In this document: positions 1-64,000 of the stretch, piece after piece
How positions within the stretch are numbered: position 1 is the stretch's first letter
How the letters are laid out: the number at the start of each line of letters is the position of its first letter
Source of the DNA: Bacillota bacterium
Lineage (GTDB): Bacteria > Bacillota > DSM-12270 > Thermacetogeniales > Thermacetogeniaceae
Assembly (NCBI GenBank): GCA_029907475.1
Contig: JARYLU010000002.1
Coordinates: forward strand, 62,001-126,000
Reading direction: 5' to 3'
DNA: 64,000 nt
Translations under genes and position numbers: made by a program
Notes under the pieces: model-generated
Databases searched by the model: none
Seen by the model: only the letters and a program-made list of their open reading frames with translations
Told to the model about the DNA's origin: nothing

Positions 1-97
1 CACGGACACAGCAGTCCAACACTGCATGCAATGGCTCTCCAGGATGGATGAAGGCTTTTAGGTATAACCAACACTAAGATTAGGAGGAGGCGGAAAG

Positions 98-643
98 ATG
101 GCTAAGGTATGCGTGCATTTGGCGACGGGATTTGAAGAATTAGAGGCAGTTACTGTCTGTGATGTTTTGAGAAGAGCGGATATTGAGGTACTTATGGTTT
201 CCATGACAAAAGAAATGAACGTTACCGGCGCCCACGGACTTACGGTTGTATCGAATGTATTATTTGAAGATGTTGACTATGACAGTGTTGATATGATTGT
301 GTTGCCTGGAGGTATGCCGGGAACCACTAACTTGGCCAGGCACGAGGGGTTAAAACAGAAGATAAGCGAGTTTGCAGACCAGGGAAAATACTTGGCAGGT
401 ATTTGCGCTGCTCCGATGGTATATGGACAAATGGGATTGTTGAAGGGAAAAGCAGCAACATGCTATCCTGGATTTGAAAAGTATTTGGATGGAGCAGAGA
501 TTGCAGCGGATAGAGTTGTCCAGATACAGAACTTTATTACTTCCAAAGGACCGGGTACCGCCCTGGAGTTTAGTTTTAAACTGGTCGAGATATTGAAAGA
601 TGCGGATACAGCTGAAAATGTTAAAAAAGAAATGCTGGCATAG
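98..643 (+). CDS. DJ-1/PfpI family protein
   Basis: A 181-residue single-domain protein of the DJ-1/ThiJ/PfpI superfamily, close in size to YajL-like members. The candidate nucleophile is Cys103 in the elbow AGICAAP, and the N-terminal GFEELE segment (residues 11-16) carries the acidic residue that normally hydrogen-bonds that cysteine. These proteins act in protein or nucleotide deglycation, chaperoning or oxidative stress response; the sequence does not say which. The ATG follows AGGAGGAGG at 82-90. It stands alone upstream of the ileS leader and no terminator is obvious after it. Family assignment is firm, substrate unknown. Confidence 0.85.
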   Translation: MAKVCVHLATGFEELEAVTVCDVLRRADIEVLMVSMTKEMNVTGAHGLTVVSNVLFEDVDYDSVDMIVLPGGMPGTTNLARHEGLKQKISEFADQGKYLAGICAAPMVYGQMGLLKGKAATCYPGFEKYLDGAEIAADRVVQIQNFITSKGPGTALEFSFKLVEILKDADTAENVKKEMLA

Positions 644-787
644 CATAATATTATGGCTCATCCTTTTATCAGCTGCCCTGGTGCCTGTCTCAAGTTAGAT
701 CAATTATGACTTCGAAAAATGCGGCTTTGAGGCTTCTCTAAGTCCTGCCGGGGCGCTGCGGCATCTAAGCGGCTCGTGCGGGCATTC

Positions 788-817
788 TTGACAGGAAAGC
801 AGGAAATTCCGTATAAT
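788..817 (+). promoter_or_regulatory. Sigma-A promoter of ileS
   Basis: A perfect -35 TTGACA (788-793) and a perfect -10 TATAAT (812-817) are separated by 18 bases. Transcription would begin near 824, about 40 bases before the T-box Stem I. The stretch 644-787 before it holds nothing I can recognise. Confidence 0.85.
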
Positions 818-861
818 TACTTCGAAGTTAAAACCAGTTAGGTGTTTAGAAACATTATAAA

Positions 862-1106
862 AGGGAATCAACACGATGAGCGGGACGTCTCTGCTGTTCC
901 AGGGAGCAGCGAACCGGGGGTGGTGCAAGCCCGGTCCTCATGGGAACAACAGAAAATCACCCGAGAGTGCCCTCCCGAAAACTGAATGGTGATTAAGGAG
1001 GGCCGGTGGGGGCCGTTATTCCAAATACAAAAAGAGCCTTCATTAAAGAAGGAAAAAGGGTGGTAACGCGGGACCTCTCGCCCCTGAGGTGAGGGGTTTA
1101 ATTTTT
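862..1106 (+). promoter_or_regulatory. T-box leader of ileS (isoleucine, AUC specifier)
   Basis: A T-box riboswitch that reads uncharged tRNA-Ile and lets transcription continue into ileS. The T-box sequence AGGGTGGTAACGCG lies at 1057-1070 and differs by one base from the usual AGGGTGGTACCGCG. The long Stem I covers about 862-980. AUC at 956-958, followed by A on the descending side of Stem I, is the likely specifier and agrees with the downstream gene. The mutually exclusive terminator follows at 1074-1106. Class is firm; the specifier position is my reading of the fold. Confidence 0.88.
1074..1106 (+). terminator. Intrinsic terminator of the ileS T-box
   Basis: Nine base pairs, CCTCTCGCC (1074-1082) with GGTGAGGGG (1088-1096), close a five-base loop and are followed by a T-rich run (1097-1106). 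It directly follows the T-box sequence, as expected when charged tRNA-Ile leaves the antiterminator unformed. Confidence 0.85.
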
Positions 1107-1138
1107 GATATACTATTTTGGGAATATGAGGTGAAGTG

Positions 1139-3952
1139 ATGGAATACAAGGAAACACTTAACCTGCCACGTACCGATTTTCCGATGCGGGCCAATTTGCC
1201 GCAGCGCGAGCCCGAAATTTTACGTTTTTGGGAGGAGGCCGGTCTTTACCAGGAAATTCAAAATTCTACCCAAGGGAGACCAAAATTTATTTTACATGAC
1301 GGCCCTCCTTATGCAAATGGCGATATTCATTTGGGTCATACTTTAAATAAAATTTTAAAAGATATAATTGTAAAGTACCGGACCATGACCGGGTATGATG
1401 CTCCCTACGTGCCAGGCTGGGATACCCACGGGTTGCCCATCGAACAGCAGGCGATTAAGGCCCTGGGGGTTGACCGCAACCAAGTAGATGTTTTAGAATT
1501 TCGCCGCCTCTGTAAAGAATACGCCCTGAAATACGTAAACGTGCAGCGGGAACAGTTTAAACGCCTGGGAGTACGGGGAGACTGGGAAAATCCTTATTTA
1601 ACCCTGGAGCCATCCTACGAAGCCGTACAAATTGGCATCTTTGGAGAAATGGCGAAACGCGGCTTTATTTATAAAGGGCTGAAACCTGTTTACTGGTGCG
1701 CGGATTGTGAAACAGCACTCGCGGAAGCGGAAGTAGAATACCAGGAAAAAGAATCTCCCTCTATTTATGTCTTGTTTCCGGTGAAGGAAAGCAGGGGGCT
1801 TTTCCCGCCCGATGATCGTACTTACATCCTGATCTGGACCACTACTCCCTGGACAATTCCCGGAAACACCGCGATCAGCTTGCACCCCGACTTTGACTAC
1901 GTTCTGGTTGAGGTTAACGGCATCAGAATTCTTGTTGCCGAAAAACTTTTGAATTCAGTCATCAGCATCAAGGGAAAAAAAGATGTCCCCGTGCTTGGTA
2001 TGTGGAAGGGGCACCAGTTGGAAGGAATCCGCTGCGCGCACCCCTTCTATGAACGGGATTCTCTTGTTGTTACGGGTGAGCATGTTAACCTGGACCAGGG
2101 TACCGGTGCGGTTCATACTGCTCCCGCCCACGGCATGGAAGACTTTGAGGTTTGCCAGGTGTATAACATTCCTGTTGTTTCGCTGGTAGATGGAAAAGGA
2201 ATGTTTATCTCCGAAGCGGGCCCCTTTGCCGGGATGAAGGTCTGGGATGCCAACAAGAGTATAATTAATGAATTAGCCAGGCGCGGTCTTTTGTACCACC
2301 AGGAAAACATTATCCACCAGTATCCCCATTGCTGGCGGTGTAAAGACCCGCTTCTTTTCCGGGCAACTGAACAGTGGTTTGCTTCGATTGATGGTTTCCG
2401 GAAAGAGGCCTTAAAGGTAATCGAAGAAGTGCAGTGGATCCCGGCGTGGGGGAAAGAGCGCATTTATAACATGGTGGCGGAGCGGGGAGACTGGTGTATT
2501 TCCCGCCAGCGCGTTTGGGGTGTGCCAATTCCTATCTTTTACTGCGATTATTGCCAGGCAACAATCATTAACGAGCAGACCATAAGCTGGCTGCAGGACC
2601 TCTTCCGCCGTTACGGTTCTGACGTATGGTTCGAGAAGAGTTCGGAGGAACTCTTGCCACCTGGTTTTTCCTGTCCCGACTGCGAAGGGAACAGGTTTCG
2701 AAGAGAGACGGATACGATGGACGTTTGGTTTGATTCCGGCTCCAGCCACGCTGCGGTTTTAGAGCAGCACCCTGAACTCAGGTGGCCCGCAGACCTGTAT
2801 CTTGAGGGGAGCGACCAGCACCGGGGTTGGTTTAATTCCTCCCTTTGCACTGCGGTTGCAACCCGGGGTGCCGCGCCTTACAGGGCTGTCCTGACGCACG
2901 GTTTTGTGGTGGATGAAGAGGGGCGGAAGATGTCTAAATCCCTGGGTAATGTCATCGATCCCCAGGATTTAATTAGAAAATTTGGGGCCGATATTTTAAG
3001 GCTCTGGGTTTCCTCGGCCGATTACCGCAGCGATGTCGCGGTCTCCCAAAACATCATGAACCAGCTTGCGGAGGTCTACCGGAAGATTCGCAACACCTTT
3101 CGCTTTATGCTGGGCAATCTTTATGATTTTGACCCTGCGCAAGATTGTATCCCTTACGAAGATCTGAGCCTGCTCGACAAGTGGGCGCTTTTGAAGCTGC
3201 ACCAGTTGATCCAGCGGGTAACCAGGGCTTACGAAACGTACGAGTTCCACATTGTTTACCATGCAATTTCCAACTTCTGTGTCGTAGATTTGAGTTCTTT
3301 TTACCTTGATGTGACGAAAGACACCTTGTATTGCTCCTACTCCTCAAACCGCGCGCGGCGCGGCATCCAGACCGTCTTTTACGAAACGGTCACTGTACTG
3401 GCACGCTTGCTGGCACCTGTTTTGAGTTTTACGGCGGAAGAAGTATGGGGTTATCTGCCGCAAGCAAAGGAGCGATTTTTCAGTGTTCACCTTGCTCCCT
3501 GGCCGCAAGTTAACCGGGGCTACTTAGATCCGGAACTTGAAGCAAAGTGGGAGCGAATCCTGAGCATCCGGGAGGAAATCACCAGGGCGCTCGAAGCGGC
3601 AAGACAACAGAAAATAATCGGCCCCTCTACCGAGGCATTTGTTTCCCTTTATCCCGAAAACGAGGAAACGGCAGCATTTTTGAAAGAAGTAGAAGCAGAC
3701 CTGGCAACTCTTTTGATTGTTTCCGGAATCGAGGTTCGCGAAGCTTGGGAAGCGGCACCTGTGGGCGCTTTTAGCATGGATGATGCTTATGCAATAAAAA
3801 TCTCGATTCAAAAGGCTCCGGGCCAGAAATGTACACGATGCTGGCTTTACCGCGAATCTGTAGGATTTTCGGGAGAGCACCCCACTTTATGTGAACGCTG
3901 TTACCAGGTAGTGAAACAGTACGAGACCCGGGTGGCAAGTTCAGAATTTTAG
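1139..3952 (+). CDS. ileS: Isoleucyl-tRNA synthetase
   Basis: Class I synthetase charging tRNA-Ile, 937 residues. The HIGH motif is HLGH near residue 65 and KMSKS lies near 597-601. The editing (CP1) domain sits between them. The C-terminus has a zinc site of two Cys pairs (CTRCW near 898 and CERC near 918), typical of the bacterial type with the C-terminal zinc finger. I prefer ATG 1139 over the GTG directly before it (1136) because GAGGTG at 1128-1133 is then properly spaced. Expression is controlled by the T-box upstream, and the ACT/UPF0210 pair follows 22 bases downstream. Confidence 0.97.
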
Positions 3953-3974
3953 GGAGAGAAGAGGGAGCGAAAAA

Positions 3975-4442
3975 ATGCGGGAGGTTGTCACAAGAGCAAA
4001 AATTAAAAAATTCACCGGACAAAAGGAGTTAATTTTCCCGGCAGGAACCATTCTTACCCAGGCGGCCAGGCAATGGATTAAAGAAAAAGGAATTCAAGTT
4101 GCTTTTGCTGGCCGGGAAGCTCCTCAGGAAGAAACGCCCATCCCCGGTCGAGAAAAAGAAGAAAAAGAAGCGAACCGGGCGATTGTCACCGTCCTTGGTC
4201 ATGATAAGGTGGGAATTATCGCGGGGATCGCAGGAGTCCTGGCGGATGCCAATGTGAATATTCTCGATATCAGCCAAACTGTTTTGCAAGAATTCTTCGC
4301 GATGGTAATGATTGTCGATCTTACCGGGTGCAGGGTTGATTTCGCTACCTTAAGGAGGATGCTGGAAGATAAAGGTGAAGAATTGGAATTAAAAGTTACG
4401 CTCCAGCACGAAGATATTTTCCGATTTATGCATCGGGTTTAG
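3975..4442 (+). CDS. ACT-domain protein (UPF0237-like) with N-terminal extension
   Basis: 155 residues in two parts. Residues about 67-155 form an ACT domain of the UPF0237/GcvR-like type, opening with [14 protein letters not shown]. Residues 1-45 are a separate module with a [14 protein letters not shown] helix-like segment resembling the short N-terminal element of some ethanolamine-utilisation proteins. A charged Glu/Lys linker joins them. Stand-alone UPF0237 proteins are about 90 residues, so the extension is an addition. It lies 16 bases before the UPF0210 gene, a conserved pairing in Gram-positives. Ligand and function are not known; small-molecule sensing is inference from the ACT fold. 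Confidence 0.75.
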
Positions 4443-4458
4443 AAAGGAGAGGTATTAT

Positions 4459-5823
4459 TTGCCTTTTCCTTATACTCCGGAAGAGATCTTTGAAACAATC
4501 AGGATGGTAGAATTAGAAAACCTGGACATAAGAACAATTACCCTGGGGATCAGCCTCCTGGACTGCGGCGGTTCTGATTTAAAAAAGGTCGGGGCGAAAA
4601 TTTACGATAAAATTCTGCGTTGTGCCGCGAATCTCGTCGAGGTAGGGGAGGAACTGGAGCGCGCTTACGGAATTCCAATCATCAATAAGCGGGTAGCGGT
4701 AACTCCTCTTGCTCTGATCGCGGGGAGCTGTTCCGGTGACTGTTTTTACCTCGCCCAGGTTCTGGAGAAAGCCGCACAGGAGATAGGGATCAATTTTATC
4801 GGTGGCTATGCCGCCCTCGTTCATAAGGGTTTTACAGAAGGGGATTTAAAACTGATCGAATCTATCCCCCGCGCTTTAAGCCAAACGGAACGCGTTTGTG
4901 CCGCGGTAAATGTTGGAACCACAAAAGCAGGAATTAATATGGAAGCGGTTTTCATGATGGGAAAGGTAATCAAAGAGGCAGCAGAACTTTCCGGGGCCCA
5001 ATCGGGGATCAGTTGCGCAAAGCTGGTTGTTTTTTGCAATGCCCCGGAAGATAATCCTTTCATGGCAGGTGCCTTTCACGGGACCGGAGAGCCTGAATGT
5101 GCTCTCAATGTCGGAGTAAGCGGGCCGGGTGTCATCTTGAATGTGGTTCGCAACAATCCGGACGCCGATCTCGGCACCCTTGCTTCTTTAATCAAGCAGA
5201 CTGCATTTAAAGTTACCAGGATGGGAGAGCTTATCGGTCGTTCCGCATCGAGACGGTTAGGTGTACCCTTCGGAGTCGTCGATCTTTCCCTGGCTCCCAC
5301 TCCGGCGATTGGAGATAGCGTGGCGGAGATCCTTGAAGCCATGGGGCTAGAGCGGTGCGGTGCCCCGGGGAGCACGGCGGCCCTCGCGGTTTTGAACGAC
5401 GCCGTCAAAAAGGGTGGCGCGATGGCATCCTCTTATGTCGGGGGTTTAAGCGGAGCCTTTATACCTGTCAGCGAGGACGCCGGAATGGCCCGGGCCGCCG
5501 CCGAGGGAGCGCTCACGATCGAAAAGCTTGAGGCGATGACTTCTGTTTGTTCAGTAGGCCTGGACATGATTGTAATCCCGGGTAATACTCCGCCAGAAAC
5601 CATCGCCGCCTTGATTGCCGATGAAGCTGCAATCGGGATGATTAATAACAAAACCACAGGGGTCCGCATTATTCCTGCCCCCGGCAAGAGGCCGGGTGAT
5701 TATGTGGAATTTGGAGGGCTCCTGGGAAGTGCACCCGTGATGGCGGTAAGTAATTACAGCCCTGCTGGTTTTATCCGGCGCGGAGGTCGCATTCCCGCCC
5801 CCCTCCAGGCACTTACTAATTAA
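4459..5823 (+). CDS. UPF0210 (DUF711) family protein
   Basis: 454 residues, full length for the UPF0210/DUF711 family, whose fold is related to anaerobic pyruvate formate-lyase-like proteins. The N-terminal signature [16 protein letters not shown] is intact. The start is TTG 4459 preceded by AGGAGAGG at 4446-4453; the protein aligns with family members from this residue. It is the usual partner of the small ACT protein just upstream, so the two probably act together. No reaction has been assigned to the family that I can state with confidence. Confidence 0.85.
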
Positions 5824-5887
5824 TTCTTGTGATTGAAAATGCAATTTTTGGGGAGTTTTTGGGGAGAATGAAGCCAGGGGTGCATCT

Positions 5888-6196
5888 GTGCAGGAATCCC
5901 GCGTTGATCTGATCAAGGCGTTAAAAGAAAAGATTGAACAATTATCTCTTAACATCGAACGCATGAAACTTGCTGAGTATGTAGAATTATTAAATAAACC
6001 GGGGCGGCTCTTGTTCGTGAACTTTATTTCAGGGGTAGCCCGGGGTTTAGGGATTGCGGTTGGTTTTACTTTACTGGGGGCGCTGGTCCTGTTTATTTTA
6101 CAGCGTCTGGTCGTTCTAAACTTGCCTGTGCTGAGCGACTTTATCGCAGAGATCGTGCGTTTGGTTCAAATTCAACTTCGGGGCGGGATTAAATAG
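5888..6196 (+). CDS. Small membrane protein (DUF5665-like)
   Basis: 102 residues with a basic, helical N-terminus (about residues 1-40) that includes MKLAEYVELLNKP, then one or two hydrophobic segments (about residues 48-80). This matches the size and layout of the DUF5665 family of Gram-positive membrane proteins. The start is GTG 5888 with AGGGG seven bases upstream. It lies 65 bases after the UPF0210 gene and 14 bases before the nitroreductase, so it may be transcribed with both. Role unknown. Confidence 0.65.
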   Translation: MQESRVDLIKALKEKIEQLSLNIERMKLAEYVELLNKPGRLLFVNFISGVARGLGIAVGFTLLGALVLFILQRLVVLNLPVLSDFIAEIVRLVQIQLRGGIK

Positions 6197-6210
6197 GGGG
6201 GGTAAGGGGA

Positions 6211-6735
6211 TTGAACGGAAACATCATTGAGGTTATTAAAAAGCGGCGCTGTATTCGAGCCTTTAAAGCAGATCCAATTGCCGAAGGAGTTTTGGCTCAG
6301 ATTTTAGATGCAGGGCGTTGGGCTCCCTCCGCGGGGAACTTGCAGCCCTGGGAATTTTATGTCGTGAGAAACGAAGATGCTAAAAAAGGACTTGCTAAAG
6401 CCGCGCTTGGCCAAATGTTTTTAACACAGGCGCCGGTGGTGATCGTTGTTTGTGCCGTTCCTGCTCGATCAGGACGCCGCTACCGGGAACGAGGTGAAAA
6501 ATTATATTGCCTTCAAGATACTGCCGCGGCTGTTCAAAACATCTTGCTCGCTGCCGCGGGTTCCGGCATCGGCACCTGCTGGGTAGGTGCGTTTGACGAG
6601 GAGGGGGTCCGCCGTGTTTTGGGGTTGGGGCATGATTTAAGACCCGTTGCCATGATTCCTTTGGGTTATCCCGACGAAGTTCCTTCTGTTCCAGGCCGGC
6701 GCTCACTCGAAGAAATTGTCCATTTAGTAGATTAA
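6211..6735 (+). CDS. Nitroreductase-family FMN oxidoreductase
   Basis: 174 residues, short for the family. The N-terminal RRCIRAF motif and the WAPSAGNLQPWEF segment (about residues 34-46) contribute to FMN phosphate and ring binding. The C-terminal GIGTCWVGAF and PLGYP segments complete the fold. Such enzymes reduce nitroaromatics, quinones or flavins with NAD(P)H as soluble dimers; the substrate here cannot be read from sequence. The start is TTG 6211 behind a purine-rich AAGGGGA ribosome binding site. Confidence 0.85.
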   Translation: MNGNIIEVIKKRRCIRAFKADPIAEGVLAQILDAGRWAPSAGNLQPWEFYVVRNEDAKKGLAKAALGQMFLTQAPVVIVVCAVPARSGRRYRERGEKLYCLQDTAAAVQNILLAAAGSGIGTCWVGAFDEEGVRRVLGLGHDLRPVAMIPLGYPDEVPSVPGRRSLEEIVHLVD

Positions 6736-6775
6736 CTCAGTTCTCGACTTTTTTCATGGAAACGGAGGATTAAAA

Positions 6776-7468
6776 TTGCAGCAGGATAAACTGAATTATT
6801 ACCGCCAGCGCCTGAATTTTGAACGTGAAACCGCCCTCGCTCGCCTCTCCGGTCTGGAAGAGGGAAAGCAACTCGGGGGTTTGCGCGATACCCTCCAGGA
6901 GCTCTCGATGTACGATAACCACCCCGCGGATATCGGAACGGAAACCTTCGAGCGGAGTAAGGATCTTGGGTTACGTGATTTGGCGCGAGTTCAATTAGGC
7001 AAAATCGAGGAAGCGCTCGAGAAAATTGAAAAGGGTACCTACGGCATTTGCGAGGGCTGCGGGAAAGGAATTCCTGAAAGCAGGCTGGAAGCAGTTCCAG
7101 CTACTACGCTTTGTTTCGACTGCCAGCAGAGAAGGGAAGAATTAGATAAGGCAAAGCGGAGACCCGCTGAAGAGGGAGTTTTGATGCCGCCCTTTGGGGG
7201 TTTTCCGGAGGACCGGTTTCTTTGGGACGAAAACAGGGAAGACAGGGTTATGTATGATGGCGAGGACGCCTGGCAAGAAGTGGCCCGCTACGGCAATTCT
7301 TCCGACGTTGTCCATGGAGAAATGGGCGTTCCCCCGGCGCAAGCAGAAGAAAAACGGGGAGTTGTGCAAGACGTAGAATCAGTCCCGTACTGGCGAGATC
7401 AGGATGGGACCTTTTACCAGGATTTTCGAGGGCGAGATGATGAGGGAAGGCCCGCGGGGCCCGTATAA
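6776..7468 (+). CDS. TraR/DksA-type zinc-finger protein (YteA-like)
   Basis: 230 residues. An N-terminal helical hairpin (about 1-80) with an NHPAD segment near residue 48 is followed by a DksA/TraR zinc finger, CEGCG near residue 91 and CFDCQ near 113. A long acidic, low-complexity tail of about 100 residues follows. This is the layout of the YteA group of Bacillus and Clostridia, which is associated with sporulating Gram-positives. The DksA analogy suggests contact with RNA polymerase, but that is inference. TTG start 6776 with GGAGG at 6764-6768. Confidence 0.8.
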   Translation: MQQDKLNYYRQRLNFERETALARLSGLEEGKQLGGLRDTLQELSMYDNHPADIGTETFERSKDLGLRDLARVQLGKIEEALEKIEKGTYGICEGCGKGIPESRLEAVPATTLCFDCQQRREELDKAKRRPAEEGVLMPPFGGFPEDRFLWDENREDRVMYDGEDAWQEVARYGNSSDVVHGEMGVPPAQAEEKRGVVQDVESVPYWRDQDGTFYQDFRGRDDEGRPAGPV

Positions 7469-7495
7469 AAAGGGATTGGAGAGCCGGGAAGAGCC

Positions 7496-8674
7496 ATGAA
7501 AATCGGGATCTTTACAGATAGCTATAAACCCTATGTAAGCGGAGTGGTTCGCTCCATTGACACTTTTTCCCGGGAACTGGTTCGCCGGGGTCACGAGATC
7601 TATGTTTTTGCTCCACGTTACCCCGGCGGGCAGGAAGAAAACGGCAACGTGTATCGTTTTCCTTCCTTTCATACCCCCGCGAACCCAGAATTTTATATCG
7701 GTTTGCCTTTACCCTGGCGCGCCATCCGTTATGCGAAAAAGTGGAGTTTGGATCTCATCCACGTTCATTCACCTTTTCTGCTCGGGCGGTTAGGCGCATC
7801 TTTTGCCCGGCGTTTAAAAGTTCCCCTTGTCTTCACCTACCATACGCTCTACGACCAGTACATCCATTATTTCCCTTTTGCCCGGGGTCTTGCACGTCAT
7901 GTTGTGATTCACATGGCGCGGGATTTTTGTAACCGTTGCGATTTGGTAATTACTCCAACAGGTGTGATCAGAAACCTTCTGGAAGGCTACGGGGTCAGGC
8001 GTCCGATTGTACCCATTCCAACAGGAATCTACCCCGAGCGTTTTCACGCCGGGGATCCCTGTTTCCTTTATGAAAATTTCGGGATCCCGTGGGAAGAAAA
8101 GATTCTCCTTTTTGTGGGGAGAATTGGCAAGGAAAAGAACCTTGATTTTCTTTTTCGGGTTTTCAGGCAGGTACTTCAACAACATCATGCCGTTACCCTC
8201 GTCTTAGTAGGAAGCGGGCCCGAAAAGAAGGCCCTGGAGACATTTGCGGAGGAACTGGGAATTAACTCAAAGGTTATTTTTACCGGTCTCCTTCCCCCGG
8301 ACGTGGTGGCGGGGGCTTACCGGAGTGCGGATCTTTTTGTTTTCCCTTCGGTAACTGAAACCCAGGGCCTTGTGCTGCTCGAAGCAATGGCTGCCGGTCT
8401 GCCCGTTGTAGCAAGGGCCGCTTTTGGATCTCTGGCGATGGTGCAGGACGGAAAGACAGGTTTCCTCTGTGATGAGCGGGAAGAGGAGTTTGCTGCGAGG
8501 ATCATTCTTTTACTTGAGAACAGTTCTTTGCGAAAACAAATGAGTGAAGCAGCGCGGGCAAGGGCATGCCGCCTCTCTGCTGAAAAGATGGCCTTGCGTT
8601 TGGAGAAAGCGTATCTCGCCCTGCTCAACGGGGCTCGCGACCTTTTACAAGATTTGGCTTATGAAGAAATTTAA
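7496..8674 (+). CDS. Glycosyltransferase family 4
   Basis: 392 residues with two Rossmann-like domains. The N-terminal MKIGIFTDSYKPYVSGV is typical of GT4 enzymes that resemble diacylglycerol glucosyltransferases and mannosyltransferases. The C-terminal nucleotide-sugar site includes VGRIGKEKN (about residues 204-212) and an E-x7-E motif in ETQGLVLLEAMAAG (about 285-300). Glycolipid synthesis at the membrane is the likely role; donor and acceptor are unknown. ATG 7496 follows GGAGAGCCGGGAAG. It lies 27 bases after the zinc-finger gene. Confidence 0.85.
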   Translation: MKIGIFTDSYKPYVSGVVRSIDTFSRELVRRGHEIYVFAPRYPGGQEENGNVYRFPSFHTPANPEFYIGLPLPWRAIRYAKKWSLDLIHVHSPFLLGRLGASFARRLKVPLVFTYHTLYDQYIHYFPFARGLARHVVIHMARDFCNRCDLVITPTGVIRNLLEGYGVRRPIVPIPTGIYPERFHAGDPCFLYENFGIPWEEKILLFVGRIGKEKNLDFLFRVFRQVLQQHHAVTLVLVGSGPEKKALETFAEELGINSKVIFTGLLPPDVVAGAYRSADLFVFPSVTETQGLVLLEAMAAGLPVVARAAFGSLAMVQDGKTGFLCDEREEEFAARIILLLENSSLRKQMSEAARARACRLSAEKMALRLEKAYLALLNGARDLLQDLAYEEI

Positions 8675-8776
8675 AGGGGAGGGATCAGCTTTCTCTCTTC
8701 AGTGAAGACGCCCTGACGGCCTTAAGCATGGCTCTCAGTAAAGTAGAACTTGTTTAGAACTGAAGGGGGCGGTTAT

Positions 8777-9229
8777 TTGTTCCGTTTTACTGTTGTGACA
8801 TTGACAGCTTTTGCACTTGACCAGTTAGGAAAGTTTTTTGTCACGCGCTATCTTCAACCAGGTGAATCCATTCAGGTTTTGCCTTACATTTTCCACCTTA
8901 CATATATTGAAAACCCGGGGGGGGCTTTTGGGATTCTGGCCTATCAAACCCGAATTTTCGTTGCTTTAAGTATTTGTACGATCTTTTTATTAACCATGGC
9001 TGTTTTTTATTATGCGAGGCGAGAACAAGGGGTAAGCTGGAGCTTGGCGTTCCTGACGGCAGGCATTTTAGGAAACTTAGCGGACCGGTTGCGAACCGGA
9101 TATGTGATAGATTTTTTGGATTTCCGCGTCTGGCCTGTCTTCAATGTTGCCGACGTTTTTATTTTTATCGGAGCGCTCTCACTTTTTTGGAAGTTAGCTG
9201 GTTATCGGGGTATCAAAAAGGAATGGTGA
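8777..9229 (+). CDS. lspA: Lipoprotein signal peptidase (signal peptidase II)
   Basis: About 150 residues with four membrane segments. It cleaves signal peptides ahead of the lipid-modified cysteine of prolipoproteins. The conserved IENPGGAFG, the GNLADRL...YVIDFLDF block and FNVADVFI carry the catalytic aspartate pair and its neighbours. I prefer TTG 8777, which follows GAAGGGGG at 8762-8769, over the in-frame TTG 8750 that adds nine residues and lacks a good ribosome binding site. rluD follows after seven bases, a common pairing. Confidence 0.93.
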   Translation: MFRFTVVTLTAFALDQLGKFFVTRYLQPGESIQVLPYIFHLTYIENPGGAFGILAYQTRIFVALSICTIFLLTMAVFYYARREQGVSWSLAFLTAGILGNLADRLRTGYVIDFLDFRVWPVFNVADVFIFIGALSLFWKLAGYRGIKKEW

Positions 9230-9236
9230 CGTAGAT

Positions 9237-10178
9237 TTGACTCGGGAAACCTACCGTTTTGAAGTACCTCCGGAAGCGGACGGGAACCGCCTGGACCATT
9301 TTCTGAGCAGGCAGACCCCTTTTTTGAGCCGGAGTCAGGTTCAGCGCTTAATCGAAAGGGGTCTCGTGTTAGTGAACTTCCGTCCCGCGCGTTCGAGCTA
9401 CCGGGTGCGGGTGAAGGATCAAGTTGAAATGATGGTTCCTCCCCCCGAAGAGATCACACTCTCTCCCGAACCTATTCCCATAGATATTGTTTATGAAGAC
9501 GAAGATCTCCTGGTCGTAAATAAACCACCCGGACTTGTTGTTCACCCTGCACCAGGGCATAAAGGGGGTACTCTAGTAAACGCATTACTCAACCACTGCC
9601 CCGATTTACCGGGTATCGGGGGATACCTGCGGCCGGGTATTGTCCACCGCCTGGATAAAGATACTTCAGGTCTCCTTTTGGTGAGCAAAACCGACCTTGC
9701 CCATCAAGGCCTGGCGGCCCAACTAAAGGCGCGCAAGATCAAGAGAAAATATCTCGCTTTGGTGCATGGAGAGGTGCGCGAGGAGGAGGGTTTGATCGAC
9801 GCGCCTTTGGGGAGAGCTCCGAAAAACCGTAAAAAAATTGCCGTGGTTCCCAACGGGAAAGAGGCGCGTACTTTTTACCGGGTAAAAGAGCGGTTCCCCG
9901 GTTATACGCTTCTTGATATCCAATTAGAAACCGGAAGGACGCACCAGATCCGTGTTCATTTGGCTTATGCGGGTTATCCGGTAGCCGGGGATCCTGTTTA
10001 CGGGCCGCGCCGCAACCCCCTGAACTTGCCGGGTCAGGCCCTCCACGCCTACCGCATTTCATTCATCCATCCCCGCACAGGAGAATTTCTTTCCTTTGAA
10101 GCTCCACCTCCTCCCGCCTTCACCAAAGCCCTTGCTTTCCTAAGAGAAGTTCTCAACGTTTCTGATCAGAAGAAGTAG
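9237..10178 (+). CDS. rluD: Pseudouridine synthase, RluD-like (RluA family)
   Basis: 313 residues. An S4 RNA-binding domain occupies about residues 15-75, followed by the RluA-type catalytic domain with HRLDKDTSG, whose Asp (near residue 141) is the nucleophile that isomerises uridine in 23S rRNA. A second conserved block, GRTHQIRVHLAYAGYP, lies near residue 235. TTG start 9237 has a weak ribosome binding site within the end of lspA, consistent with coupled translation. Whether it modifies the exact RluD positions is not determinable from sequence. Confidence 0.88.
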   Translation: MTRETYRFEVPPEADGNRLDHFLSRQTPFLSRSQVQRLIERGLVLVNFRPARSSYRVRVKDQVEMMVPPPEEITLSPEPIPIDIVYEDEDLLVVNKPPGLVVHPAPGHKGGTLVNALLNHCPDLPGIGGYLRPGIVHRLDKDTSGLLLVSKTDLAHQGLAAQLKARKIKRKYLALVHGEVREEEGLIDAPLGRAPKNRKKIAVVPNGKEARTFYRVKERFPGYTLLDIQLETGRTHQIRVHLAYAGYPVAGDPVYGPRRNPLNLPGQALHAYRISFIHPRTGEFLSFEAPPPPAFTKALAFLREVLNVSDQKK

Positions 10179-10323
10179 CGTACGTCGCGATTAATGATCG
10201 GCACTGGAGCAGGGGAGAGTATGCTGTTTTGATGGTGTAAAAAGAGAAAGTAACTCTTCAGGAAGCAGGTGTAACCGAAATGAAAACTTTACTTAAAAAG
10301 GTAAAGAGCAATGGCAAAAAGGG
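10179..10323 (+). other. Spacer before the pyr promoter
   Basis: I see no gene, clear hairpin or terminator here. It separates rluD from the promoter of the pyrimidine operon. Confidence 0.5.
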
Positions 10324-10351
10324 TTGACACTGTTTTAAAAGATGTTATACT
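10324..10351 (+). promoter_or_regulatory. Sigma-A promoter of the pyr operon
   Basis: TTGACA (10324-10329) and TATACT (10346-10351) lie 16 bases apart. Transcription from about 10358 would begin just at the first PyrR-responsive leader. Confidence 0.75.
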
Positions 10352-10358
10352 TGTAAAG

Positions 10359-11040
<682 letters not shown>

Positions 11041-11044
11041 AAAA

Positions 11045-11151
11045 AAGAGGTTCACCCTTTTAAAGCTAGTCCCGAGAGGCTAGAAAAGGGGTTCAGGGAA
11101 AGGAATAACCTCTTTGTCTGGCCTCGCAGGGTGATGACAAAGAGGTTTTTT
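11045..11151 (+). promoter_or_regulatory. PyrR attenuator 2 (between pyrR and pyrB)
   Basis: The PyrR stem-loop is GCTAGTCCCGAGAGGCTAG at about 11066-11084. The terminator is AACCTCTTTGTC (11107-11118) with GACAAAGAGGTT (11136-11147) and a T run. The antiterminator forms when AAAGAGGTT (about 11044-11052) pairs with AACCTCTTT (11107-11115), a perfect nine-base match. Three mutually exclusive folds can thus be read directly. Confidence 0.9.
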
Positions 11152-11179
11152 CATGGGGAAAAAGAGGGGGGAATAGGTT

Positions 11180-12121
11180 TTGAAATTCGAGCGGAAAGAT
11201 ATTCTTGGTCTTCAGGATTTAAGCACCGAAGAAATCAAGCTGGTCCTTGATACCGCAGAGCCCATGAAAGAGATTCTGGCGCGGGAAATTAAAAAAGTTC
11301 CTACTTTACGTGGGCGCTCAGTAGTTACGCTTTTTTACGAACCCAGCACCCGGACGCGCACTTCGTTCGAACTGGCGGCCAAGTATCTCAGTGCCGATAC
11401 GGCGAGCATCTCGGTGGCGACGAGTAGTGTCCAAAAGGGGGAGAGTTTAAGAGATACCGCAAAAACCATCGAGGTGATGGGGGCGGATACAATTATCATC
11501 AGGCATTCTGTATCCGGTGCTCCTCATTTTTTGGCGCGTATGGTAAATGCCAGGGTGATTAACGCGGGAGATGGTGCCCACGAGCATCCTACCCAGGCAC
11601 TCCTCGATATGTTTACGATCAGGGAAAAGAAGGGCCGTCTTGCCGGGCTCAAGGTGGCAATTCTGGGCGATATTACCCACAGCAGGGTTGCCCGCTCCAA
11701 TATCTGGGGGCTCACCAAAATGGGAGCCGAGGTCCGGGTGGTAGGTCCTCCTACCTTAATGCCACCTTTTATCCAGGATCTGGGAGTTAAGGCTTTTTAC
11801 AGGTGCGAAGAGGGATTGGAAAATGTCGATGTGATCAATGTTTTGCGGGTTCAATTAGAACGCCAGCAAAAAGGCTTATTCCCCAGTATTCGTGAATACA
11901 CCAGACTCTTTGGCCTTGATGAAACCAAACTTCGTTATGCGAAACCCGACGTCCTCGTGCTTCACCCGGGACCTGTCAACCGCGGCATCGAGATCAGTCC
12001 CGAGATCCAGGACGGTCCTCATTCCGCGATCAACGAACAGGTCACAAATGGGGTTGCGGTACGAATGGCACTCCTTTATCTCCTGATGAGCGGGGGTGAG
12101 GTTCATGAAATTGCTTCTTAA
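11180..12121 (+). CDS. pyrB: Aspartate carbamoyltransferase, catalytic subunit
   Basis: 313 residues. Carbamoyl phosphate is bound by STRTRTSFE (about residues 56-64) and HPTQALLD (near 135). The enzyme joins carbamoyl phosphate and aspartate, the first committed UMP step, as a soluble trimer. No regulatory PyrI subunit gene is present, as is normal in Bacillus-type operons controlled by PyrR. TTG start 11180 follows AGGGGGGAAT. Its end overlaps the start of pyrC by 17 bases. Confidence 0.96.
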
Positions 12122-13385
12122 AGGAGGATTTGTGGTTGACCCGGTAAAAGCAACGGCTTTGCAACTTGATGTGCTGGTGGAAGGAGGAAAAATTACAGCC
12201 CTTGCCCCGCAAATCGAAGCACCTGCTGCAGAAACAATTTCAGTAGACGAGTGTTTTATTTGCCCCGGTTTTGTGGACATGCACTGTCACCTGCGCGAGC
12301 CCGGCGAGGAGTTTAAAGAAACGGTTCTAACAGGGACCCGGGCAGCAGGCCGGGGTGGTTTTACTGCCGTTGTATGCATGGGAAACACAAAGCCGCCGGC
12401 TGATAACCGGGCCGTGATCGAATTTATTAAAAGACAGGCCGGGGTTGCACCTGTACCGGTTTATCCCGTAGGTTGCGCTACAAAAGGGCGAAAAGGGGAG
12501 GAACTAGCGGAAATCGGCGATCTTGTAGAAGCCGGCGTAGTTGCCCTCTCCGATGACGGAAATTCGATCATGAACAGCGAAGTTCTGAGACGGGTCCTTG
12601 AATACAGCCGCATGTTTGATCTTTTGGTAATCAGTCACTGCGAGGATCAAAATCTAAGTCTAAACGGCGTGATGCACGAGGGTTTTATGTCTACATTACT
12701 GGGTTTCCGGGGAATTCCGCGTGCGGCGGAGGAGATCCACGTCGCCCGCGACCTGCTTTTGGCGGAAATGACGGGAGCGCGCCTCCACATTGCGCACGTA
12801 AGCAGTGCGGGTTCGGTCCAACTTATCAGGGAGGCCAAAAGACGCGGCATCCGTGTGACGGCCGAGGTTACTCCCCACCACCTTTGCCTGACCGATGAAG
12901 CGGTCCAAACTTTTGATACCAATACCAAGGTAAACCCACCCTTGCGTACAAGACACGACATTGAAGCTTTATGCGAGGGCCTCCGGGACGGGACGATTGA
13001 TGTTATCGCCACCGACCACGCGCCCCACTCGGTTGAGGAAAAGGATGTTGAATATAATTACGCGCCTTTTGGCATTTCCGGTCTTGAGACGGCGGTTCCC
13101 CTCATGTGGGAGCACCTGGTGGCAAGAGGGGTTTTAGAACCGGTCCAGCTCGTACAAAAAATGGCCTTCAACCCTGCGCAAATTTTGGGATTACCGGAAC
13201 GGGTAATCGAGGTGGGAAGGGAGGCCAACCTCACGGTCATTGATCCCCGCCTGAAACTCCCGGTTCGAGTAAAAGACTTCGTTTCCCTGGGTAAAAATTC
13301 TCCTTTCAACGGTTGGGAACTGCGGGGCTGGTCCGTGCTTACGGTGGTCGGTGGAAAAATTGTGATGCGCCAGGGAATGGAGTAG
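12105..13385 (+). CDS. pyrC: Dihydroorotase
   Basis: About 426 residues of the class I amidohydrolase type. Metal ligands include HCHLREPG near residue 59, a conserved histidine in VISHCEDQ and in HIAHVSS, and the catalytic aspartate in ATDHAPHS near residue 304. It closes carbamoyl-aspartate to dihydroorotate. ATG 12105 is preceded by GGGGGTGAG, which also contains the in-frame GTG 12096; the ATG is better spaced. Translation is probably coupled with pyrB. Confidence 0.95.
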
Positions 13386-13406
13386 GAGAGGAAGGAGTTA
13401 CTGAAC

Positions 13407-14468
13407 GTGAACGCTTATCTTGCTTTGGAAGACGGTACGGTTTTTCGGGGAAAAGCCTTTGGATGCGAAGGAAAGCAGTTTGGAGAAGTTGTTTTTAACA
13501 CGGGGATGACCGGATACCAGAAGATTTTAACGGACCCGTCTTATTGCGGCCAGATTGTGGTGCTTACTTACCCTTTAATAGGAAATTACGGGGTTAACCG
13601 GGATGATTTCGAATCGGAAAGGCCCTGGGTGCGGGGTTTCGTCATCAAGGAGCTGTGTGCTTATCCGAACAACTGGCGCTACTGGATCAAACTGGAGGAA
13701 TTCTGCCGAAAGCACGGGATCATCGGTCTCGCCGGGATAGATACGCGGGCCTTAACCAGGCGCTTGCGCAATTATGGAACGATGCGCGGGATTATAGCGG
13801 CCGGGGAACAGGATCCCGCCCAATTGGTAGAAGAAGCAAGGATGGCTCCTCCCCTCTCGGGGCAAGACCTCGTTCGAACTGTTTCCACCTCCGAAGTACG
13901 GGTTTGGGGCGAGGGACCGGTGAAGGTCGTTGTCGTGGATTTTGGGATTAAATACAATATCCTGCGTTCACTGGTGCAGCGTAACTGTACTGTTTATTTG
14001 GTCCCGGCCTGGACGTCGGCCGAGGAGATTCTAAGCTACCGGCCCCGTGGAGTCGTTCTTTCTAACGGGCCGGGAGACCCCAAGGATGTTTGGTACGCCG
14101 TTGAGGCTGCACGTAAGTTGATTGGGAGGGTTCCCTTGATGGGGATTTGCCTGGGACACCAGATCCTGGGCCTGGCCCTTGGGGGAGATACGTATAAGTT
14201 GAAGTTCGGCCACCGGGGTTCCAACCATCCGGTGAAAGATTTAGAAACGGGCCGGGTTTACATTACTTCTCAGAATCACGGTTTCGCTGTGGATGACCGG
14301 AGCCTTCCCCGCGAAGTAGTTGCGAGTTTCCGTAATTTAAATGATGGTACGGTAGAAGGCTTGAAACACCGGAAGCTTCCTGTATTCTCGTTCCAGTATC
14401 ACCCCGAGGGAGCTCCGGGACCCCTGGATTCTACCTATCTTTTTGACCGGTTCATGTCGTTTCTTTAA
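13407..14468 (+). CDS. carA: Carbamoyl-phosphate synthase, small (glutaminase) subunit
   Basis: 353 residues. The C-terminal class I glutamine amidotransferase domain carries the nucleophile Cys248 in MGICLGHQ and the His/Glu pair in YHPEGAPGP near residue 332. It releases ammonia from glutamine and passes it to CarB. GTG start 13407 follows GGAAGGAGT. The neighbouring carB supplies the synthetase subunit; with PyrR control of this operon, this pair is likely the pyrimidine-specific one. Confidence 0.96.
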   Translation: MNAYLALEDGTVFRGKAFGCEGKQFGEVVFNTGMTGYQKILTDPSYCGQIVVLTYPLIGNYGVNRDDFESERPWVRGFVIKELCAYPNNWRYWIKLEEFCRKHGIIGLAGIDTRALTRRLRNYGTMRGIIAAGEQDPAQLVEEARMAPPLSGQDLVRTVSTSEVRVWGEGPVKVVVVDFGIKYNILRSLVQRNCTVYLVPAWTSAEEILSYRPRGVVLSNGPGDPKDVWYAVEAARKLIGRVPLMGICLGHQILGLALGGDTYKLKFGHRGSNHPVKDLETGRVYITSQNHGFAVDDRSLPREVVASFRNLNDGTVEGLKHRKLPVFSFQYHPEGAPGPLDSTYLFDRFMSFL

Positions 14469-14512
14469 GTAATTTATTGACTTTTCGTTAGTCAGAAGAG
14501 GAGGAACCAATC

Positions 14513-17500
14513 ATGCCCCGCAATCCAGAACTGAAAAGAGTAATGGTTGTCGGCTCTGGCCCCATTGTAATCGGCCAAGCCGCGGAGTTCGACTATGCAG
14601 GGACCCAGGCCTGCCGCGCCCTTAAGGAAGAAGGGATCGAAGTTGTTTTGGTTAACAGTAACCCCGCAACAATTATGACAGATTTGGAAATGGCCGATAG
14701 GATATATATTGAGCCTTTAACACAGGACTTTTTGGCAAGAATTATTCAAAAGGAGCGGCCGCAGGGTCTTCTTCCCACCCTGGGAGGGCAGGTAGGGTTG
14801 AATTTAGCAGTCCAGTTGGCCGAGGCCGGGGTCCTGAATCAATATCATGTGCTGCTCCTGGGAACGCCCTTGGAAGCGATCAAAAAAGCTGAGGACCGCG
14901 AGCTTTTTAAAGAGATGCTGCAGGAAATCGGTGAACCGGTGCCGGAGAGCAAAGTGGTGAGCAAGGTTGAAGAAGCCGTTGCTTTTAGTCGCCAGATCGG
15001 CTTTCCGGTAGTCGTCCGACCCGCTTATACGCTGGGTGGAACGGGAGGAGGGCTGGCCCGTGACGAGGCCGAACTCCGGGAAATTGTAGGCCGGGGTCTG
15101 GCCTTAAGCATGATCCGGCAGGTGTTGATTGAGCGCAGCGTGGCGGGCTGGAAAGAAATTGAGTACGAGGTAATGAGGGATAGTGCGGACAACTGCATTA
15201 CCGTATGTAATATGGAAAATATCGATCCGATGGGAATTCACACCGGGGACAGTATTGTTGTTGCACCTTCCCAGACGTTGAGTGACTATGAATACCAGAT
15301 GCTCCGTTCCGCATCGCTGAAAATTATCAGGGCTTTGGGAGTCGAGGGTGGATGCAACATCCAGTTTGCCCTGGACCCCGAAAGTTTCCGCTACTACGTA
15401 ATCGAAGTGAATCCGCGGGTCAGCCGGTCGAGCGCCCTGGCCTCCAAGGCTACAGGTTACCCTATTGCGCGGGTTGCAGCAAAGATCGCTTTAGGGCTTC
15501 GTCTGGATGAAATAGAAAACTTTATAACCAGGAAAACAACGGCATGTTTTGAGCCGGCGCTTGATTACTGTGTTGTGAAATTCCCCCGCTGGCCTTTCGA
15601 TAAGTTCGGGGGGGCGGATCGCTCGCTGGGAACTCAGATGAAAGCTACAGGAGAAGTAATGGCCATAGACCGGACCTTTGAAGGAGCACTGTTAAAGGCC
15701 ATTCGCTCTTTGGAGCTTCCATCACCTGGATTAACTTACCCGGGCCTGCGGGAACTCGAAGCCCCGGTCCTGCGAAAAAAGCTCTCTACTCCTTCGGATG
15801 AACGCCTTTTTCTGGTCTTGGAAGCATTCAGAAGAGGTTTTCGAATTGAAGAGTTAAGCGCCCTCACCGGAATTGACAAATTCTTTTTAGCTAAAATCCA
15901 GGAAATTGCTGCACTTGAGCATGATCTCGAGAAAATGAAGAGTTCCCGGCAACTTGATCCCGAAGTGATATCCCACGCGAAGCGCAAGGGTTTCAGTGAT
16001 TTTGTAATCGGCGAGATGACGGGAGTTGACCCCTCGGGAATAAAAGAGTTCCGGCAGCAGCACGGAATCAATCCCGTCTACAAAATGGTCGATACATGTG
16101 CGGGAGAGTTTGAGGCCGCGACTCCCTACTTTTATTCTACATATGATCTGGAAAATGAGGCCGACTTCACGCCCGGGCGCAAGGTTCTCGTAATCGGGGC
16201 AGGGCCCATCCGTATCGGGCAGGGAATCGAGTTCGACTACTGCTCGGTGCACTCGGTTTTGGCCCTTAAAGAAGAGGGGATAGAGGCGTTAATTGTTAAT
16301 AACAACCCGGAAACCGTGAGTACAGATTCCGATACCGCAGACCGGCTCTACTTTGAACCGCTCACCCTGGAGGATGTCCTGCACGTAGTGGAGCAGGAAC
16401 GCCCCGAAGGGGTAATCGTTCAGTTCGGGGGGCAGACCGCCATTAATCTCGCGGGACCCCTCGCAGAGGCTGGAGTTCCTGTTTTAGGAACTGCAGTAGA
16501 TAAGATTGACGAGGCCGAGGATAGAGAAAGATTTGAGCAGTTGCTGGCCCGGCTCGGGATTCCAAAGCCACCGGGTCGGGGAGCTCCTTCACTCGAAGCC
16601 GCCCTCACCATCGCGCGCGAGATCGGTTTTCCCGTTTTGGTCCGGCCTTCCTATGTCTTAGGCGGGAGGGCGATGGAAATTGTCTATCATGAAGAGGATC
16701 TGCGGACTTTTGTGGCTTCTGCCGCGGCCGTTTCTCCGCATCATCCGATTCTTGTGGATAAATACTTTCAAGGCAAGGAAATCGAGGTTGATGCGATTTG
16801 TGATGGTGAAGATGTTTTAATCCCCGGCATTATGGAGCATATTGAGAGGGCAGGGGTCCATTCGGGTGACAGCATTGCGGTTTACCCGGCGCGTCTCCCT
16901 GAAAATGTCGAGGCACGGATTGTAGAAGATACGGTGAAACTGGCGCGCGCCCTTGAAATAAAAGGTCTTCTGAACATCCAATTTGTTTATTATCAGGGTG
17001 AAGTTTACGTGCTTGAGGTCAATCCCCGGGCGAGCCGTACGGTTCCTTATTTAAGCAAGATCACCGGAATCCCGGTGGTCCGGCTAGGTACAAAGATCAT
17101 GCTCGGGAAGAGCCTCCGGGAGTTAGGATACGAAGGAGGGCTCGTCCGGCCGCGCTCCCTGGTTGCAGTGAAAGTTCCCGTTTTCTCCTTTGGGAAGCTG
17201 CACCTGGTTGATACGTACCTGGGACCCGAAATGAAATCCACCGGAGAAGTGATGGGAGTAGACTCATCTGTACCCTGCGCTCTGTATAAAGGTCTGCTGG
17301 CCGCGGGTTGTTCCATCCCCCGTGCCGGGACGGCACTTGTTACCATCGCCGACCGGGATAAAGAAGAAGCACTCTCGATTGTAGAAGGACTGGCGTCTCT
17401 TGGACTCAAGTTTTATGCTACCCGGGGAACGGCGCGTTTTTTAAAAAAACATGGGATCCAGGTTGAAGAGGTCCGTAAAATTGAAGAAGGGTCTCCGCAT

Positions 17501-17755
17501 GTCGGTGATTTGATCAGAGAAGGGAAGGTCAATTTTGTCATCAATACCTTCAGCGGAGGAAGGGGACCGGTCCGGGATGGATTCCAGATCAGGCGTGCTG
17601 CCGTAGAACACGGGATTCCCTGTCTTACTTCCTTAGATACCGCCAGGGCTCTCCTGGAGGTGATCCACTTTTTGCAGAGCGGTAAAGAAAGCGCCATCAT
17701 CTCCCTGGATGAGTATACAAGTGATAGCTTTATGAAAGTACCCGAGAAAGGATGA
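14513..17755 (+). CDS. carB: Carbamoyl-phosphate synthase, large subunit
   Basis: 1080 residues with the usual duplicated ATP-grasp architecture. The first half opens with [19 protein letters not shown] near residue 12, and the second repeats the pattern as [17 protein letters not shown] near 560. The last 140 residues form the MGS-like allosteric domain. It makes carbamoyl phosphate from bicarbonate, two ATP and ammonia delivered from CarA. ATG 14513 follows GAGGAGGAA at 14499-14507. Length is complete and I see no lesion. Confidence 0.97.
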
Positions 17756-17765
17756 GGAAAAGATC

Positions 17766-18563
17766 ATGGAGCAACCGCCAAAAGACTGGGATTGTCCGGT
17801 TCTCGAACAGGTTAACGTCTCAGCGGACTACTATCTTTTATCAGTGGCCGCACCTCAGGTTGCCCTGTCCGCGCTGCCCGGGCAGTTTGTTTTATTCCGC
17901 TGCGGGACGCGGTATGACCCATTCTTGAGGCGCCCCTTAAGCATCCATCAAGTAAAAAGGGAGCGGGGGGAGGTCAGCTTTCTTTATCAAGTAAGAGGGG
18001 TTGGAACGAGGTGGCTTGCCGGACGAAATAAAGGGGATGCGGTTTCTATGCTGGGGCCTTTCGGCCGCGGGTTCACTTTTTCAGGGAGAGGTAAAAGAGG
18101 GATACTGGTAGGGGCAGGAGTCGGTGTTGCCCCCCTCCTTTTTCTGGCAGGCGAGCTGTCAGCACTGGACTGGAAGCTTGTGATCCTGATCGGGGCGCGG
18201 ACTCGGGAGGGAATCCTCCGCGCCGAAGTTTTTAAGCACTACGGGAATGTGAAGATCATCGCCGAAGATGGGAGCACGGCAAGACAAGGAACGATCCTGG
18301 ACCTTTTCCGCGAGGAAGTAGAGGAAGCGCATTGGGAAATGATTTACGCTTGCGGACCCGTTGCAGTGCTCAAAGGGATTCAAAAAATTAGCAAGGAAAC
18401 GGGGATTCCGGCACAGATCGCCCTTGAGGAGCGGATGGCCTGCGGGGTAGGCGCCTGCCTGGGGTGCGTTTGCGAGGGGGCAACCGGAGAAACTGTGCGG
18501 TACCTGCGGGTTTGCCGGGAAGGGCCCGTTTTCGATTCTCACGAGGTGATCCTGCGTGATTGA
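17766..18563 (+). CDS. pyrK: Dihydroorotate dehydrogenase electron-transfer subunit
   Basis: 265 residues. The N-terminal FAD domain contains RRPLSIH (about residues 58-64), the middle NAD domain has GAGVGVAPL, and the C-terminus has a [2Fe-2S] cysteine cluster in ACGVGACLGCVC near 225-236 with a fourth Cys near 249. It passes electrons from dihydroorotate oxidised by PyrD to NAD+. The stop overlaps the pyrD start by eight bases, so the two subunits of the class 1B enzyme are translationally coupled. Confidence 0.94.
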   Translation: MEQPPKDWDCPVLEQVNVSADYYLLSVAAPQVALSALPGQFVLFRCGTRYDPFLRRPLSIHQVKRERGEVSFLYQVRGVGTRWLAGRNKGDAVSMLGPFGRGFTFSGRGKRGILVGAGVGVAPLLFLAGELSALDWKLVILIGARTREGILRAEVFKHYGNVKIIAEDGSTARQGTILDLFREEVEEAHWEMIYACGPVAVLKGIQKISKETGIPAQIALEERMACGVGACLGCVCEGATGETVRYLRVCREGPVFDSHEVILRD

Positions 18564-19473
18564 CCTTTCTATTGAAATCGCCGGAATCAAGTTGAAAAAT
18601 CCCGTAATGGTAGCCTCCGGCACTTTTGGTTTTGGAAGGGAATATACCCCCTTTTTCGATTTAGACAAATTAGGCGCCCTTGTCACCAAGGGGCTCACTC
18701 TAAAGCCCTGTCCCGGCAACCCCCCTCCCCGGGTCTGGGAAACCCCGGCAGGAATGCTTAATGCAGTCGGCCTGCAAAACCCCGGTGTAGACGTCTTTCT
18801 CAGGGAAATCTTACCGTTTATGAAAACTTTTGGAGTACCGATTATTGCTAACATTGCCGGCTTTAATGTTAAGGAATTCGCAACCCTCGCCTCTCGCCTT
18901 TCGGTGCCGGGGATTGCAGGAATTGAAGTGAATATTTCCTGCCCTAATGTGAAAACAGGAGGGATGGCCCTGGGAACCCTGCCGGAACTGGCTGCGGAGG
19001 TTGTAGGGGCGGTTGTCGAAGCGACTTCTCTCCCGGTGATCGTTAAGTTGACCCCTAATGTCACGGATATCGTGGGGCTTGCCAGTGCCGTAGCGAAAGC
19101 CGGGGCGCATGCTCTTTCACTGATCAACACCCTCCAGGGGATGGTCATAGATATAAATACGAGGCGGCCCGCCCTGGGCAACATTACAGGTGGCTTATCA
19201 GGGCCCGCAATCCGGCCTGTTGCGGTGCGGGCAGTTTGGCAGGTCGCGCAGGGGGTAGATCTCCCCATTATTGGGATGGGGGGGATCTGTACGGCCAACG
19301 ACGCCCTCGAGTTTATTCTGGCAGGGGCTTCGGCTGTTGCGGTGGGTTCAGCAAATTTCCGGGATCCCCTGACCGCAGTTAAAATCGTTAGGGGACTGGA
19401 GCAATACTGTATCCAAAACGGAATTGAAGACTGGCAGGAACTCATCGGTGCCGCCTGGAAGGGTAACGCCTGA
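18556..19473 (+). CDS. pyrD: Dihydroorotate dehydrogenase, catalytic subunit (class 1B)
   Basis: 305 residues, an FMN-binding TIM barrel. The catalytic base is the cysteine in NISCPNVKTGG near residue 130, which marks class 1 enzymes. FMN phosphate is held by GMGGICTANDA near 237 and AVGSANF near 258. With PyrK it oxidises dihydroorotate using NAD+, which suits an anaerobe. GTG start 18556 lies inside the end of pyrK. Confidence 0.96.
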   Translation: MIDLSIEIAGIKLKNPVMVASGTFGFGREYTPFFDLDKLGALVTKGLTLKPCPGNPPPRVWETPAGMLNAVGLQNPGVDVFLREILPFMKTFGVPIIANIAGFNVKEFATLASRLSVPGIAGIEVNISCPNVKTGGMALGTLPELAAEVVGAVVEATSLPVIVKLTPNVTDIVGLASAVAKAGAHALSLINTLQGMVIDINTRRPALGNITGGLSGPAIRPVAVRAVWQVAQGVDLPIIGMGGICTANDALEFILAGASAVAVGSANFRDPLTAVKIVRGLEQYCIQNGIEDWQELIGAAWKGNA

Positions 19474-19497
19474 AAAACTTTTTTGGAGGATATCTAA

Positions 19498-20235
19498 ATG
19501 GAAGCTCGAGAGAGGTTGATTGTCGCACTTGACGTAGAAACGATAGAGCGGGCCCAAAGTCTCGTAGAAGAATTACGGGGCCATGTGGGAACGTTTAAAA
19601 TCGGGCTGGAACTTTTTTGCCATTATGGCCCCCCGGTAGTATCGATAATTAGGGACCGGGGGGCGCGTGTTTTTCTCGACCTGAAATTTCACGATATTCC
19701 CCGGACAGCGGCCCAGGCCGCCCGTGCCGCAGTGAGAATGGGCGCCTCCCTGCTCACCGTCCACGTTGCCGGGGGGAGGGAAATGCTCCGTTCTGTGGCG
19801 GAGGCCGTCCAGGAGGATGCGGGATCGGGGGAGATTCCAAAAGTTCTCGGGGTTACCGTCCTTACAAGTCTCGGAGCTGAACAACTAAAAGACGACCTGG
19901 GCATTGCCCGTTCACCCCGGGACCAGGTACTTTTCTGGGTTGAAGTAGCGCAGAGTTGCGGTCTCTCTGGAGTTGTTGCTTCTGCACACGAAGTCGCGGC
20001 GATCCGGGCTCAATGTGATCCGAACTTTTTGATTGTTACTCCGGGTATCCGCCCGGCAGGGTCAGAAACCGATGATCAGAAACGGGTCGGCACACCGGGG
20101 GAGGCGTTGCGTTCAGGGGCGGACTATTTAGTGGTAGGCCGTCCGATTTTACAGGCTCAAGACCCGCGCCAGGCCGCTGCGGCCTTAATTCAGGAAATGA
20201 AGGAGGTGTTGGAATGCCGGAACAAAAATTGTTAG
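19498..20235 (+). CDS. pyrF: Orotidine 5'-phosphate decarboxylase
   Basis: 245 residues, a TIM barrel. The catalytic DLKFHDIP motif (about residues 61-68) and the phosphate-binding TPGIRP near 181 identify it; the length fits the Bacillus-type short family. It decarboxylates OMP to UMP, the last step. ATG 19498 follows TTGGAGGAT. Its last 22 bases overlap pyrE. Confidence 0.96.
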   Translation: MEARERLIVALDVETIERAQSLVEELRGHVGTFKIGLELFCHYGPPVVSIIRDRGARVFLDLKFHDIPRTAAQAARAAVRMGASLLTVHVAGGREMLRSVAEAVQEDAGSGEIPKVLGVTVLTSLGAEQLKDDLGIARSPRDQVLFWVEVAQSCGLSGVVASAHEVAAIRAQCDPNFLIVTPGIRPAGSETDDQKRVGTPGEALRSGADYLVVGRPILQAQDPRQAAAALIQEMKEVLECRNKNC

Positions 20236-20795
20236 AAATTTTTCGTCAGTGTGGGGCTCTCCTGGAGGGGCACTTTCTCCTGACTTCGGGGCTTCATAGC
20301 AACCGCTACATCCAGTGCGCCCTGGTTCTCCAGTATCCCGAACTGGCGACAAACCTCGGGGCAAAACTGGCAGATCGTTTCCGGGATTTATCTATTGACC
20401 TTGTTGTGGGGCCGGCTCTGGGAGGGGTCCTGGTGGCTCATGAAGTGGCGCGAGCCTTAAACACAAGGGCGCTCTTTACCGAACGGGAAGGGGGAGTCAT
20501 GACACTGCGCCGGGGTTTTTCAGTCGCGCCGGGTGAAAATGTTCTTGTAGTTGAGGATGTTGTCACCACTGGGGGCTCGACCCGCGAGGTGGTTGCAGTG
20601 ATGCAGGCAGCAGGAGCGAAGGTGGTAGGTATCGGTGCCCTGGTAGATCGCCATACCGGGAGCCTGGACTTCGATTTACCCTTCCACGCCTTGCTAACTT
20701 TAGAGACAGCGACTTATCCTCCTGAGTCATGTCCTTTTTGCCAGGAAGGAAAGCCGCTGGTAAAACCGGGGAGCAGGCAGCCGGCAAAGTCATAA
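20214..20795 (+). CDS. pyrE: Orotate phosphoribosyltransferase
   Basis: 193 residues. The PRPP-binding loop VLVVEDVVTTGGST (about residues 111-124) is intact. A C-terminal CPFCQEG pair of cysteines resembles the longer group of archaeal and clostridial enzymes. It converts orotate and PRPP to OMP. ATG 20214 has GGAGGTG about nine bases upstream. It is the last gene of the pyr operon and ends 23 bases from the end of the convergent rqcH. Confidence 0.95.
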   Translation: MPEQKLLEIFRQCGALLEGHFLLTSGLHSNRYIQCALVLQYPELATNLGAKLADRFRDLSIDLVVGPALGGVLVAHEVARALNTRALFTEREGGVMTLRRGFSVAPGENVLVVEDVVTTGGSTREVVAVMQAAGAKVVGIGALVDRHTGSLDFDLPFHALLTLETATYPPESCPFCQEGKPLVKPGSRQPAKS

Positions 20796-20818
20796 GGTGG
20801 TTCCCTGCACTTGCCGGG

Positions 20819-22594
20819 TTAGACGGAGGAGGTGAATCTTTCGGGTTCTGTTGGAGCAACAAAGACGGTCTCGTAGTTTTCGTAAATTACGTAACCGGGG
20901 CGGGCCCTGGCCGGTTTTGAAACATTTTTACGTTTTGTGTAGTCAACGGGTACCTTCGAGGAGTGGCGGGCCTCACTGTAATAGGCGGCAAGCTGGGCCG
21001 CCCTTTCTAAGGTTGCCGGCGGAATTGACCGGCCCGGCTGGGCCTTAATGACTACATGAGACCCTGCAACATCTTTTGCGTGAAGCCAGAGGTCATCATT
21101 TTTTGCCAGGCGCATGGTGAGGTAATCATTTTGTTTGTTGTTTTTGCCAACCAGGATCTCGAATCCCTCGGGCGAGGTAAACCGTAAGATCTGGGGCTGC
21201 AAGTTCGAAGCTTCCCTTTTACCTTTTTTGTGTTTCCTGTTTTTAGCCTTAATGTAGCCCGCCTCTTCCAGTTCTGTTCTGATTTCTTCTAGTTCCTGCA
21301 GTGTTTCGGCCTGGTCCAGAGCGGTAAGCACACTGGCCAGGTATTTTTGTTCTCCCGCGGTTTGCATCATTTGTTCTCTTACAAAGTTGAGCGTATTTCG
21401 CGCTTTTGTATACTTGCGGAATAGTTGCTGGGCATTTTGACTCGGGGTCAAAGACGGGTTTAGTTCAATCTCAACCGGCGGCGCCTCAGGTTCGTAAAGA
21501 TTTGGAAGAACCACGTGTTTCTGGCCGCGGGGGATCTGGTGGAGGTGGGCAAGGAGCATTTCTCCCTGCAGGCGATACCCCAGGGCCTTTTCTGCCTCCG
21601 CCTGTACCTGTTGGGAGATGAGGATCTTTTTCAGGCAGCGCTCTTGTTCCCTTTTCACTGTATTTTTAAGTGTGTTCAGGAGTTGTTGGTACCGGTTAAT
21701 TTCCTGTCGCACCGTGTAATACTGGTCCAGGATCTGGTTCATTGATTTTTGGCTCACGGCGCGCAGGCCCTGATACTGGATTAAGGCGACAGGGGCGTAA
21801 CAGATCGGGCGCTTTCGCTCGAAAATCAGGGTAGGCTGGTAGTCTCCTTGCAGTAAAGGCGGGACCGCTTTTTGAAAAGCCGTCCAGAGTGTCCTGAGCT
21901 CGTGCTCCCCGCAGTACTCCAGGCGGAGATCGCAATCTAAACCGGCGCGTGCCGCAATTTCCCTTCCCAGGACGGGGCCGATACCCGCAATGTGGCAGGA
22001 AATTAGTTCACTGGTTGGTTTTTCCCAGGGACCTTTCAGTAAAGTTTCTCGAAACATTTCTTCAGTAAGGTCAAGGGGGTGGACCTTGTTTTGCGCTGGA
22101 GGCGGAAGGTAAGGACGGCCGGGTAAGACCTCTCGGTGGCGGCTCACCGCATGAGAATAACGTTTAATTCCGTCAATAATCAGCCCAGTTTTTGGCTCCA
22201 AAAGGATGATGTTGCTGTGTTTTCCCATAATTTCGACAATCAGAATTTTTTCTTGATAGAGACCGCTTTCTTCAAGCCGGGTAAAAGTCAACCGGAGGAC
22301 GCGGTCAAGATCAACCTGTTCAATGCGTATTAAACGGCTTCCCTCAAGGTATTTCCTGAGGACAAGACAAAAAAGAGGGGGTGACGGAGGATTTTTCTTT
22401 TCTTTTCCTGTCAGGTGTACCCGCGCGTTTTCTGCCTGGGCGGAAAGAAGGAGACGGAAACTCTGCCCCGGGCGGCGGATGTGCAGGATGATTTCGTGCT
22501 CCTCGGGCTGAAAGATTCTTTCAACTTTCCCCTGAATCAGGAGTTCTTGTAGTTCCCGTACGATTACGGAGAGCGTAATTCCATCCGGTGACAT
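20819..22594 (-). CDS. rqcH: NFACT family ribosome quality control protein RqcH
   Basis: 591 residues. The N-terminal NFACT-N domain begins MSPDGITLSVIVREL; the middle holds a long coiled-coil pair (about 270-440), and the C-terminal NFACT-R domain includes DLWLHAKDVAGSHVV near 510. Family members (also called fibronectin-binding FbpA) bind stalled 50S subunits and recruit tRNA-Ala to add alanine tails. I start at ATG 22594, behind a perfect GAGGAGG, rather than at upstream in-frame codons that would add 41 poorly conserved residues. It is transcribed against the pyr operon and away from the P-type ATPase. Confidence 0.92.
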   Translation of the reverse strand: MSPDGITLSVIVRELQELLIQGKVERIFQPEEHEIILHIRRPGQSFRLLLSAQAENARVHLTGKEKKNPPSPPLFCLVLRKYLEGSRLIRIEQVDLDRVLRLTFTRLEESGLYQEKILIVEIMGKHSNIILLEPKTGLIIDGIKRYSHAVSRHREVLPGRPYLPPPAQNKVHPLDLTEEMFRETLLKGPWEKPTSELISCHIAGIGPVLGREIAARAGLDCDLRLEYCGEHELRTLWTAFQKAVPPLLQGDYQPTLIFERKRPICYAPVALIQYQGLRAVSQKSMNQILDQYYTVRQEINRYQQLLNTLKNTVKREQERCLKKILISQQVQAEAEKALGYRLQGEMLLAHLHQIPRGQKHVVLPNLYEPEAPPVEIELNPSLTPSQNAQQLFRKYTKARNTLNFVREQMMQTAGEQKYLASVLTALDQAETLQELEEIRTELEEAGYIKAKNRKHKKGKREASNLQPQILRFTSPEGFEILVGKNNKQNDYLTMRLAKNDDLWLHAKDVAGSHVVIKAQPGRSIPPATLERAAQLAAYYSEARHSSKVPVDYTKRKNVSKPARARPGYVIYENYETVFVAPTEPERFTSSV

Positions 22595-22830
22595 TGAAAC
22601 CTCCTCAAAGTTGGTACGATTTTTTAAAGGCATTCTTTTTTTCAAGTATACTATAATTTCTGAGTTTAGTGCCAGGGACCAAGGAAAAACGGAAAAACGG
22701 ATCGCCGTCGGTGGCATTGGAGTGCCCTGCTCCCGGTAAAAGATCGAGGGTCGGCCTCCTCGACCTCCGGTATTTTCTATATTTCCTCTGAATATGAATT
22801 TGTAGAAAAAGATCCCGGAGGGAGTAATTG

Positions 22831-25650
22831 ATGGAAAAGAGTCCTGCGGAAAGGAATCCTGCCTGGCATTCTTTAGATGCGCGAACCGTTGCCGGCACCC
22901 TGGTTAGCGACCTGGATAAAGGACTTTCGCCCGAAGAGGCGCTTCGTCGTTCCAAGTTTTTTGGCCCCAATAAACTTGTTGAACAAAAGCCGGTTTCACC
23001 CTGGCTCATTTTTTGCGCCCAATTTAAAAATTTTATGGTCATGGTGCTGTTTGGAGCCACCATAATTTCAATAGCCTTGGGTGAGTATGCTGATGCCTTC
23101 ACGATTCTGGCGATTATTTTTCTTAACGCCTGCCTGGGCTTTGTTCAAGAGTACCGGGCAGAACGCGCCCTCGCGGCCCTCAAGCAGCTTTCTTCTCCCG
23201 AAGCAACAGTAGTTAGAAACGGTTTAGAGGCGCGTCTTCCCGCGGGGGAATTGGTGCCTGGAGATTTAGTGAAACTGGAAGCGGGAGACCGTGTGCCCGC
23301 CGATCTCCGTCTGACCCAGGCAATCAGCATGGAGGTTGAGGAGTCAATTCTCACCGGTGAATCCCAACCGGTTTCCAAGGATGCCACGGGAGTCCTGCCG
23401 CCTCAAGCAAGTTTAGGTGACCGGCGAAACATGGTCTTTCAAGGGTGTTTAATTACCAAAGGGCGCGGTCAGGGTTTGGTTGTAAGTACCGGGATGGATA
23501 CCGAAATGGGAAAGATCTGCGGGATGCTCAGGGAAGTCGAAGAGGGTCCCACTCCGCTTCAGCGCCGCCTGGAAAGGCTCGGCAAGTTCCTGGTCGTAAT
23601 CTGTCTCGCTCTTTGTGCGTTGATTACCGGTACCGGTATCTTGCGGGGAGAACCGGTTTACCAGATGTTTTTAGCCGGGGTAAGTCTTGCTGTTGCAGCA
23701 ATCCCCGAGGGATTGCCGGCGATTGTCACAATTTCCCTTGCAACCGGTGTTCAAAGGCTAAGCAAGCGATCCGCAATTATGCGCCAGCTGCACGCCGTTG
23801 AGACACTTGGGTGCACAACGGTAATTTGTTCTGATAAAACAGGTACCCTGACACAAAATGAAATGACCTTGCAGGAAATCGTTTTTCCTGATCAAAAATT
23901 CTTTCTTTCCGGAACCGGTTACCGGCCGGTGGGCGATTTTTACGATCATCGCATGCAAAAGATCGAGGTCCAGGATTATTCAGGCCTCCCCCTTTTTTTG
24001 GAGGTTGCCGCCCTTTGCAATAATGCTCAACTGCACCGGGGCGAGATTCCACTGCCAGGTTTTTTGCGGTGGGGGCGCAAGAAAACGGAACAGAGTTGGG
24101 AAATAAAGGGGGATCCCACCGAGGGTGCCTTACTTGTCGCTGCGGCAAAAGGAGGGTTTTGGAGAGAGGCGTTAGAAAGAAAGTATGGGGCGCGGTTGGA
24201 CGAAATTCCTTTTACTTCAGAGCGGAAAATGATGAGCGTCATTCATCGCACCCGGAAAGGGAAACTGCACATCTTCGTTAAAGGTGCGCCTGAGGTAATT
24301 TTGGCCCGGTGCCGGCGCGCCCTGGGAAAGGATCGGGAAATCCTTGTCACTTCTTCCTTAAGGGAGAAGATTTTGCAGCAAGGACAGGAAATGGCCGGCC
24401 GGGCGCTCCGGGTTCTGGCCCTCGCTTACCGGGAAATCCCTTCTGAGAATTATGATCCTGTAGGAGTACGGGCCGGGGAGAAGGAAGAGGTGGAAGAGAA
24501 CCTGGTTTTCATAGGTTTAGCCGGGATTAAGGACCCCCACCGCCCCGCCGCCCGGCGCGCGGTAGAGGTCTGCAGAAAAGCAGGAATTAAGGTTGTGATG
24601 GTTACCGGCGATCACCCGCTAACAGCCTGTGCCATTGGAAAGGAGTTGGGGCTGGTTAAGGATGAGCGGGGAATTGTTCTTACAGGTCAAGAATTGGAAG
24701 AGATGAATGAAGATGAATTAATGAAAAACCTGGACCGAATTCGGATCTTTGCCAGGGTTTCCCCTGTTCACAAACTTCGCATTGTCCGGGCATATAAAAA
24801 GGCAGGCGAGATTGTCGCCATGACCGGAGATGGGGTTAATGATGCCCCTGCTTTAAAGGAGGCTGATGTTGGAATTGCCATGGGGCGGAGTGGAACTGAC
24901 GTGACCAGGGAAGCCGCGGCGATGATTCTTGCAAATGACGAATTGAATACGATTGTCGGGGCAATCGAAGAGGGAAGGGGGATCTACGAGAGCATCAGAA
25001 AATTTATCCGTTATCTCCTCGCCTGCAATATTGGGGAGGTTTTGACAATGTTTTTTGCAACCTTAACCGGATTGCCTCTTCCCCTCTTGCCGATTCAGAT
25101 TTTATGGGTTAATCTAGTAACAGATGGCCTTCCGGCAATCGCGCTGGGATTGGATACCCCTGACACCGATCTCATGAAAAGGCCCCCCCGCCCACCGGGC
25201 GAAGATATTTTTGCCCGGGGCCTGGCCAAGAAAATACTCACCTGGGGGTTTTTCATCGGTTTAAGTTCAATTTTTATCTTTACGTACGTGCTTTATGACA
25301 GCGGTGACCTGGCGCGGGCACGAACGGCTGCCTTTTGTTGCCTTGTTTTGGCTCAATTGTTCCATGTCTTTGATTGTCGTTCTGAGCAGCGGTCTCTTTT
25401 TGAAATAGGGATACTTAACCTTTATATCCTGGGGGCAGTTGGCTGTTCCCTGCTGATGCAGTTGGCCGTAATTTATTTTCCTGTTCTTCAGAGGGTTTTT
25501 CATACTGTTCCCCTCACCGGCGGTGAGTGGCTGTTAATTCTGCTGGCTGCCGGAGGGGCGACCCTTGGCAACGGGATCATACGCTGGCTTTACGGTATCT
25601 TCAGATGCCGTTTGGTCTCATTCAATCTAGGCCTTTCGAGGGGGAAATAA
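22831..25650 (+). CDS. P-type cation ATPase, calcium-pump type (PMCA/SERCA-like)
   Basis: 939 residues. The phosphorylation motif DKTGTLT has its Asp near residue 335, the actuator loop is TGES near 172, and the hinge is MTGDGVNDAP near 667. PEGLP in M4 and the NIGE segment in M5 match the Ca2+-coordinating positions of YloB/PacL-type pumps. About ten membrane helices are expected. It most likely exports Ca2+ (perhaps Mn2+). ATG 22831 follows GGAGGGAG; the TTG one codon earlier is less likely. dapF follows with one base between. Confidence 0.9.
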   Translation: MEKSPAERNPAWHSLDARTVAGTLVSDLDKGLSPEEALRRSKFFGPNKLVEQKPVSPWLIFCAQFKNFMVMVLFGATIISIALGEYADAFTILAIIFLNACLGFVQEYRAERALAALKQLSSPEATVVRNGLEARLPAGELVPGDLVKLEAGDRVPADLRLTQAISMEVEESILTGESQPVSKDATGVLPPQASLGDRRNMVFQGCLITKGRGQGLVVSTGMDTEMGKICGMLREVEEGPTPLQRRLERLGKFLVVICLALCALITGTGILRGEPVYQMFLAGVSLAVAAIPEGLPAIVTISLATGVQRLSKRSAIMRQLHAVETLGCTTVICSDKTGTLTQNEMTLQEIVFPDQKFFLSGTGYRPVGDFYDHRMQKIEVQDYSGLPLFLEVAALCNNAQLHRGEIPLPGFLRWGRKKTEQSWEIKGDPTEGALLVAAAKGGFWREALERKYGARLDEIPFTSERKMMSVIHRTRKGKLHIFVKGAPEVILARCRRALGKDREILVTSSLREKILQQGQEMAGRALRVLALAYREIPSENYDPVGVRAGEKEEVEENLVFIGLAGIKDPHRPAARRAVEVCRKAGIKVVMVTGDHPLTACAIGKELGLVKDERGIVLTGQELEEMNEDELMKNLDRIRIFARVSPVHKLRIVRAYKKAGEIVAMTGDGVNDAPALKEADVGIAMGRSGTDVTREAAAMILANDELNTIVGAIEEGRGIYESIRKFIRYLLACNIGEVLTMFFATLTGLPLPLLPIQILWVNLVTDGLPAIALGLDTPDTDLMKRPPRPPGEDIFARGLAKKILTWGFFIGLSSIFIFTYVLYDSGDLARARTAAFCCLVLAQLFHVFDCRSEQRSLFEIGILNLYILGAVGCSLLMQLAVIYFPVLQRVFHTVPLTGGEWLLILLAAGGATLGNGIIRWLYGIFRCRLVSFNLGLSRGK

Positions 25651-25651
25651 A

Positions 25652-26530
25652 ATGAACTTTACAAAGTGGCAGGGTCTGGGAAACGATTTTATCCTTGTAG
25701 AAACAGGGAATAAGGGAGATAGCCTTCCCGAAGATGCGCTGCCGGTTTTCTCCCGCCGGATTTGCGACCGGAAGTTCGGGGTTGGCGGAGATGGTCTCGT
25801 CCTCTTAGCGCCGGGGAGCCGGGAGGTCTTGAGTATGCGGATTTTTAATTCCGATGGTTCCGAGGCTGAAATGTGCGGCAATGCACTGCGTTGTGTAGCA
25901 AAGTACGCTTACGAGCGGGGCCTTGTTGAGAAACGGGTCTTTAAAGTTGAAACGAAGGCGGGAGTAAAGGTTTCTGAAGTGATTCTTGAGGGCCAAAAGG
26001 TTAGCGCAGTTCGCTTAGACATGGGTGAACCTGTTTTAGAGCGGGAATTAATCCCGGTTTTAGGAACCGCGGGAACTAAGGTAATTCAAGAAGACCTTGA
26101 AGTGAACGGTGATTCTTTAAAGTTTACCGCGGTTTCCATGGGAAACCCCCACTGTTTAATTTTTGTCTCCGATGTTTCGTCAGTGGATGTTCAATGTTTG
26201 GGTCCTCTTCTCGAAAACCATTACCTTTTTCCCAAAAGGATAAATGTAGAATTTATCGAAATTAAAAACCAGGAGGAGATTGTTGTACGCGTATGGGAGC
26301 GGGGAGCAGGAGAAACCCTGGCTTGCGGAACAGGGGCCTGTGCTTCTGTTGTGGGGGGGGCTCTCACCGGAAGGACGGGAAGGCGCGTCCGGGTAAATTT
26401 ACCGGGAGGACAGCTTTCCGTAGAGTGGGCCGAAAATAATCATGTTTACCTGACAGGTCCTGCCGAAGAGGTTTTTCAAGGCAGCTTAAAGAGGGATTTT
26501 TTAGATTGCTCTGAGGGAAGGGGACTTTAA
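25652..26530 (+). CDS. dapF: Diaminopimelate epimerase
   Basis: 292 residues. The two catalytic cysteines lie in EMCGNALRC (near residue 75) and LACGTGAC (near 225), in the two mirrored halves of the fold. It interconverts LL- and meso-diaminopimelate for lysine and peptidoglycan. ATG 25652 follows GAGGGGGAA inside the end of the ATPase gene. Its partner dapL starts two bases after its stop, so product and substrate enzymes are made together. Confidence 0.96.
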
Positions 26531-26532
26531 GC

Positions 26533-27702
26533 ATGAAAGAAGCTGACCGCCTGGCTTCTTTGCCGCCTTATCTGTTTGCGCGCATTGAACAAAAAGTTGA
26601 GAATGCCAAAAAACAGGGTGTTGACGTGATCGATCTCGGGATCGGGGATCCAGATCGACCTACGCCTCCGCATATTGTTCAAGCTTTAATCGGACAGGCC
26701 CGGATTAAGGAGAACCACCGCTACCCGACCTCGTCCGGGTTGCTGGCCTTTCGGACTGCTGTAGCGAACTGGTACCAGAAAAGATTCGGGGTTGACCTCG
26801 ACCCGCACAGTGAAGTCGTCACTTTGATTGGTTCGAAAGAGGGGATTGCCCATATTTCGTTCTGTTATTTGGAAGCCGGTACGCTTGCTTTAATTCCCGA
26901 CCCCGGGTATCCCGTCTACGGAATAGGCGCCTCTTTAGCGGGTGCGCAGAATTACGTAATACCTCTCTGCCCGGAGCGCGGTTTCCTCCCTGATTTCAGA
27001 AGCATTCCCTCTGATGTGGCACGCAAGGCGAAGCTGATGTTTCTGAATTATCCCAACAACCCCACAGGCGCGACTGCAGAAAAGGAATTTTTTGAAGAGG
27101 TGGTCAGTTTCGCGCGCGACTATGAGCTCCTTGTCTGCCACGATGCGGCTTATTCTGAGATTACTTTTGATGGTTATACAGCACCCAGTTTTCTTGAAGT
27201 ACCCGGAGCAAAAGATGTAGGCATTGAATTCCATTCCCTTTCTAAAACCTACAATATGACGGGATGGCGGATCGGCTGGGCGGCCGGTAACTCTAATGCA
27301 ATTAAAGCTCTCGGAAAACTGAAGTCCAATCTTGACTCTGGCGTCTTCCAGGCGATTCAATATGCAGGAATTGCCGCCCTCGAGGGACCCCAGGAATGTG
27401 TTCAGGAGATGCGAAGTGTTTACGAAGATAGAAGGAACGCCGCGGTTGCAGGTCTTCGCAGTTTAGGCTGGCAAGTTCCCTTACCCCGGGCGACGATTTA
27501 CATCTGGGTGCCGGTTCCACCCGGTTACAATTCCACTGATTTTGCAGAACTTGTTTTAGAAAAGACGGGTGTTGTAATCACGCCGGGAATTGGTTATGGT
27601 AAATACGGCGAAGGTTATTTCCGGATTGCTTTAACCACAGAAAAAGACCGGATTGAAGAGGCCTTCAGTCGCATGCGGCATGCTTTTAGAAGCTTTTTTT
27701 AA
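26533..27702 (+). CDS. dapL: LL-diaminopimelate aminotransferase
   Basis: 389 residues, a class I/II PLP aminotransferase. The Schiff-base lysine is in [12 protein letters not shown] near residue 237 and the phosphate-binding Arg in the same block. Length, start [16 protein letters not shown] and adjacency to dapF fit DapL, which makes LL-diaminopimelate directly from tetrahydrodipicolinate and bypasses the succinylase or acetylase steps. A generic aspartate/alanine aminotransferase is the main alternative; the dapF context argues against it. Confidence 0.9.
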
Positions 27703-27783
27703 TAAAACAATAGCGCGAAAGGAGTGAAAAGCCTGGTTTAAGCGGAAGGGTGCACCAGGCACGAAGCGCAACCAGGTATCTTT

Positions 27784-28662
27784 GTGTTGAAAAGTATGAC
27801 AGGTTTTGGCCGGGGCGAATGGAAAGAGGAGGGGCTTCGGGCAACTGTAGAAATTCGGAGTGTAAACCACCGGTTTTGCGAAATCGTGATTCGGATCGCC
27901 CGGCCTTATCTTTTCCTGGAGGAACGGATTAAGGAAGAGGTTCAGAAAAGGGTAGCCCGGGGGCACCTGGATATTTATGTCAACATCGAGGATCGCCGCG
28001 AAAAAAAGCGTAAAGTCAAGCTTGACAAAGAATTAGTTCTTGCATATTATAATTGTCTAAGGGAATTAGCAGAAATGCTCCAAATTGATTTTCAGTTAAA
28101 TCCCTACCAGCTTGCCCAGTATCCTGACGTAATTATCGTCGAGGATCAAGAGGGAGATCTTGAAACCTTCTGGCCGGTTGTCCAAAAGGCTCTAGAGGAT
28201 GCCCTTGACCAGTTGATTTTAATGCGGGAGCGAGAAGGGTCGAGGCTCTACGAAGATTTTATCCAGCGCAGGACGCAAATTGCGAAAACCCTTGAATTGA
28301 TCAAGGAACGTGGACCATTGTTGAGTGAAGAGATAAGGTCTCGCCTGAAGAACCGCTTACACGCTTTATTGGGTGATTTTGAAGTTGATGAGGCCCGACT
28401 TTTAAGTGAAGTAGTGTTATATGCAGAAAGAAGCAGTATTGCTGAGGAAGTAGTACGGTTATCCTGTCACCTTGAGCAATTAGCGGAGATGCTGGACTCC
28501 TTGGGACCCGTGGGAAGGAAACTCGACTTTTTGCTGCAGGAGATGAATCGCGAGATTAACACCATAGGGGCCAAGGCAGGAGATCATTATATTTCACCCT
28601 TGGTGATCGAGGTTAAAAGTGAATTGGAAAAGATGCGTGAACAGGCCCAAAACGTCGAGTAA
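27784..28662 (+). CDS. YicC family endoribonuclease-like protein
   Basis: 292 residues, full length. The N-terminal SMTGFGRGEW and the C-terminal DUF1732 block, with GRKLDFLLQEMNREINTIG near residue 240-258, define the YicC/YloC family, which includes nucleases acting on structured RNA. The start is GTG 27784; the family pattern M-x-K-S-M-T-G supports it over the TTG one codon later. The usual neighbours remA, gmk and rpoZ follow in order. Confidence 0.88.
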   Translation: MLKSMTGFGRGEWKEEGLRATVEIRSVNHRFCEIVIRIARPYLFLEERIKEEVQKRVARGHLDIYVNIEDRREKKRKVKLDKELVLAYYNCLRELAEMLQIDFQLNPYQLAQYPDVIIVEDQEGDLETFWPVVQKALEDALDQLILMREREGSRLYEDFIQRRTQIAKTLELIKERGPLLSEEIRSRLKNRLHALLGDFEVDEARLLSEVVLYAERSSIAEEVVRLSCHLEQLAEMLDSLGPVGRKLDFLLQEMNREINTIGAKAGDHYISPLVIEVKSELEKMREQAQNVE

Positions 28663-28695
28663 GTGGGTTAGGGAGTGACTTGAGGGAGGTAAATC

Positions 28696-28962
28696 ATGGA
28701 AATTAAATTGATTAACATTGGTTTTGGGAACATCGTGTCCGCGAACCGGATAATCGCAATTGTAAGTCCAGAGTCGGCACCGATTAAGCGAATCATCCAA
28801 GAGGCACGGGACCGGGGGATGCTGATTGATGCGACATACGGCAGGAGAACCAGAGCTGTCATTATTACCGATAGTGATCATGTCATTCTTTCCGCGGTCC
28901 AGCCCGAAACGGTCGCCCATCGACTCTCTGTTAAGGAAACGCCTGCCCAGCAAGAGGAATAG
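28696..28962 (+). CDS. remA: RemA family DNA-binding regulator (DUF370)
   Basis: 88 residues, all of it the DUF370/RemA fold, beginning [12 protein letters not shown] and including the basic GRRTRAV segment near residue 49. In Bacillus RemA forms oligomers that bind repeated DNA sites and activates matrix operons and osmoprotection genes. Position between yicC and gmk is the conserved one. ATG 28696 follows GGGAGG. Targets in this organism are unknown. Confidence 0.9.
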
Positions 28963-28988
28963 ATTCAGCACAGGGGGCCAGGGAGAAA

Positions 28989-29624
28989 TTGAATAGTAAG
29001 CCACTCCTCATTATCATCTCTGGACCCTCAGGTTCAGGGAAGGGTACGTTATGCAACAAACTGCGGCAAACGCTTCCTAATTTAATGTACTCGATTTCAG
29101 CGACAACACGCCCCTCCCGTCCAGGTGAAATTAACGGGGTGGATTATTTTTTTGTTTCAGAAGCCGATTTCCGGAATCAGCTGCGTGCCGGGGAGTTTCT
29201 CGAGTGGGCAGAAGTCTACGGAAACTACTACGGTACCCCCCGGCGGCCGGTTAAGGCCTGGCTTCAAGAGGGAAAAGATGTTTTGCTGGAACTGGATATT
29301 CAAGGAGCACAACAGGTAAAAAAATTTTTTCCCCAAGCATTGCTCATTTTTGTAAAACCCCCCTCTTTAGAAGAACTGGGGGCCCGTATCGTAAAAAGGG
29401 GAACAGATTCTGCGGAGACGATCCGGAAACGATTAGAATATGTCCCCGAAGAACTCCAGGCCGCAAAAAATTATGATTACGTTGTTATAAACGATCAAGA
29501 AGAACGGGCTTTAGCCGAATTACTGGACATCATTAAGAAAGAAAAGGAACGCCTGAACTCTACAAGGGGTGATTCTTGTGCAACAGCCCAGCCTGGATAC
29601 TTTAATGAAAGAAATGAACAGTAA
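28989..29624 (+). CDS. gmk: Guanylate kinase
   Basis: 211 residues. The P-loop GPSGSGKGT lies near residues 10-18, and the GMP-binding TRPSRPGE and DYFFV segments follow near 40-55. It phosphorylates GMP to GDP. TTG start 28989 has AGGGAGA upstream. The last 47 bases overlap the proposed rpoZ start in another frame; the C-terminal 15 residues of gmk lie beyond the conserved fold. Confidence 0.95.
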   Translation: MNSKPLLIIISGPSGSGKGTLCNKLRQTLPNLMYSISATTRPSRPGEINGVDYFFVSEADFRNQLRAGEFLEWAEVYGNYYGTPRRPVKAWLQEGKDVLLELDIQGAQQVKKFFPQALLIFVKPPSLEELGARIVKRGTDSAETIRKRLEYVPEELQAAKNYDYVVINDQEERALAELLDIIKKEKERLNSTRGDSCATAQPGYFNERNEQ

Positions 29625-29784
29625 ATATGAACTGGTAGTAGCTGCCGCAAAAAGAGCGCGCATTCTTAACGAGGTTAACCGTCCCTCAGGAGAACGTGCT
29701 CTGAAACCGGTTACCGTTGCCCTTGAGGAAATTGCCGCTGGAAAGTTAATCGTGGAGCGCCCCAAGGGGAAAGCAACTAAATAG
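29578..29784 (+). CDS. rpoZ: RNA polymerase omega subunit
   Basis: About 68 residues with the omega core SKYELVVAAAKRAR followed by KPVTVALEEIAAGKL. Omega binds the beta-prime subunit and helps polymerase assembly. I choose GTG 29578, which has AAGGGG at 29564-29569 correctly spaced, over the in-frame GTG 29569 that is part of that site. It overlaps the end of gmk by 47 bases, so translation is likely coupled. Confidence 0.9.
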   Translation: MQQPSLDTLMKEMNSKYELVVAAAKRARILNEVNRPSGERALKPVTVALEEIAAGKLIVERPKGKATK

Positions 29785-29824
29785 CCACAAAAAGTAAGGA
29801 TTGGGAAACAGGGAGGGTCGGTAC

Positions 29825-31027
29825 TTGACGCCGAAGACCATCGTATTAGGTGTAACTGGTAGCATCGCAGCGTATAAAGCGGCAGAACTGGCAAGTAACC
29901 TGGTAAAAAGGGGTTATTCAGTTCATGTCATCATGACTCGTGCCGCGACGGAATTTATTACCCCTCTCACGCTGCAGGCTGTTTCGCAAAACCCTGTTCA
30001 CCTTGATATGTTTGATCCTCCTAGAGATTGGGAAATTACCCACATTAGTCTTGCCCAGCGCGCGCATCTAGTGCTGGTAGCTCCGGCTACCGCCAATTTT
30101 ATTTGTAAACTCGCGGCGGGTCTGGCTGACGATCTTCTATCCGCCACCATTCTTGCCACAAAGGCGCCGGTCCTAATTGCTCCGGCCATGAACACGGGAA
30201 TGTACGAGAACCCTATTTTCCAGCGTCAAATGAGGTTTTTAAAAGGTTTTGGTTATTTTTTTGTCGAACCGGATACAGGCAGGCTAGCCTGTGGAGGCAG
30301 TGGAAAGGGGAGGCTTGCGGATGTTCAAAGGATTATCGAAGCTCTAGAACAGATTCTTAATTCCAAAAAAGACTTTATCGGGAGACGCCTGCTGATCACC
30401 GCGGGTCCCACACGTGAACCCCTTGATCCGGTACGTTTTTTGTCTAACTACAGTTCGGGCAAGATGGGTTTTGCGCTGGCCCAGGTGGCGCGGGAAAGGG
30501 GTGCCGAAGTAATTCTTGTAAGCGGCCCCACACATTTAGAGCCCCCCGGGGGTGTTGAATATGTTGCCGTAGAAACCGCCCAGGAAATGTTTGATGCTGT
30601 TGTTGAGCGTTTTCCCGGGGTAGATGTCGTCATCAAAGCCGCGGCGGTCGCCGACTTCCGGCCCCGGGTGAAGGCTCAGGCTAAAATTAAAAAACAAGAA
30701 AGCTTAGTCCTTGAACTGGAGAAGACCCCTGATATCCTCGCCTATTTAGGAAAACATAAAAAAGATCAAGTTCTAGTTGGTTTTGCTGCAGAGACCGAGA
30801 GGATTTTACTAAATGCTGGAGAAAAATTAACTAAGAAAAATCTTGATCTCCTGGTAGCCAATGACCTTACCAAAGAGGGGGCGGGCTTTGGAGAGGATAC
30901 AAATATTGTTACTTTCTTGTACCCCGGTGGAGCAGCAGTGAGCCTGCCGAAGCTGACAAAAAGGGAATTGGCAGGACTGATCCTTGACGAAGTTGCCAAA
31001 CTGCTCAAATCTCCTGAAGATTCGTAA
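29825..31027 (+). CDS. coaBC: Bifunctional phosphopantothenoylcysteine decarboxylase / phosphopantothenate-cysteine ligase
   Basis: 400 residues. The N-terminal flavin-dependent decarboxylase (CoaC) has GVTGSIAAYKAAEL and PAMNTGMYENP; the C-terminal ligase (CoaB) has ITAGPTREPLDPVRF near residue 190 and a NYSSGKMG loop. Together they convert phosphopantothenate and cysteine to phosphopantetheine for coenzyme A. TTG 29825 with GGGAGGG at 29811-29817 is the better start; the in-frame TTG 29801 would add eight residues outside the fold. Confidence 0.95.
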   Translation: MTPKTIVLGVTGSIAAYKAAELASNLVKRGYSVHVIMTRAATEFITPLTLQAVSQNPVHLDMFDPPRDWEITHISLAQRAHLVLVAPATANFICKLAAGLADDLLSATILATKAPVLIAPAMNTGMYENPIFQRQMRFLKGFGYFFVEPDTGRLACGGSGKGRLADVQRIIEALEQILNSKKDFIGRRLLITAGPTREPLDPVRFLSNYSSGKMGFALAQVARERGAEVILVSGPTHLEPPGGVEYVAVETAQEMFDAVVERFPGVDVVIKAAAVADFRPRVKAQAKIKKQESLVLELEKTPDILAYLGKHKKDQVLVGFAAETERILLNAGEKLTKKNLDLLVANDLTKEGAGFGEDTNIVTFLYPGGAAVSLPKLTKRELAGLILDEVAKLLKSPEDS

Positions 31028-31089
31028 CTTCAGGTTCTTACCGGCTTCAACCTTAAATTTTTTCAGCTGAAAGAGGGTGAAATCGAAGG

Positions 31090-32298
31090 ATGGCAAGACT
31101 TTTTTTTACGTCGGAATCTGTAACCGAGGGGCATCCCGATAAAATTGCAGATCAGATCTCCGATGCAATTTTAGATGCCATCTGTGAGCAAGATCCTTCG
31201 GCTCGTGTTGCGTGCGAAACGATGGTGGCGACCGGCCTTGTTTTTGTTGCCGGACAGATCACGACTGATTGCTATGTAGATATTCCGCGTGTCGCCCGGG
31301 AGACAATCAGGGAAATTGGCTATACCAGGGCCAAGTACGGTTTTGACTGTGATACATGTGCAGTCATTACATCTATTGAAGAGCAATCCCCGGATATTGC
31401 TTTAGGTGTGGATCAGGCCCTGGAAGCGAAGCTGGGCGAAACCGAAGACGCCCAGGAACTGGGAGCCGGGGATCAGGGGATGATGTTCGGTTACGCTACC
31501 GATGAATGTCCAAATATGATGCCACTTCCCATTGATCTGGCGCACCGCCTGGCTCGCCGCCTGGCAGAGGTGCGGAAGAAACGCGTGCTTCCATACCTCC
31601 GTCCCGATGGGAAAACCCAGGTTACGGTCGAATACGAAGATGACCGGCCGGTTCGGGTAGATGCGGTGGTAGTTTCGGCACAGCACCGCCCCGATATCTC
31701 TCTCAAAACGATTAAAGATGATATTATCGAGCACGTGATTAAAAATACCATTCCGCCCGAGTATCTTGATCAGAAGAGCCGTTTTTATGTAAACCCCACA
31801 GGTCGTTTTGTAATCGGGGGACCCCAGGGGGACACCGGTTTAACTGGCAGGAAAATTATTGTAGACACCTACGGGGGAATGGCGCGGCACGGCGGAGGCG
31901 CTTTTTCCGGTAAAGACCCTACAAAAGTAGACCGTTCGGGTTCTTACGCTGCAAGGTACATCGCGAAGAACATCGTAGCCGCAGGTCTGGCGCGGCGCTG
32001 TGAAATTCAGGTCGCTTATGCAATCGGAGTGGCCAAGCCTGTTTCGGTACAGGTATATACTTTTGGCACAGGGGCAATTCCGGATGAAGCAATTTGCCAG
32101 CTTGTCAAAGAAAATTTTGACTTAAAACCTGCTGCGATTATCCACGACTTGAATCTGCGCCGTCCTATTTACAAGCAAACCGCCGCTTACGGGCATTTCG
32201 GGCGATCTGACCTGGATCTGCCGTGGGAAAAAACTGATCGGGCGGACCACCTCCGGAAAGAGGCAGAAAAGCTCACCTGTTCTACCCGGCTCCGGTAA
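31090..32298 (+). CDS. metK: S-adenosylmethionine synthetase
   Basis: 402 residues. [16 protein letters not shown] (about residues 15-30), [12 protein letters not shown] near 118 and the [16 protein letters not shown] loop near 265 are all present. It makes S-adenosylmethionine from methionine and ATP. ATG 31090 is preceded by GAAAGAGGGTG. No SAM riboswitch is visible in the 62 bases before it. A clear terminator follows the gene. Confidence 0.97.
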
Positions 32299-32357
32299 AA
32301 ACGAAAACCTTTTATGCTTCGCATTGAACGAAATTCATAATGGGAAACAGCCAGTTT

Positions 32358-32385
32358 AGGGTTGCCTTTTGAGCAACCCTTTTTT
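32358..32385 (+). terminator. Intrinsic terminator after metK
   Basis: AGGGTTGC (32358-32365) and GCAACCCT (32373-32380) form an eight-pair stem with a seven-base loop, followed by six T. It ends the dapF-to-metK transcription unit. Confidence 0.88.
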
Positions 32386-32396
32386 CCTGTTATAAT
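32369..32396 (+). promoter_or_regulatory. Possible sigma-A promoter of priA
   Basis: A perfect TATAAT (32391-32396) lies 16 bases after TTGAGC (32369-32374). The -35 would sit inside the metK terminator hairpin, which lowers confidence. The -10 box, 43 bases before the priA start, is the stronger half. Confidence 0.45.
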
Positions 32397-32438
32397 AAAG
32401 AAAAAACAGAACGAAAAATTTCCCTGGGAGGTTTTCGG

Positions 32439-34433
32439 GTGGAGGAAAAGTGTGCGGAGGTTGTAGTCAGCATGAGTCATCCTGCGCTTGACCGGGTTTT
32501 TCACTACCGGGTACCTTCGGGCTGGGAGCGGCCGGAGGCAGGGGTTCAGGTAATTGTTCCCTTCGGGCGTCAGACCGTCCAGGGATGGGTGATTGGATAC
32601 AGCCTTCCCCCTGAAGGGGTTGCACTTAAAGAGATCGTTGCGGCTCCCAACCCTGAACCCGTTTTAACCCCCGAGCTCCTCACTATTGCGCGTTGGATGG
32701 CAGATTTTTACCTCCACCCTTTATCCGAAATTTTAAAGATCATGACTCCTCCGGAAAAGCCCCGGCGACAGTTCCATCTCTCCACACCTGCGAAAATTTT
32801 GCTTTCACCCCGGCCGGGTAAAATAATTTTGACACGTGAGCAACTGGTTGTTTTAAAAGAAATCGTACGTTCCCTGAGAGTTCGAGAGACAAAACAATTT
32901 CTTCTCCACGGCGTGACTGGAAGTGGAAAAACAGAAGTTTACCTCCGCGCGGCAATTACGGCCGTATCTTACGGGCGCCAGGTTCTCTACCTCGTTCCCG
33001 AAATCGCGCTTACCCCTCAAGCAGGAGCATGGTTTAAAGCGGCTTTTGGTGACCAGGTAGCAATCTGGCATAGCAGGTTAGCGCGGGGTGAAAAATACCG
33101 CATCTGGGAGGGTATTAGGCGGGGAGCGTTCCGGGTTCTCATTGGCCCCCGCTCGGCTGTTTTAGCTCCCTTTTCCGAGCTTGGCTTAATCATTATTGAT
33201 GAAGAGCATGATCCTTCTTATAAACAACAGGAGAAACCTTATTATCATGCCCGGGAGGTCGCCGCTCAACGTGCTTTCTTTAACAACGCAGTATTTATTT
33301 TAGGAAGCGCCACCCCTTCTCTAGAAAGTTATACCCGGGCAAAAGAAGGTAGCTACAAATTACTGACGATGATCGAGCGGCCGCAGGGGCGCATTCCCCC
33401 CCGGGTCTCTATTGTCGATCTTCGAAAAGAACAAAATTTAAGAACTAGTTTCATGAGTCAGTACTTACTGGAGCAAATCCAGCTTCGCCTGAAACGGCGG
33501 GAGCAGGTAATCTTATTTCTCAACCGCCGGGGTTTTGCGCCCCTTGTTTTTTGCCCTGTTTGCGGTTATGTTTTAAGATGTAACAATTGTTCAATTTCTC
33601 TGGTTTACCACCAGGTAACAAAAGATTTGCGCTGCCACTATTGTAACTACAGGTGTCAGGTTCCCAACCAGTGCCCCTGGTGCGGCAGTATGAAAAAATT
33701 AGCTTTTCTCGGGTCAGGAACACAACGGGTTGAGCATTTTATCCGCCGTCATTTTCCAGGCGCGCGCGCTCAGCGCCTGGATTTAGATGCAACCAGGAAA
33801 AAGGGGGTATTTACCCAGATTCTGGATAGTTTTGGCCGGCACGAGATCGACATCCTGCTCGGCACTCAAATGGTAACTAAAGGTCACGATTTTCCCGGGG
33901 TAACCCTTGTCGGAGTTTTGAATGCTGATCTCGCTTTAAATCTTCCGGATTACCGCGCCGCTGAACGCACCTTCCAGCTTCTTACTCAGGTGGCAGGAAG
34001 GGCAGGGCGTGGTCGCATTCCGGGCGAGGTTGTGATTCAGACATACTTTCCGGACCATTACAGTATTTGGGATGCCTGTCGCAAGGACTATCAATCTTTT
34101 TACCGCGAAGAGTTAAGGAACCGGGCGTACCTCGGTTACCCACCCTTTGAAGAGTTGATACGCTTTCGGGTTTCCGGAGAACTGGAGCAGGAAGTAAAAG
34201 CTATTGCATCGGCCCTGGCTGAAGAATTCCGGGATCTTTTTCAGGACGGTAAGGTTACGGTTCTGGGGCCTGCTCCCGCACAGGTCTTGAAAGCCAGGGG
34301 TTACTATAGATGGCAAATTATGCTAAAAGGACAGTGCCGCGAGTTCCATGCAAAAATTAGAGCATGTCTTCGCCGTTATTACAACAAGTCGAATATTATA
34401 ATTAGCGTAGAAGTCGATCCATATGGTTTTTAA
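32439..34433 (+). CDS. priA: Primosomal replication restart helicase PriA
   Basis: 664 residues, shorter than the usual 730-800. The N-terminal 3'-DNA-binding domain spans about 1-105. Walker [10 protein letters not shown] lies near residue 160 and the DEEH box near 251. Eight zinc-binding cysteines lie in CPVCGY...CNNC and CHYCNY...CPWC near 370-410. The winged-helix segment that normally joins the DNA-binding domain to the helicase is reduced to about 25 residues. GTG 32439 follows GGGAGG. It loads the replicative helicase at stalled forks; def and fmt follow. Confidence 0.93.
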
Positions 34434-34465
34434 AAAATTTTTATTTCTTAGGAGTGGATGGAAAA

Positions 34466-34924
34466 TTGGCCGTTTTTAAAATCGTAGAACTGGGCGACCC
34501 CGTTCTGCGGGAAAAGGCAAGCCCAGTGCCGGAGGTTAATAAAAATATCAGGAAATTACTGGATAATCTTGCGGAGACAATGTATGCAGCAAAAGGGGTG
34601 GGCCTTGCCGCTCCGCAAATTGGTGTTTCAAAGCGGGTGATCGTGGTTGATGTTGGAGAGGGCCTGTGGGAATTAATAAATCCGGAAATAATTGTCAGGC
34701 AAGGTGAAGAGGTTGGAGTAGAAGGGTGCTTGAGTATCCCCGGTATCACCGGGGAGGTCAAGCGGGCCGCCCGCGTTCTGGTCAAGGGGTGGGACCGTAA
34801 CGGCAATCCCATTGAAATCAAAGCAAGCGGCTGGGGGGCGCGCGCCCTCCAGCATGAGACCGATCACCTTGACGGAATTCTTTTCATCGACAAGGTAATT
34901 AAGTTTACAAACGGCAAAGTTTAA
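34466..34924 (+). CDS. def: Peptide deformylase
   Basis: About 152 residues. The three motifs are present: [18 protein letters not shown] with the metal-binding cysteine, and QHETDHLDG with the HExxH metal site. It removes the N-formyl group from new proteins, and fmt, which adds that group to the initiator tRNA, is next. I prefer TTG 34466 ([14 protein letters not shown] follows) to the in-frame GTG 34454, because AGGAG at 34450-34454 would be the ribosome binding site of the former and overlap the latter. Confidence 0.94.
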
Positions 34925-34941
34925 GAAGGCAGGGAAAATTA

Positions 34942-35880
34942 GTGGAGATCCTTTTTTTTGGAACATCAGAGTTTGCAATACCCACTTTAAAGTTACTGTT
35001 TGATAGTAACTGGAAATTAGCCGGGGTTGTTACCCAACCTGACCGGCCACGCGGGCGTGGTCGGAAAATCAGCCCTCCCCCGGTCAAGAGCTTTCTCGAC
35101 GGCTACGGTTTGCCGATTTTTCAGGTGGAAAAACCTCAGGAACTTTTTGATCTCCCCGCGTTTCAAAACATCCGGCCCAATGTTGCCGTTGTCGTTGCCT
35201 ATGGAAAAATCCTTCCACCTGAAATTCTCAGCTTTCCCCCTAAAGGATGTGTTAACCTCCACCCCTCCCTGCTTCCAGCTTACCGGGGCGCGGCCCCGAT
35301 TCAAAGAGCAATCATCAATGGAGAAAAAATAACAGGTGTGACAACGATGTATCTGAGTTCCGAAATGGATGCCGGGGACATTATTCTCCAGGAGGAAGTG
35401 ATGATTGGAGATACTACCACTTACGGAGAACTTGCCGAACTTCTCGCCGGAAAAGGGGCACATCTCGTTCTCAAAACTTTAACAGCAGTCGAACAGGGGG
35501 CGGCCCCCCGCCGACCCCAGGACCACAGCCGGGCTACCTACGCGCCCCCGCTTCAACCCGGAGACGAGAAGATCAGATGGGAGAAAAAGGCCGGGGAAGT
35601 GGATAACCTGATTAGGGGTATGAACCCCCGCCCGGGGGCGTATACTTTCTTCAAAGGAAAAATTCTTAAAATCTGGCGTGCTCAGGTTATCAATCAAGAT
35701 GCGGAAGGTTTCAGCCCCGGTCAGATCGTGGATATTGATCCCAAGCTTGGTTTTACCGTTCAAACGGGTGAGAGTCAACTTCTGCTTAAAGAAGTACAAC
35801 CCGCAGGTCGTGCCCGGATGAGTAGTGCTGATTTTTTGCGGGGCTACAGGGTTCAATCCGGGATTCTCTTGGGAGAGTAG
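34942..35880 (+). CDS. fmt: Methionyl-tRNA formyltransferase
   Basis: 312 residues. The formyl-tetrahydrofolate site is LHPSLLPAYRGAAP near residue 109-122, containing the catalytic Asn-His-Asp neighbourhood, and the N-terminal FFGTSEFAIPTL is typical. The C-terminal 100 residues form the tRNA-binding domain. It formylates Met-tRNA-fMet. GTG start 34942 follows GCAGGGAAAA. The def-fmt pair is conserved across Gram-positives. Confidence 0.95.
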   Translation: MEILFFGTSEFAIPTLKLLFDSNWKLAGVVTQPDRPRGRGRKISPPPVKSFLDGYGLPIFQVEKPQELFDLPAFQNIRPNVAVVVAYGKILPPEILSFPPKGCVNLHPSLLPAYRGAAPIQRAIINGEKITGVTTMYLSSEMDAGDIILQEEVMIGDTTTYGELAELLAGKGAHLVLKTLTAVEQGAAPRRPQDHSRATYAPPLQPGDEKIRWEKKAGEVDNLIRGMNPRPGAYTFFKGKILKIWRAQVINQDAEGFSPGQIVDIDPKLGFTVQTGESQLLLKEVQPAGRARMSSADFLRGYRVQSGILLGE

Positions 35881-35889
35881 GCAGCCCCG

Positions 35890-36645
35890 GTGCGCGCGCG
35901 GAAACGTCTTTTTATTGGTTTACTGGGCCTGGGGATCTTTCTGATTCTGGTGCTTGTGGTTTTTACGGTTTACCTTGCAATAAACTGGGAGCAACCCTTG
36001 AATCGGATTATTTTGATCATGATGTCACTTCTGATCATGTTCTTTCTGGGGGTTGTTTCTTTTGGAATTACAGGGATCGTCCTGACAATCTGGAGCGCAA
36101 GAATGATTCCTTCCTCCCAGCATTTAATCCGGGTGACGTTAAGCCTGCTCTTTCCGGTAGCCCTGATGCTAGGGCGTCTTTTTGGATTCAGTCAAGAACA
36201 GGTCCGGAGTTCTTTTATCGAAGTAAACAACCAGTTGGTCCGGGCGAGGCAAGAATCTGTTCCGGAAAGCCAGCTTCTTCTCCTCGCTCCTCATTGTCTT
36301 CAGAATTCTGAGTGTCCCAATAAAATTACTCTTTATCCCGATAATTGCAAAAGGTGTGGTAAATGCCAGGTATCTGATCTACTTGCCTTGCGAGATAAAT
36401 ACAAAATCACCCTCGCTTTCGCAACAGGGGGAACGCTGGCCCGCCGTTTTGTCCAGATTTACCGGCCCCGGGCGCTCATTGCAATTGCCTGTGACCGGGA
36501 TCTTGCAAGCGGGATTCAGGATTCTAACCCTCTTCCTGTTTTGGGCATTTTAAATCAGAGGCCCTATGGGCCTTGTTTTAATACTCGTGTTAATTTGAAC
36601 GAAGTAGAAGAGGCGATTCAATATTTTTTAAAAAAGAAGAATTAG
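35890..36645 (+). CDS. DUF116 family membrane protein
   Basis: 251 residues. Two hydrophobic segments (about residues 6-30 and 38-68) precede a soluble DUF116 domain with eight or so cysteines, including APHCLQNSECPNK and NCKRCGKCQ near residues 135-165, suggestive of a metal or Fe-S site. DUF116 proteins commonly lie between fmt and rsmB in Clostridia. Function is not established. GTG 35890 starts nine bases after fmt. Confidence 0.82.
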   Translation: MRARKRLFIGLLGLGIFLILVLVVFTVYLAINWEQPLNRIILIMMSLLIMFFLGVVSFGITGIVLTIWSARMIPSSQHLIRVTLSLLFPVALMLGRLFGFSQEQVRSSFIEVNNQLVRARQESVPESQLLLLAPHCLQNSECPNKITLYPDNCKRCGKCQVSDLLALRDKYKITLAFATGGTLARRFVQIYRPRALIAIACDRDLASGIQDSNPLPVLGILNQRPYGPCFNTRVNLNEVEEAIQYFLKKKN

Positions 36646-36668
36646 CCAGGGTGAAGAACTTGTAGGAA

Positions 36669-38093
36669 GTGGGTAAAATAACTCAAGGTGGAATCGACCA
36701 GGTGAAAAAAGGGGACCTTTTACAGCAATTTTTTTCAGCACGAGACGGGGCGCTCCGCATTCTTTTGGCAGTGGAACGCGAGGGAGCTTATGCAAACCTT
36801 GCCCTGCAGAAGCTAACGCGTTCCTGTCGCCTTAATCCTTCGGAAATGGGTTTATTAACGGAACTTGTATATGGCAGCCTCCGTTTCAGGAACACTCTGG
36901 ATTGGGTAATTAACAAATTCAGTACGGTTCCGGTTGAACGCATGAATTATGTAATTAGAAATATTTTGCGGCTTGGTGCGTATCAATTGCTTTTTTTAGA
37001 GCGGGTTCCGGCTGCTGCTGTTTGCAATGAATCCGTTAATTTAGCGAAGAAATGGAAGCTGGGAGGTCTGGGAGGGTTTGTCAACGGGATCCTTCGTAAC
37101 ATTGTTCGCCACCCGGAGAGGATCGATTATCCGTCGCTAACAGAAGCTCCCGCAGTTCATATCAGTGTAAAGTACTCCCATCCTGTCTGGCTTGTAGAAC
37201 GCTGGTTGAAGCGTTTTGGGGAGGAGGAGACAATTGCCTTATGTAAGACAAACAATGAACCGCCCCCTCTTGTTTTACGCTGTAACACGCTGAAAGTTTT
37301 ACCCGAACAATTACGTAAAATATTAGAGGGAGAGGGGATCTTTGCACAACCAAGCCCTTTGATTTCGGAAGGCCTGAGAGTGTCGCGACTCACTTTTTTA
37401 CCTGAATTAGATTCTTTTCGGGAGGGTTTTTTTGTTGTCCAGGATGAAAGTTCGATGCTTGTCTCCCTGGTCCTGAACCCCCACCCCGGATCCTTCGTCG
37501 TTGACGCATGTAGCGGTCCCGGCGGAAAAACGACTCACCTTGCTCAAATCATGAAAAATCAAGGGGCCATTTTAGCACTTGATGTCCACGAGCACCGCCT
37601 GAAGTTGATCCGGGAGACCTGTCTCAGGCTGGGCATTGCAATTGTGGAGACGCGTCAGCTTGATGCCCGGTTTATCCCCGAAGAGTTATGGGGGAAGGCA
37701 GATTACCTGCTGGTTGATGTTCCCTGTTCTGGTCTCGGTGTGATCAGGCGGCGACCAGATTTGCGGTGGCGCGTCCAGGCTCAAGAACTGCCTCAACACG
37801 CCCAAGAACAGCTGGCGATCCTGAAGGGTGCCCGGAAGTGCTTAAAAGAGGGTGGAGTGCTGATCTACAGCACCTGTTCCACCGAGCCTGAAGAAAATTA
37901 TGATGTAGTTACACGGTTTTTAAGCGAACACCCTGATTTCGAGCCCGAAGACATTGTTTCTTTGATCCCTTTTCCGTCAGTATCTGATGAGGACCGGGTG
38001 TCGGCACGGGGCGGTTATCTCCAGCTTCTGCCGCACCGTCATGGAACAGATGGTTTTTTTCTGGCATGTTTAAGAAAGTTAACCGAAGAGTAG
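36669..38093 (+). CDS. rsmB: 16S rRNA (cytosine-C5) methyltransferase RsmB
   Basis: 474 residues. An N-terminal NusB-like RNA-binding domain covers about 20-160. The SAM motif I is DACSGPGGKTTHLAQ near 280; DVPCSGLG and STCSTEPEE carry the two catalytic-motif cysteines of C5 methyltransferases. It methylates 16S rRNA at the C967-equivalent position. GTG 36669 follows GTAGGAAG; a GTG ten codons on (36702) is a possible alternative because the first residues are not conserved. fhaA starts eight bases downstream. Confidence 0.93.
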   Translation: MGKITQGGIDQVKKGDLLQQFFSARDGALRILLAVEREGAYANLALQKLTRSCRLNPSEMGLLTELVYGSLRFRNTLDWVINKFSTVPVERMNYVIRNILRLGAYQLLFLERVPAAAVCNESVNLAKKWKLGGLGGFVNGILRNIVRHPERIDYPSLTEAPAVHISVKYSHPVWLVERWLKRFGEEETIALCKTNNEPPPLVLRCNTLKVLPEQLRKILEGEGIFAQPSPLISEGLRVSRLTFLPELDSFREGFFVVQDESSMLVSLVLNPHPGSFVVDACSGPGGKTTHLAQIMKNQGAILALDVHEHRLKLIRETCLRLGIAIVETRQLDARFIPEELWGKADYLLVDVPCSGLGVIRRRPDLRWRVQAQELPQHAQEQLAILKGARKCLKEGGVLIYSTCSTEPEENYDVVTRFLSEHPDFEPEDIVSLIPFPSVSDEDRVSARGGYLQLLPHRHGTDGFFLACLRKLTEE

Positions 38094-38101
38094 GTGAGAA
38101 C

Positions 38102-38911
38102 ATGGATTTTCAAGCATGGGAACGGTGGTTGACCAGCTTCTGGGAGGGCGTTTTTCAGAGGAAAAGTAACCGGCCGCTTCAACCCGTAGAGATTGCACGT
38201 GTTCTCGTCAGGGAAATGACCCTCCAGAGACGGGTCAGTGTTTCCCGGATTTACGCTCCTAATGTTTTCACTGTTAGTCTGGGAAAAGCCGATTACGAAA
38301 AGTGTGCCCCTCTTCAGGGGCCCTTTAGCAGAGAACTTGAAGAATATCTCCGGAGTAAAGCCGCAGAAAAGGGGTTTACTTTAATCGGGAGGCCGCAGGT
38401 TTCTTTTATCGAAGAGCCCTCATTAGGAATTGGCGAAATTCGGGTTAAATCGGCATTTGCCTCCCCGGAGGGGACAGAGTACTGTTTTTCTGCCTCCCCC
38501 GGTGAAGAGCGAGACGCGCTGGAGACTGAGGAGCCTTTAACCGGTAGAGCACAGGGGCCAGAAGTTCACCAGATTGATCACACGATGGTTTTTAATAAAA
38601 AAGAGCTCCAGGAAAAGGGAAAATTTTTTCTCAGGGTAGTTCGAGGGCCTGACCAGGGAAAGGCTTTTCCTCTTGCCGGAGAAAGGCAATACATGATCGG
38701 CCGGAAAAATTCAAATCAGATCGTGCTTTCGGACTTAAACACTTCTCGGGAGCATGCCCTGATCGAGTGGCGGGATGGTAACCTTTTTCTGACAGATCTT
38801 CAGAGCCGGAACGGCACCCTGGTAAATGGCACTCCGATTCAACAGCAGCGCCTGAAGGTTGGTGATAAAATCCAGATTGGAGAAAATGTCTTGCAAGTCG
38901 AAGGGGGCTGA
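38102..38911 (+). CDS. FhaA-like protein (DUF3662 + FHA domain)
   Basis: 269 residues. The N-terminal DUF3662 domain (about 1-120) precedes a variable linker and a C-terminal FHA domain (about 190-268) with the phosphothreonine-binding pattern IGRKNSNQIVL, SREHALI and LQSRNGTLVNG. FHA domains recognise phosphothreonine made by kinases such as the PASTA kinase four kilobases downstream. ATG 38102 follows GTAGGTGAG; an in-frame TTG-type extension into rsmB is unlikely. In actinobacteria the homologue sits at the head of the same wall-synthesis cluster. Confidence 0.85.
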   Translation: MDFQAWERWLTSFWEGVFQRKSNRPLQPVEIARVLVREMTLQRRVSVSRIYAPNVFTVSLGKADYEKCAPLQGPFSRELEEYLRSKAAEKGFTLIGRPQVSFIEEPSLGIGEIRVKSAFASPEGTEYCFSASPGEERDALETEEPLTGRAQGPEVHQIDHTMVFNKKELQEKGKFFLRVVRGPDQGKAFPLAGERQYMIGRKNSNQIVLSDLNTSREHALIEWRDGNLFLTDLQSRNGTLVNGTPIQQQRLKVGDKIQIGENVLQVEGG

Positions 38912-38914
38912 GCG

Positions 38915-40633
38915 ATGATCTGGATCACTTTAGCCCTCAAGTATCATATTTTAATTTTGCTTTCTATATTTTTCTTTTGGGTAATTTCTTTAATGATTAA
39001 AGAAATAAGAGGGGAGCAGTTTGCCTCTGACCCGGAAACTGCACTAAAGGTTCTTCTTTCCCAATGCCTTTCAGTAGCACCCGGAATAAAGTGGAGACTT
39101 AAAAACGAAGCAATAATTGGTAGAGCCCCGGATTGTGATATCACACTCCCGGACCACTACGTTTCTTCTCATCACGCCAGGATATACCTCTCCGCAGGGG
39201 AGTATTTCGTAGAAGACCTGGGCAGTACCAATGGGACTTTTTTAAATAACAAACCTCTTTTAGCCGCGGCACGGATCACGCCCGGGGACCAACTGGAGAT
39301 TGGTCGGGTTATCTTTACCTTAACGTCTGAATTAAATGTTTCTCGCGTTAAAAGCGTTTCCTACCATCTTTTATCTCTTTCCCCCGGTGTTATCCTGGCC
39401 GCCGGCGGGGCATCCCTTTACTGGGGCGATTTTATCGGCCTGCGTGATTTGGTGGTTTTTTTTCTTGTTGCGTTTTTTCTCAGTACAAGTTCCTTCATTT
39501 ACAATGTTAAAGGGAAGGGGGACCCGTTTTTATTTCTGCTATTTGGGGTCCTGGTTTCACTCAGCTTAATTTTTTTATACCGGATTGATCCCTCCTTTGG
39601 ATTGCGGCAGTCTCTCTGGGTTCTGCTCGGTCTTGCAATCATCTGGCTGATTCAGATCTTTCTCCGCAATTATCAACGTTTAACAGATTATAAATACCTT
39701 TTTATTGCCTTTGGAATGATCTTTCTCTTTCTCACGATTTTATTGGGGACAGAAGCAGGAGGAGCGCGCAGTTGGCTTGCTCTGGGTTCTTTTCGTTTTC
39801 AACCTTCAGAAGCTGTGAAAATTTTTATGGTTATTTTCTTGGCAGGATACCTGGATGAGAACCGGGAAATTTTCACGCAGGGAACGAGCAAAATCGGCCC
39901 TTTTTTAGTACCGGATTGGCCTTATCTGGGCCCTTTGCTGGCCACTTGCGGCCTTTCTTTATTGCTTCTGGTTTTCCAACGCGATTTGGGGATGGCCCTC
40001 CTTTTTTTTACCGCTTTTTTGGTGATGGTTTATATTGCTACCCATCGTTTTTCGTATTTTTTAATAGGGATACTTCTTTTTCTTGGAGGTGCCGTTCTGT
40101 GCTATCACCTTTTTCCCCATGTCCAGGCCAGGATTGCGGTATATATTAACCCCTGGCAGTTTGCAGAGGGCGGTGGCTACCAAATTATTCAATCACTTTT
40201 TGCCCTCGGAAACGGAGGTCTTTTTGGCTGGGGTTTAGGGAGTGGTTTTCCTGAGTTAATTCCTGCTGTTCATACCGATTTTATTTTTTCTCTAATTGGA
40301 GAAGAACTGGGGTTAGCCGGTACTTTGAGCATTGTCACCCTCTACCTGTTATTCGTCTGGCGGGGATTACGGCTCGCCCTCCAGGTTCCCGAAGGGTTTG
40401 GTTCTTTGCTGGTATTCGGATTCAGCTCCCTGTTGGCTTTACAAACTTTAATTATCTTGGGAGGGGTCGTTAATCTCATCCCTTTAACGGGAATCCCTTT
40501 ACCTTTTCTGAGTTACGGAGGAAGTTCCCTCATTTCTAACTGCTTCTTAACCGGAACCTTGCTGAAGGTAAGTGAAGAGGTAAAAGCGGAACAGGGGAGA
40601 AAAGGTTATGCAAGATTCCATCAGGAAATTTAG
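38915..40633 (+). CDS. Fusion of an FHA domain with an FtsW/RodA/SpoVE-type lipid II polymerase
   Basis: 572 residues. One membrane segment (about 9-30) leads to a cytoplasmic FHA domain (about 60-140) with IGRAPDCDITL, SSHHARI and LGSTNGTFLNN. Ten or so membrane helices of an FtsW/RodA (SEDS) glycosyltransferase follow, from about 155 to 555, with EAGGARSWL, FQPSEAVKIF and LPFLSYGGSS. SEDS proteins polymerise lipid II with a class B PBP; here the PBP gene overlaps by 26 bases. In actinobacteria FhaB and RodA are separate proteins. The fusion lets a kinase-dependent phosphothreonine partner bind the polymerase directly (inference). Confidence 0.9.
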   Translation: MIWITLALKYHILILLSIFFFWVISLMIKEIRGEQFASDPETALKVLLSQCLSVAPGIKWRLKNEAIIGRAPDCDITLPDHYVSSHHARIYLSAGEYFVEDLGSTNGTFLNNKPLLAAARITPGDQLEIGRVIFTLTSELNVSRVKSVSYHLLSLSPGVILAAGGASLYWGDFIGLRDLVVFFLVAFFLSTSSFIYNVKGKGDPFLFLLFGVLVSLSLIFLYRIDPSFGLRQSLWVLLGLAIIWLIQIFLRNYQRLTDYKYLFIAFGMIFLFLTILLGTEAGGARSWLALGSFRFQPSEAVKIFMVIFLAGYLDENREIFTQGTSKIGPFLVPDWPYLGPLLATCGLSLLLLVFQRDLGMALLFFTAFLVMVYIATHRFSYFLIGILLFLGGAVLCYHLFPHVQARIAVYINPWQFAEGGGYQIIQSLFALGNGGLFGWGLGSGFPELIPAVHTDFIFSLIGEELGLAGTLSIVTLYLLFVWRGLRLALQVPEGFGSLLVFGFSSLLALQTLIILGGVVNLIPLTGIPLPFLSYGGSSLISNCFLTGTLLKVSEEVKAEQGRKGYARFHQEI

Positions 40634-41996
40634 CGTTTTTATTATCGGATGTTTTCTCATTTACTCGTCTTATCTGATTTATCTCCAACTCTGGAAAGGG
40701 CCTGCATTGAGTAATAATAGCGCAAACCCGCGCTCCTGGCTGCTGGAGAAGCGCGTGATCCGAGGAGGAATCTATGCACGTGAAGGCGAAAAAATAGCAG
40801 AAAGCATTCGCCTGGGAGAGAAAATATCAAGGTACTATCCATTTGGGTCCCTTTATGCTCATCTCGTTGGCTATCATACCCGGCGTTTAGGTAAAACGGG
40901 TTTAGAAGAAGTCTATGACCAAGAGCTTTTAGGCCTGAAAGGTTCGATTATAAAAAACTGGGTTGTACGATGGGGGTTAAAGGAAGTCCAGGGTAATGAC
41001 CTTCACCTTACGATTAGTCATAAACTCCAGGAAAGAGCCTGGCGCTTACTTGCACCTTACCACGGCGCGGCCGTTGTTCTCAATCCTCAAACTGGGGAAA
41101 TTCTGGCCATGGTGAGTACGCCGAGCTTTGATCCAAATGCTCAAAATCTTGAGGATAGCTGGGAGAAGCTCAAAAAGAGTCCGGAGCACCAGCTTTTGAA
41201 TAGGGCTACCGCCGGTTTATATCCACCCGGTTCGACAATGAAAATAGTGACCGCGGCAATTGGCGTTCAAGAGTTTCCTCAACTCCCAAATGATCGCTTC
41301 TTTTGTGAGGGGGAACTGGAAATTCAGGGAAGGCGTTTACGGGACCTCCGGGCACACGGATGGGTTAATTTAGACCGTGCACTGGCGGTATCTTGCAACA
41401 GTTATTTTGGTAGTTTGGGACTGCGGTTGGGAGCTAGCCGTTTTGCGAATGGACTCCGGGATTTTGGGTGGGGGGAGGGGGTTCCTTTTGAATTACCAGG
41501 AGCACCAATTCCTTTACGCGAAGAAAGTTTCTCGAATGCAAATGGCCTCGCTGAGGCTGCGATAGGACAGGGAGAAATACTTGTAAGCCCTTTATTTATG
41601 GCTCTTGTAACCGGTTCCCTCGGAAATGGCGGGGTAATGATGAAACCCTACTTGGTCCGCGAAATCCGGAGTCCCGAAGGTGCTGTGATTTGGAAAACCC
41701 AACCTCAAATTTTAAGGCGGGCCGTGCCCCCTGCGGTTGCGGCACGAGTACGGGAAGCAATGATTGAGGTTGTTGAGCGCGGTACGGGAACTGCTGCGAC
41801 TCTTCCGGGAATTCAGGTGGCGGGTAAAACCGGTTCTGCGGAGAACCCGGAAGGCCCGCCTCATGCCTGGTTTATCGCCCTTGCTCCCGCCGCGCAACCT
41901 CGCGTTGTAGTATGCGTTTTAATCGAGCACGGAGGGCAGGGGGGCAAAGTAGCGGCCCCTATTACCCGGGAATTGCTGGAACTTGCCTTATCCTGA
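40608..41996 (+). CDS. Class B penicillin-binding protein (PbpA-like transpeptidase)
   Basis: 462 residues, anchored by one N-terminal helix (about 9-27). The three active-site motifs are S209-T-M-K, S262-C-N and K407-T-G. There is no glycosyltransferase domain and no PASTA repeats; the short dimerisation domain resembles PbpA of the actinobacterial rodA-pbpA pair. It crosslinks peptidoglycan together with the SEDS polymerase encoded just upstream. ATG 40608 lies inside the end of that gene, which indicates coupled translation. Confidence 0.92.
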   Translation: MQDSIRKFSVFIIGCFLIYSSYLIYLQLWKGPALSNNSANPRSWLLEKRVIRGGIYAREGEKIAESIRLGEKISRYYPFGSLYAHLVGYHTRRLGKTGLEEVYDQELLGLKGSIIKNWVVRWGLKEVQGNDLHLTISHKLQERAWRLLAPYHGAAVVLNPQTGEILAMVSTPSFDPNAQNLEDSWEKLKKSPEHQLLNRATAGLYPPGSTMKIVTAAIGVQEFPQLPNDRFFCEGELEIQGRRLRDLRAHGWVNLDRALAVSCNSYFGSLGLRLGASRFANGLRDFGWGEGVPFELPGAPIPLREESFSNANGLAEAAIGQGEILVSPLFMALVTGSLGNGGVMMKPYLVREIRSPEGAVIWKTQPQILRRAVPPAVAARVREAMIEVVERGTGTAATLPGIQVAGKTGSAENPEGPPHAWFIALAPAAQPRVVVCVLIEHGGQGGKVAAPITRELLELALS

Positions 41997-42010
41997 GGGG
42001 GTTTATATAG

Positions 42011-43828
42011 ATGGTTGGAACAATTTTAGGTAAGAGATACGAGATTCTTGCAAAGCTTGGTTCCGGAGGCATGGCCCACGTTTACCAGGCCAGGTGCACG
42101 ATCTTGAACCGGATCGTGACCGTAAAAATTCTACGCGCCGAGTTAGCAGAGGATAAGGAATTCGTCAACCGGTTTCAGCGTGAGGCCCAGACCGTTGCGA
42201 GTCTTTCTCACCCGAATATTGTAAGTATATATGACGTTGGAGAAGAAAACGGGGTTCCCTACCTTGTGATGGAGTACGTAGAGGGATCCAATCTCAAAGA
42301 AATTGTTCAAAGGGAGGGGTCGCTTTCCCCGGCAGAAGTAATTAATATCGGGACCCAGGTTTGTGCTGCGCTTACCCATGCTCATGAAAGGGGAATCATT
42401 CATCGAGACATTAAACCCCATAACATTTTAGTGACACCAACGGGGCGGGTGAAAGTAACGGATTTCGGATTGGCAAGGGTTCTCTCTCTGCCCAGCGCCA
42501 CTCAATCGGGGTCGGTGATGGGTTCGGTTCATTATTTTTCTCCGGAACAAGCGCGGGGTGAAGAGGCAGGACCGAAATCAGATCTCTATTCTTTGGGAAT
42601 CGTCCTTTACGAATTGGCGACAGGGCGCGTACCTTTTCGCGGTGATAATCCGATTTCGGTGGCTCTCAAACACTTACAAGAGCCGCCTCCGCTGCTCAGC
42701 AAAGAGAAGCCCATGATTCCTCGGGGGTTGGAAGAGATTATTTTGAAGGCGATGGCAAAAAAGCCGGAGCAGCGTTTTATCTCCGCAAGAGAAATGCAAA
42801 AGGCGTTAGCAGAAGGGTTTGTTGCGGAACTGGATGACTTGAATGAGAATCACGGCATGGGTTTCCCCCGCCCAACTTTTGAGAAACCGGAAGGTTTTGC
42901 GCGCTGGCGCCGCCTCCATCCTGCTGCGTGGGTGGCACTGGCGGTTTTCCTGCTCATGCTCGCGGCAGGAAGTGTTTGGGCTGCATCGAGCTGGTTTTTT
43001 ACAAAGGATGTAGCCACTCCTTCCCTTACCGATATTCCCTTTGCGGAGGCGGAATCGAAAATCAAAGCTATGGGGCTTCGCTGCCAGGTCCATAAAATCT
43101 ATGATTCTCATGTTCCTGCCGGGATTGTTACACGGCAGAGCCCGCTGCCAGGAACCCCTGTGAAAAAGGGGCGTATTGTTGAGTTATGGGTTAGTAAAGG
43201 GCCTCGCCTCGTGTGGTTGCCCGATGTAAGGGGTTATCCCCTAAGAGAAGCAAAGACTCTCCTTGCGAACGCAGGTTTTCAGGTTAAAGTGGAAGAAGCA
43301 TATAACGAGGAGGTTCCAGCGGAGGCCGTTGTGAGGCAGGTACCTGCCGGGGATCGGGAGGTATCCGAGGGACATGAGGTGCGTTTGGTGGTTAGCAAGG
43401 GGCCACCCCCCGGAAATCTTGTGATGCCCTCCTTGCTCGGCCTTAATGTCGAGCAGGCCCGTGTGGTCCTGGACGGCCTGGGGCTTGTTTTGGGTGAAAT
43501 TAGGGAAGAAACAAGTGTTGACTATCCAGAGGGAATTATTTTCAGCCAAAGTATTAGCCAGGGCACGCCGGTCCGCTCCGGCGAGGTCGTTAACGTTACC
43601 CGAAGCAAGGGCCCCGGCCCGCAGCAGCGAATTGTTCCATTAGAATTAAAAGTGCGTGACTCTGGAGAAGTCAAGATCGTCGTCCAGGATGCGCGGGGGA
43701 CACGTGTTGATTATCAGCAATTCCACAAGGCAGGGGAGAAGGTTAAGAAAGAAATAACTGTCTTTGGTTCCGGGGAGATCCAGGTCTATTTCCAGGGCCA
43801 ACTGTTTGATAAATACTCCATAGATTAG
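42011..43828 (+). CDS. prkC: PASTA-domain serine/threonine protein kinase (PrkC/PknB-like)
   Basis: 605 residues. The kinase domain (about 10-270) has the glycine loop GSGGMAHVY, the ATP-binding Lys39, HRDIKPHN and DFGLAR. A single membrane helix (about 307-325) is followed by three extracellular PASTA repeats (about 335-540), each ending in a SKGP-like motif, and a 60-residue beta-rich tail. Such kinases sense muropeptides or lipid II and control wall growth and spore germination. Likely partners are the two FHA proteins of the same operon. No PP2C phosphatase gene is in the cluster. Confidence 0.94.
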   Translation: MVGTILGKRYEILAKLGSGGMAHVYQARCTILNRIVTVKILRAELAEDKEFVNRFQREAQTVASLSHPNIVSIYDVGEENGVPYLVMEYVEGSNLKEIVQREGSLSPAEVINIGTQVCAALTHAHERGIIHRDIKPHNILVTPTGRVKVTDFGLARVLSLPSATQSGSVMGSVHYFSPEQARGEEAGPKSDLYSLGIVLYELATGRVPFRGDNPISVALKHLQEPPPLLSKEKPMIPRGLEEIILKAMAKKPEQRFISAREMQKALAEGFVAELDDLNENHGMGFPRPTFEKPEGFARWRRLHPAAWVALAVFLLMLAAGSVWAASSWFFTKDVATPSLTDIPFAEAESKIKAMGLRCQVHKIYDSHVPAGIVTRQSPLPGTPVKKGRIVELWVSKGPRLVWLPDVRGYPLREAKTLLANAGFQVKVEEAYNEEVPAEAVVRQVPAGDREVSEGHEVRLVVSKGPPPGNLVMPSLLGLNVEQARVVLDGLGLVLGEIREETSVDYPEGIIFSQSISQGTPVRSGEVVNVTRSKGPGPQQRIVPLELKVRDSGEVKIVVQDARGTRVDYQQFHKAGEKVKKEITVFGSGEIQVYFQGQLFDKYSID

Positions 43829-43850
43829 ATGGGGGCGAGAGGAGGTATTC

Positions 43851-44726
43851 ATGCAGGAGGGATTAATTGTTAAAGGTTACGGGGGTTTCTATTTTGTTCG
43901 AGCAAACCAGGAACTCTGGCGGTGCCGGGGGCGGGGCCGCCTTCAGTTTCAAGAGCAATGTCTATTGCCTGGTGATCGTGTCTTGTTTGCGCCGTTAGAG
44001 GGAGGAACAGGAGTCATTGAGACCATCTTGCCTCGCAAAAACACCCTGCGGCGCCCTGCCATCGCAAACGTGAATCAAGTGATTTTAGTTTTTTCCCTGG
44101 CGCGACCTGTTCCGGACTTAAAATTACTGGATCGCCTCCTCGTCCTATGTGGTATCGAAAAAATAGACGCAGTCATCTGCTTCAACAAAGTGGATCTTGC
44201 CGACAAGGAAGATGCAGCTGATTTAGCATCTCTTTACGGGAGGGTAGGCTATGAGGCGATTCTTGTCTCCGCGCTCCAGGCAAGGGGACTTGAAAGTTTA
44301 CGCCAATTAATTAAAAATAAGATTTCTGTTTTAGCCGGACCTTCAGGTGCCGGGAAATCTACGCTCCTCAATGCACTGGAGCCGGGTCTCTCTTTAAAAA
44401 CGGGACAGGTTAGCAAAAAGTTGAAAAGAGGAAGGCATACTACAAAATATGTAGAACTCTTACCAATCGCAGGGGGTTTAGTTGCTGATACCCCTGGTTT
44501 TAGTAATTTAGATTTACCTCGCCTCGAAAGAACAGAACTCGGTTTTTATTTTCCGGAAGTTTACGAATTATCGAAGGGGTGCCGGTTTCATGATTGTTTG
44601 CACATGCGTGAGCCTGACTGTGCGGTAAGGGCCGCTCTTGCCGAAGGATTGGTAAGTCCCGCCCGTTATCAAAACTATTTAAGTATGCTTTCGGAAGTGC
44701 TTGCTAAGGAGCGGATTTACGAATGA
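43851..44726 (+). CDS. rsgA: Ribosome small-subunit GTPase RsgA
   Basis: 291 residues. An N-terminal OB fold is followed by a circularly permuted GTPase: NKVD near residue 118, the P-loop GPSGAGKS near 163 and DTPGF near 211. The C-terminal zinc site is CRFHDCLHMREPDC near 244. It helps 30S maturation. ATG 43851 follows GAGGAGGT. The four-base overlap with rpe and its position after the PASTA kinase are the standard order in Firmicutes. Confidence 0.95.
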   Translation: MQEGLIVKGYGGFYFVRANQELWRCRGRGRLQFQEQCLLPGDRVLFAPLEGGTGVIETILPRKNTLRRPAIANVNQVILVFSLARPVPDLKLLDRLLVLCGIEKIDAVICFNKVDLADKEDAADLASLYGRVGYEAILVSALQARGLESLRQLIKNKISVLAGPSGAGKSTLLNALEPGLSLKTGQVSKKLKRGRHTTKYVELLPIAGGLVADTPGFSNLDLPRLERTELGFYFPEVYELSKGCRFHDCLHMREPDCAVRAALAEGLVSPARYQNYLSMLSEVLAKERIYE

Positions 44727-45415
44727 AAATCGAACTTTCTCCATCTATTTTAACAGCCGATTTTAGTAATCTTGCAACTCAAATTCACCTCTGCGAAAAG
44801 GGTGGGGCAGATTCCTTGCATTTAGATATTATGGACGGGTATTTTGTTCCAAACCTTACCTTTGGACCACCGGTCGTGGCGTCGCTCCGGAAAATCACCA
44901 GGGTTCCCTTTGATATTCACCTGATGGTGCAGGAGCCTGAACGCTTTCTGGAGGCCTTTGCCGCGGCGGGGGGAAGCAGTTTAACCGTTCATGCCGAGTC
45001 CTCCCCTCACCTTCACCGCTTGGTCAAAGCGATCAAAAAGTTGGGTTTAAAGGCCGGTGTTGCATTAAATCCTGCCACTCCTCTTAATATGCTGGACTTT
45101 ATTTTGGAAGAGGTTGATTTAGTTTTGTTAATGACTGTAAATCCGGGGTGGGGAGGGCAGGATTTTATTCCTCAGATGTACAGGAAGATTGAAAAATTAA
45201 GAAACAGAATTTTAGAGGAGAAGCTTCCGGTAGACATTCAGGTTGACGGGGCAATTAACCGTGCCACCCTGGAAGGGGTTGTTACTGCTGGAGCAAATCT
45301 CCTCGTTATCGGTTCTGCTCTGTTTAACGAAAAAGACCTTGTGGGAGCCCTCCACGCGTACCGGAACCAGGCAGAGGAAGCTTTTATCAAGAGCCGGTGG
45401 GGGAAGAACGGTTAA
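44723..45415 (+). CDS. rpe: Ribulose-phosphate 3-epimerase
   Basis: 230 residues, a TIM barrel. Metal ligands lie in HLDIMDG (near residue 34) and HLMV; MTVNPGWGGQ near 138 and the DGAIN segment near 176 complete the active site. It interconverts ribulose 5-phosphate and xylulose 5-phosphate, feeding the riboflavin operon that follows with its ribulose 5-phosphate substrate. ATG 44723 overlaps the rsgA stop. Confidence 0.96.
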   Translation: MKIELSPSILTADFSNLATQIHLCEKGGADSLHLDIMDGYFVPNLTFGPPVVASLRKITRVPFDIHLMVQEPERFLEAFAAAGGSSLTVHAESSPHLHRLVKAIKKLGLKAGVALNPATPLNMLDFILEEVDLVLLMTVNPGWGGQDFIPQMYRKIEKLRNRILEEKLPVDIQVDGAINRATLEGVVTAGANLLVIGSALFNEKDLVGALHAYRNQAEEAFIKSRWGKNG

Positions 45416-45468
45416 GCCCGAAAACCCTTCCGCCATTCAATGGAGAAAAACCGGAAAGCAACGTGTGG

Positions 45469-45498
45469 TTGACGGATTTCAAGGAGGAGGTGTACAAT
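45469..45498 (+). promoter_or_regulatory. Sigma-A promoter of the riboflavin operon
   Basis: TTGACG (45469-45474) and TACAAT (45493-45498) lie 18 bases apart. Transcription from about 45505 would include the whole FMN aptamer. Confidence 0.7.
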
Positions 45499-45544
45499 TA
45501 TAACTGGTGTAAAAAAGTAAAAAGATGAGCAAGAAATTTGAACC

Positions 45545-45770
45545 TAAAGGTTCCTTCGGGGGCAGGTGGAATTCCGCACCGGCGGTGATACCTTGCAGTG
45601 AGGTTAAGCCCGCGAGTCCAGCACTCAATGGTCAAGCATATCTTTCGAACCTCAGTTTTTTAAAAAATTTTAGCTCAAGTTTTTCTTCTTAAGTTACCCA
45701 TATTTGTGAGTGCTGGATTGATCCGGTGAGAATCCGGAGCCGACAGTTAAAGTCTGGAGGGGAGAGGGGA
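45545..45770 (+). promoter_or_regulatory. FMN riboswitch (RFN element) with a large internal insertion
   Basis: The conserved blocks read in order: TTCGGGGGCAGGTGGAATTCC, ACCGGCGGTGATA, AAGCCCGCGAGTCC, then GGATTGATCCGGTGAGAATCC, AGCCGACAGTTAAAGTCTGGA (each spanning the given core, 45554-45760). FMN binding stops expression of ribD-ribE-ribBA-ribH. The variable arm is unusually long: TCCAGCACTCA (45617-45627) pairs with TGAGTGCTGGA (45707-45717) and encloses a 79-base AT-rich loop. A terminator follows at 45802. Confidence 0.93.
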
Positions 45771-45801
45771 TCTCTTTTGTGTCTTGATCCTTTCCGAAAC
45801 C

Positions 45802-45828
45802 TCCCGGGCCCCTGGCTCCGGGATTTTT
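45802..45828 (+). terminator. Terminator of the FMN riboswitch
   Basis: TCCCGG (45802-45807) pairs with CCGGGA (45818-45823), with GCC/GGC paired inside a short loop, followed by five T. It indicates control by transcription termination rather than only by masking the ribosome binding site. Confidence 0.8.
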
Positions 45829-45866
45829 AATGATCAGGAAAAAACCTGGAGGATGAGGATGGTTTA

Positions 45867-46979
45867 GTGGAGAAAGAAGCTCTTTTGATGGAACGCGCAC
45901 TCGAATTGGCTGCTCTCGCCCGGGGGAAAACGAGTCCCAATCCGCTTGTGGGAGCAGTAGTAGTTAAAGATGGAGTGGTAGTCGGGGAGGGGTATCACCG
46001 GAAGGCCGGTACTCCCCACGCGGAAGTGCTCGCACTACAGCAGGCGGGTGAAAAAGCACGAAACGCAACCCTGTACGTTTCCCTGGAACCATGTTGTCAT
46101 TACGGACGCACTCCCCCCTGCACCGATGTTATTATCCGGTCGGGGATTAAACAGATTTACGTTGCCACCCTGGACCCTAACCCCTTGGTAGCCGGAAAAG
46201 GTATCCGGACCTTACAAGAAGCAGGTATTGACGTTCGGGTGGGCCTTTTGGAAGCAGAGGCTCGCCGGCTGAATGAGGCCTTTTTTAAATATATTCTTTC
46301 GAGGCAGCCCTTTGTCACTCTCAAGGTAGCGATGAGTCTTGATGGGAAAATTGCTACTTGTACCGGTGATTCTCAGTGGATTACAGGGGAGGAGGCCCGG
46401 ACCTGCGTCCACCATCTGCGGGCAGAAAACGATGCTATCATGGTAGGTATCGGAACCGTACTTTCCGATGATCCTTTGCTTACCGTGAGGTTGCCGGGCG
46501 AAGATAAAAAACCATTGCGTGTCGTCGTAGACAGTATATTACGAATTCCTCTCAAAGCTCGCCTTGTCTTGACCGCACGGGAAGTACCAACAGTCATCGC
46601 TACGGTAAAAGGAAAAGGTCCGCCAGAAAAAAAGGAATTGCTAGCTGCTTCGGGGGTTGAAGTCTGGGAATTGCCGGAGCAAGAGGGCCGGATTAATCTT
46701 TCGTGTTTAATGGACGAGCTTGGCAAACGGGAAGTTTTAAGTGTTCTCCTCGAAGGGGGAAGCACTTTGAACGCAAGCAGCCTCGCAGCAAGTATCATTG
46801 ATAAATTTATTTTCTTTATCGCCCCGAAAATCATCGGAGGGGGCTCTGCCCCGGGGCCCTTTGGAGGGAGCGGCTTTAAAACTTTAAAGGATGCTTTTCG
46901 AATTTCCGAGATGCGTTATACCAAAGTTGGCGAAGATTTAATGATTACCGGATACCCGGAGAAACGGGTAGAGGAGTGA
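45867..46979 (+). CDS. ribD: Bifunctional riboflavin deaminase/reductase
   Basis: 370 residues. The N-terminal deaminase has the zinc motifs HAEVLAL (near residue 50) and PCCHYGRTPPC (near 75). The C-terminal reductase (about 145-365) has VAMSLDGKIA and EGGSTLN. It performs the second and third steps of riboflavin synthesis. GTG start 45867 follows CTGGAGGATGAGG. The stop lies five bases before the proposed ribE start. Confidence 0.95.
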   Translation: MEKEALLMERALELAALARGKTSPNPLVGAVVVKDGVVVGEGYHRKAGTPHAEVLALQQAGEKARNATLYVSLEPCCHYGRTPPCTDVIIRSGIKQIYVATLDPNPLVAGKGIRTLQEAGIDVRVGLLEAEARRLNEAFFKYILSRQPFVTLKVAMSLDGKIATCTGDSQWITGEEARTCVHHLRAENDAIMVGIGTVLSDDPLLTVRLPGEDKKPLRVVVDSILRIPLKARLVLTAREVPTVIATVKGKGPPEKKELLAASGVEVWELPEQEGRINLSCLMDELGKREVLSVLLEGGSTLNASSLAASIIDKFIFFIAPKIIGGGSAPGPFGGSGFKTLKDAFRISEMRYTKVGEDLMITGYPEKRVEE

Positions 46980-46984
46980 ACAAT

Positions 46985-47635
46985 TTGTTTACAGGTCTTG
47001 TAGAAGAAATAGGAATCGTCCGGAGTCTTGTAAAGGGTGAACTCTCGGCCTTCTTAACCTTAGAGGCCCGGAAGGTGCTCGACGGATTGCAAGAAGGGGA
47101 TAGTATTGCCGTAAACGGTGCCTGTCTTACGGTGACCGGCTTAACTTCAACCAGTTTAACGGTGGATGTGATGGCGGAAACCCTTTCAAAAACAAACCTC
47201 GCGCTTTTGAGCCCGGGCGCTGGGGTTAACCTGGAGCGCGCGCTTAAAATAGGCGGGAGGATGGGTGGCCACTTTGTTACGGGACACGTAGATGCAACCG
47301 GAGTTATCTTGAGTTCACGGGTAAGAGGGATTGCCACTGATGTCTGGATCAAAGCTTCCCCGGAGCTGGAAGAATTTATAGTGCCCCAGGGTTCTATCGC
47401 CCTGGACGGGGTAAGCCTGACCGTTGCAGATTTAAAGCCAGGCGCTTTTATGGTAAGCCTGATCCCGCATACCCGAAAAATAACCACCCTGGGAAATAAA
47501 CAGGCCGGTGATCTTCTTAATATCGAAGCGGATCTGATCGGCAAATACATCAGCCACTTGCTCACAAGACGGGGTGTTGTTCAGAACCAGGAAATTACTC
47601 CGGAATTTTTAGCCGAGCACGGATTTTTTGATTGA
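46985..47635 (+). CDS. ribE: Riboflavin synthase, alpha chain
   Basis: About 216 residues made of two repeated lumazine-binding barrels, the first starting [10 protein letters not shown] and the second near residue 98. NGACLTV and DGVSLTV are the paired active-site segments. It dismutates two 6,7-dimethyl-8-ribityllumazines to riboflavin. TTG 46985 gives the canonical start and has GAGGAG at 46970-46975; the in-frame GTG 46976 is too close to that site. Confidence 0.95.
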
Positions 47636-47660
47636 CCAGATTACGAGGAGGAGCAAAAAC

Positions 47661-48875
47661 ATGGAACATTGCGAACAGTTTCACCGGATCGAGGAAGCCC
47701 TTGAAGAAATTAAAGCGGGACGCATGGTTATTGTCGTTGATGACGAAGACCGGGAAAACGAAGGGGATCTTGTGATGGCCGCCGAAAGGGTTAAACCCGA
47801 AGCTGTTAACTTTATGGCTACCTATGGAAGAGGGCTGATCTGTATGCCAATTATTGGGAAGCGTCTGGATGAATTGGAGATCCAGCCGATGGTGGCCCAA
47901 AATACGGAAAGTTTAGAAACAGCATTTACAGTTTCTGTGGATGCTGCTGCTGTTACAACAGGAATTTCTGCTTATGAACGCGCCCTAACAATCCGAACCA
48001 TCCTTGATCCAAAGACAAAACCGCATGATTTGCGGCGGCCCGGTCACGTTTTTCCCCTGCGCGCGAAAGAAGGCGGTGTCTTAAGAAGAGCTGGCCACAC
48101 GGAGGCGGCCGTGGACCTGGCACGCCTTGCCGGTTTTTACCCCGCTGGCGTCATTTGCGAAATCATGAATGAAGATGGGACAATGGCGCGGGTTCCGGAA
48201 CTGCTCGACTTTGCCAAAAAACACGGTTTAAAAATTATCACCATTGCCGATTTAATCGAGTACCGGCGCCGCACGGAAAAATTGATCAGGAAGGTAGCCG
48301 CCACATTGCTCCCCACCAAATACGGTGAATTTCAGGCCATCGCGTATGAGACTATTCTGGACCGCAACTGCCATCTCGCGCTGGTAAAAGGTGAAATCCG
48401 GGCCCACCAGCCGGTTCTCACCCGGGTCCATTCGGAGTGCTTGACCGGGGATGTTTTCGGATCTCTGCGCTGCGATTGCGGCGAGCAGTTGGCCCAGGCC
48501 CTCCGGATGATTGCGCGGGAGGGAACCGGAGTCCTTTTATATATGCGCCAGGAGGGGAGAGGAATTGGTTTGCCTAATAAAATAAAGGCATATAGGCTCC
48601 AAGATAAAGGGTGCGATACCGTTGAAGCCAACGAGCTGCTTGGCTTTCCTCCGGATCTGCGGGATTACGGGTTTGGCGCTCAAATTCTTGTGGATTTGGG
48701 TTTAAAAAAGATCCGGTTGCTGACAAATAACCCCCGGAAAATCGCCGGTTTGGAAGGATACGGGTTAGAAATCGTAGAAAGAGTTCCGATTGAAATTCCT
48801 CCCCTTGAGGAAAATCACCGTTATTTAAAAACAAAAAAAGAGAAATTAGGGCACCTTTTGGCCCTGAAAAACTAG
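47661..48875 (+). CDS. ribBA: Bifunctional DHBP synthase / GTP cyclohydrolase II
   Basis: 404 residues. The N-terminal RibB part (about 1-200) has [11 protein letters not shown] near 32, which binds the metal and ribulose 5-phosphate. The C-terminal RibA part has the zinc cysteines in [18 protein letters not shown] near 265 and the GTP-site RQEGRGIGL near 300. It makes both branch precursors of riboflavin. ATG 47661 follows GAGGAGGAG; the longer frame start at 47628 lacks a ribosome binding site. Confidence 0.96.
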
Positions 48876-48890
48876 AGAGGAGAAAAGCCG

Positions 48891-49376
48891 GTGTTTAAAA
48901 TGTTCGAAGGAAAACTTTTAGGTCAGGGATTGCGCTTTGGGATCGTTGTCTCCAGATTTAACGAATTTATTACAAATCGTCTTCTTGGTGGGGCCATTGA
49001 TATCCTCCGGAGACATGGAGTAACTGAGGATGATATTGAGGTGGCGTGGGTACCCGGTGCCTTCGAAATACCCCTCGCGGCAAAAAAAATGGTTGGGCGC
49101 CGTTATGACTGCGTAATCTGTCTTGGTGCTGTGATCAGAGGTGCCACACCCCACTTCGATTATATTGCCAGTGAAGTCACCAAGGGAATTGCCCAGGTCG
49201 GACTGGAGACCGGAGTTCCCGTCGTTTACGGTTTAATTACCGCGGATACTCTCGAACAGGCGATCGAGCGGGCGGGGACAAAGGCGGGGAATAAAGGTTC
49301 AGAGGCGGCCCTTACGGCGCTTGAAATGGTTAATCTTTTCCGGGAACTGCAACATAATCAAGGATTCCAGGTGTAA
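48891..49376 (+). CDS. ribH: 6,7-dimethyl-8-ribityllumazine synthase
   Basis: 161 residues. [18 protein letters not shown] and [13 protein letters not shown] are the conserved active-site blocks. The protein forms icosahedral or pentameric shells in relatives. GTG 48891 follows AGAGGAGA at eight bases; ATG 48900 is a possible shorter start. It ends the riboflavin operon; the next reading frame begins immediately as a truncated gene. Confidence 0.96.
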
Positions 49377-49380
49377 GGAG

Positions 49381-49752
49381 AGTGTTCCGGTAATTATTGT
49401 GCGGGGGAACTGCGATGCTGAGGTTGATCAACTCCTGATCAAGTGGCCGCTTCAAGCACCCTATACCTTTCTCCAAATAGAAGGCCTGCGCTTTTTAGTA
49501 ACTCACGGGCACCAGGTGCTGCCAGAAGAGTTGCAGGCGCAGGCGCAACGGTATCGGGTTAAATTGCTTATCTCCGGACACGCTCATCTTTCAGAAATCA
49601 GAAAAGAAAAAGGAGTCATTTTCCTTAATCCCGGTTCTCCCGCTCTACCAAAAGATGCTTTCCCAAGACCTACCGTTGCCCTGGTGGATGGGGGGAGCGT
49701 CCGTCTGATGGACGTAGAAACCGGCCAAAACCTGAAGGAAGTTTTAATTTAA
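49381..49752 (+). pseudogene. N-terminally truncated YfcE/MJ0936-type phosphodiesterase
   Basis: The frame encodes the C-terminal two thirds of a metallophosphoesterase: VIIVRGNCD, VTHGHQVLPEEL and LISGHAHLSE give three of the metal-binding blocks. The first half, with the Asp-x-His and Gly-Asp ligands expected in the 40-60 missing residues, is absent. Family members have about 155-185 residues. The frame is open upstream only inside ribH, in a different frame; the first in-frame start after ribH is GTG 49399, within the conserved core. It is most simply a remnant left by a deletion next to ribH. Confidence 0.75.
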
Positions 49753-49760
49753 ATGATACG

Positions 49761-49949
49761 TTAAAGGGCGCGTTTTACTTTCCCTGCTTTGAGGCAGCGG
49801 GTACAAACCTTCAGACGAACGGGCCTTCCGTTGATTACCGTTCTTACAGGTTGCAAATTCGGCGACCAGTTCCTTTTTGTGCGGATGTGGGAATGGCTCA
49901 CCTGCATTCCAACCCTTACTCCTTTTCCGCAAATGGCACATTTTGCCAT
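49761..49949 (-). CDS. rpmB: 50S ribosomal protein L28
   Basis: 62 residues, complete. The zinc-type version with CAICGKG near residue 4 and [10 protein letters not shown] near 49 is present, plus the [11 protein letters not shown] core. ATG 49949 follows GAAGGGAGGG. It is divergent from asp23, the standard order in Firmicutes. Confidence 0.97.
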
Positions 49950-49979
49950 CTTTTAATACCCTCCCTTCTCACAAACCTT

Positions 49980-50009
49980 ATTCTAACAGATAGATTGCCC
50001 TCCTGACAA
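49980..50009 (-). promoter_or_regulatory. Sigma-A promoter of rpmB
   Basis: On the minus strand, TTGTCA (complement of 50004-50009) and TAGAAT (complement of 49980-49985) lie 18 bases apart, about 30 bases before the rpmB start. Confidence 0.65.
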
Positions 50010-50062
50010 GAAAAATAGTGAAAAAACGCTCCGTTCCGGTCAGACCCAACAAGCTGTTATGT

Positions 50063-50092
50063 TTGACCGTGCTTTAAAAAACGGGGTATAAT
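50063..50092 (+). promoter_or_regulatory. Sigma-A promoter of asp23-fakA
   Basis: TTGACC (50063-50068) and a perfect TATAAT (50087-50092) lie 18 bases apart. It would serve asp23, fakA and probably recG. Confidence 0.75.
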
Positions 50093-50166
50093 CTGGAAGG
50101 AAAATTAAAAATTGAAAGCGAAATAAGGTTTACGTGGCAGAAAAGCCGCATTGAGGAGGCCGAAGG

Positions 50167-50523
50167 ATGGGTGGAAATCAGAAGACCGACTACGGAAAGG
50201 TTGAAATCGCGCGCGAGGCTCTGGCCACAGTGGCCGGAGCGGCTGCCGTACGCTGTTACGGAATTGTGGGAATGGCCCCCCGGGGGCTGCGGCAGGGTGT
50301 TTTTGAGATTTTAGGAAAAGATTCCCTGGGCCAGGGCGTAGAGGTCAAGATAGAAGGAGAAGAGATTAAAGTTGAGCTATGGGTTGTCATGTGTTATGGT
50401 GTTAAAATTGCCGAGGTTGCTCATAACGTGATGGAGGCGGTATGTTACGAAATTGAAAAAATGACAGGCATGCGTGTTGCCGAGGTTAATGTTAATGTGG
50501 TAGGCATTAAGGTTTTTAAGTAG
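50167..50523 (+). CDS. Asp23/Gls24 family envelope stress protein
   Basis: 118 residues of the Asp23 fold, with EIAREALATVAGAAAVRCYGIVG split across residues 12-36 and the C-terminal GMRVAEVNVNVVGI. These soluble proteins are tied to envelope stress and often precede the DhaL-domain kinase gene. ATG 50167 follows GAGGAGG. The fakA-like gene starts 17 bases after its stop. Confidence 0.9.
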   Translation: MGGNQKTDYGKVEIAREALATVAGAAAVRCYGIVGMAPRGLRQGVFEILGKDSLGQGVEVKIEGEEIKVELWVVMCYGVKIAEVAHNVMEAVCYEIEKMTGMRVAEVNVNVVGIKVFK

Positions 50524-50540
50524 TGTAAGGAGGAAAAGGA

Positions 50541-52175
50541 TTGGATCTGGAGGGTGTGACTGGGGAACAGGTAAAACAAATTTTTGAAGGTGGTTTCGCG
50601 TTCCTTGCCGAGCAACAGAAAGAAATTGACAGGCTAAATGTTTTCCCGGTTCCCGATGGTGATACAGGCCGTAATATGTATCTTACCATGGCAGCTGCAG
50701 TTAAAGAAGTATATAAAGTTAACACATCAGGCATCGGTAAAGTTGGTGAGGCACTGGCAAAAGGTTCCCTGATGGGCGCGCGCGGTAATTCAGGTGTCAT
50801 CTTATCCCAGCTCATTCGCGGCCTTGCGGATGCGGTGAAAGGAAAAGAAAAAATTACGTTTCAGGAATTTGCAAAAGCCTGGCAAACTGCGGTTTCAACT
50901 GCTTACAGGGCTGTAATCATGCCTGTAGAAGGCACGATGTTAACCGTAGCCCGGGGAGTCGCGCGGGGAATTAACGAAACTGCGACAACTGCAAGGGATT
51001 TAGGGGAGATTCTGGCACAGGCAATCCAAAGAGGTTCTGAAGCCCTTCAACGCACCCCGGACCTGCTTCCTGTCTTAAAAAAGGCGGGAGTTGTCGATGC
51101 AGGAGGAAAAGGATTGCTCGTCATCCTTGAGGGTGGCTTAAGGGCGCTGCGCGACGGGGGACTGTCCCCGCTGGACGCCAGGGTAAGTTTGACTTCCGAA
51201 CAAGGCCTGCTCCAAACCGAAGGAGATTTCACGTATCTTTACTGTGTCGAATTTTTATTGCGGGGAAAAACATTCTTAAAGAACCAACTTCAAACCTGTC
51301 TTCAGGATTTAGGTGACAGCCTGATCATCGGAGATAGTGGGGATTTAATCAGGGTTCACATCCATACAAATCACCCAGGGAAGGTTTTAGAATCCTGCCT
51401 TCAACTCGGAACACTTCATAATATTCAAATTAACAATATGAGAGACCAGTGGGAGGAGACTCGGCAAGCCAGTGAGACAGTTCGACTACCGCAGGTCGGT
51501 ACCGAAAAGGAACAGGAGCAGATAGGGATTGTTGCGGTGGCGCCAGGGGAAGGGCTGAAAAACATTTTTTTAAATATGGGAGTCCATCAAATAATCGAGG
51601 GCGGCCAGACGATGAATCCACCTGTTGAGGAATTTGTGAAGGCTATTGAGAAGGTACCGGCTCCGCAGGTACTGGTTCTTCCGAATAATAAAAATTTAAT
51701 TTTAGCTGCCGAACAGGCAAAGCATTTTGTTAACCGCACCGTTGAGGTTATTCCTTCCCGCAGTATCCCCGCAGGGATCGCTGCGCTTTTGGGTTTTAGC
51801 CCTTCATCTTCTCTCCAAGAAAACAGGGAAAAGATGACTCAATGTTTAAATCAGGTTAAGGTCGGGGAAGTTACATACGCGGTTCGTGATGCCACTTCTT
51901 CAAAGGATGTTCTCATTAAGGAGGGTGACTTGCTCGGACTGTATGGGGGAGAAATTGTTTCCGCCGGGTCTTCGTTAGAACATGTTATTCTTGAGTTGCT
52001 GGAGAAGATCGTTGATGAAGGGGATGAGTTGATCACTCTTTATGCGGGGGCAGATGTTACCGCCGAAGAGGCCGAAAGAATTGCTGCGCAAGTCCGTACT
52101 CGACACGCCCAGCTGGAAATTGAGCTTTACTCCGGAGGTCAGCCGGTATATTATTTTTTGATTAGTGTCGAGTAG
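50541..52175 (+). CDS. fakA: DhaL/DegV-associated kinase, fatty acid kinase FakA-like
   Basis: 544 residues. The N-terminal DhaL (DAK2) nucleotide domain (about 1-200) has NVFPVPDGDTGRNMYLTM with the metal-binding aspartates and ARGNSGVILSQL. The C-terminal half is the FakA middle and FakB-binding region. Relatives phosphorylate fatty acids presented by FakB (DegV family) for phospholipid synthesis. No fakB gene is in the window. TTG start 50541 follows AAGGAGGAAAAGG. It precedes recG, the conserved order. Confidence 0.85.
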   Translation: MDLEGVTGEQVKQIFEGGFAFLAEQQKEIDRLNVFPVPDGDTGRNMYLTMAAAVKEVYKVNTSGIGKVGEALAKGSLMGARGNSGVILSQLIRGLADAVKGKEKITFQEFAKAWQTAVSTAYRAVIMPVEGTMLTVARGVARGINETATTARDLGEILAQAIQRGSEALQRTPDLLPVLKKAGVVDAGGKGLLVILEGGLRALRDGGLSPLDARVSLTSEQGLLQTEGDFTYLYCVEFLLRGKTFLKNQLQTCLQDLGDSLIIGDSGDLIRVHIHTNHPGKVLESCLQLGTLHNIQINNMRDQWEETRQASETVRLPQVGTEKEQEQIGIVAVAPGEGLKNIFLNMGVHQIIEGGQTMNPPVEEFVKAIEKVPAPQVLVLPNNKNLILAAEQAKHFVNRTVEVIPSRSIPAGIAALLGFSPSSSLQENREKMTQCLNQVKVGEVTYAVRDATSSKDVLIKEGDLLGLYGGEIVSAGSSLEHVILELLEKIVDEGDELITLYAGADVTAEEAERIAAQVRTRHAQLEIELYSGGQPVYYFLISVE

Positions 52176-52192
52176 AAAGGAATGAAACTGAG

Positions 52193-54282
52193 ATGAAACC
52201 GGGGTAGAACTAAGAAAGGCGAAGGCGAAACCTGAGTCGCTGACTGCGCAGCAGCTTGGTTTAATTAAAATTACTGAACTACCCCAAATTGGGGAGAGTC
52301 GTGCCAGGTTTCTTAACAAGCTCGGGATTCAATCCTTATTTGATTTACTTTACTATCTTCCCCGGCGCTACGAAGACAGGCGTTTGCTTCCCGCGCTAGC
52401 AGCTTTAAAACCGGGCGAAGTAGGTACCGTTAAAGGCTTCATCAGCAGCGTTGAAGAACTTTCTACAAAACGTGGGTTTTCCGTCTTAAGAGTTGAATTA
52501 AAAGATGGTTCGGGCTGCGCAACAGCCATCTGGTTCAATCAGCCCTTTTTAAGAAAAGTATTTCGGAAGGGTTTGCCCCTTACCGTGACAGGAAAGGCGG
52601 AACGCACTCTTTTCGCCAGTGAAATTGTGGTTGCGGATTACGAAGTCGGAAATAGCAAGATGCCTGTTCATACCGGCCGCATTGTTCCGGTTTATGGTGC
52701 AAGTGAGGAATTAAGCCAGCGCGTTTTGCGGCGTCTGATGTTTCAGTGTATCAAGACTTATGCAAGACGGGCGCGAGATCTTCTTCCTCTTGAACTTAAA
52801 GATACCTTGAACCTGCTCCCTCTTTCCGAAGCCCTCTTTGAGATCCATTTCCCCAGCGATTTTGAGTTGCTAGAAAGAGCGCGCGAGCGTTTGGTCTTCG
52901 AAGAGCTTTTTTTATATCAAATCGGTTTATTGAGAATCCAGAATACAATTAAGAAAAAAGGGGCCCGGCACCTCCCAAAGACCGAGCTGCCCGAAAAGTT
53001 TCTCGCCTCCTTACCATTTTCCTTAACGCCGGCCCAACTTCGGGTAATTGGAGAGATCAAACAAGATTTAAGCAGTGAGCGGAGGATGTACCGCTTGCTC
53101 CAGGGTGACGTCGGGTGCGGAAAAACTGTTGTGGCGTTATATGCACTTTTTACAGTTGTTGCGGCGGGCTGCCAGGGGGTGCTGATGGCACCTACTGAAG
53201 TTTTGGCCGAACAACATTACCTCGCACTGCGGCGGTTTGCAACACTGTTAGGTGTGCGCGTTGCAATCCTGACCGGTTCCCTCTCCAAGCGGGAGCGGAA
53301 AAACTATTTGAGTCAACTGAGGGAGGGCCAAATTGAGATTGTTGTCGGGACACACGCCCTCCTTGAAGAAGAGGTTATTTTCAATAATCTGGGTCTCATT
53401 GTCATTGACGAGCAACACCGTTTTGGAGTTCAGCAGCGCGATCTTTTACTGGCAAAAGCACCTGCGGCAGATGTTTTGGTAATGACGGCAACTCCGATCC
53501 CCCGGAGCCTTGCCCTTACCGTTTACGGCGATCTGGATCTCTCGGTGATTGACCAGTTGCCTCCGGGAAGACAAGGTATAAAAACCTACTTTCTTCCAGG
53601 GCATGAAAAACGAAAGGTTTATCAATTTCTTAAAAGAGAGCTGGAGACCGGTCGCCAGGCCTACGTAGTTTGTCCCCTTATCGAAGAATCGGAAAAAATA
53701 GCAGTAGATGCTGCAGTCAAGCGGGCCGCAGAACTGGCCGGGGAATTTCCTGAATACCGGGTCGGGCTCTTACATGGGAGGCTTAAAATTGGAGAAAAGG
53801 AACATATCATGGATGCTTTTCGAAAAGGGGAAATCGGAATCCTGGTAGCTACTTCTGTGATTGAAGTCGGAATTGATGTTCCAAACGCTTCTCTCATTAT
53901 TATTGAAGGTGCCGAAAGATTTGGTCTTGCCCAGCTACATCAACTTCGCGGCCGTGTAGGAAGAGGGAGAGCCGCAGCCTTTTGCGTCCTGATCGGTAAT
54001 CCCCAAACCCAGGAGGCCAGAGAGCGAATTAAAACTCTTTTAAAATATCAGAATGGATTCCAGGTGGCCGAAAAAGATTTGCATTTACGGGGGCCCGGGG
54101 AATTAATGGGAACAAGGCAGCACGGCCTTTCCGACTTTCGTGTGGTAGATATCTTTAGGGACGGCCCTCTTTTAGAAAAAAGCAAGGAAATTGCCCGCTC
54201 TTATTTAAAAACAATTGGTCGAGAAATTCAAGACGAAGTTAGTTTCCGTTTCCCTTCACTGATGAATTCGCTTAAATTCTAA
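52193..54282 (+). pseudogene. recG: ATP-dependent DNA helicase RecG with apparent frameshift near its start
   Basis: The open frame from TTG 52384 gives 632 residues including Walker A GDVGCGKT, DEQHRFG and TATPIPRS, and the C-terminal LRGRVGRGR. The same frame upstream (52204-52383) has no start but clearly encodes more RecG: LPQIGESRARFLNKLGI and LLYYLPRRYEDR. ATG 52193 opens MKPG and stops after four codons at TAG 52205. One more G in the GGGG run at 52201-52204 would join it to the long frame and give about 696 residues, normal for RecG. This is a real frameshift, a sequencing slip, or use of a rare start. Otherwise the gene looks intact. Confidence 0.85.
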
Positions 54283-54321
54283 ATTTTACCAAATATAGAA
54301 CAATAAGGATTACTAGTATGA

Positions 54322-54354
54322 AAGCCTCGTTTCTTTAAGAACGGAGGCTTTTTT
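54322..54354 (+). terminator. Intrinsic terminator after recG
   Basis: AAGCCTC (54322-54328) pairs with GAGGCTT (54344-54350), extended by GTT/AAC with one bulged base, followed by six T. Confidence 0.88.
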
Positions 54355-54440
54355 GGTTTGATCTTACTGGTATTAATCTTGTTATTTCGTTCAAACTAGA
54401 TAATGAAAAACGAAAAAGGTTTGCCGGGAAATTACTGTTA

Positions 54441-54469
54441 GGATAAAAAAGTTTTTGTGCACAATACTA
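54441..54469 (+). promoter_or_regulatory. Possible sigma-G promoter of the SASP genes
   Basis: GGATA (54441-54445) and AATACTA (54463-54469) lie 17 bases apart. Each differs by one base from the sigma-G pattern (GHATR, CATNHTA). The spacing equals that of the better match before gpr, and the genes are of a sigma-G class. Confidence 0.45.
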
Positions 54470-54494
54470 ATAAATAAAGAAAGGAGGGATTAAG

Positions 54495-54758
54495 ATGGGT
54501 ACAGGTCAAAAGCGGAACAAGCTGCTTGTCCCGGAAGCGAATCAGGCAATGTACCAGTTTAAACACGAAATAGCCCGGGAAATCGGTATCGAAAATCAGA
54601 TCCAGGGTGGTTACTGGGGATACATTTCGTCCCGGGATTGCGGTGCCGTTGGAGGAAACATGGTTCGAAGGATGATCCAGACTGTTGAACAGTCCTTTGC
54701 ACAGCAGGGTAGCCCGGTTAACCTCACTACCAGAACCGGTCTCCAGCAGACGAGGTAA
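54495..54758 (+). CDS. Alpha/beta-type small acid-soluble spore protein
   Basis: 87 residues. The family core is clear: LLVPEANQAMYQFKHEIA, the germination-protease cleavage neighbourhood EIAREIGI near residue 30, and GAVGGNMVRRMIQ near 53-65. These proteins coat spore DNA and protect it from UV and heat, then are degraded on germination. ATG 54495 follows AAAGGAGGG. It is nearly identical over residues 1-65 to the next gene; the C-terminal tails differ. Confidence 0.95.
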   Translation: MGTGQKRNKLLVPEANQAMYQFKHEIAREIGIENQIQGGYWGYISSRDCGAVGGNMVRRMIQTVEQSFAQQGSPVNLTTRTGLQQTR

Positions 54759-54795
54759 ATTGTGAAAATAATCGTATCGAAAGGAGGGATATCGA

Positions 54796-55035
54796 ATGGG
54801 AACCGGTCAGAAAAGGAACCGCCTGCTCGTCCCTGAAGCTAACCAGGCCATGTATCAGTTCAAGTATGAACTGGCAAAAGAAATCGGTATCGAAAACCAA
54901 ATTCAGGGCGGATACTGGGGATATATTTCAGCCCGTGATTGTGGGGCGGTTGGGGGTAACATGGTACGGCGTATGATTCAGCAGTATGAGCAATCTTTAG
55001 CCGGACAGACCCCGCAACAAACACCCCAACTTTAA
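54796..55035 (+). CDS. Alpha/beta-type small acid-soluble spore protein (tandem paralogue)
   Basis: 79 residues, same core as the preceding gene (MGTGQKRNRLLVPEANQAMY, then ELAKEIGIENQIQGGYWG). The ribosome binding site AAAGGAGGGAT is also duplicated. Only 37 bases separate the genes, so they are probably co-transcribed. The copies differ at many synonymous positions, so the duplication is not very recent. A terminator follows. Confidence 0.95.
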   Translation: MGTGQKRNRLLVPEANQAMYQFKYELAKEIGIENQIQGGYWGYISARDCGAVGGNMVRRMIQQYEQSLAGQTPQQTPQL

Positions 55036-55097
55036 ACCCAAACTACTCCTTAATTAAGTTAAAATGGCTAAAGTGATCTTTTCGAGGTTATTTACCT

Positions 55098-55128
55098 GAG
55101 GCGGACCAGGCGTCCGCCTCCTTTTTTT
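55098..55128 (+). terminator. Intrinsic terminator after the SASP genes
   Basis: GAGGCGGAC (55098-55106) and GTCCGCCTC (55112-55120) form nine pairs with a five-base loop, followed by seven T (55122-55128). It separates the SASP pair from convergent gpr; the minus-strand side lacks a T run, so it serves mainly the plus strand. Confidence 0.9.
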
Positions 55129-55137
55129 AACATTTTT

Positions 55138-56103
55138 TTAACATAATAAGGCTTCGAGATCTTCTTCCGCAACATCCGGGTGGAGGGCAAGAGTAATTCC
55201 CCTTGATATTGTCCGCCCTGCATTTAAAATTAACTCGTCAATTTCCCGGGGTGTCACAATTAAATTGCCTTGAAAAGGACCTAGAAGTTCTTCAATAATT
55301 TCATTGGCAAGAAGAGGGTTTAAAAAACGATCTCCTCTTGTAAATTTCCTATGGTAGTTTTCTAAAGTTACCCGTGCAATCATTGCCGCGTTCACGACAG
55401 TAGGAACACCTATTGCAATTACAGGAACTCCCATCGTATCATGGTTTATGCCCATTCGTTTGTTATTAACACCGGAACCTGGTGCAATCCCGGTATCGCC
55501 AATTTGAATGGTTGTTCCCAGGCGGGAGATGTTAGTTGCTGCCAGGGCATCGATGGTAATGATAACATCTGGCCGGATTTTTTCTACAATTCCTTTGATC
55601 ATTTCTGCAGTTTCAATTCCAGTAATCCCCAGTACGCCTGGTGCAAAGGCACAGACTGAGCGATAATTTTCTACCATTTGCGGCATGTAAAGATGGAGGT
55701 GGCGGGTAACAAGCGAATACTTAATAACTGTCGGACCTAACGCATCAGGGGTTGCCTGCCAGTTTCCCAAACCGATTAAGAAAACCATTGCCTTTTCAGA
55801 AATTTTTAACAAATCTCTTAAATTTTGTGCGAGAACCTCGGCAACATTTATTTGTACGTCGGGGGATTTAAATTTAAGATCTGGTGCTTCTATCGTGATA
55901 TAAGTTCCTTGCGGTTTTCCCATAATTGATTCCGCTTGTTTATTCAAGATTTTAATTTTTGTAACCGTACCAAAGGAAAAACTTTGTTTTTCTTCACTCA
56001 CGCCGGGAATTTCCTGGCCCGTTGTACCCCGAATTAAATCCCTTGCTTCCAGCGCAAGGTCGATGTTTATTTCGAAAGAATTCACGAAATTAAGGATTTC
56101 CAT
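55138..56103 (-). CDS. gpr: Germination protease (GPR) acting on spore SASPs
   Basis: About 321 residues of the A25 protease family, an aspartic-type enzyme made as a zymogen that self-cleaves near its N-terminus. Conserved blocks include LGNWQATPDALGP, ALAATNISRLGTTIQIGDTG (in part) and the GSGVNNKR segment. It starts SASP breakdown at germination. ATG 56103 is preceded by GGGAGCG; the in-frame ATG 56118 would add five residues. Placement beside its own substrates' genes is striking but seen in related Clostridia. Confidence 0.95.
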   Translation of the reverse strand: MEILNFVNSFEINIDLALEARDLIRGTTGQEIPGVSEEKQSFSFGTVTKIKILNKQAESIMGKPQGTYITIEAPDLKFKSPDVQINVAEVLAQNLRDLLKISEKAMVFLIGLGNWQATPDALGPTVIKYSLVTRHLHLYMPQMVENYRSVCAFAPGVLGITGIETAEMIKGIVEKIRPDVIITIDALAATNISRLGTTIQIGDTGIAPGSGVNNKRMGINHDTMGVPVIAIGVPTVVNAAMIARVTLENYHRKFTRGDRFLNPLLANEIIEELLGPFQGNLIVTPREIDELILNAGRTISRGITLALHPDVAEEDLEALLC

Positions 56104-56141
56104 TAAGCTCGCTCCCATTTCTTATAAAAACTACCCGTCTT

Positions 56142-56170
56142 TAAGATGAGCAGTTTCTTAAATTTTATAC
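56142..56170 (-). promoter_or_regulatory. Sigma-G/sigma-F-type promoter of gpr
   Basis: On the minus strand GTATA (complement of 56166-56170) and CATCTTA (complement of 56142-56148) are separated by 17 bases. Both fit the forespore consensus GHATR and CATNHTA exactly. In Bacillus gpr is a sigma-F and sigma-G gene. Confidence 0.7.
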
Positions 56171-56299
56171 AATTTACCATGAAAAATTTTTACGTTGGAG
56201 TTATTTCTATCAATAACAATTATTAAAAAATTTTAAAGGGTTTTTGTAAATGACCCAGAAAAATAACTGGAGGGGTAAAAAAACTGAGGTGAAGAGCCA

Positions 56300-56890
56300 A
56301 TGGACTGGTTGCCACAGTTGGACCGTTGTGATGACCTCGAACAATTGAAGGAAATGTCTCTGCAATGCCGGCGGTGCGGGCTACGGGAAAACGCGAGGGG
56401 AGTTGTTTTCGGTGAAGGGGACGCTTGCGCAACAATAATGTTTGTTGGGGAAGCACCTGGCGCCGATGAAGATCGCTTGGGTCGTCCTTTCGTAGGGACT
56501 GCAGGACAATTGCTGGACAAAATTTTAGCTGCTGCAGGGTTTGCCAGGGAAAGTGTCTATATAACAAATGTGGCCAAATGCCGGCCTCCGGACAACCGGT
56601 TGCCGAAGAAGGAAGAGGCGGAGGCCTGCTTTCCATATCTCATACGCCAAATCGAACTTATTCAACCCCGCATCCTTGTCTGTCTGGGAACTCTAGCGAC
56701 TCAGTATCTTGTTTACCGCGAGGCAAAAGTAGCGCTACTACGGGGACAGGTTTTTGAAAAAGGAGGAATTAAGATTATACCAACTTATCACCCTGCTGCT
56801 TTACTGCGGGATGCCAGCAAGAAAAAGTTGGTTTGGCAGGATTTTCAACACATTAAAGAACTATACGATCAGCTTGGGGGAAAAGCATGA
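56300..56890 (+). CDS. Family 4 uracil-DNA glycosylase ([4Fe-4S])
   Basis: 196 residues. Four iron-sulfur cysteines are in place: Cys23, Cys26, Cys94 and Cys110. Motif A is GEAPGADED (residues 50-58) and motif B is HPAALLR near 163, as in thermophile family 4 enzymes. It removes uracil from DNA that arises by cytosine deamination, which is frequent at high temperature. ATG 56300 follows GAGGTGAAG. Its stop overlaps the LysR start by four bases. Confidence 0.92.
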   Translation: MDWLPQLDRCDDLEQLKEMSLQCRRCGLRENARGVVFGEGDACATIMFVGEAPGADEDRLGRPFVGTAGQLLDKILAAAGFARESVYITNVAKCRPPDNRLPKKEEAEACFPYLIRQIELIQPRILVCLGTLATQYLVYREAKVALLRGQVFEKGGIKIIPTYHPAALLRDASKKKLVWQDFQHIKELYDQLGGKA

Positions 56891-57813
56891 ATTTCATGTG
56901 GTTGCATACTTTTAATATCATTGTTGAAAAGAAAAGTTTAACAAAAGCAGCGCGGGCTTTACATTTAACCCAACCTGCAGTAAGCAAACAGCTTCGGGGC
57001 TTAGAGCTGTATTACGGAACACCTTTATTTCACCGGACGACCCGCGAAGTGGAACTTACAGAAGCAGGAAAAATCGTTTATGAACATAGCAGAAGGGTCA
57101 TGGAGATGATTCAGAAGAGCCGGGAGGAAGTCCAGGTTTTGACAAGTACCGTTCGGGGGGAGCTTTTGCTTGGAGCAAGTACGATTCCGGGTGAATATAT
57201 TTTACCCGGCATTATCGGGCCGTTTCAGCAGTGTTACCCGGAGGTCAAAGTCAGGTTAGAAATCGGTGACAGCAGGGAAGTTGCAAGTAAGGTTTTGGAG
57301 GGGGAATTTGAGCTTGGGGTTACTGGTATATTTTTTAAGAATCCGACACTTCGGCAAGAACTTTTTTTCGAAGATGAGCTGGTGGTGATTGTTCCCTGTA
57401 AACACAGGTTTGCCGGCAGAGAAAACATAGGGTTGGAGGAAGTTCTCGAAGAACCAATGGTAGCGCGGGAAAGCGGTTCTGGAACTCGAACCGTAGTCGA
57501 AGGTAAGTTTGCGGCCCTTGGCATATCCCCTGCGGCATTAAAGATTAAAATGGAGATGGGGAGTAACGAGGCTGTACTAAATGCGGTTGCAGCGGGCCAC
57601 GGAATTTCGCTGATTTCTCTTCTGGCAGCGCGACCGCGCGCTCAGGCCGGGAAAATATTTTATCTCCGGATCGCGGACCTTCCGCTGAAACGCCCGTTGT
57701 ATTTTATTACCAGGAAAAACCGCGAGTCAAGTGTGCTCTTAAAAACCTTTCTCACTTTTGTAAAAAATAATCTGAAACAATTTTCCCAGGATCAGCAGGA
57801 ATTATTGAAATAG
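56887..57813 (+). CDS. LysR-family transcriptional regulator
   Basis: 308 residues. A winged helix-turn-helix covers residues 1-60 with AARALHLTQPAVSKQLRGLE (residues 21-40), and a two-lobed effector domain follows from about 88. It resembles the CysL/CbbR group. Effector and target are not apparent. It is translationally coupled with the glycosylase. The Ni/Co cluster downstream has its own promoter, so it is only possibly a target. Confidence 0.9.
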   Translation: MNFMWLHTFNIIVEKKSLTKAARALHLTQPAVSKQLRGLELYYGTPLFHRTTREVELTEAGKIVYEHSRRVMEMIQKSREEVQVLTSTVRGELLLGASTIPGEYILPGIIGPFQQCYPEVKVRLEIGDSREVASKVLEGEFELGVTGIFFKNPTLRQELFFEDELVVIVPCKHRFAGRENIGLEEVLEEPMVARESGSGTRTVVEGKFAALGISPAALKIKMEMGSNEAVLNAVAAGHGISLISLLAARPRAQAGKIFYLRIADLPLKRPLYFITRKNRESSVLLKTFLTFVKNNLKQFSQDQQELLK

Positions 57814-57833
57814 GAGAGAATATGTGATATGAT
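57805..57833 (+). promoter_or_regulatory. Sigma-A promoter of the cbiM cluster
   Basis: TTGAAA (57805-57810) and TATGAT (57828-57833) lie 17 bases apart. Transcription from about 57840 would start roughly 13 bases before the attenuator element at 57853. Confidence 0.75.
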
Positions 57834-57852
57834 AAATAAAAAAGGTTTGGAG

Positions 57853-57918
57853 ATGGGACCACGGAGGTTCCCTTGATCCTGCAGAAGCAGGACGGGATTC
57901 GTGGTTTTTTGTTTTTTT
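57853..57918 (+). promoter_or_regulatory. Attenuator element copy 1 (leader of cbiM)
   Basis: Fold A: GGGACC (57855-57860) pairs with GGTTCC (57866-57871) around loop ACGGA. Fold B: ACCACGGA (57858-57865) pairs with TTCGTGGT (57898-57905), enclosing a CCTGC/GCAGG hairpin, followed by a T run, an intrinsic terminator. The two cannot coexist. The same layout recurs at 59673, 60158 and 63266. The ATG at 57853 also opens a seven-codon frame. The signal that chooses the fold is unknown. Confidence 0.75.
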
Positions 57919-58002
57919 GTTGCGTGAGTAGAGAGTGGTGAGTGGTGGGTGGGTAGACTGCATGACTGGTTAAGAACTTATTAAGACAGGAGGTTTTAAG
58001 CT

Positions 58003-58641
58003 ATGCACATACCCGACGGGCTCCTTGATGCCAAAACCTGGGGAACCGCTTGGGTTTTAGGGGGGGCGGCGCTTGCTTATGGCGCCACCAAAACCAGAGA
58101 AAGGCTGCAAGAACGCCAGGTTCCTTTTATGGGGGTAATGGCTGCCTTTATTTTTGCGGCCCAGATGGTTAATTTTCCCATTGCCGGTGGTACTTCAGGC
58201 CATCTTTTAGGTGCTGTTTTAGCCGCCATTCTCCTGGGCCCCTGGACGGCGAGCATTATCATGGCTACCATTCTCGCTTTGCAGGCCTTTGTTTTCCTGG
58301 ATGGCGGAGTTACCGCATTGGGAGCAAATATCTTGAATATGGCCGTGGTCGCTCCTTTTGCGGGTTACTGGACCTACCGGTTAATTCAGCGGGTTTGGAA
58401 TAACCGTACAGGAACCCTTGTAGCTACCTTTAGCGCGGCCTGGTTTTCAGTAGTCCTTGCAGCAGGGGCTTGCGCCTTTGAGCTTGCCTTTTCCGGAATG
58501 GTTCCCCTGCGTGTTGTACTTCCTGCCATGCTTGGCTGGCACGTGCTCATCGGGATTGGGGAAGCTGTAATTACAACAGTTGTGGTTGGTTATTTAACCC
58601 AGGTACGAGCCGACCTGGTATACGAAACTGCTAAGGTGTAA
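58003..58641 (+). CDS. cbiM: CbiM/NikM-type cobalt or nickel ECF transporter substrate component
   Basis: 212 residues with six or so membrane helices. The N-terminus MHIPDGLL places the metal-binding His2 exactly as in CbiM and NikM, where the amino group and His2 chelate Ni2+ or Co2+. The conserved HLLGAVLAAILLGPW segment lies near residue 67. ATG 58003 follows GACAGGAGG. The next gene is CbiN-like, but no CbiQ or CbiO gene follows. The neighbouring cooT suggests nickel, which is inference. Confidence 0.92.
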   Translation: MHIPDGLLDAKTWGTAWVLGGAALAYGATKTRERLQERQVPFMGVMAAFIFAAQMVNFPIAGGTSGHLLGAVLAAILLGPWTASIIMATILALQAFVFLDGGVTALGANILNMAVVAPFAGYWTYRLIQRVWNNRTGTLVATFSAAWFSVVLAAGACAFELAFSGMVPLRVVLPAMLGWHVLIGIGEAVITTVVVGYLTQVRADLVYETAKV

Positions 58642-58655
58642 GCGGGGTGAAGATA

Positions 58656-58985
58656 ATGCGAAAAGAGGTCTGGATTTTGCTCATACTGGCGGTATTAATC
58701 GCTTTGTTCTTGAGCCCTTTTGCTTCACCTTTTCCCGATGGACTGGAAAGGGTGGCCGAAGATAAGGGATTTCTGGAAAAAAGCGAAGGAAAAGAAATAA
58801 TTAACTCTCCAATTCCCGATTACATTTTTCCAGGCATTACCAATGAAAAGGTAGCAACGGCAGTGGCGGGAATTGTTGGGACACTTCTTACCTTAACCGT
58901 TGCGTACGGGATCGCTGTCTTGATTAAAGGCCGCGCGGCATCAAAACAGGAGATCCAGGAACGGCATGAACAGGTTAGCAGTTAA
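58656..58985 (+). CDS. PDGLE-domain protein (CbiN/NikN-like)
   Basis: About 109 residues with two membrane helices (about 4-20 and 62-85). The FPDGLERVAED motif between them defines the PDGLE domain, which in many genomes is either a stand-alone CbiN-like subunit or fused to CbiM. It probably forms the metal-entry complex with CbiM. I prefer ATG 58656 to the in-frame GTG 58647; the difference is three residues. Confidence 0.85.
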   Translation: MRKEVWILLILAVLIALFLSPFASPFPDGLERVAEDKGFLEKSEGKEIINSPIPDYIFPGITNEKVATAVAGIVGTLLTLTVAYGIAVLIKGRAASKQEIQERHEQVSS

Positions 58986-58997
58986 CAGGGTGAGATG

Positions 58998-59414
58998 ATG
59001 AAAATTGCGGTAGTTGACGGTCAGGGGGGCGGGATAGGCCGGGTCATTACCGAGCAGATCAGGAAGGCGCTTTCCCCTGAAGTAGAGATTATCGCCCTGG
59101 GCACCAATGCGATAGCTACTTCTTTAATGCTGAGGGCCGGGGCGAACGAAGGCGCCAGCGGAGAAAATGCAATAGTTCAAAATGCAGGAGATGTTGATGT
59201 AATTGTCGGGCCTTTAGGTATTATCCTCGCTCACTCAATGCGAGGTGAACTTACAGCGGGAATGGCTGAAGCCATTGCAAAAAGCAAAGCCATTAAAATC
59301 TTATTACCTTTAACCCTTGCCCAGGTCGAAGTGGTGGGGGTGGAACTTGAACCTCTACCCCACCTGGTGGAAAAGCTTGTTGCCAGGTTAAAAGAAATGA
59401 CGGAGGTGAAGTAA
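58998..59414 (+). CDS. DUF3842 family protein
   Basis: About 138 residues starting MKIAVVDGQGGGIGR, a glycine-rich nucleotide- or cofactor-binding-like strand-turn. It is soluble with no membrane segment. DUF3842 genes recur beside CbiM and CooT genes in anaerobes, which suggests a part in nickel or cobalt handling; no function is established. ATG 58998 with GGTGAG is preferred to the ATG one codon earlier. Confidence 0.8.
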   Translation: MKIAVVDGQGGGIGRVITEQIRKALSPEVEIIALGTNAIATSLMLRAGANEGASGENAIVQNAGDVDVIVGPLGIILAHSMRGELTAGMAEAIAKSKAIKILLPLTLAQVEVVGVELEPLPHLVEKLVARLKEMTEVK

Positions 59415-59416
59415 AA

Positions 59417-59617
59417 GTGTGTGAGGCTCATGCTTACTTGCGCAAAGGTGAACAAGATGAGCTTTTTTTCGAAAACGTGGACCGGGTCCAGCCTCACGAA
59501 CAGGGGCTGCTCCTTGAGAACATCTTTGGCCAGCGCAAGATTATCAAGGCACGGATTAAGGAACTTGCCCTGGTAGATCACAAGATTATCTTGGAACAGG
59601 ATTTGAAAGAGGATTAA
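59417..59617 (+). CDS. cooT: CooT-family nickel-binding protein
   Basis: 66 residues. MCEAHAY at the N-terminus contains the conserved Cys2 that binds Ni2+ in CooT, followed by the small SH3-like barrel that ends VDHKIILEQ. CooT helps nickel delivery to CO dehydrogenase in Rhodospirillum. GTG start 59417 lies two bases after the DUF3842 stop, so the four genes form one unit. Confidence 0.88.
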   Translation: MCEAHAYLRKGEQDELFFENVDRVQPHEQGLLLENIFGQRKIIKARIKELALVDHKIILEQDLKED

Positions 59618-59672
59618 ATCTATCCAGAAAGCATCTCAAGAAAAAAAGTGGCATAGTCTTTATATCAGGCGA

Positions 59673-59733
59673 ATGAGACCGTGGAGGTTTCGGATGGCTC
59701 GCAGGGAGTGGGCCCTAACCACGGTCTTTTTTT
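59673..59733 (+). promoter_or_regulatory. Attenuator element copy 2 (no gene downstream on its strand)
   Basis: Fold A: GAGACC (59675-59680) pairs with GGTTTC (59686-59691) around loop GTGGA. Fold B: AGACCGTGG (59676-59684) pairs with CCACGGTCT (59719-59727), followed by seven T. It lies 55 bases after cooT, so it may end that transcript. A weak -10-like TATATC (59661-59666) is close upstream. The next plus-strand gene is the diguanylate cyclase, which has its own copy. Confidence 0.65.
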
Positions 59734-59753
59734 GCATACATTTAACCTCCCAC

Positions 59754-59786
59754 AAAAATCGCCCGGGTCTGGCATGCACCCGGGCG
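59754..59786 (-). terminator. Minus-strand intrinsic terminator
   Basis: CGCCCGGGT (59760-59768) and ACCCGGGCG (59778-59786) form a nine-pair stem. Read on the minus strand it is followed by ATTTTTG (complement of 59753-59759). It would end transcripts of the small minus-strand gene at 59854-60087. Confidence 0.8.
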
Positions 59787-59808
59787 GGACACCAATTCCT
59801 CCTTTCCT

Positions 59809-59853
59809 CCTGACATGGAGGCACGAAGCCTGCATGTCAGGAAGCCTTTTTTT
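59809..59853 (+). terminator. Long hairpin with ACGAA loop and T run
   Basis: CCTGACATG (59809-59817) pairs with CATGTCAGG (59833-59841), and inside it AGGC pairs with GCCT around the loop ACGAA (59823-59827), with one G-G mismatch. Seven T follow five bases later (59847-59853). It can act as a plus-strand terminator. The loop equals that of the attenuator copy at 63266. Confidence 0.55.
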
Positions 59854-60087
59854 CTAGTGCAGGTGGAGCTGCTGGAGTTCCTGAATCAGTCGCTCTCCTT
59901 CGGTTATATGTTCTTGCAGATGTCTGATCTTGTCGTGATCTACCTGACTGCGGATTAGTTCTTCAAGTTCTGTACGGTGGGCCGCAACAGAGCCTTCGAC
60001 ATCCTGGTAAATTTCGAGCGCCCGCGCAAAAGTGAGCCCTTTTTTCCTTTCTTCATCAAAGCGGTGCCTTAAGCTAGTACAACTCAT
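59854..60087 (-). CDS. Small helical protein of unknown function
   Basis: About 77 residues starting MSCTSLRHRFDEERKKG. The rest is strongly charged and predicted helical, with heptad-like leucines from about residue 38 onward (EELIRSQVDHDKIRHLQEH), ending in QLHLH. I do not recognise it. ATG 60087 has a perfect GGGAGGT seven bases upstream, and a minus-strand terminator follows at 59754, both of which support a real gene. Confidence 0.65.
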   Translation of the reverse strand: MSCTSLRHRFDEERKKGLTFARALEIYQDVEGSVAAHRTELEELIRSQVDHDKIRHLQEHITEGERLIQELQQLHLH

Positions 60088-60157
60088 TTGAATACCTCCC
60101 ATTTCTAAGATTTTTATTTAATTTTAATATGCACAAGAACCTCTATATTTATTAAAA

Positions 60158-60208
60158 ATGGACCATGAAGGTCTTAAAAGGCTTCATGGTCTATTGATTT
60201 TAATTTTT
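60158..60208 (+). promoter_or_regulatory. Attenuator element copy 3 (leader of the diguanylate cyclase)
   Basis: Fold A: GGACC (60160-60164) pairs with GGTCT (60170-60174) around loop ATGAA. Fold B: GACCATGAAG (60161-60170) pairs perfectly with CTTCATGGTC (60182-60191), followed by a T-rich tract to 60208. A -10-like TATATT (60144-60149) lies just upstream. The ATG at 60158 that opens the long reading frame is thus part of this RNA, not a convincing start codon. Confidence 0.65.
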
Positions 60209-60304
60209 AAAGAATCTGCCAATCAAAACCACTGGTTGTCGAATTCTCTTTACTTATTTGAAATCCTTTCTCGTTTGACTGATGTTTTCGGGGGTCGAGG
60301 ATCA

Positions 60305-61921
60305 TTGCGCTTTTCTCTGAGCCAGCTTTTAACACGGTGGTTTCTCGTGTTCGCCTTGCTGCCCGCAGCAGTCCTGGGATATGCGTCCTTCAGGTACACC
60401 CTGGTCACCGCCGAGTATTTCTCCTCCCAGATCTTGCAGGTCGTCTGCCAGAAGGAGGCAGAAGTCGTGGCTCGCTGGCTGAGCGCCGCGGTCGACAGGA
60501 CCCGGGAGGAGGCTGAAGAGGCTGCTTTGGGAGAAACCCCGACCGGCCCTGAGCTTCTCTCGGTGTACCGGAGGATTGCCGGGTGCAGGTCTCTGGCGTT
60601 TGCCGGGAGCAGCGGAAGGATCGTAGTTGTCCCGGTCTCAGACGCACCCGCGCCACTCGAAGAGATAGCGCGGACGGTAGCTGCTCTCAGGAAGTCTGGC
60701 CGTCCCCGTTTTTTTCTCCTCGACCCGCCGCGGAGAAGCATTCAACTGGTTTTCCCGGTAGGGACGGGGTTCTTGTGGGTCGATTTCGACGCCCGCCCCC
60801 TGGAGGCTCTTCTCCGACCGGTGGTGGTGGGAAGGGCTGCCGCCGGCCCCGGCCTTAATCTGAAAAGTTCTTTTGAAAAGCTTCTCGGGTTCCACTTCGG
60901 CTATCACCCCCAGTTGCCCGAGCCCGGCGCCATCAGGTCTTACCTGCTGGCTGAAGGAGGCGCGCTCGGCCCGGGGGCGGGTTCCTTCAACCCGGAAACC
61001 GCAAATTTGATCAAGAAGCAGGAGCCTGCACCTGTGAGTTACACAAATCAACTCGGAGAAAAAGTTCTTGCGGTGGGGAAGCCGCTTCCGGACAGCGATT
61101 TCGTACTTGTGGTGGAGGCGCAAAAAAGTGAGATCACCCGGGGAGTTTCCTCCCAAGGGTTTAACATGGTCTTCCTGGCTATTTTTTTAACCTTGATGCT
61201 GAGCCTTCCCTTGAGCACCCTCGTCACGCGGAAGATAACAGAACCCCTGCGCCGGTTGGCCGGAGAGGCGAGGAAGATCGCGGGCGGAGAATTCGGGCAC
61301 CGGGTCGAGAGCGACTGTCCCGGCGAAATCGGGCTTCTCGCCGACACCTTCAACGAGATGTCCCTGCGCCTCAAAGACTCCTACGCAAGGCTTAAAGAAA
61401 TGGCCTACAACGACGAGCTGACCGGGGTTTACAACCGGCGCTTTCTGCTGGAGCGGGCGCGGGAAGAGCTGGCGCGGGCGCAGAGAACAGGGCGGCCTCT
61501 TGGTGTGGTGATGGTGGACGTGGACAACTTTAAAACCGTCAACGACTCTTTCGGCCACTCCTGCGGGGACACCGTGCTGCGGGAGGTGGCCGGGGTCTTA
61601 AAGGAAACGGCGCGCGCTTCGGATGTGGTCGGCCGCTACGGGGGAGACGAGTTCGTCGTCATCCTGCCGGAAACAGGTAAGACGGGCTCCCTCTCCTTTT
61701 GCGAGCGCGTCCTGGCGGCGCTGCAGGGCCGTTCGTTTGACGGCGGGAGGGTCAGGGCGAAGGTGAGCATGGGGGTTTCCGTTTGGGAGCCCGAACGAGG
61801 CCCTGTAGCTGACCCCGACCGGCAGCTCAACAGGCTCCTTCAAGAGGCGGACGACGCCCTGCTGGAGGCAAAACGAGGGGGGCGTGGGCGCGCCGCTGCT
61901 TACACCCAGGATCAGGAGTGA
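60305..61921 (+). CDS. Membrane-bound diguanylate cyclase (sensor-HAMP-GGDEF)
   Basis: 538 residues from TTG 60305: a membrane helix (about 9-28), an extracellular sensor domain of about 255 residues resembling double-CACHE modules, a second helix (about 288-306), HAMP (about 307-360) and a GGDEF domain with an intact active site at 446-450. RASD at 437-440 is a product-inhibition I-site. It should make cyclic di-GMP in response to an outside signal. The frame is open to ATG 60158, but those bases hold an AT-rich attenuator and lack a ribosome binding site; GGGGTCGAGG precedes the TTG. The gene is richer in G+C than its neighbours. Confidence 0.9.
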   Translation: MRFSLSQLLTRWFLVFALLPAAVLGYASFRYTLVTAEYFSSQILQVVCQKEAEVVARWLSAAVDRTREEAEEAALGETPTGPELLSVYRRIAGCRSLAFAGSSGRIVVVPVSDAPAPLEEIARTVAALRKSGRPRFFLLDPPRRSIQLVFPVGTGFLWVDFDARPLEALLRPVVVGRAAAGPGLNLKSSFEKLLGFHFGYHPQLPEPGAIRSYLLAEGGALGPGAGSFNPETANLIKKQEPAPVSYTNQLGEKVLAVGKPLPDSDFVLVVEAQKSEITRGVSSQGFNMVFLAIFLTLMLSLPLSTLVTRKITEPLRRLAGEARKIAGGEFGHRVESDCPGEIGLLADTFNEMSLRLKDSYARLKEMAYNDELTGVYNRRFLLERAREELARAQRTGRPLGVVMVDVDNFKTVNDSFGHSCGDTVLREVAGVLKETARASDVVGRYGGDEFVVILPETGKTGSLSFCERVLAALQGRSFDGGRVRAKVSMGVSVWEPERGPVADPDRQLNRLLQEADDALLEAKRGGRGRAAAYTQDQE

Positions 61922-61934
61922 ACGTTTTTCCGCC

Positions 61935-62043
61935 TGGCCAGCAGGACTCCGGCATCATCATGGTGGGGGGGATCCCGACGGGGAGACGGCCACCATGGCG
62001 CTCCAGGCGGCGCTCACAGGGCACCTCGTGCTCTCTACCCTCC
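61935..62043 (+). pseudogene. Fragment of a PilB/GspE-type secretion ATPase, frameshifted
   Basis: One frame encodes QDSGIIMVGGI (61942-61974), close to the RQDPDIIMVGEIRD Walker B region of PilB/GspE. Another frame then encodes DGETATMALQAALTGHLV and LSTL (61977-62040), the very next block of these ATPases. A one-base shift in the G-rich stretch joins them, and homology stops at STL before the usual HTN. Nothing else of the gene is present. It is a decayed relic of a type IV pilus or type II secretion locus. Confidence 0.8.
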
Positions 62044-62277
62044 CGTTCTTTCATGTCTTATCTCCTTTCCCTTCCTGCTTGTTATCATAGTTACGTGCTT
62101 CATAGATATAACCTCCACACTAATCATTATGGCCCTTGCTTTTAAAGTATAACGGTTTTGTTTACGGTCTATTTGCAAAGCTGTCCATACTGCATCGACA
62201 GCGTGCGTGCGCCTCGCCCACGTAATACGCGCCCAAGCGATGCCGCCGTGTGCCAAGTTTTTGAATGTGGTTTGGCA
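62044..62277 (+). other. Spacer between the PilB fragment and vapC
   Basis: I see no gene. An imperfect inverted repeat, TGCCAA (62251-62256) and TTGGCA (62272-62277), lies directly beyond the vapC stop and could end that transcript, though no T run follows on the minus strand. Confidence 0.4.
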
Positions 62278-62709
62278 TCACTCAACAAACGGCGGCATAA
62301 CTAACGTCTCCAGGCTACAGGCGGGCAGTGCCTCGCGGACCAGTTCGTAGTGCCGGTCGTGGTGCACCAGCGTGCAGGAGTGAATGATGGCAAAAGCAGC
62401 AATAAAAACGTCAATCAGTGGAAGTGTGCGACCTTTCCGCCGGAGATTGAAGGCCAGGTTGGCCGCTTCTTCGTAGACTCTTTCGGCGGTCGGCAGTTGC
62501 GGTAAGGCGTCCAGTTCTTCTTTCAACGTGGCATAATGCGCCTCGTCTCTGGCTCCGAGCAGCAGTTCGACTTTGACAAGTGGTACCATGACCACCTTTT
62601 CGGCTTCGAGAGCCGTGCTCAGCCAGGCAGCCGCATCGGGGGAGCCATCTTTCCGCAAGGCGAGTACCCATGTGGAGGTATCCACGATAAATGGCCGCTC
62701 ACCGTTCAC
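62278..62709 (-). CDS. vapC: VapC-type PIN-domain toxin
   Basis: 143 residues. The four acidic residues of a PIN nuclease are in place: Asp10 (IVDTSTW), Glu48 (VKVELLLG), Asp100 (LIDVFIAA) and Asp118 (HHDRHY). VapC toxins cleave tRNA or rRNA until bound by VapB. GTG start 62709 overlaps the end of vapB by 11 bases, typical of coupled toxin-antitoxin pairs. Confidence 0.92.
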   Translation of the reverse strand: MNGERPFIVDTSTWVLALRKDGSPDAAAWLSTALEAEKVVMVPLVKVELLLGARDEAHYATLKEELDALPQLPTAERVYEEAANLAFNLRRKGRTLPLIDVFIAAFAIIHSCTLVHHDRHYELVREALPACSLETLVMPPFVE

Positions 62710-62902
62710 AACGCCAGGCCTCGATATCCCTCAGCGTAATCGCCAGTTCTTCCTTGCCGAGCCTTTCCCGCAGGCGTGCTGTGCGGCGCCGACGAACGAA
62801 CTCTTTGAGCGCCATATTCAATACTTCGCCCTGCCTTTTGCTCCCCGCAAGGCGCATCGCCTCTTTCAAAACCTCCTGATCTATATTGACGGTGGTTCGC
62901 AT
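62699..62902 (-). CDS. vapB: VapB-type antitoxin
   Basis: About 67 residues. MRTTVNIDQEVLKEAM is a ribbon-helix-helix DNA-binding N-terminus of the VapB/DUF2191 type; the basic RRRRTARLRERLGK segment and the C-terminus would wrap the toxin. It should repress its own promoter and neutralise VapC. ATG 62902 follows GAGAGGTG; ATG 62908 and GTG 62911 are in-frame alternatives closer to that site. Confidence 0.9.
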   Translation of the reverse strand: MRTTVNIDQEVLKEAMRLAGSKRQGEVLNMALKEFVRRRRTARLRERLGKEELAITLRDIEAWRCER

Positions 62903-62922
62903 CAGCATCACCTCTCACCATT

Positions 62923-62951
62923 ATTATATGCCTTGATTCACCATCAAACAA
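62923..62951 (-). promoter_or_regulatory. Promoter of vapBC
   Basis: On the minus strand TTGTTT (complement of 62946-62951) and a perfect TATAAT (complement of 62923-62928) lie 17 bases apart. The start point would be within 20 bases of vapB, as expected for an autoregulated pair. Confidence 0.6.
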
Positions 62952-63094
62952 GATAAAAATAAGCATTTTTTGTTCTTCTGTCGGCACCGCCTGGCGGTAT
63001 GAGGGCCTGATCGAGGCCGAGCGTAAATAGCGTTAAAACGGTCCTCCCTGGGTCATCCCCATTTTCACGGCCTCTCCCACCTGAGAGATCTGCT

Positions 63095-63156
63095 TTCGCC
63101 CTACTGAGGCAAAACGAGGAGGGCGCGGGCGTGCTGCTGTTCACACCCAGGAGTGA
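63095..63156 (+). pseudogene. Remnant of a second diguanylate cyclase C-terminus
   Basis: Bases 63106-63156 encode EAKRGGRGRAAVHTQE then a stop, almost the same as the end of the intact cyclase (EAKRGGRGRAAAYTQDQE). Upstream CGCCCTACT matches the cyclase codons for ALL with one base missing. No GGDEF motif remains. The preceding bases 62952-63094 hold nothing I recognise beyond a short open stretch ending RYEGLIEAERK. Confidence 0.75.
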
Positions 63157-63265
63157 ATAATTTTTTGGCGCGCAGGCAGGAATTTGTTAACCCGTGTCGA
63201 ATATGGTAAATTGTCAAAATAATAACCCCAAAAGTTGCTGTGGGGAAAGTAAAGACGGATGCGCA

Positions 63266-63326
63266 ATGCAACCACGAAGGTTGCCCCCCACCGAAAGGAG
63301 GGATTTTCCTTCGTGGTTTTCTTTTT
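63266..63326 (+). promoter_or_regulatory. Attenuator element copy 4 (leader of the ABC binding protein)
   Basis: Fold A: GCAACC (63268-63273) pairs perfectly with GGTTGC (63279-63284) around loop ACGAA. Fold B: AACCACGAAGG (63270-63280) pairs perfectly with CCTTCGTGGTT (63308-63318), followed by a T-rich run. A separate hairpin CCCCA/TGGGG lies just upstream (about 63226-63245). The gene start is 55 bases after the terminator. Confidence 0.75.
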
Positions 63327-63380
63327 GCCCGGAAATTGAAAATCAAAAATCCTTGAACAGGTGAGGAAGGGGTGACCGGT

Positions 63381-64000
63381 TTGCAGCGGGGTCGGTTGTT
63401 TTTGGGAATTTTTCTGGCGGCAGCCCTGGTGGCGGTCTCTGTTTTTCCAGCTTTTGCTGCTTCAAGGAAGATTGCTGTTCCCGAGTACTTCTACGGAAAA
63501 AGAGGGTTTCTCGAGCTTAAAAGCGACACCGTCCGGGTTCCCTCACCGCCGCGGCGCGTGGTGGTCCTGTGGCCCTACACGGCGGAAATCTTGAAAGCAC
63601 TGGGTGCCGAAAAGACGGTTGTTGCGGTATGCGATAATGCAAAAGAAAAAGAATGGCCCTCTTACGTAAAGAAGTTACCCACAGTCGGCAAGGGGTACCA
63701 GCCGAGCGTGGAAAAGATTCTTGCCTTGCGCCCGGATCTCGTAGTCGGTTATATCAAGCCGGGTTCCCATGTCAGAACACAGCTTGAGCGAGCCGGAATC
63801 CCGTGCCTCCATATCTGGGGATACCACCCGCCCCTCCTTTCCAAGGAGGTCCAAACACTTGGGTTGGTTTTTGACCGCCGCGCAGCGGCGCAGAAGCTGG
63901 CGAGCTACATAGACGAGTGGCTGAACAAGGTGCAGGAGAGAACGAAAACACTTTCATCGAAACAGAGGCCGAAGGTCTACTGGGAATGGGGGGAAACTCC
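63381..64000 (+). CDS. ABC transporter substrate-binding protein, BtuF/FepB type (cut by window end)
   Basis: The first 206 residues of a periplasmic-binding protein of the iron-siderophore/cobalamin/heme family. The signal peptide ends PAFA with likely cleavage before ASRK; no lipobox cysteine is present, unusual for a Gram-positive binding protein. The mature part shows PPRRVVVLWPYTAEILKALG and LALRPDLVVGY, typical of this fold. TTG 63381 follows GGAAGGGG. Cargo is unknown; the attenuator shared with the Ni/Co cluster hints at a metal or corrinoid. Confidence 0.88.
   Translation, partial: MQRGRLFLGIFLAAALVAVSVFPAFAASRKIAVPEYFYGKRGFLELKSDTVRVPSPPRRVVVLWPYTAEILKALGAEKTVVAVCDNAKEKEWPSYVKKLPTVGKGYQPSVEKILALRPDLVVGYIKPGSHVRTQLERAGIPCLHIWGYHPPLLSKEVQTLGLVFDRRAAAQKLASYIDEWLNKVQERTKTLSSKQRPKVYWEWGET

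What the first reader, a model, noticed from the sequence alone, without database searches (positions are those of the whole stretch)
38915..40633. FHA domain fused to a SEDS lipid II polymerase
The gene joins a phosphothreonine-binding FHA domain to an FtsW/RodA-type polymerase in one uninterrupted frame, in an operon with the class B PBP and the PASTA kinase. In actinobacteria FhaB and RodA are separate. The fusion would place the polymerase directly under kinase control.
Basis: partly seen in the sequence, partly recalled or inferred. Interest (0 to 1): 0.55.

Follow-up and report, generated by a model that had tools for sequence, protein, structure and literature searches.

The report
FhaB fused to a RodA-type polymerase
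A small bacterial lineage has welded a protein that reads phosphate tags onto a cell-wall-building enzyme, and the same lineage has mostly lost the usual matching phosphatase, which points to RodA as the partner of the free tag reader FhaB.

Summary
Window 38915-40633 is one open frame of 572 aa: a membrane helix, an FHA domain, then a SEDS polymerase. It is not a sequencing error: the uninterrupted fusion occurs in 18 of 20 genomes of the window's class (one family), including the complete chromosome of cultured Thermacetogenium phaeum. G009 is split at contig ends; G005 keeps the helix and SEDS but lacks the FHA. Phosphothreonine-binding motif residues (GR, SxxH, NG) are invariant in 19 of 19 FHA copies.

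The N-terminal part is FhaB. Many related families show fhaA-fhaB-pstP-rodA-pbpA-pknB; here pstP is gone and fhaB runs into rodA. The Stp/PstP-type phosphatase has no match in 18 of 20 genomes of the class, but is missing from only 6 of 383 other sampled genomes of the phylum. All 41 genomes searched keep the PASTA kinase. The window's own genome has three PP2Cs elsewhere, so it is not phosphatase-free.

Best reading: FhaB works on RodA, and the fusion makes this permanent. Binding and regulation are inferred. Ten library searches found no description; other phyla could not be searched. New variant of a known kind.

The parts
38066..38911 (+). FhaA-type protein (FhaA_N + FHA), directly upstream; 3-bp gap to the fusion
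   Evidence: Pfam PF12401 1.4e-31 and PF00498 2e-20; ORF coordinates
38915..40633 (+). FhaB::RodA fusion, 572 aa
   Evidence: single frame; Pfam FHA + FTSW_RODA_SPOVE; conserved in 18 of 20 genomes of the class
38942..38998 (+). N-terminal membrane helix (aa 10-28), the FhaB anchor
   Evidence: hydropathy 2.38; a helix of the same kind precedes the FHA in free FhaB proteins of other families, 17 of 20 above the script's threshold
39092..39322 (+). FHA domain (aa 60-136); R70 at 39122-39124, S84 at 39164-39166, H87 at 39173-39175, N106 at 39230-39232
   Evidence: residues invariant in 19 of 19 copies; dN well below dS in within-genus pairs
39323..39370 (+). variable linker (aa 137-152) between FHA and SEDS part
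   Evidence: aa 137-150: 12% mean identity to the window across 17 relatives
39371..40582 (+). SEDS part: two extra N-terminal helices (aa 153-199) and SEDS core (aa 206-556); D455 at 40277-40279
   Evidence: alignment with solved FtsW/RodA; D455 in 20 of 20; the two helices from hydropathy
40608..41996 (+). class B PBP (PbpA-type dimerisation domain), overlaps the fusion by 26 bp
   Evidence: PF00905 2.9e-60, PF21922 2.5e-10
42011..43828 (+). PASTA Ser/Thr kinase
   Evidence: NF033483 580 bits, cut-off 450

Best explanation
This is a true gene fusion of FhaB (membrane helix + phosphothreonine-reading FHA domain) with the operon's RodA-type SEDS polymerase, which most likely arose once in the ancestor of this family, where the phosphatase gene pstP was lost from between them. 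Shown: the architecture, its conservation, the intact FHA and SEDS key residues, the absence of the phosphatase gene. Inferred: in the ancestral system FhaB already acts on RodA; in the fusion the FHA, on the cytoplasmic side, binds a threonine phosphorylated by the neighbouring PASTA kinase (on the kinase itself, FhaA or another membrane partner) and so brings the RodA-PBP pair to, or switches it at, the site where the kinase senses wall material.
For: One frame in 18 of 20 genomes of the class, one a finished chromosome. FHA GR/SxxH/NG residues invariant, 19 of 19, and dN below dS. The N-terminal helix resembles that of free FhaB proteins. Gene order: fhaA-fhaB-pstP-rodA-pbpA-pknB in many related families, the same order without pstP here. 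The f1 SEDS proteins are one clade, 100/100; fused FHAs are one clade, 99/97, together with one row labelled fhaB that I take to be the cut G009 piece (the tree was not drawn). In five other genomes (G102, G241, G211, G045, G366) fhaB stays 8-84 bp from rodA-pbp with no matched kinase or PP2C in the 15-18 kb fetched, so the fhaB-rodA link outlives the link to the kinase. Literature passages: FhaA/FhaB read phospho-Thr and share the operon with rodA, pbpA, kinases and the phosphatase; rodA, pbpA and fhaB appear together among the hits of one M. tuberculosis Tn-seq screen.
Against: No binding or activity data. G005 lacks the FHA, so the SEDS part can do without it; in the SEDS tree G005 lies outside the other 17 (84/86), so it could also be read as an early-branching form, though it keeps an FhaB-like helix. 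In mycobacteria the reported FhaB partner is FtsZ, not RodA. The fusion's FHA scores below the NCBIfam FhaB equivalog cut-off (89 of 125 bits), and the FHA tree prefers FhaB over FhaA only by 4 against 6 changes. The structure model was too poor to show any FHA-SEDS contact. The window's own genome has PP2Cs elsewhere.
Confidence: 0.55

Rival explanations
1. The fusion is functionally neutral: pstP was lost, fhaB and rodA became adjacent, a stop codon was lost and the two proteins merely travel together; the FHA keeps its old FhaB job on other partners (for example a divisome protein), and the SEDS is not regulated by it.
For: Free FhaB and RodA are neighbours in several families and the fusion needs only small changes. 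G005 lacks the FHA while keeping the polymerase. The linker is variable.
Against: A neutral fusion is expected to break now and then; 18 of 20 genomes keep it and none of the 20 was seen with a free fhaB before rodA, G009 being cut. fhaB stays beside rodA even where the kinase and phosphatase are not in the stretch.
Confidence: 0.27
2. The FHA binds a phosphothreonine within the same protein, so the fusion is autoinhibited or self-activated by phosphorylation of its own tail, as in GarA/OdhI.
For: GarA and OdhI are among the solved structures matched by the FHA part; their intramolecular switching is recalled.
Against: The segments around the FHA are among the most variable of the protein (12-33% identity), and no conserved threonine there was apparent by eye in the alignment.
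Confidence: 0.1
3. Sequencing or assembly error that joins two frames.
For: The window is from a draft genome of 114 contigs.
Against: The same fusion in 18 genomes of the class, one a finished chromosome.
Confidence: 0.01

Closest known systems
Actinobacterial fhaA-fhaB-pstP-rodA-pbpA-pknA-pknB cluster
   Same: Same kinds of genes: two FHA proteins, RodA-type SEDS, PbpA and PASTA kinase (passages); the exact full order with pknA is partly recalled.
   Different: FhaB and RodA are one polypeptide here; no pstP in the operon; one kinase, no pknA.
Free FhaB/FipA (Rv0019c type, NF049868)
   Same: N-terminal membrane helix followed by a canonical FHA, as in free FhaB of related families.
   Different: Below the equivalog cut-off (89 against 125 bits); continues into a SEDS protein.
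RodA/FtsW SEDS polymerases (PF01098)
   Same: Full-length SEDS core with the conserved HTDF aspartate.
   Different: An FHA module and its anchor precede it; RodA and FtsW equivalog models both below cut-off.
SEDS::PBP single-ORF fusions in other families of the phylum
   Same: Another fusion of neighbouring genes in the same operon (G080, G313, G295, G332).
   Different: They join polymerase and transpeptidase, not a phospho-reader.

Membership tests
FHA domain (PF00498) | profile match over gathering score | tested here: met
   74 bits, cut-off 20.7
FHA domain (PF00498) | GR, SxxH, NG phosphothreonine motifs | tested here: met
   invariant in 19 of 19 copies; motif definition seen in passages of PMC1262709
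FHA domain (PF00498) | binds phosphothreonine peptides | not testable with these tools
   needs protein
SEDS polymerase (PF01098) | profile match over gathering score, full length | tested here: met
   272.6 bits, 10-354 of 356
SEDS polymerase (PF01098) | conserved aspartate of the HTDF motif | tested here: met
   D455 in 20 of 20, aligned to the HTDF of solved RodA; its catalytic role is recalled
RodA equivalog (TIGR02210) | score over curated cut-off | tested here: not met
   237.4 of 336.7 bits
FtsW equivalog (TIGR02614) | score over curated cut-off | tested here: not met
   270.9 of 337.5 bits
FhaB/FipA equivalog (NF049868) | score over curated cut-off | tested here: not met
   89.1 of 125 bits
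FhaB/FipA equivalog (NF049868) | membrane helix before the FHA, gene between fhaA and the rodA-pbpA pair | tested here: met
PASTA kinase (NF033483) | score over curated cut-off (downstream gene) | tested here: met
   580 bits, cut-off 450

The most novel reading that the evidence does not exclude
The fusion reveals the general, unrecognised job of FhaB: it is the dedicated phosphothreonine-reading subunit of the operon's RodA-PbpA synthase across Bacillota and Actinobacteria. In this lineage the subunit became permanent when the cognate phosphatase was lost, giving a wall-synthesis switch written by a PASTA kinase with no matching eraser in most members.
Probability: 0.33. Interest if true: 0.75.

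Novelty: new variant of a known kind. Interest (0 to 1): 0.5.

Why it matters
How PASTA kinases reach the SEDS polymerases is, to my knowledge, an open question; in mycobacteria FhaB is tied to FtsZ. A class-wide natural fusion of FhaB with RodA is Rosetta-stone evidence for a physical partnership, testable at once by two-hybrid or pull-down of free FhaB and RodA in harmless actinobacteria. The near class-wide absence of the Stp/PstP phosphatase beside a kept kinase asks how such a signal is reset. G005 offers a natural FHA deletion for comparison.

Tried and rejected
Other fusions in the phylum: the rows outside the class that ran from FHA into SEDS with the query starting before aa 70 (G090, G211, G241, G045) each carried a stop inside the match; on inspection they, and G049 and G366, are adjacent separate ORFs. 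Rows with long frames G186, G339, G366, G139, G049, G090 showed no FHA in the SEDS ORF; G390, G194, G392, G118, G180, G252 and the second G224 row were not opened. The scan used E <= 1e-60, so it covers 141 of 398 genomes only, and 15 of these are f1; the list of matches was also cut at its end.

A replacement phosphatase: weak PF13672 partial matches in five f1 genomes and one in G018; the one opened (G012) is a SpoIIE-like protein next to a tilS-like gene (both names partly by eye), not an Stp relative. A PP2C tree meant to place the window genome's own PP2Cs was unresolved with long branches.

AlphaFold model of the fusion with nine rows: mean pLDDT 51, pTM 0.34; not used, and no fold search was run. 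A promoter and terminator scan gave about as many promoter-like sites as the shuffles (9 against 8.0) and was not used.

Other phyla: genome contigs allowed one scan, whose eight loci were all close relatives; no handle outside the phylum was obtained. Whether protein databases already list FHA + FTSW_RODA_SPOVE architectures elsewhere was not tested.

Full report
Observation. The window carries one uninterrupted frame at 38915-40633, 572 aa. Pfam finds FHA at aa 67-130 and FTSW_RODA_SPOVE at aa 206-556, both far over the gathering scores. Upstream, 3 bp away, is an FhaA-type protein; downstream are a class B PBP (26-bp overlap) and a PASTA kinase over its cut-off.

Is it real? In the window's class, which in the held set is one family of 20 genomes (f1), 18 of 20 have the whole fusion in one frame. 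G009 is cut by contig ends: the FHA runs to near the end of one contig and the SEDS begins at the end of another. G005 has a 444-aa protein with an FhaB-like N-terminal helix and the SEDS part but no FHA. G006 is a single contig of 2,939,057 bp, the size given for the finished Thermacetogenium phaeum chromosome (abstract and passage of PMC3551663); I take it to be that organism. Named relatives are Thermacetogenium, Syntrophaceticus, Syntrophomonadaceae and Clostridia MAGs or isolates. A sequencing error is therefore excluded.

Which parts are joined. The first part is FhaB. It has a membrane helix before the FHA, as do 17 of 20 free FhaB proteins tested, with a visibly similar motif, and it sits between fhaA and the rodA-pbpA pair. 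The FHA tree needs 4 label changes if the fused FHAs count as FhaB and 6 if they count as FhaA; it is short and poorly resolved. NCBIfam FhaB is matched below its cut-off. The FHA motif residues GR, SxxH and NG (definition seen in passages of PMC1262709) are invariant in 19 of 19 copies. In within-genus pairs dN in the FHA is well below dS (for example 0.074 against 0.446, G004-G011); several pairs are saturated in dS. The SEDS core is 70% identical on average to the window's, the FHA 52%, the linkers 12-33% (17 relatives). The HTDF aspartate is present in 20 of 20 and aligns with that of solved RodA. RodA and FtsW equivalog models are both below cut-off, and the own genome has further SEDS genes, so I write RodA-type.

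What surrounds it elsewhere. I opened the locus in 30 genomes outside f1. Many show fhaA-fhaB-pstP-rodA-pbpA-pknB (for example G032, G031, G030, G036, G020, G022, G035, G224, G064, G139, G186). None shows FHA and SEDS in one ORF. In G102, G241, G211, G045 and G366 fhaB lies 8-84 bp before rodA-pbp and the fetched 15-18 kb hold no matched kinase or PP2C; in G049 and G090 fhaB and rodA adjoin without pstP but with the kinase. All seven of these keep a PP2C elsewhere. Some loci lack fhaA, fhaB or the PBP altogether (for example G021, G025). The wider scan looked at 398 phylum genomes at E <= 1e-60; 141 matched, 15 of them f1.

The lost phosphatase. NF033484 (Stp/PstP type) matches 2 of 20 f1 genomes and 21 of 21 other relatives; in the phylum sample 378 of 398 match, and the 20 without are 14 of 15 f1 genomes and 6 of 383 others. 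Among the 11 f1 genomes that are at least 90% complete and at most 5% contaminated, 10 lack it. The PASTA kinase is present in 41 of 41. Against a simple 'no phosphatase' story: the window's own genome has three PP2Cs, two over the cut-off, in cassettes with other kinases and FHA proteins (C34 and C5), and G018 has partial ones plus another PP2C beside a vWA-like gene and a kinase-like gene (the last two names by eye). Weak PF13672 matches in other f1 genomes look like SpoIIE in the one opened. The loss is probably one event in one lineage, so the numbers measure its retention, not repeated coincidence with the fusion.

Mechanism. FhaA and FhaB are described as phospho-Thr readers in the operon with rodA, pbpA, kinases and the sole phosphatase (passages of PMC11898655; PMC6554272; PMC3296230). 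In M. tuberculosis FhaB/FipA has been tied to FtsZ (passage of PMC3989709). A Tn-seq table lists pbpA, rodA and fhaB among genes needed more without Rv0954 (passage of PMC8093794). Combined with the fusion and with the fhaB-rodA adjacency that survives without the kinase neighbourhood, the simplest account is that FhaB acts on RodA. How binding changes RodA, by location or by activity, is not shown. A B. subtilis protein, RagB, interacts with RodA and is proposed to stimulate it (passages of PMC12457691), so control of RodA by a small partner has a precedent.

Novelty. Ten library searches brought up no paper that describes an FHA-SEDS fusion; I saw listings and passages only, and most subscription journals and other phyla were not covered. 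It is a new variant of a known operon.

Noticed in passing
L039 5605-6939 (G005): SEDS protein with an FhaB-like N-terminal helix but the FHA domain cleanly missing: a natural FHA deletion or an early-branching form.
   Followed up: partly
L077 7513-10035, L078 7625-10210, L079 6023-8647, L080 6417-9155: SEDS and class B PBP in one ORF (840-912 aa) in four genomes of four other families.
   Followed up: no
L081 7190-9628 (G218): PP2C and SEDS in one 812-aa ORF, while G139 of the same genus has them separate (L082); could be an assembly frameshift.
   Followed up: no
window 42011-43828 and f1 relatives: Second activation-loop threonine (TxT) of the PASTA kinase is serine in 18 of 18 f1 kinases read (20 f1 genomes held); threonine in 17 of 23 others (counted by eye).
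   Followed up: no
L037 7623-15658 (G000:C34): Cassette of two PP2Cs, two non-PASTA kinases and two FHA proteins in the window's own genome.
   Followed up: partly
L038 9258-11987 (G000:C5): FHA, PP2C and kinase cassette in the window's own genome.
   Followed up: no
L079 (G295): Another genome with a PASTA kinase and fhaB but no NF033484 match; its kinase loop also lacks the second threonine and its SEDS is fused to the PBP.
   Followed up: no

Follow-up and report, generated by a model that had tools for sequence, protein, structure and literature searches.

A candidate attenuator ahead of cbiM belongs to a cross-phylum RNA family associated with nickel and cobalt genes and may be read by a DUF3842-CooT module

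All coordinates refer to the window, that is, the whole 64,000-nt stretch of DNA that was analysed. Known RNA elements were found at gathering score (a T-box leader at 867-1088, a PyrR binding site at 11053-11154 and an FMN riboswitch at 45548-45773); the window also carries a small ORF duplicated in tandem, similar to SASP by eye (54495-54700 and 54796-55001, 75% identity), and a 47-base repeat (61865-61911 and 63106-63152, 87% identity). The element described here precedes an operon of cbiM, PDGLE, DUF3842 and cooT. Bit scores were obtained with two covariance models, R1 and R2, built from alignments of 37 and 90 elements, respectively. The features are as follows:

57805..57833, plus strand: candidate sigma-A promoter, with TTGAAA, a 17-base spacer and a TG-extended TATGAT (consensus scan, 10/12)
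57852..57913, plus strand: copy 1, whole element (R1 64.7 bits, R2 57.3 bits; copy 1 is in both training sets, and the pattern evidence is independent)
57855..57871, plus strand: P1 (fold A), GGGACC, loop ACGGA, GGTTCC (6 pairs, -7.4 kcal/mol; covariation)
57858..57910, plus strand: fold B, the intrinsic terminator, ACCACG (57858-57863) with CGTGGT (57900-57905), then a U-tract (folding, covariation)
57877..57892, plus strand: P2, the inner hairpin, TCCTGC, loop AGAA, GCAGGA (folding)
58003..58641, plus strand: cbiM, the first gene behind copy 1 (Pfam PF01891, E 1e-66)
58647..58985, plus strand: PDGLE-domain gene in a cbiN-like position (Pfam PF13190, E 2.9e-22)
58995..59414, plus strand: DUF3842 gene, candidate regulator (Pfam PF12953, E 2.7e-53; co-occurrence)
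59418..59618, plus strand: cooT, about 66 aa from a GTG start, candidate for nickel sensing or RNA binding (PF10133, E 1.6e-25, with a query differing at a few residues; the exact ORF occurs in L026 and at C2:121420 of the genome)
59672..59733, plus strand: copy 2, after cooT (R1 40.1 bits, R2 35.0 bits)
63265..63325, plus strand: copy 3, P1 loop ACGAA (R1 33.4 bits, outside the R1 training set; R2 50.8 bits)

The letters of copy 1 (57852-57913) are GATGGGACCACGGAGGTTCCCTTGATCCTGCAGAAGCAGGACGGGATTCGTGGTTTTTTGTT. The first-pass annotation had placed this copy ahead of cbiM, where it indeed lies, and its coordinates for the parts of the element were correct to within a few bases. Copy 2 has the P1 loop GTGGA and terminator arms altered to match (GTG/CAC); no same-strand gene follows it closely in the window, where it may serve as a regulated 3' end, and three relatives (L016, L024, L033) retain the GTG/CAC variant after cooT, ahead of other genes. 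Copy 3 precedes the gene of a Peripla_BP_2 (PF01497) periplasmic metal/cofactor-binding protein, which starts at 63372 and runs off the window. At 60156-60198, the very start of the reading frame of a GGDEF gene, R2 gave a weak match (24.3 bits, E 3e-4), which could be a decayed copy or a chance hit.

In fold A, the arms of P1 (57855-57860 and 57866-57871) form the ACC/GGT stem under the loop ACGGA; P2 (arms 57877-57882 and 57887-57892) is compatible with fold A and with fold B. The ACCACG strand of fold B is made up of half of the P1 5' strand and the first letters of the P1 loop, and the two folds are mutually exclusive. The terminator can be written ACCACG/CGTGGT-U6, and T-rich DNA continues after its second arm up to 57918. 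Fold B was the minimum free energy form of the 60-nt element (-26.9 kcal/mol, z = -4.15), and 0 of 200 shuffles were as stable. When the nascent chain of copy 1 was folded at increasing lengths, P1 was present by 32 bases, P1 and P2 together reached -21.3, and fold B took over at 64-68 bases; the terminator thus beats P1 plus P2 once the last 8 or so bases emerge (one-strand folding). This layout is that of an attenuator, in which a terminator hairpin with its U-tract excludes an alternative hairpin, here one backed by covariation.

The putative promoter at 57805-57833 fits the consensus well and ranks among the two best of 7 sites in the 3.4 kb scanned (shuffles give 3.3), and from it a start point near 57840 is predicted. 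Upstream of 124 homologues, consensus promoters numbered 17 against a shuffle mean of 12.8, which is not clearly above shuffles, and a very short, promoter-proximal leader was therefore not retained as a trait of the family. A leader peptide after GGAGGT, which looks like a Shine-Dalgarno sequence, was also considered and rejected, since several copies inspected by eye had no properly spaced start codon.

For detection of homologues, the loose pattern GACCNNGGAGGT...GGTNTTT was searched and found at 20 places in 11 of the 20 family genomes, against 1 place for the reversed control pattern. A strict pattern yielded 44 stretches in public genomes; on sight, four (L036, L049, L077 and L078) were set aside as chance. 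With R1, the element was found in 58 of 300 Bacillota genomes and in 24 of 148 genomes of the deltaproteobacterial phylum; with R2, it was found in 83 of the 300 Bacillota genomes, with up to 18 copies per genome, the number carried by the source genome of the window. Two Actinomycetota records (L054, L066) carry it as well. Elements also occur two or three in a row (L044, at 1989-2046, 3055-3112 and 3122-3172; L073; L144; L035; L126), and the genomes with such tandems are mostly of Syntrophaceae type. The family is absent from Rfam 15: the element matched no Rfam family at gathering or permissive thresholds, nor did nine divergent loci, and no description of it was found in the open-access papers searched.

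Both folds were assessed in 90 aligned elements. The P1 consensus is nnnRCC[RYGRA]GGYnnn, in which the covarying pairs flank invariant CC/GG: pair 6-18 was GC in 35 elements, AU in 29, GU in 12, UA in 5 and CG in 1, and pair 7-17 was AU in 65, GU in 13 and GC in 11. Among the terminator-arm pairs, 10-56 was AU in 86 and GC in 4, 11-55 was CG in 69, UA in 14 and UG in 7, and 13-53 was AU in 49, GC in 18 and GU in 18. P1 and the terminator each scored above all 500 column shuffles (percent paired and covariation score) and above all slid versions; because the members are related and the models that found them favour these letters, the strength of the covariation signal is uncertain, though its existence is not. 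Together with the pattern counts against the reversed control, these shuffles place the copy 1 element beyond chance. The two-fold switch claimed in the first-pass annotation was upheld by the folding and by the covariation of both folds across the 90 homologues, and the weight given there to the ACC/GGT stem was supported as well.

The five-base P1 loop was RYGRA in 122 of 125 elements (ACGAA 52, ACGGA 38, ATGAA 15, ATGGA 10, GCGAA 5, GTGGA 2), although G at position 3 and A at position 5 were demanded by the loop test and are thus partly imposed. P1 loop conservation exceeds what the terminator needs. The P2 loop often resembles the P1 loop, being NGAA or, in certain copies, ACGAA/GTGAA; this points to a pair of like sites that a dimer might occupy. 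The covariation and the loops bear on the simplest rival explanation, that the element is a plain terminator, serving the LysR gene upstream as well as the cooT operon, which has spread as a repeat and does not switch. The hairpin is strong by itself and lies about 40 bases after the LysR stop codon, and copy 2 follows cooT, where a plain terminator would do; but P1 covaries though a terminator has no need of it, the loop letters are kept across phyla, and nickel/cobalt genes consistently follow. A plain terminator is therefore considered very improbable.

The genes behind the elements were classified from 98 nonredundant first downstream proteins, among which Pfam matches were to CbiM (13), TonB receptor plug (13), SBP_bac_5 (10), DUF4198 (9), methyltransferase (8), DUF3842 (6), ZnuA (4), CooT (4), BPD_transp (4) and PDGLE (3). 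All ten SBP_bac_5 proteins hit the NCBIfam model for nickel NikA, along with other models from the same superfamily. One element (L205) is followed by LarC-CbiMNQO, LarC being named by eye, and the copies of the source genome precede cbiM, nikB/nikC-type permeases, several SBP_bac_5 genes, DUF4198 and Peripla_BP_2 genes. Judged by these gene contents, the predicted regulon is one of transition-metal uptake and handling, chiefly of nickel and cobalt, in several bacterial phyla. The nickel/cobalt link drawn in the first-pass annotation is stronger than could be known from the window, because homologues across phyla precede nickel/cobalt genes. The methyltransferase that recurs as first gene (L102, L023, L128, L142 and others) is of class I and might act in metallophore formation or metal handling. 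Elements stand directly before cooT in L175, L176 and L177, and in the CooT-less L204 one element adjoins a DUF3842 gene. In L171, L172, L173 and L181, CooT forms an in-frame fusion with a longer C-terminal part, DUF4198/NikK-like by eye, that has a histidine run; a DUF3842 gene is nearby.

The nickel/cobalt genes raise the question of direct metal sensing. NiCo (czcD) riboswitches are four-way junctions, and like the element they are leader RNAs tied to nickel and cobalt; unlike them, the element is a short one- or two-hairpin structure and gave no covariance match to this class at gathering or permissive thresholds. As a rival explanation, the RNA itself would bind nickel or cobalt, favouring the terminator, and no protein would be needed. 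The tight link to nickel/cobalt genes, the conserved loop letters and the existence of element genomes with neither CooT nor DUF3842 (G021 and G047) speak for such a riboswitch; set against this are the lack of a further conserved core beyond one or two short hairpins, the lack of a match to the NiCo riboswitch or any Rfam family, and the way the element depends strongly on two particular proteins being present. We regard it as improbable.

Several other known systems were compared. ANTAR dual-hairpin antiterminators resemble the element in having two small conserved-loop hairpins, one of which is exclusive with an intrinsic terminator, and in their multi-copy regulons; there a dimeric protein binds and prevents termination, which was counted as a likeness, protein binding at the element being a proposal. 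The ANTAR targets of EutV, NasR and AmiR have two hairpins with hexaloops carrying A at position 1 and G at position 4 (PMC3369931), and P2 overlaps the terminator, whereas here P1 does so and has the five-base RYGRA loop. An ANTAR target was rejected on loop length and letters. NikR operators likewise control nickel uptake genes in deltaproteobacteria, and are DNA inverted repeats, GTGTTAC-N13/14-GTAACAC (PMC545781); the covarying pairs of the element instead lie within transcribed RNA that ends in a terminator. The TwoAYGGAY RNA motif of Clostridiales recalls, by its name (two AYGGAY sites), the AYGGA loops of part of the family (PMC2864571). It was rated not cis-regulatory, and nickel, cobalt and cbiM do not appear in the main text of that paper (Weinberg 2010, PMC2864571); the element is set apart from it solely by this published description. 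CsrA/RsmE binding hairpins share GGA in a small hairpin loop with 50 of 122 elements; a CsrA target was rejected, as the other 72 have GAA and the loop has five bases, and CsrA is for that reason also unlikely as a trans-acting factor.

For the search of a possible regulator, CooT (PF10133), DUF3842 (PF12953) and the CO dehydrogenase (CODH) catalytic subunit (TIGR01702) were compared in the same genomes. CooT and DUF3842 were counted in six-frame searches of genomes that are in part incomplete, and since related genomes are not independent, kinship is addressed by the family-level test alone. Among Bacillota, CooT was present in 50 of the 58 R1 element genomes against 91 of 300 overall (p 2e-23; p 8e-18 without the window's own family; p 4e-8 at family level). 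The 83 R2 element genomes contained CooT in 66 cases, DUF3842 in 79 and CODH in 62. When Bacillota were stratified, the association of CooT with the element persisted inside both CODH-positive and CODH-negative genomes, and that of CODH was absent inside both CooT-positive and CooT-negative genomes; DUF3842 was still associated inside CooT-negative genomes (14/17, p 2e-7), and CooT inside DUF3842-positive genomes (p 4e-8). A CODH lifestyle as cause of the co-occurrence was thus rejected, CODH adding nothing once CooT is known. In the deltaproteobacterial phylum, CooT was found in 24 of 24 element genomes (11 of them without CODH) against 85 of 148 overall, and DUF3842 in all 9 element genomes tested, adjoining cooT in every one. 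Clear elements with neither CooT nor DUF3842 found were seen in G021 (L126, L207, L208) and G047 (L180), possibly through an assembly gap over the adjacent cooT-DUF3842 pair; a weak CooT match in G021 (19.9 bits) fell short of the family cut-off and was discarded, the 103-aa ORF that contains it being unlike CooT. Conversely, 25 CooT-positive Bacillota genomes had no element even with R2.

The co-occurrence could also arise if the element were an attenuator worked by another, unlinked trans-acting protein, with CooT and DUF3842 belonging to the regulon just as a nickel chaperone and the partner of that chaperone. Because elements stand before CooT and DUF3842 genes themselves, regulon membership is enough for part of the co-occurrence, and elements also occur in G021 and G047, where neither gene was found. 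Yet the association holds where the elements lie elsewhere in the genome (before TonB receptor and DUF4198 genes, in the deltaproteobacterial phylum) and where CODH is absent, the element being present in 11 of 15 CODH-less genomes of that phylum with CooT and in 0 of 46 without. An unlinked factor is considered unlikely. The first-pass annotation had named metal or protein as the signal; of the two, the co-occurrence leans towards protein.

The structural model of CooT was its known beta-barrel (6fan, 5n76), with 2qgg, presumably RimM-like, as a weak next non-CooT neighbour. DUF3842 was modelled as a Rossmann-like domain and had no strong structural match. CooT is a dimer that binds one nickel with a Kd of 9 nM, and cooT mutants of R. 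rubrum require extra nickel on CO (PMC6006190). The one CooT knockout with proteomics that was found is of C. autoethanogenum, and the main text reports no nickel transporter changes (PMC10230548); this deletion does not decide the matter, as nickel transporters are absent from the main-text discussion. In the open-access literature, neither a paper on DUF3842 by name nor a published test of RNA binding by CooT was found.

The element, its competing folds, its regulon and the co-occurrence were computed here. On these grounds copy 1 is taken, with moderate confidence, to be an attenuator and a protein-stabilised antiterminator of a nickel/cobalt regulon, whose putative regulator lies in the DUF3842-CooT module. 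RNA polymerase would start just upstream of copy 1, and the nascent RNA would first form P1, with its RYGRA loop, and P2. Unaided, the terminator arm would displace P1 and transcription would stop before cbiM. Under metal shortage, a regulatory protein would hold P1 and probably also P2 (the loops of the two are often alike), so that the terminator would not form and cbiM-PDGLE-DUF3842-cooT would be made. CooT would be the nickel sensor, and either DUF3842 or CooT would contact the RNA. With its regulator in this module, the operon would control its own regulator. That the DUF3842-CooT pair is a new nickel-responsive RNA-binding antiterminator, acting on the cross-phylum nickel/cobalt regulon via RYGRA hairpins, is advanced more tentatively, as a proposal that may hold.

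Both the RNA family and its proposed regulator would be novel; the element would work like a protein-dependent antiterminator. The prediction is that CooT and/or DUF3842 bind P1/P2 RNA in a nickel-dependent manner, and copy 1 is a compact template for testing such binding. If true, nickel/cobalt uptake would be under the control of a widespread family of RNA attenuators in many acetogens, syntrophs and sulfate reducers. Functions would be suggested for DUF3842, and for CooT in genomes without CO dehydrogenase, and CooT would be a nickel sensor for gene control, beyond its part as a maturation factor of CO dehydrogenase.
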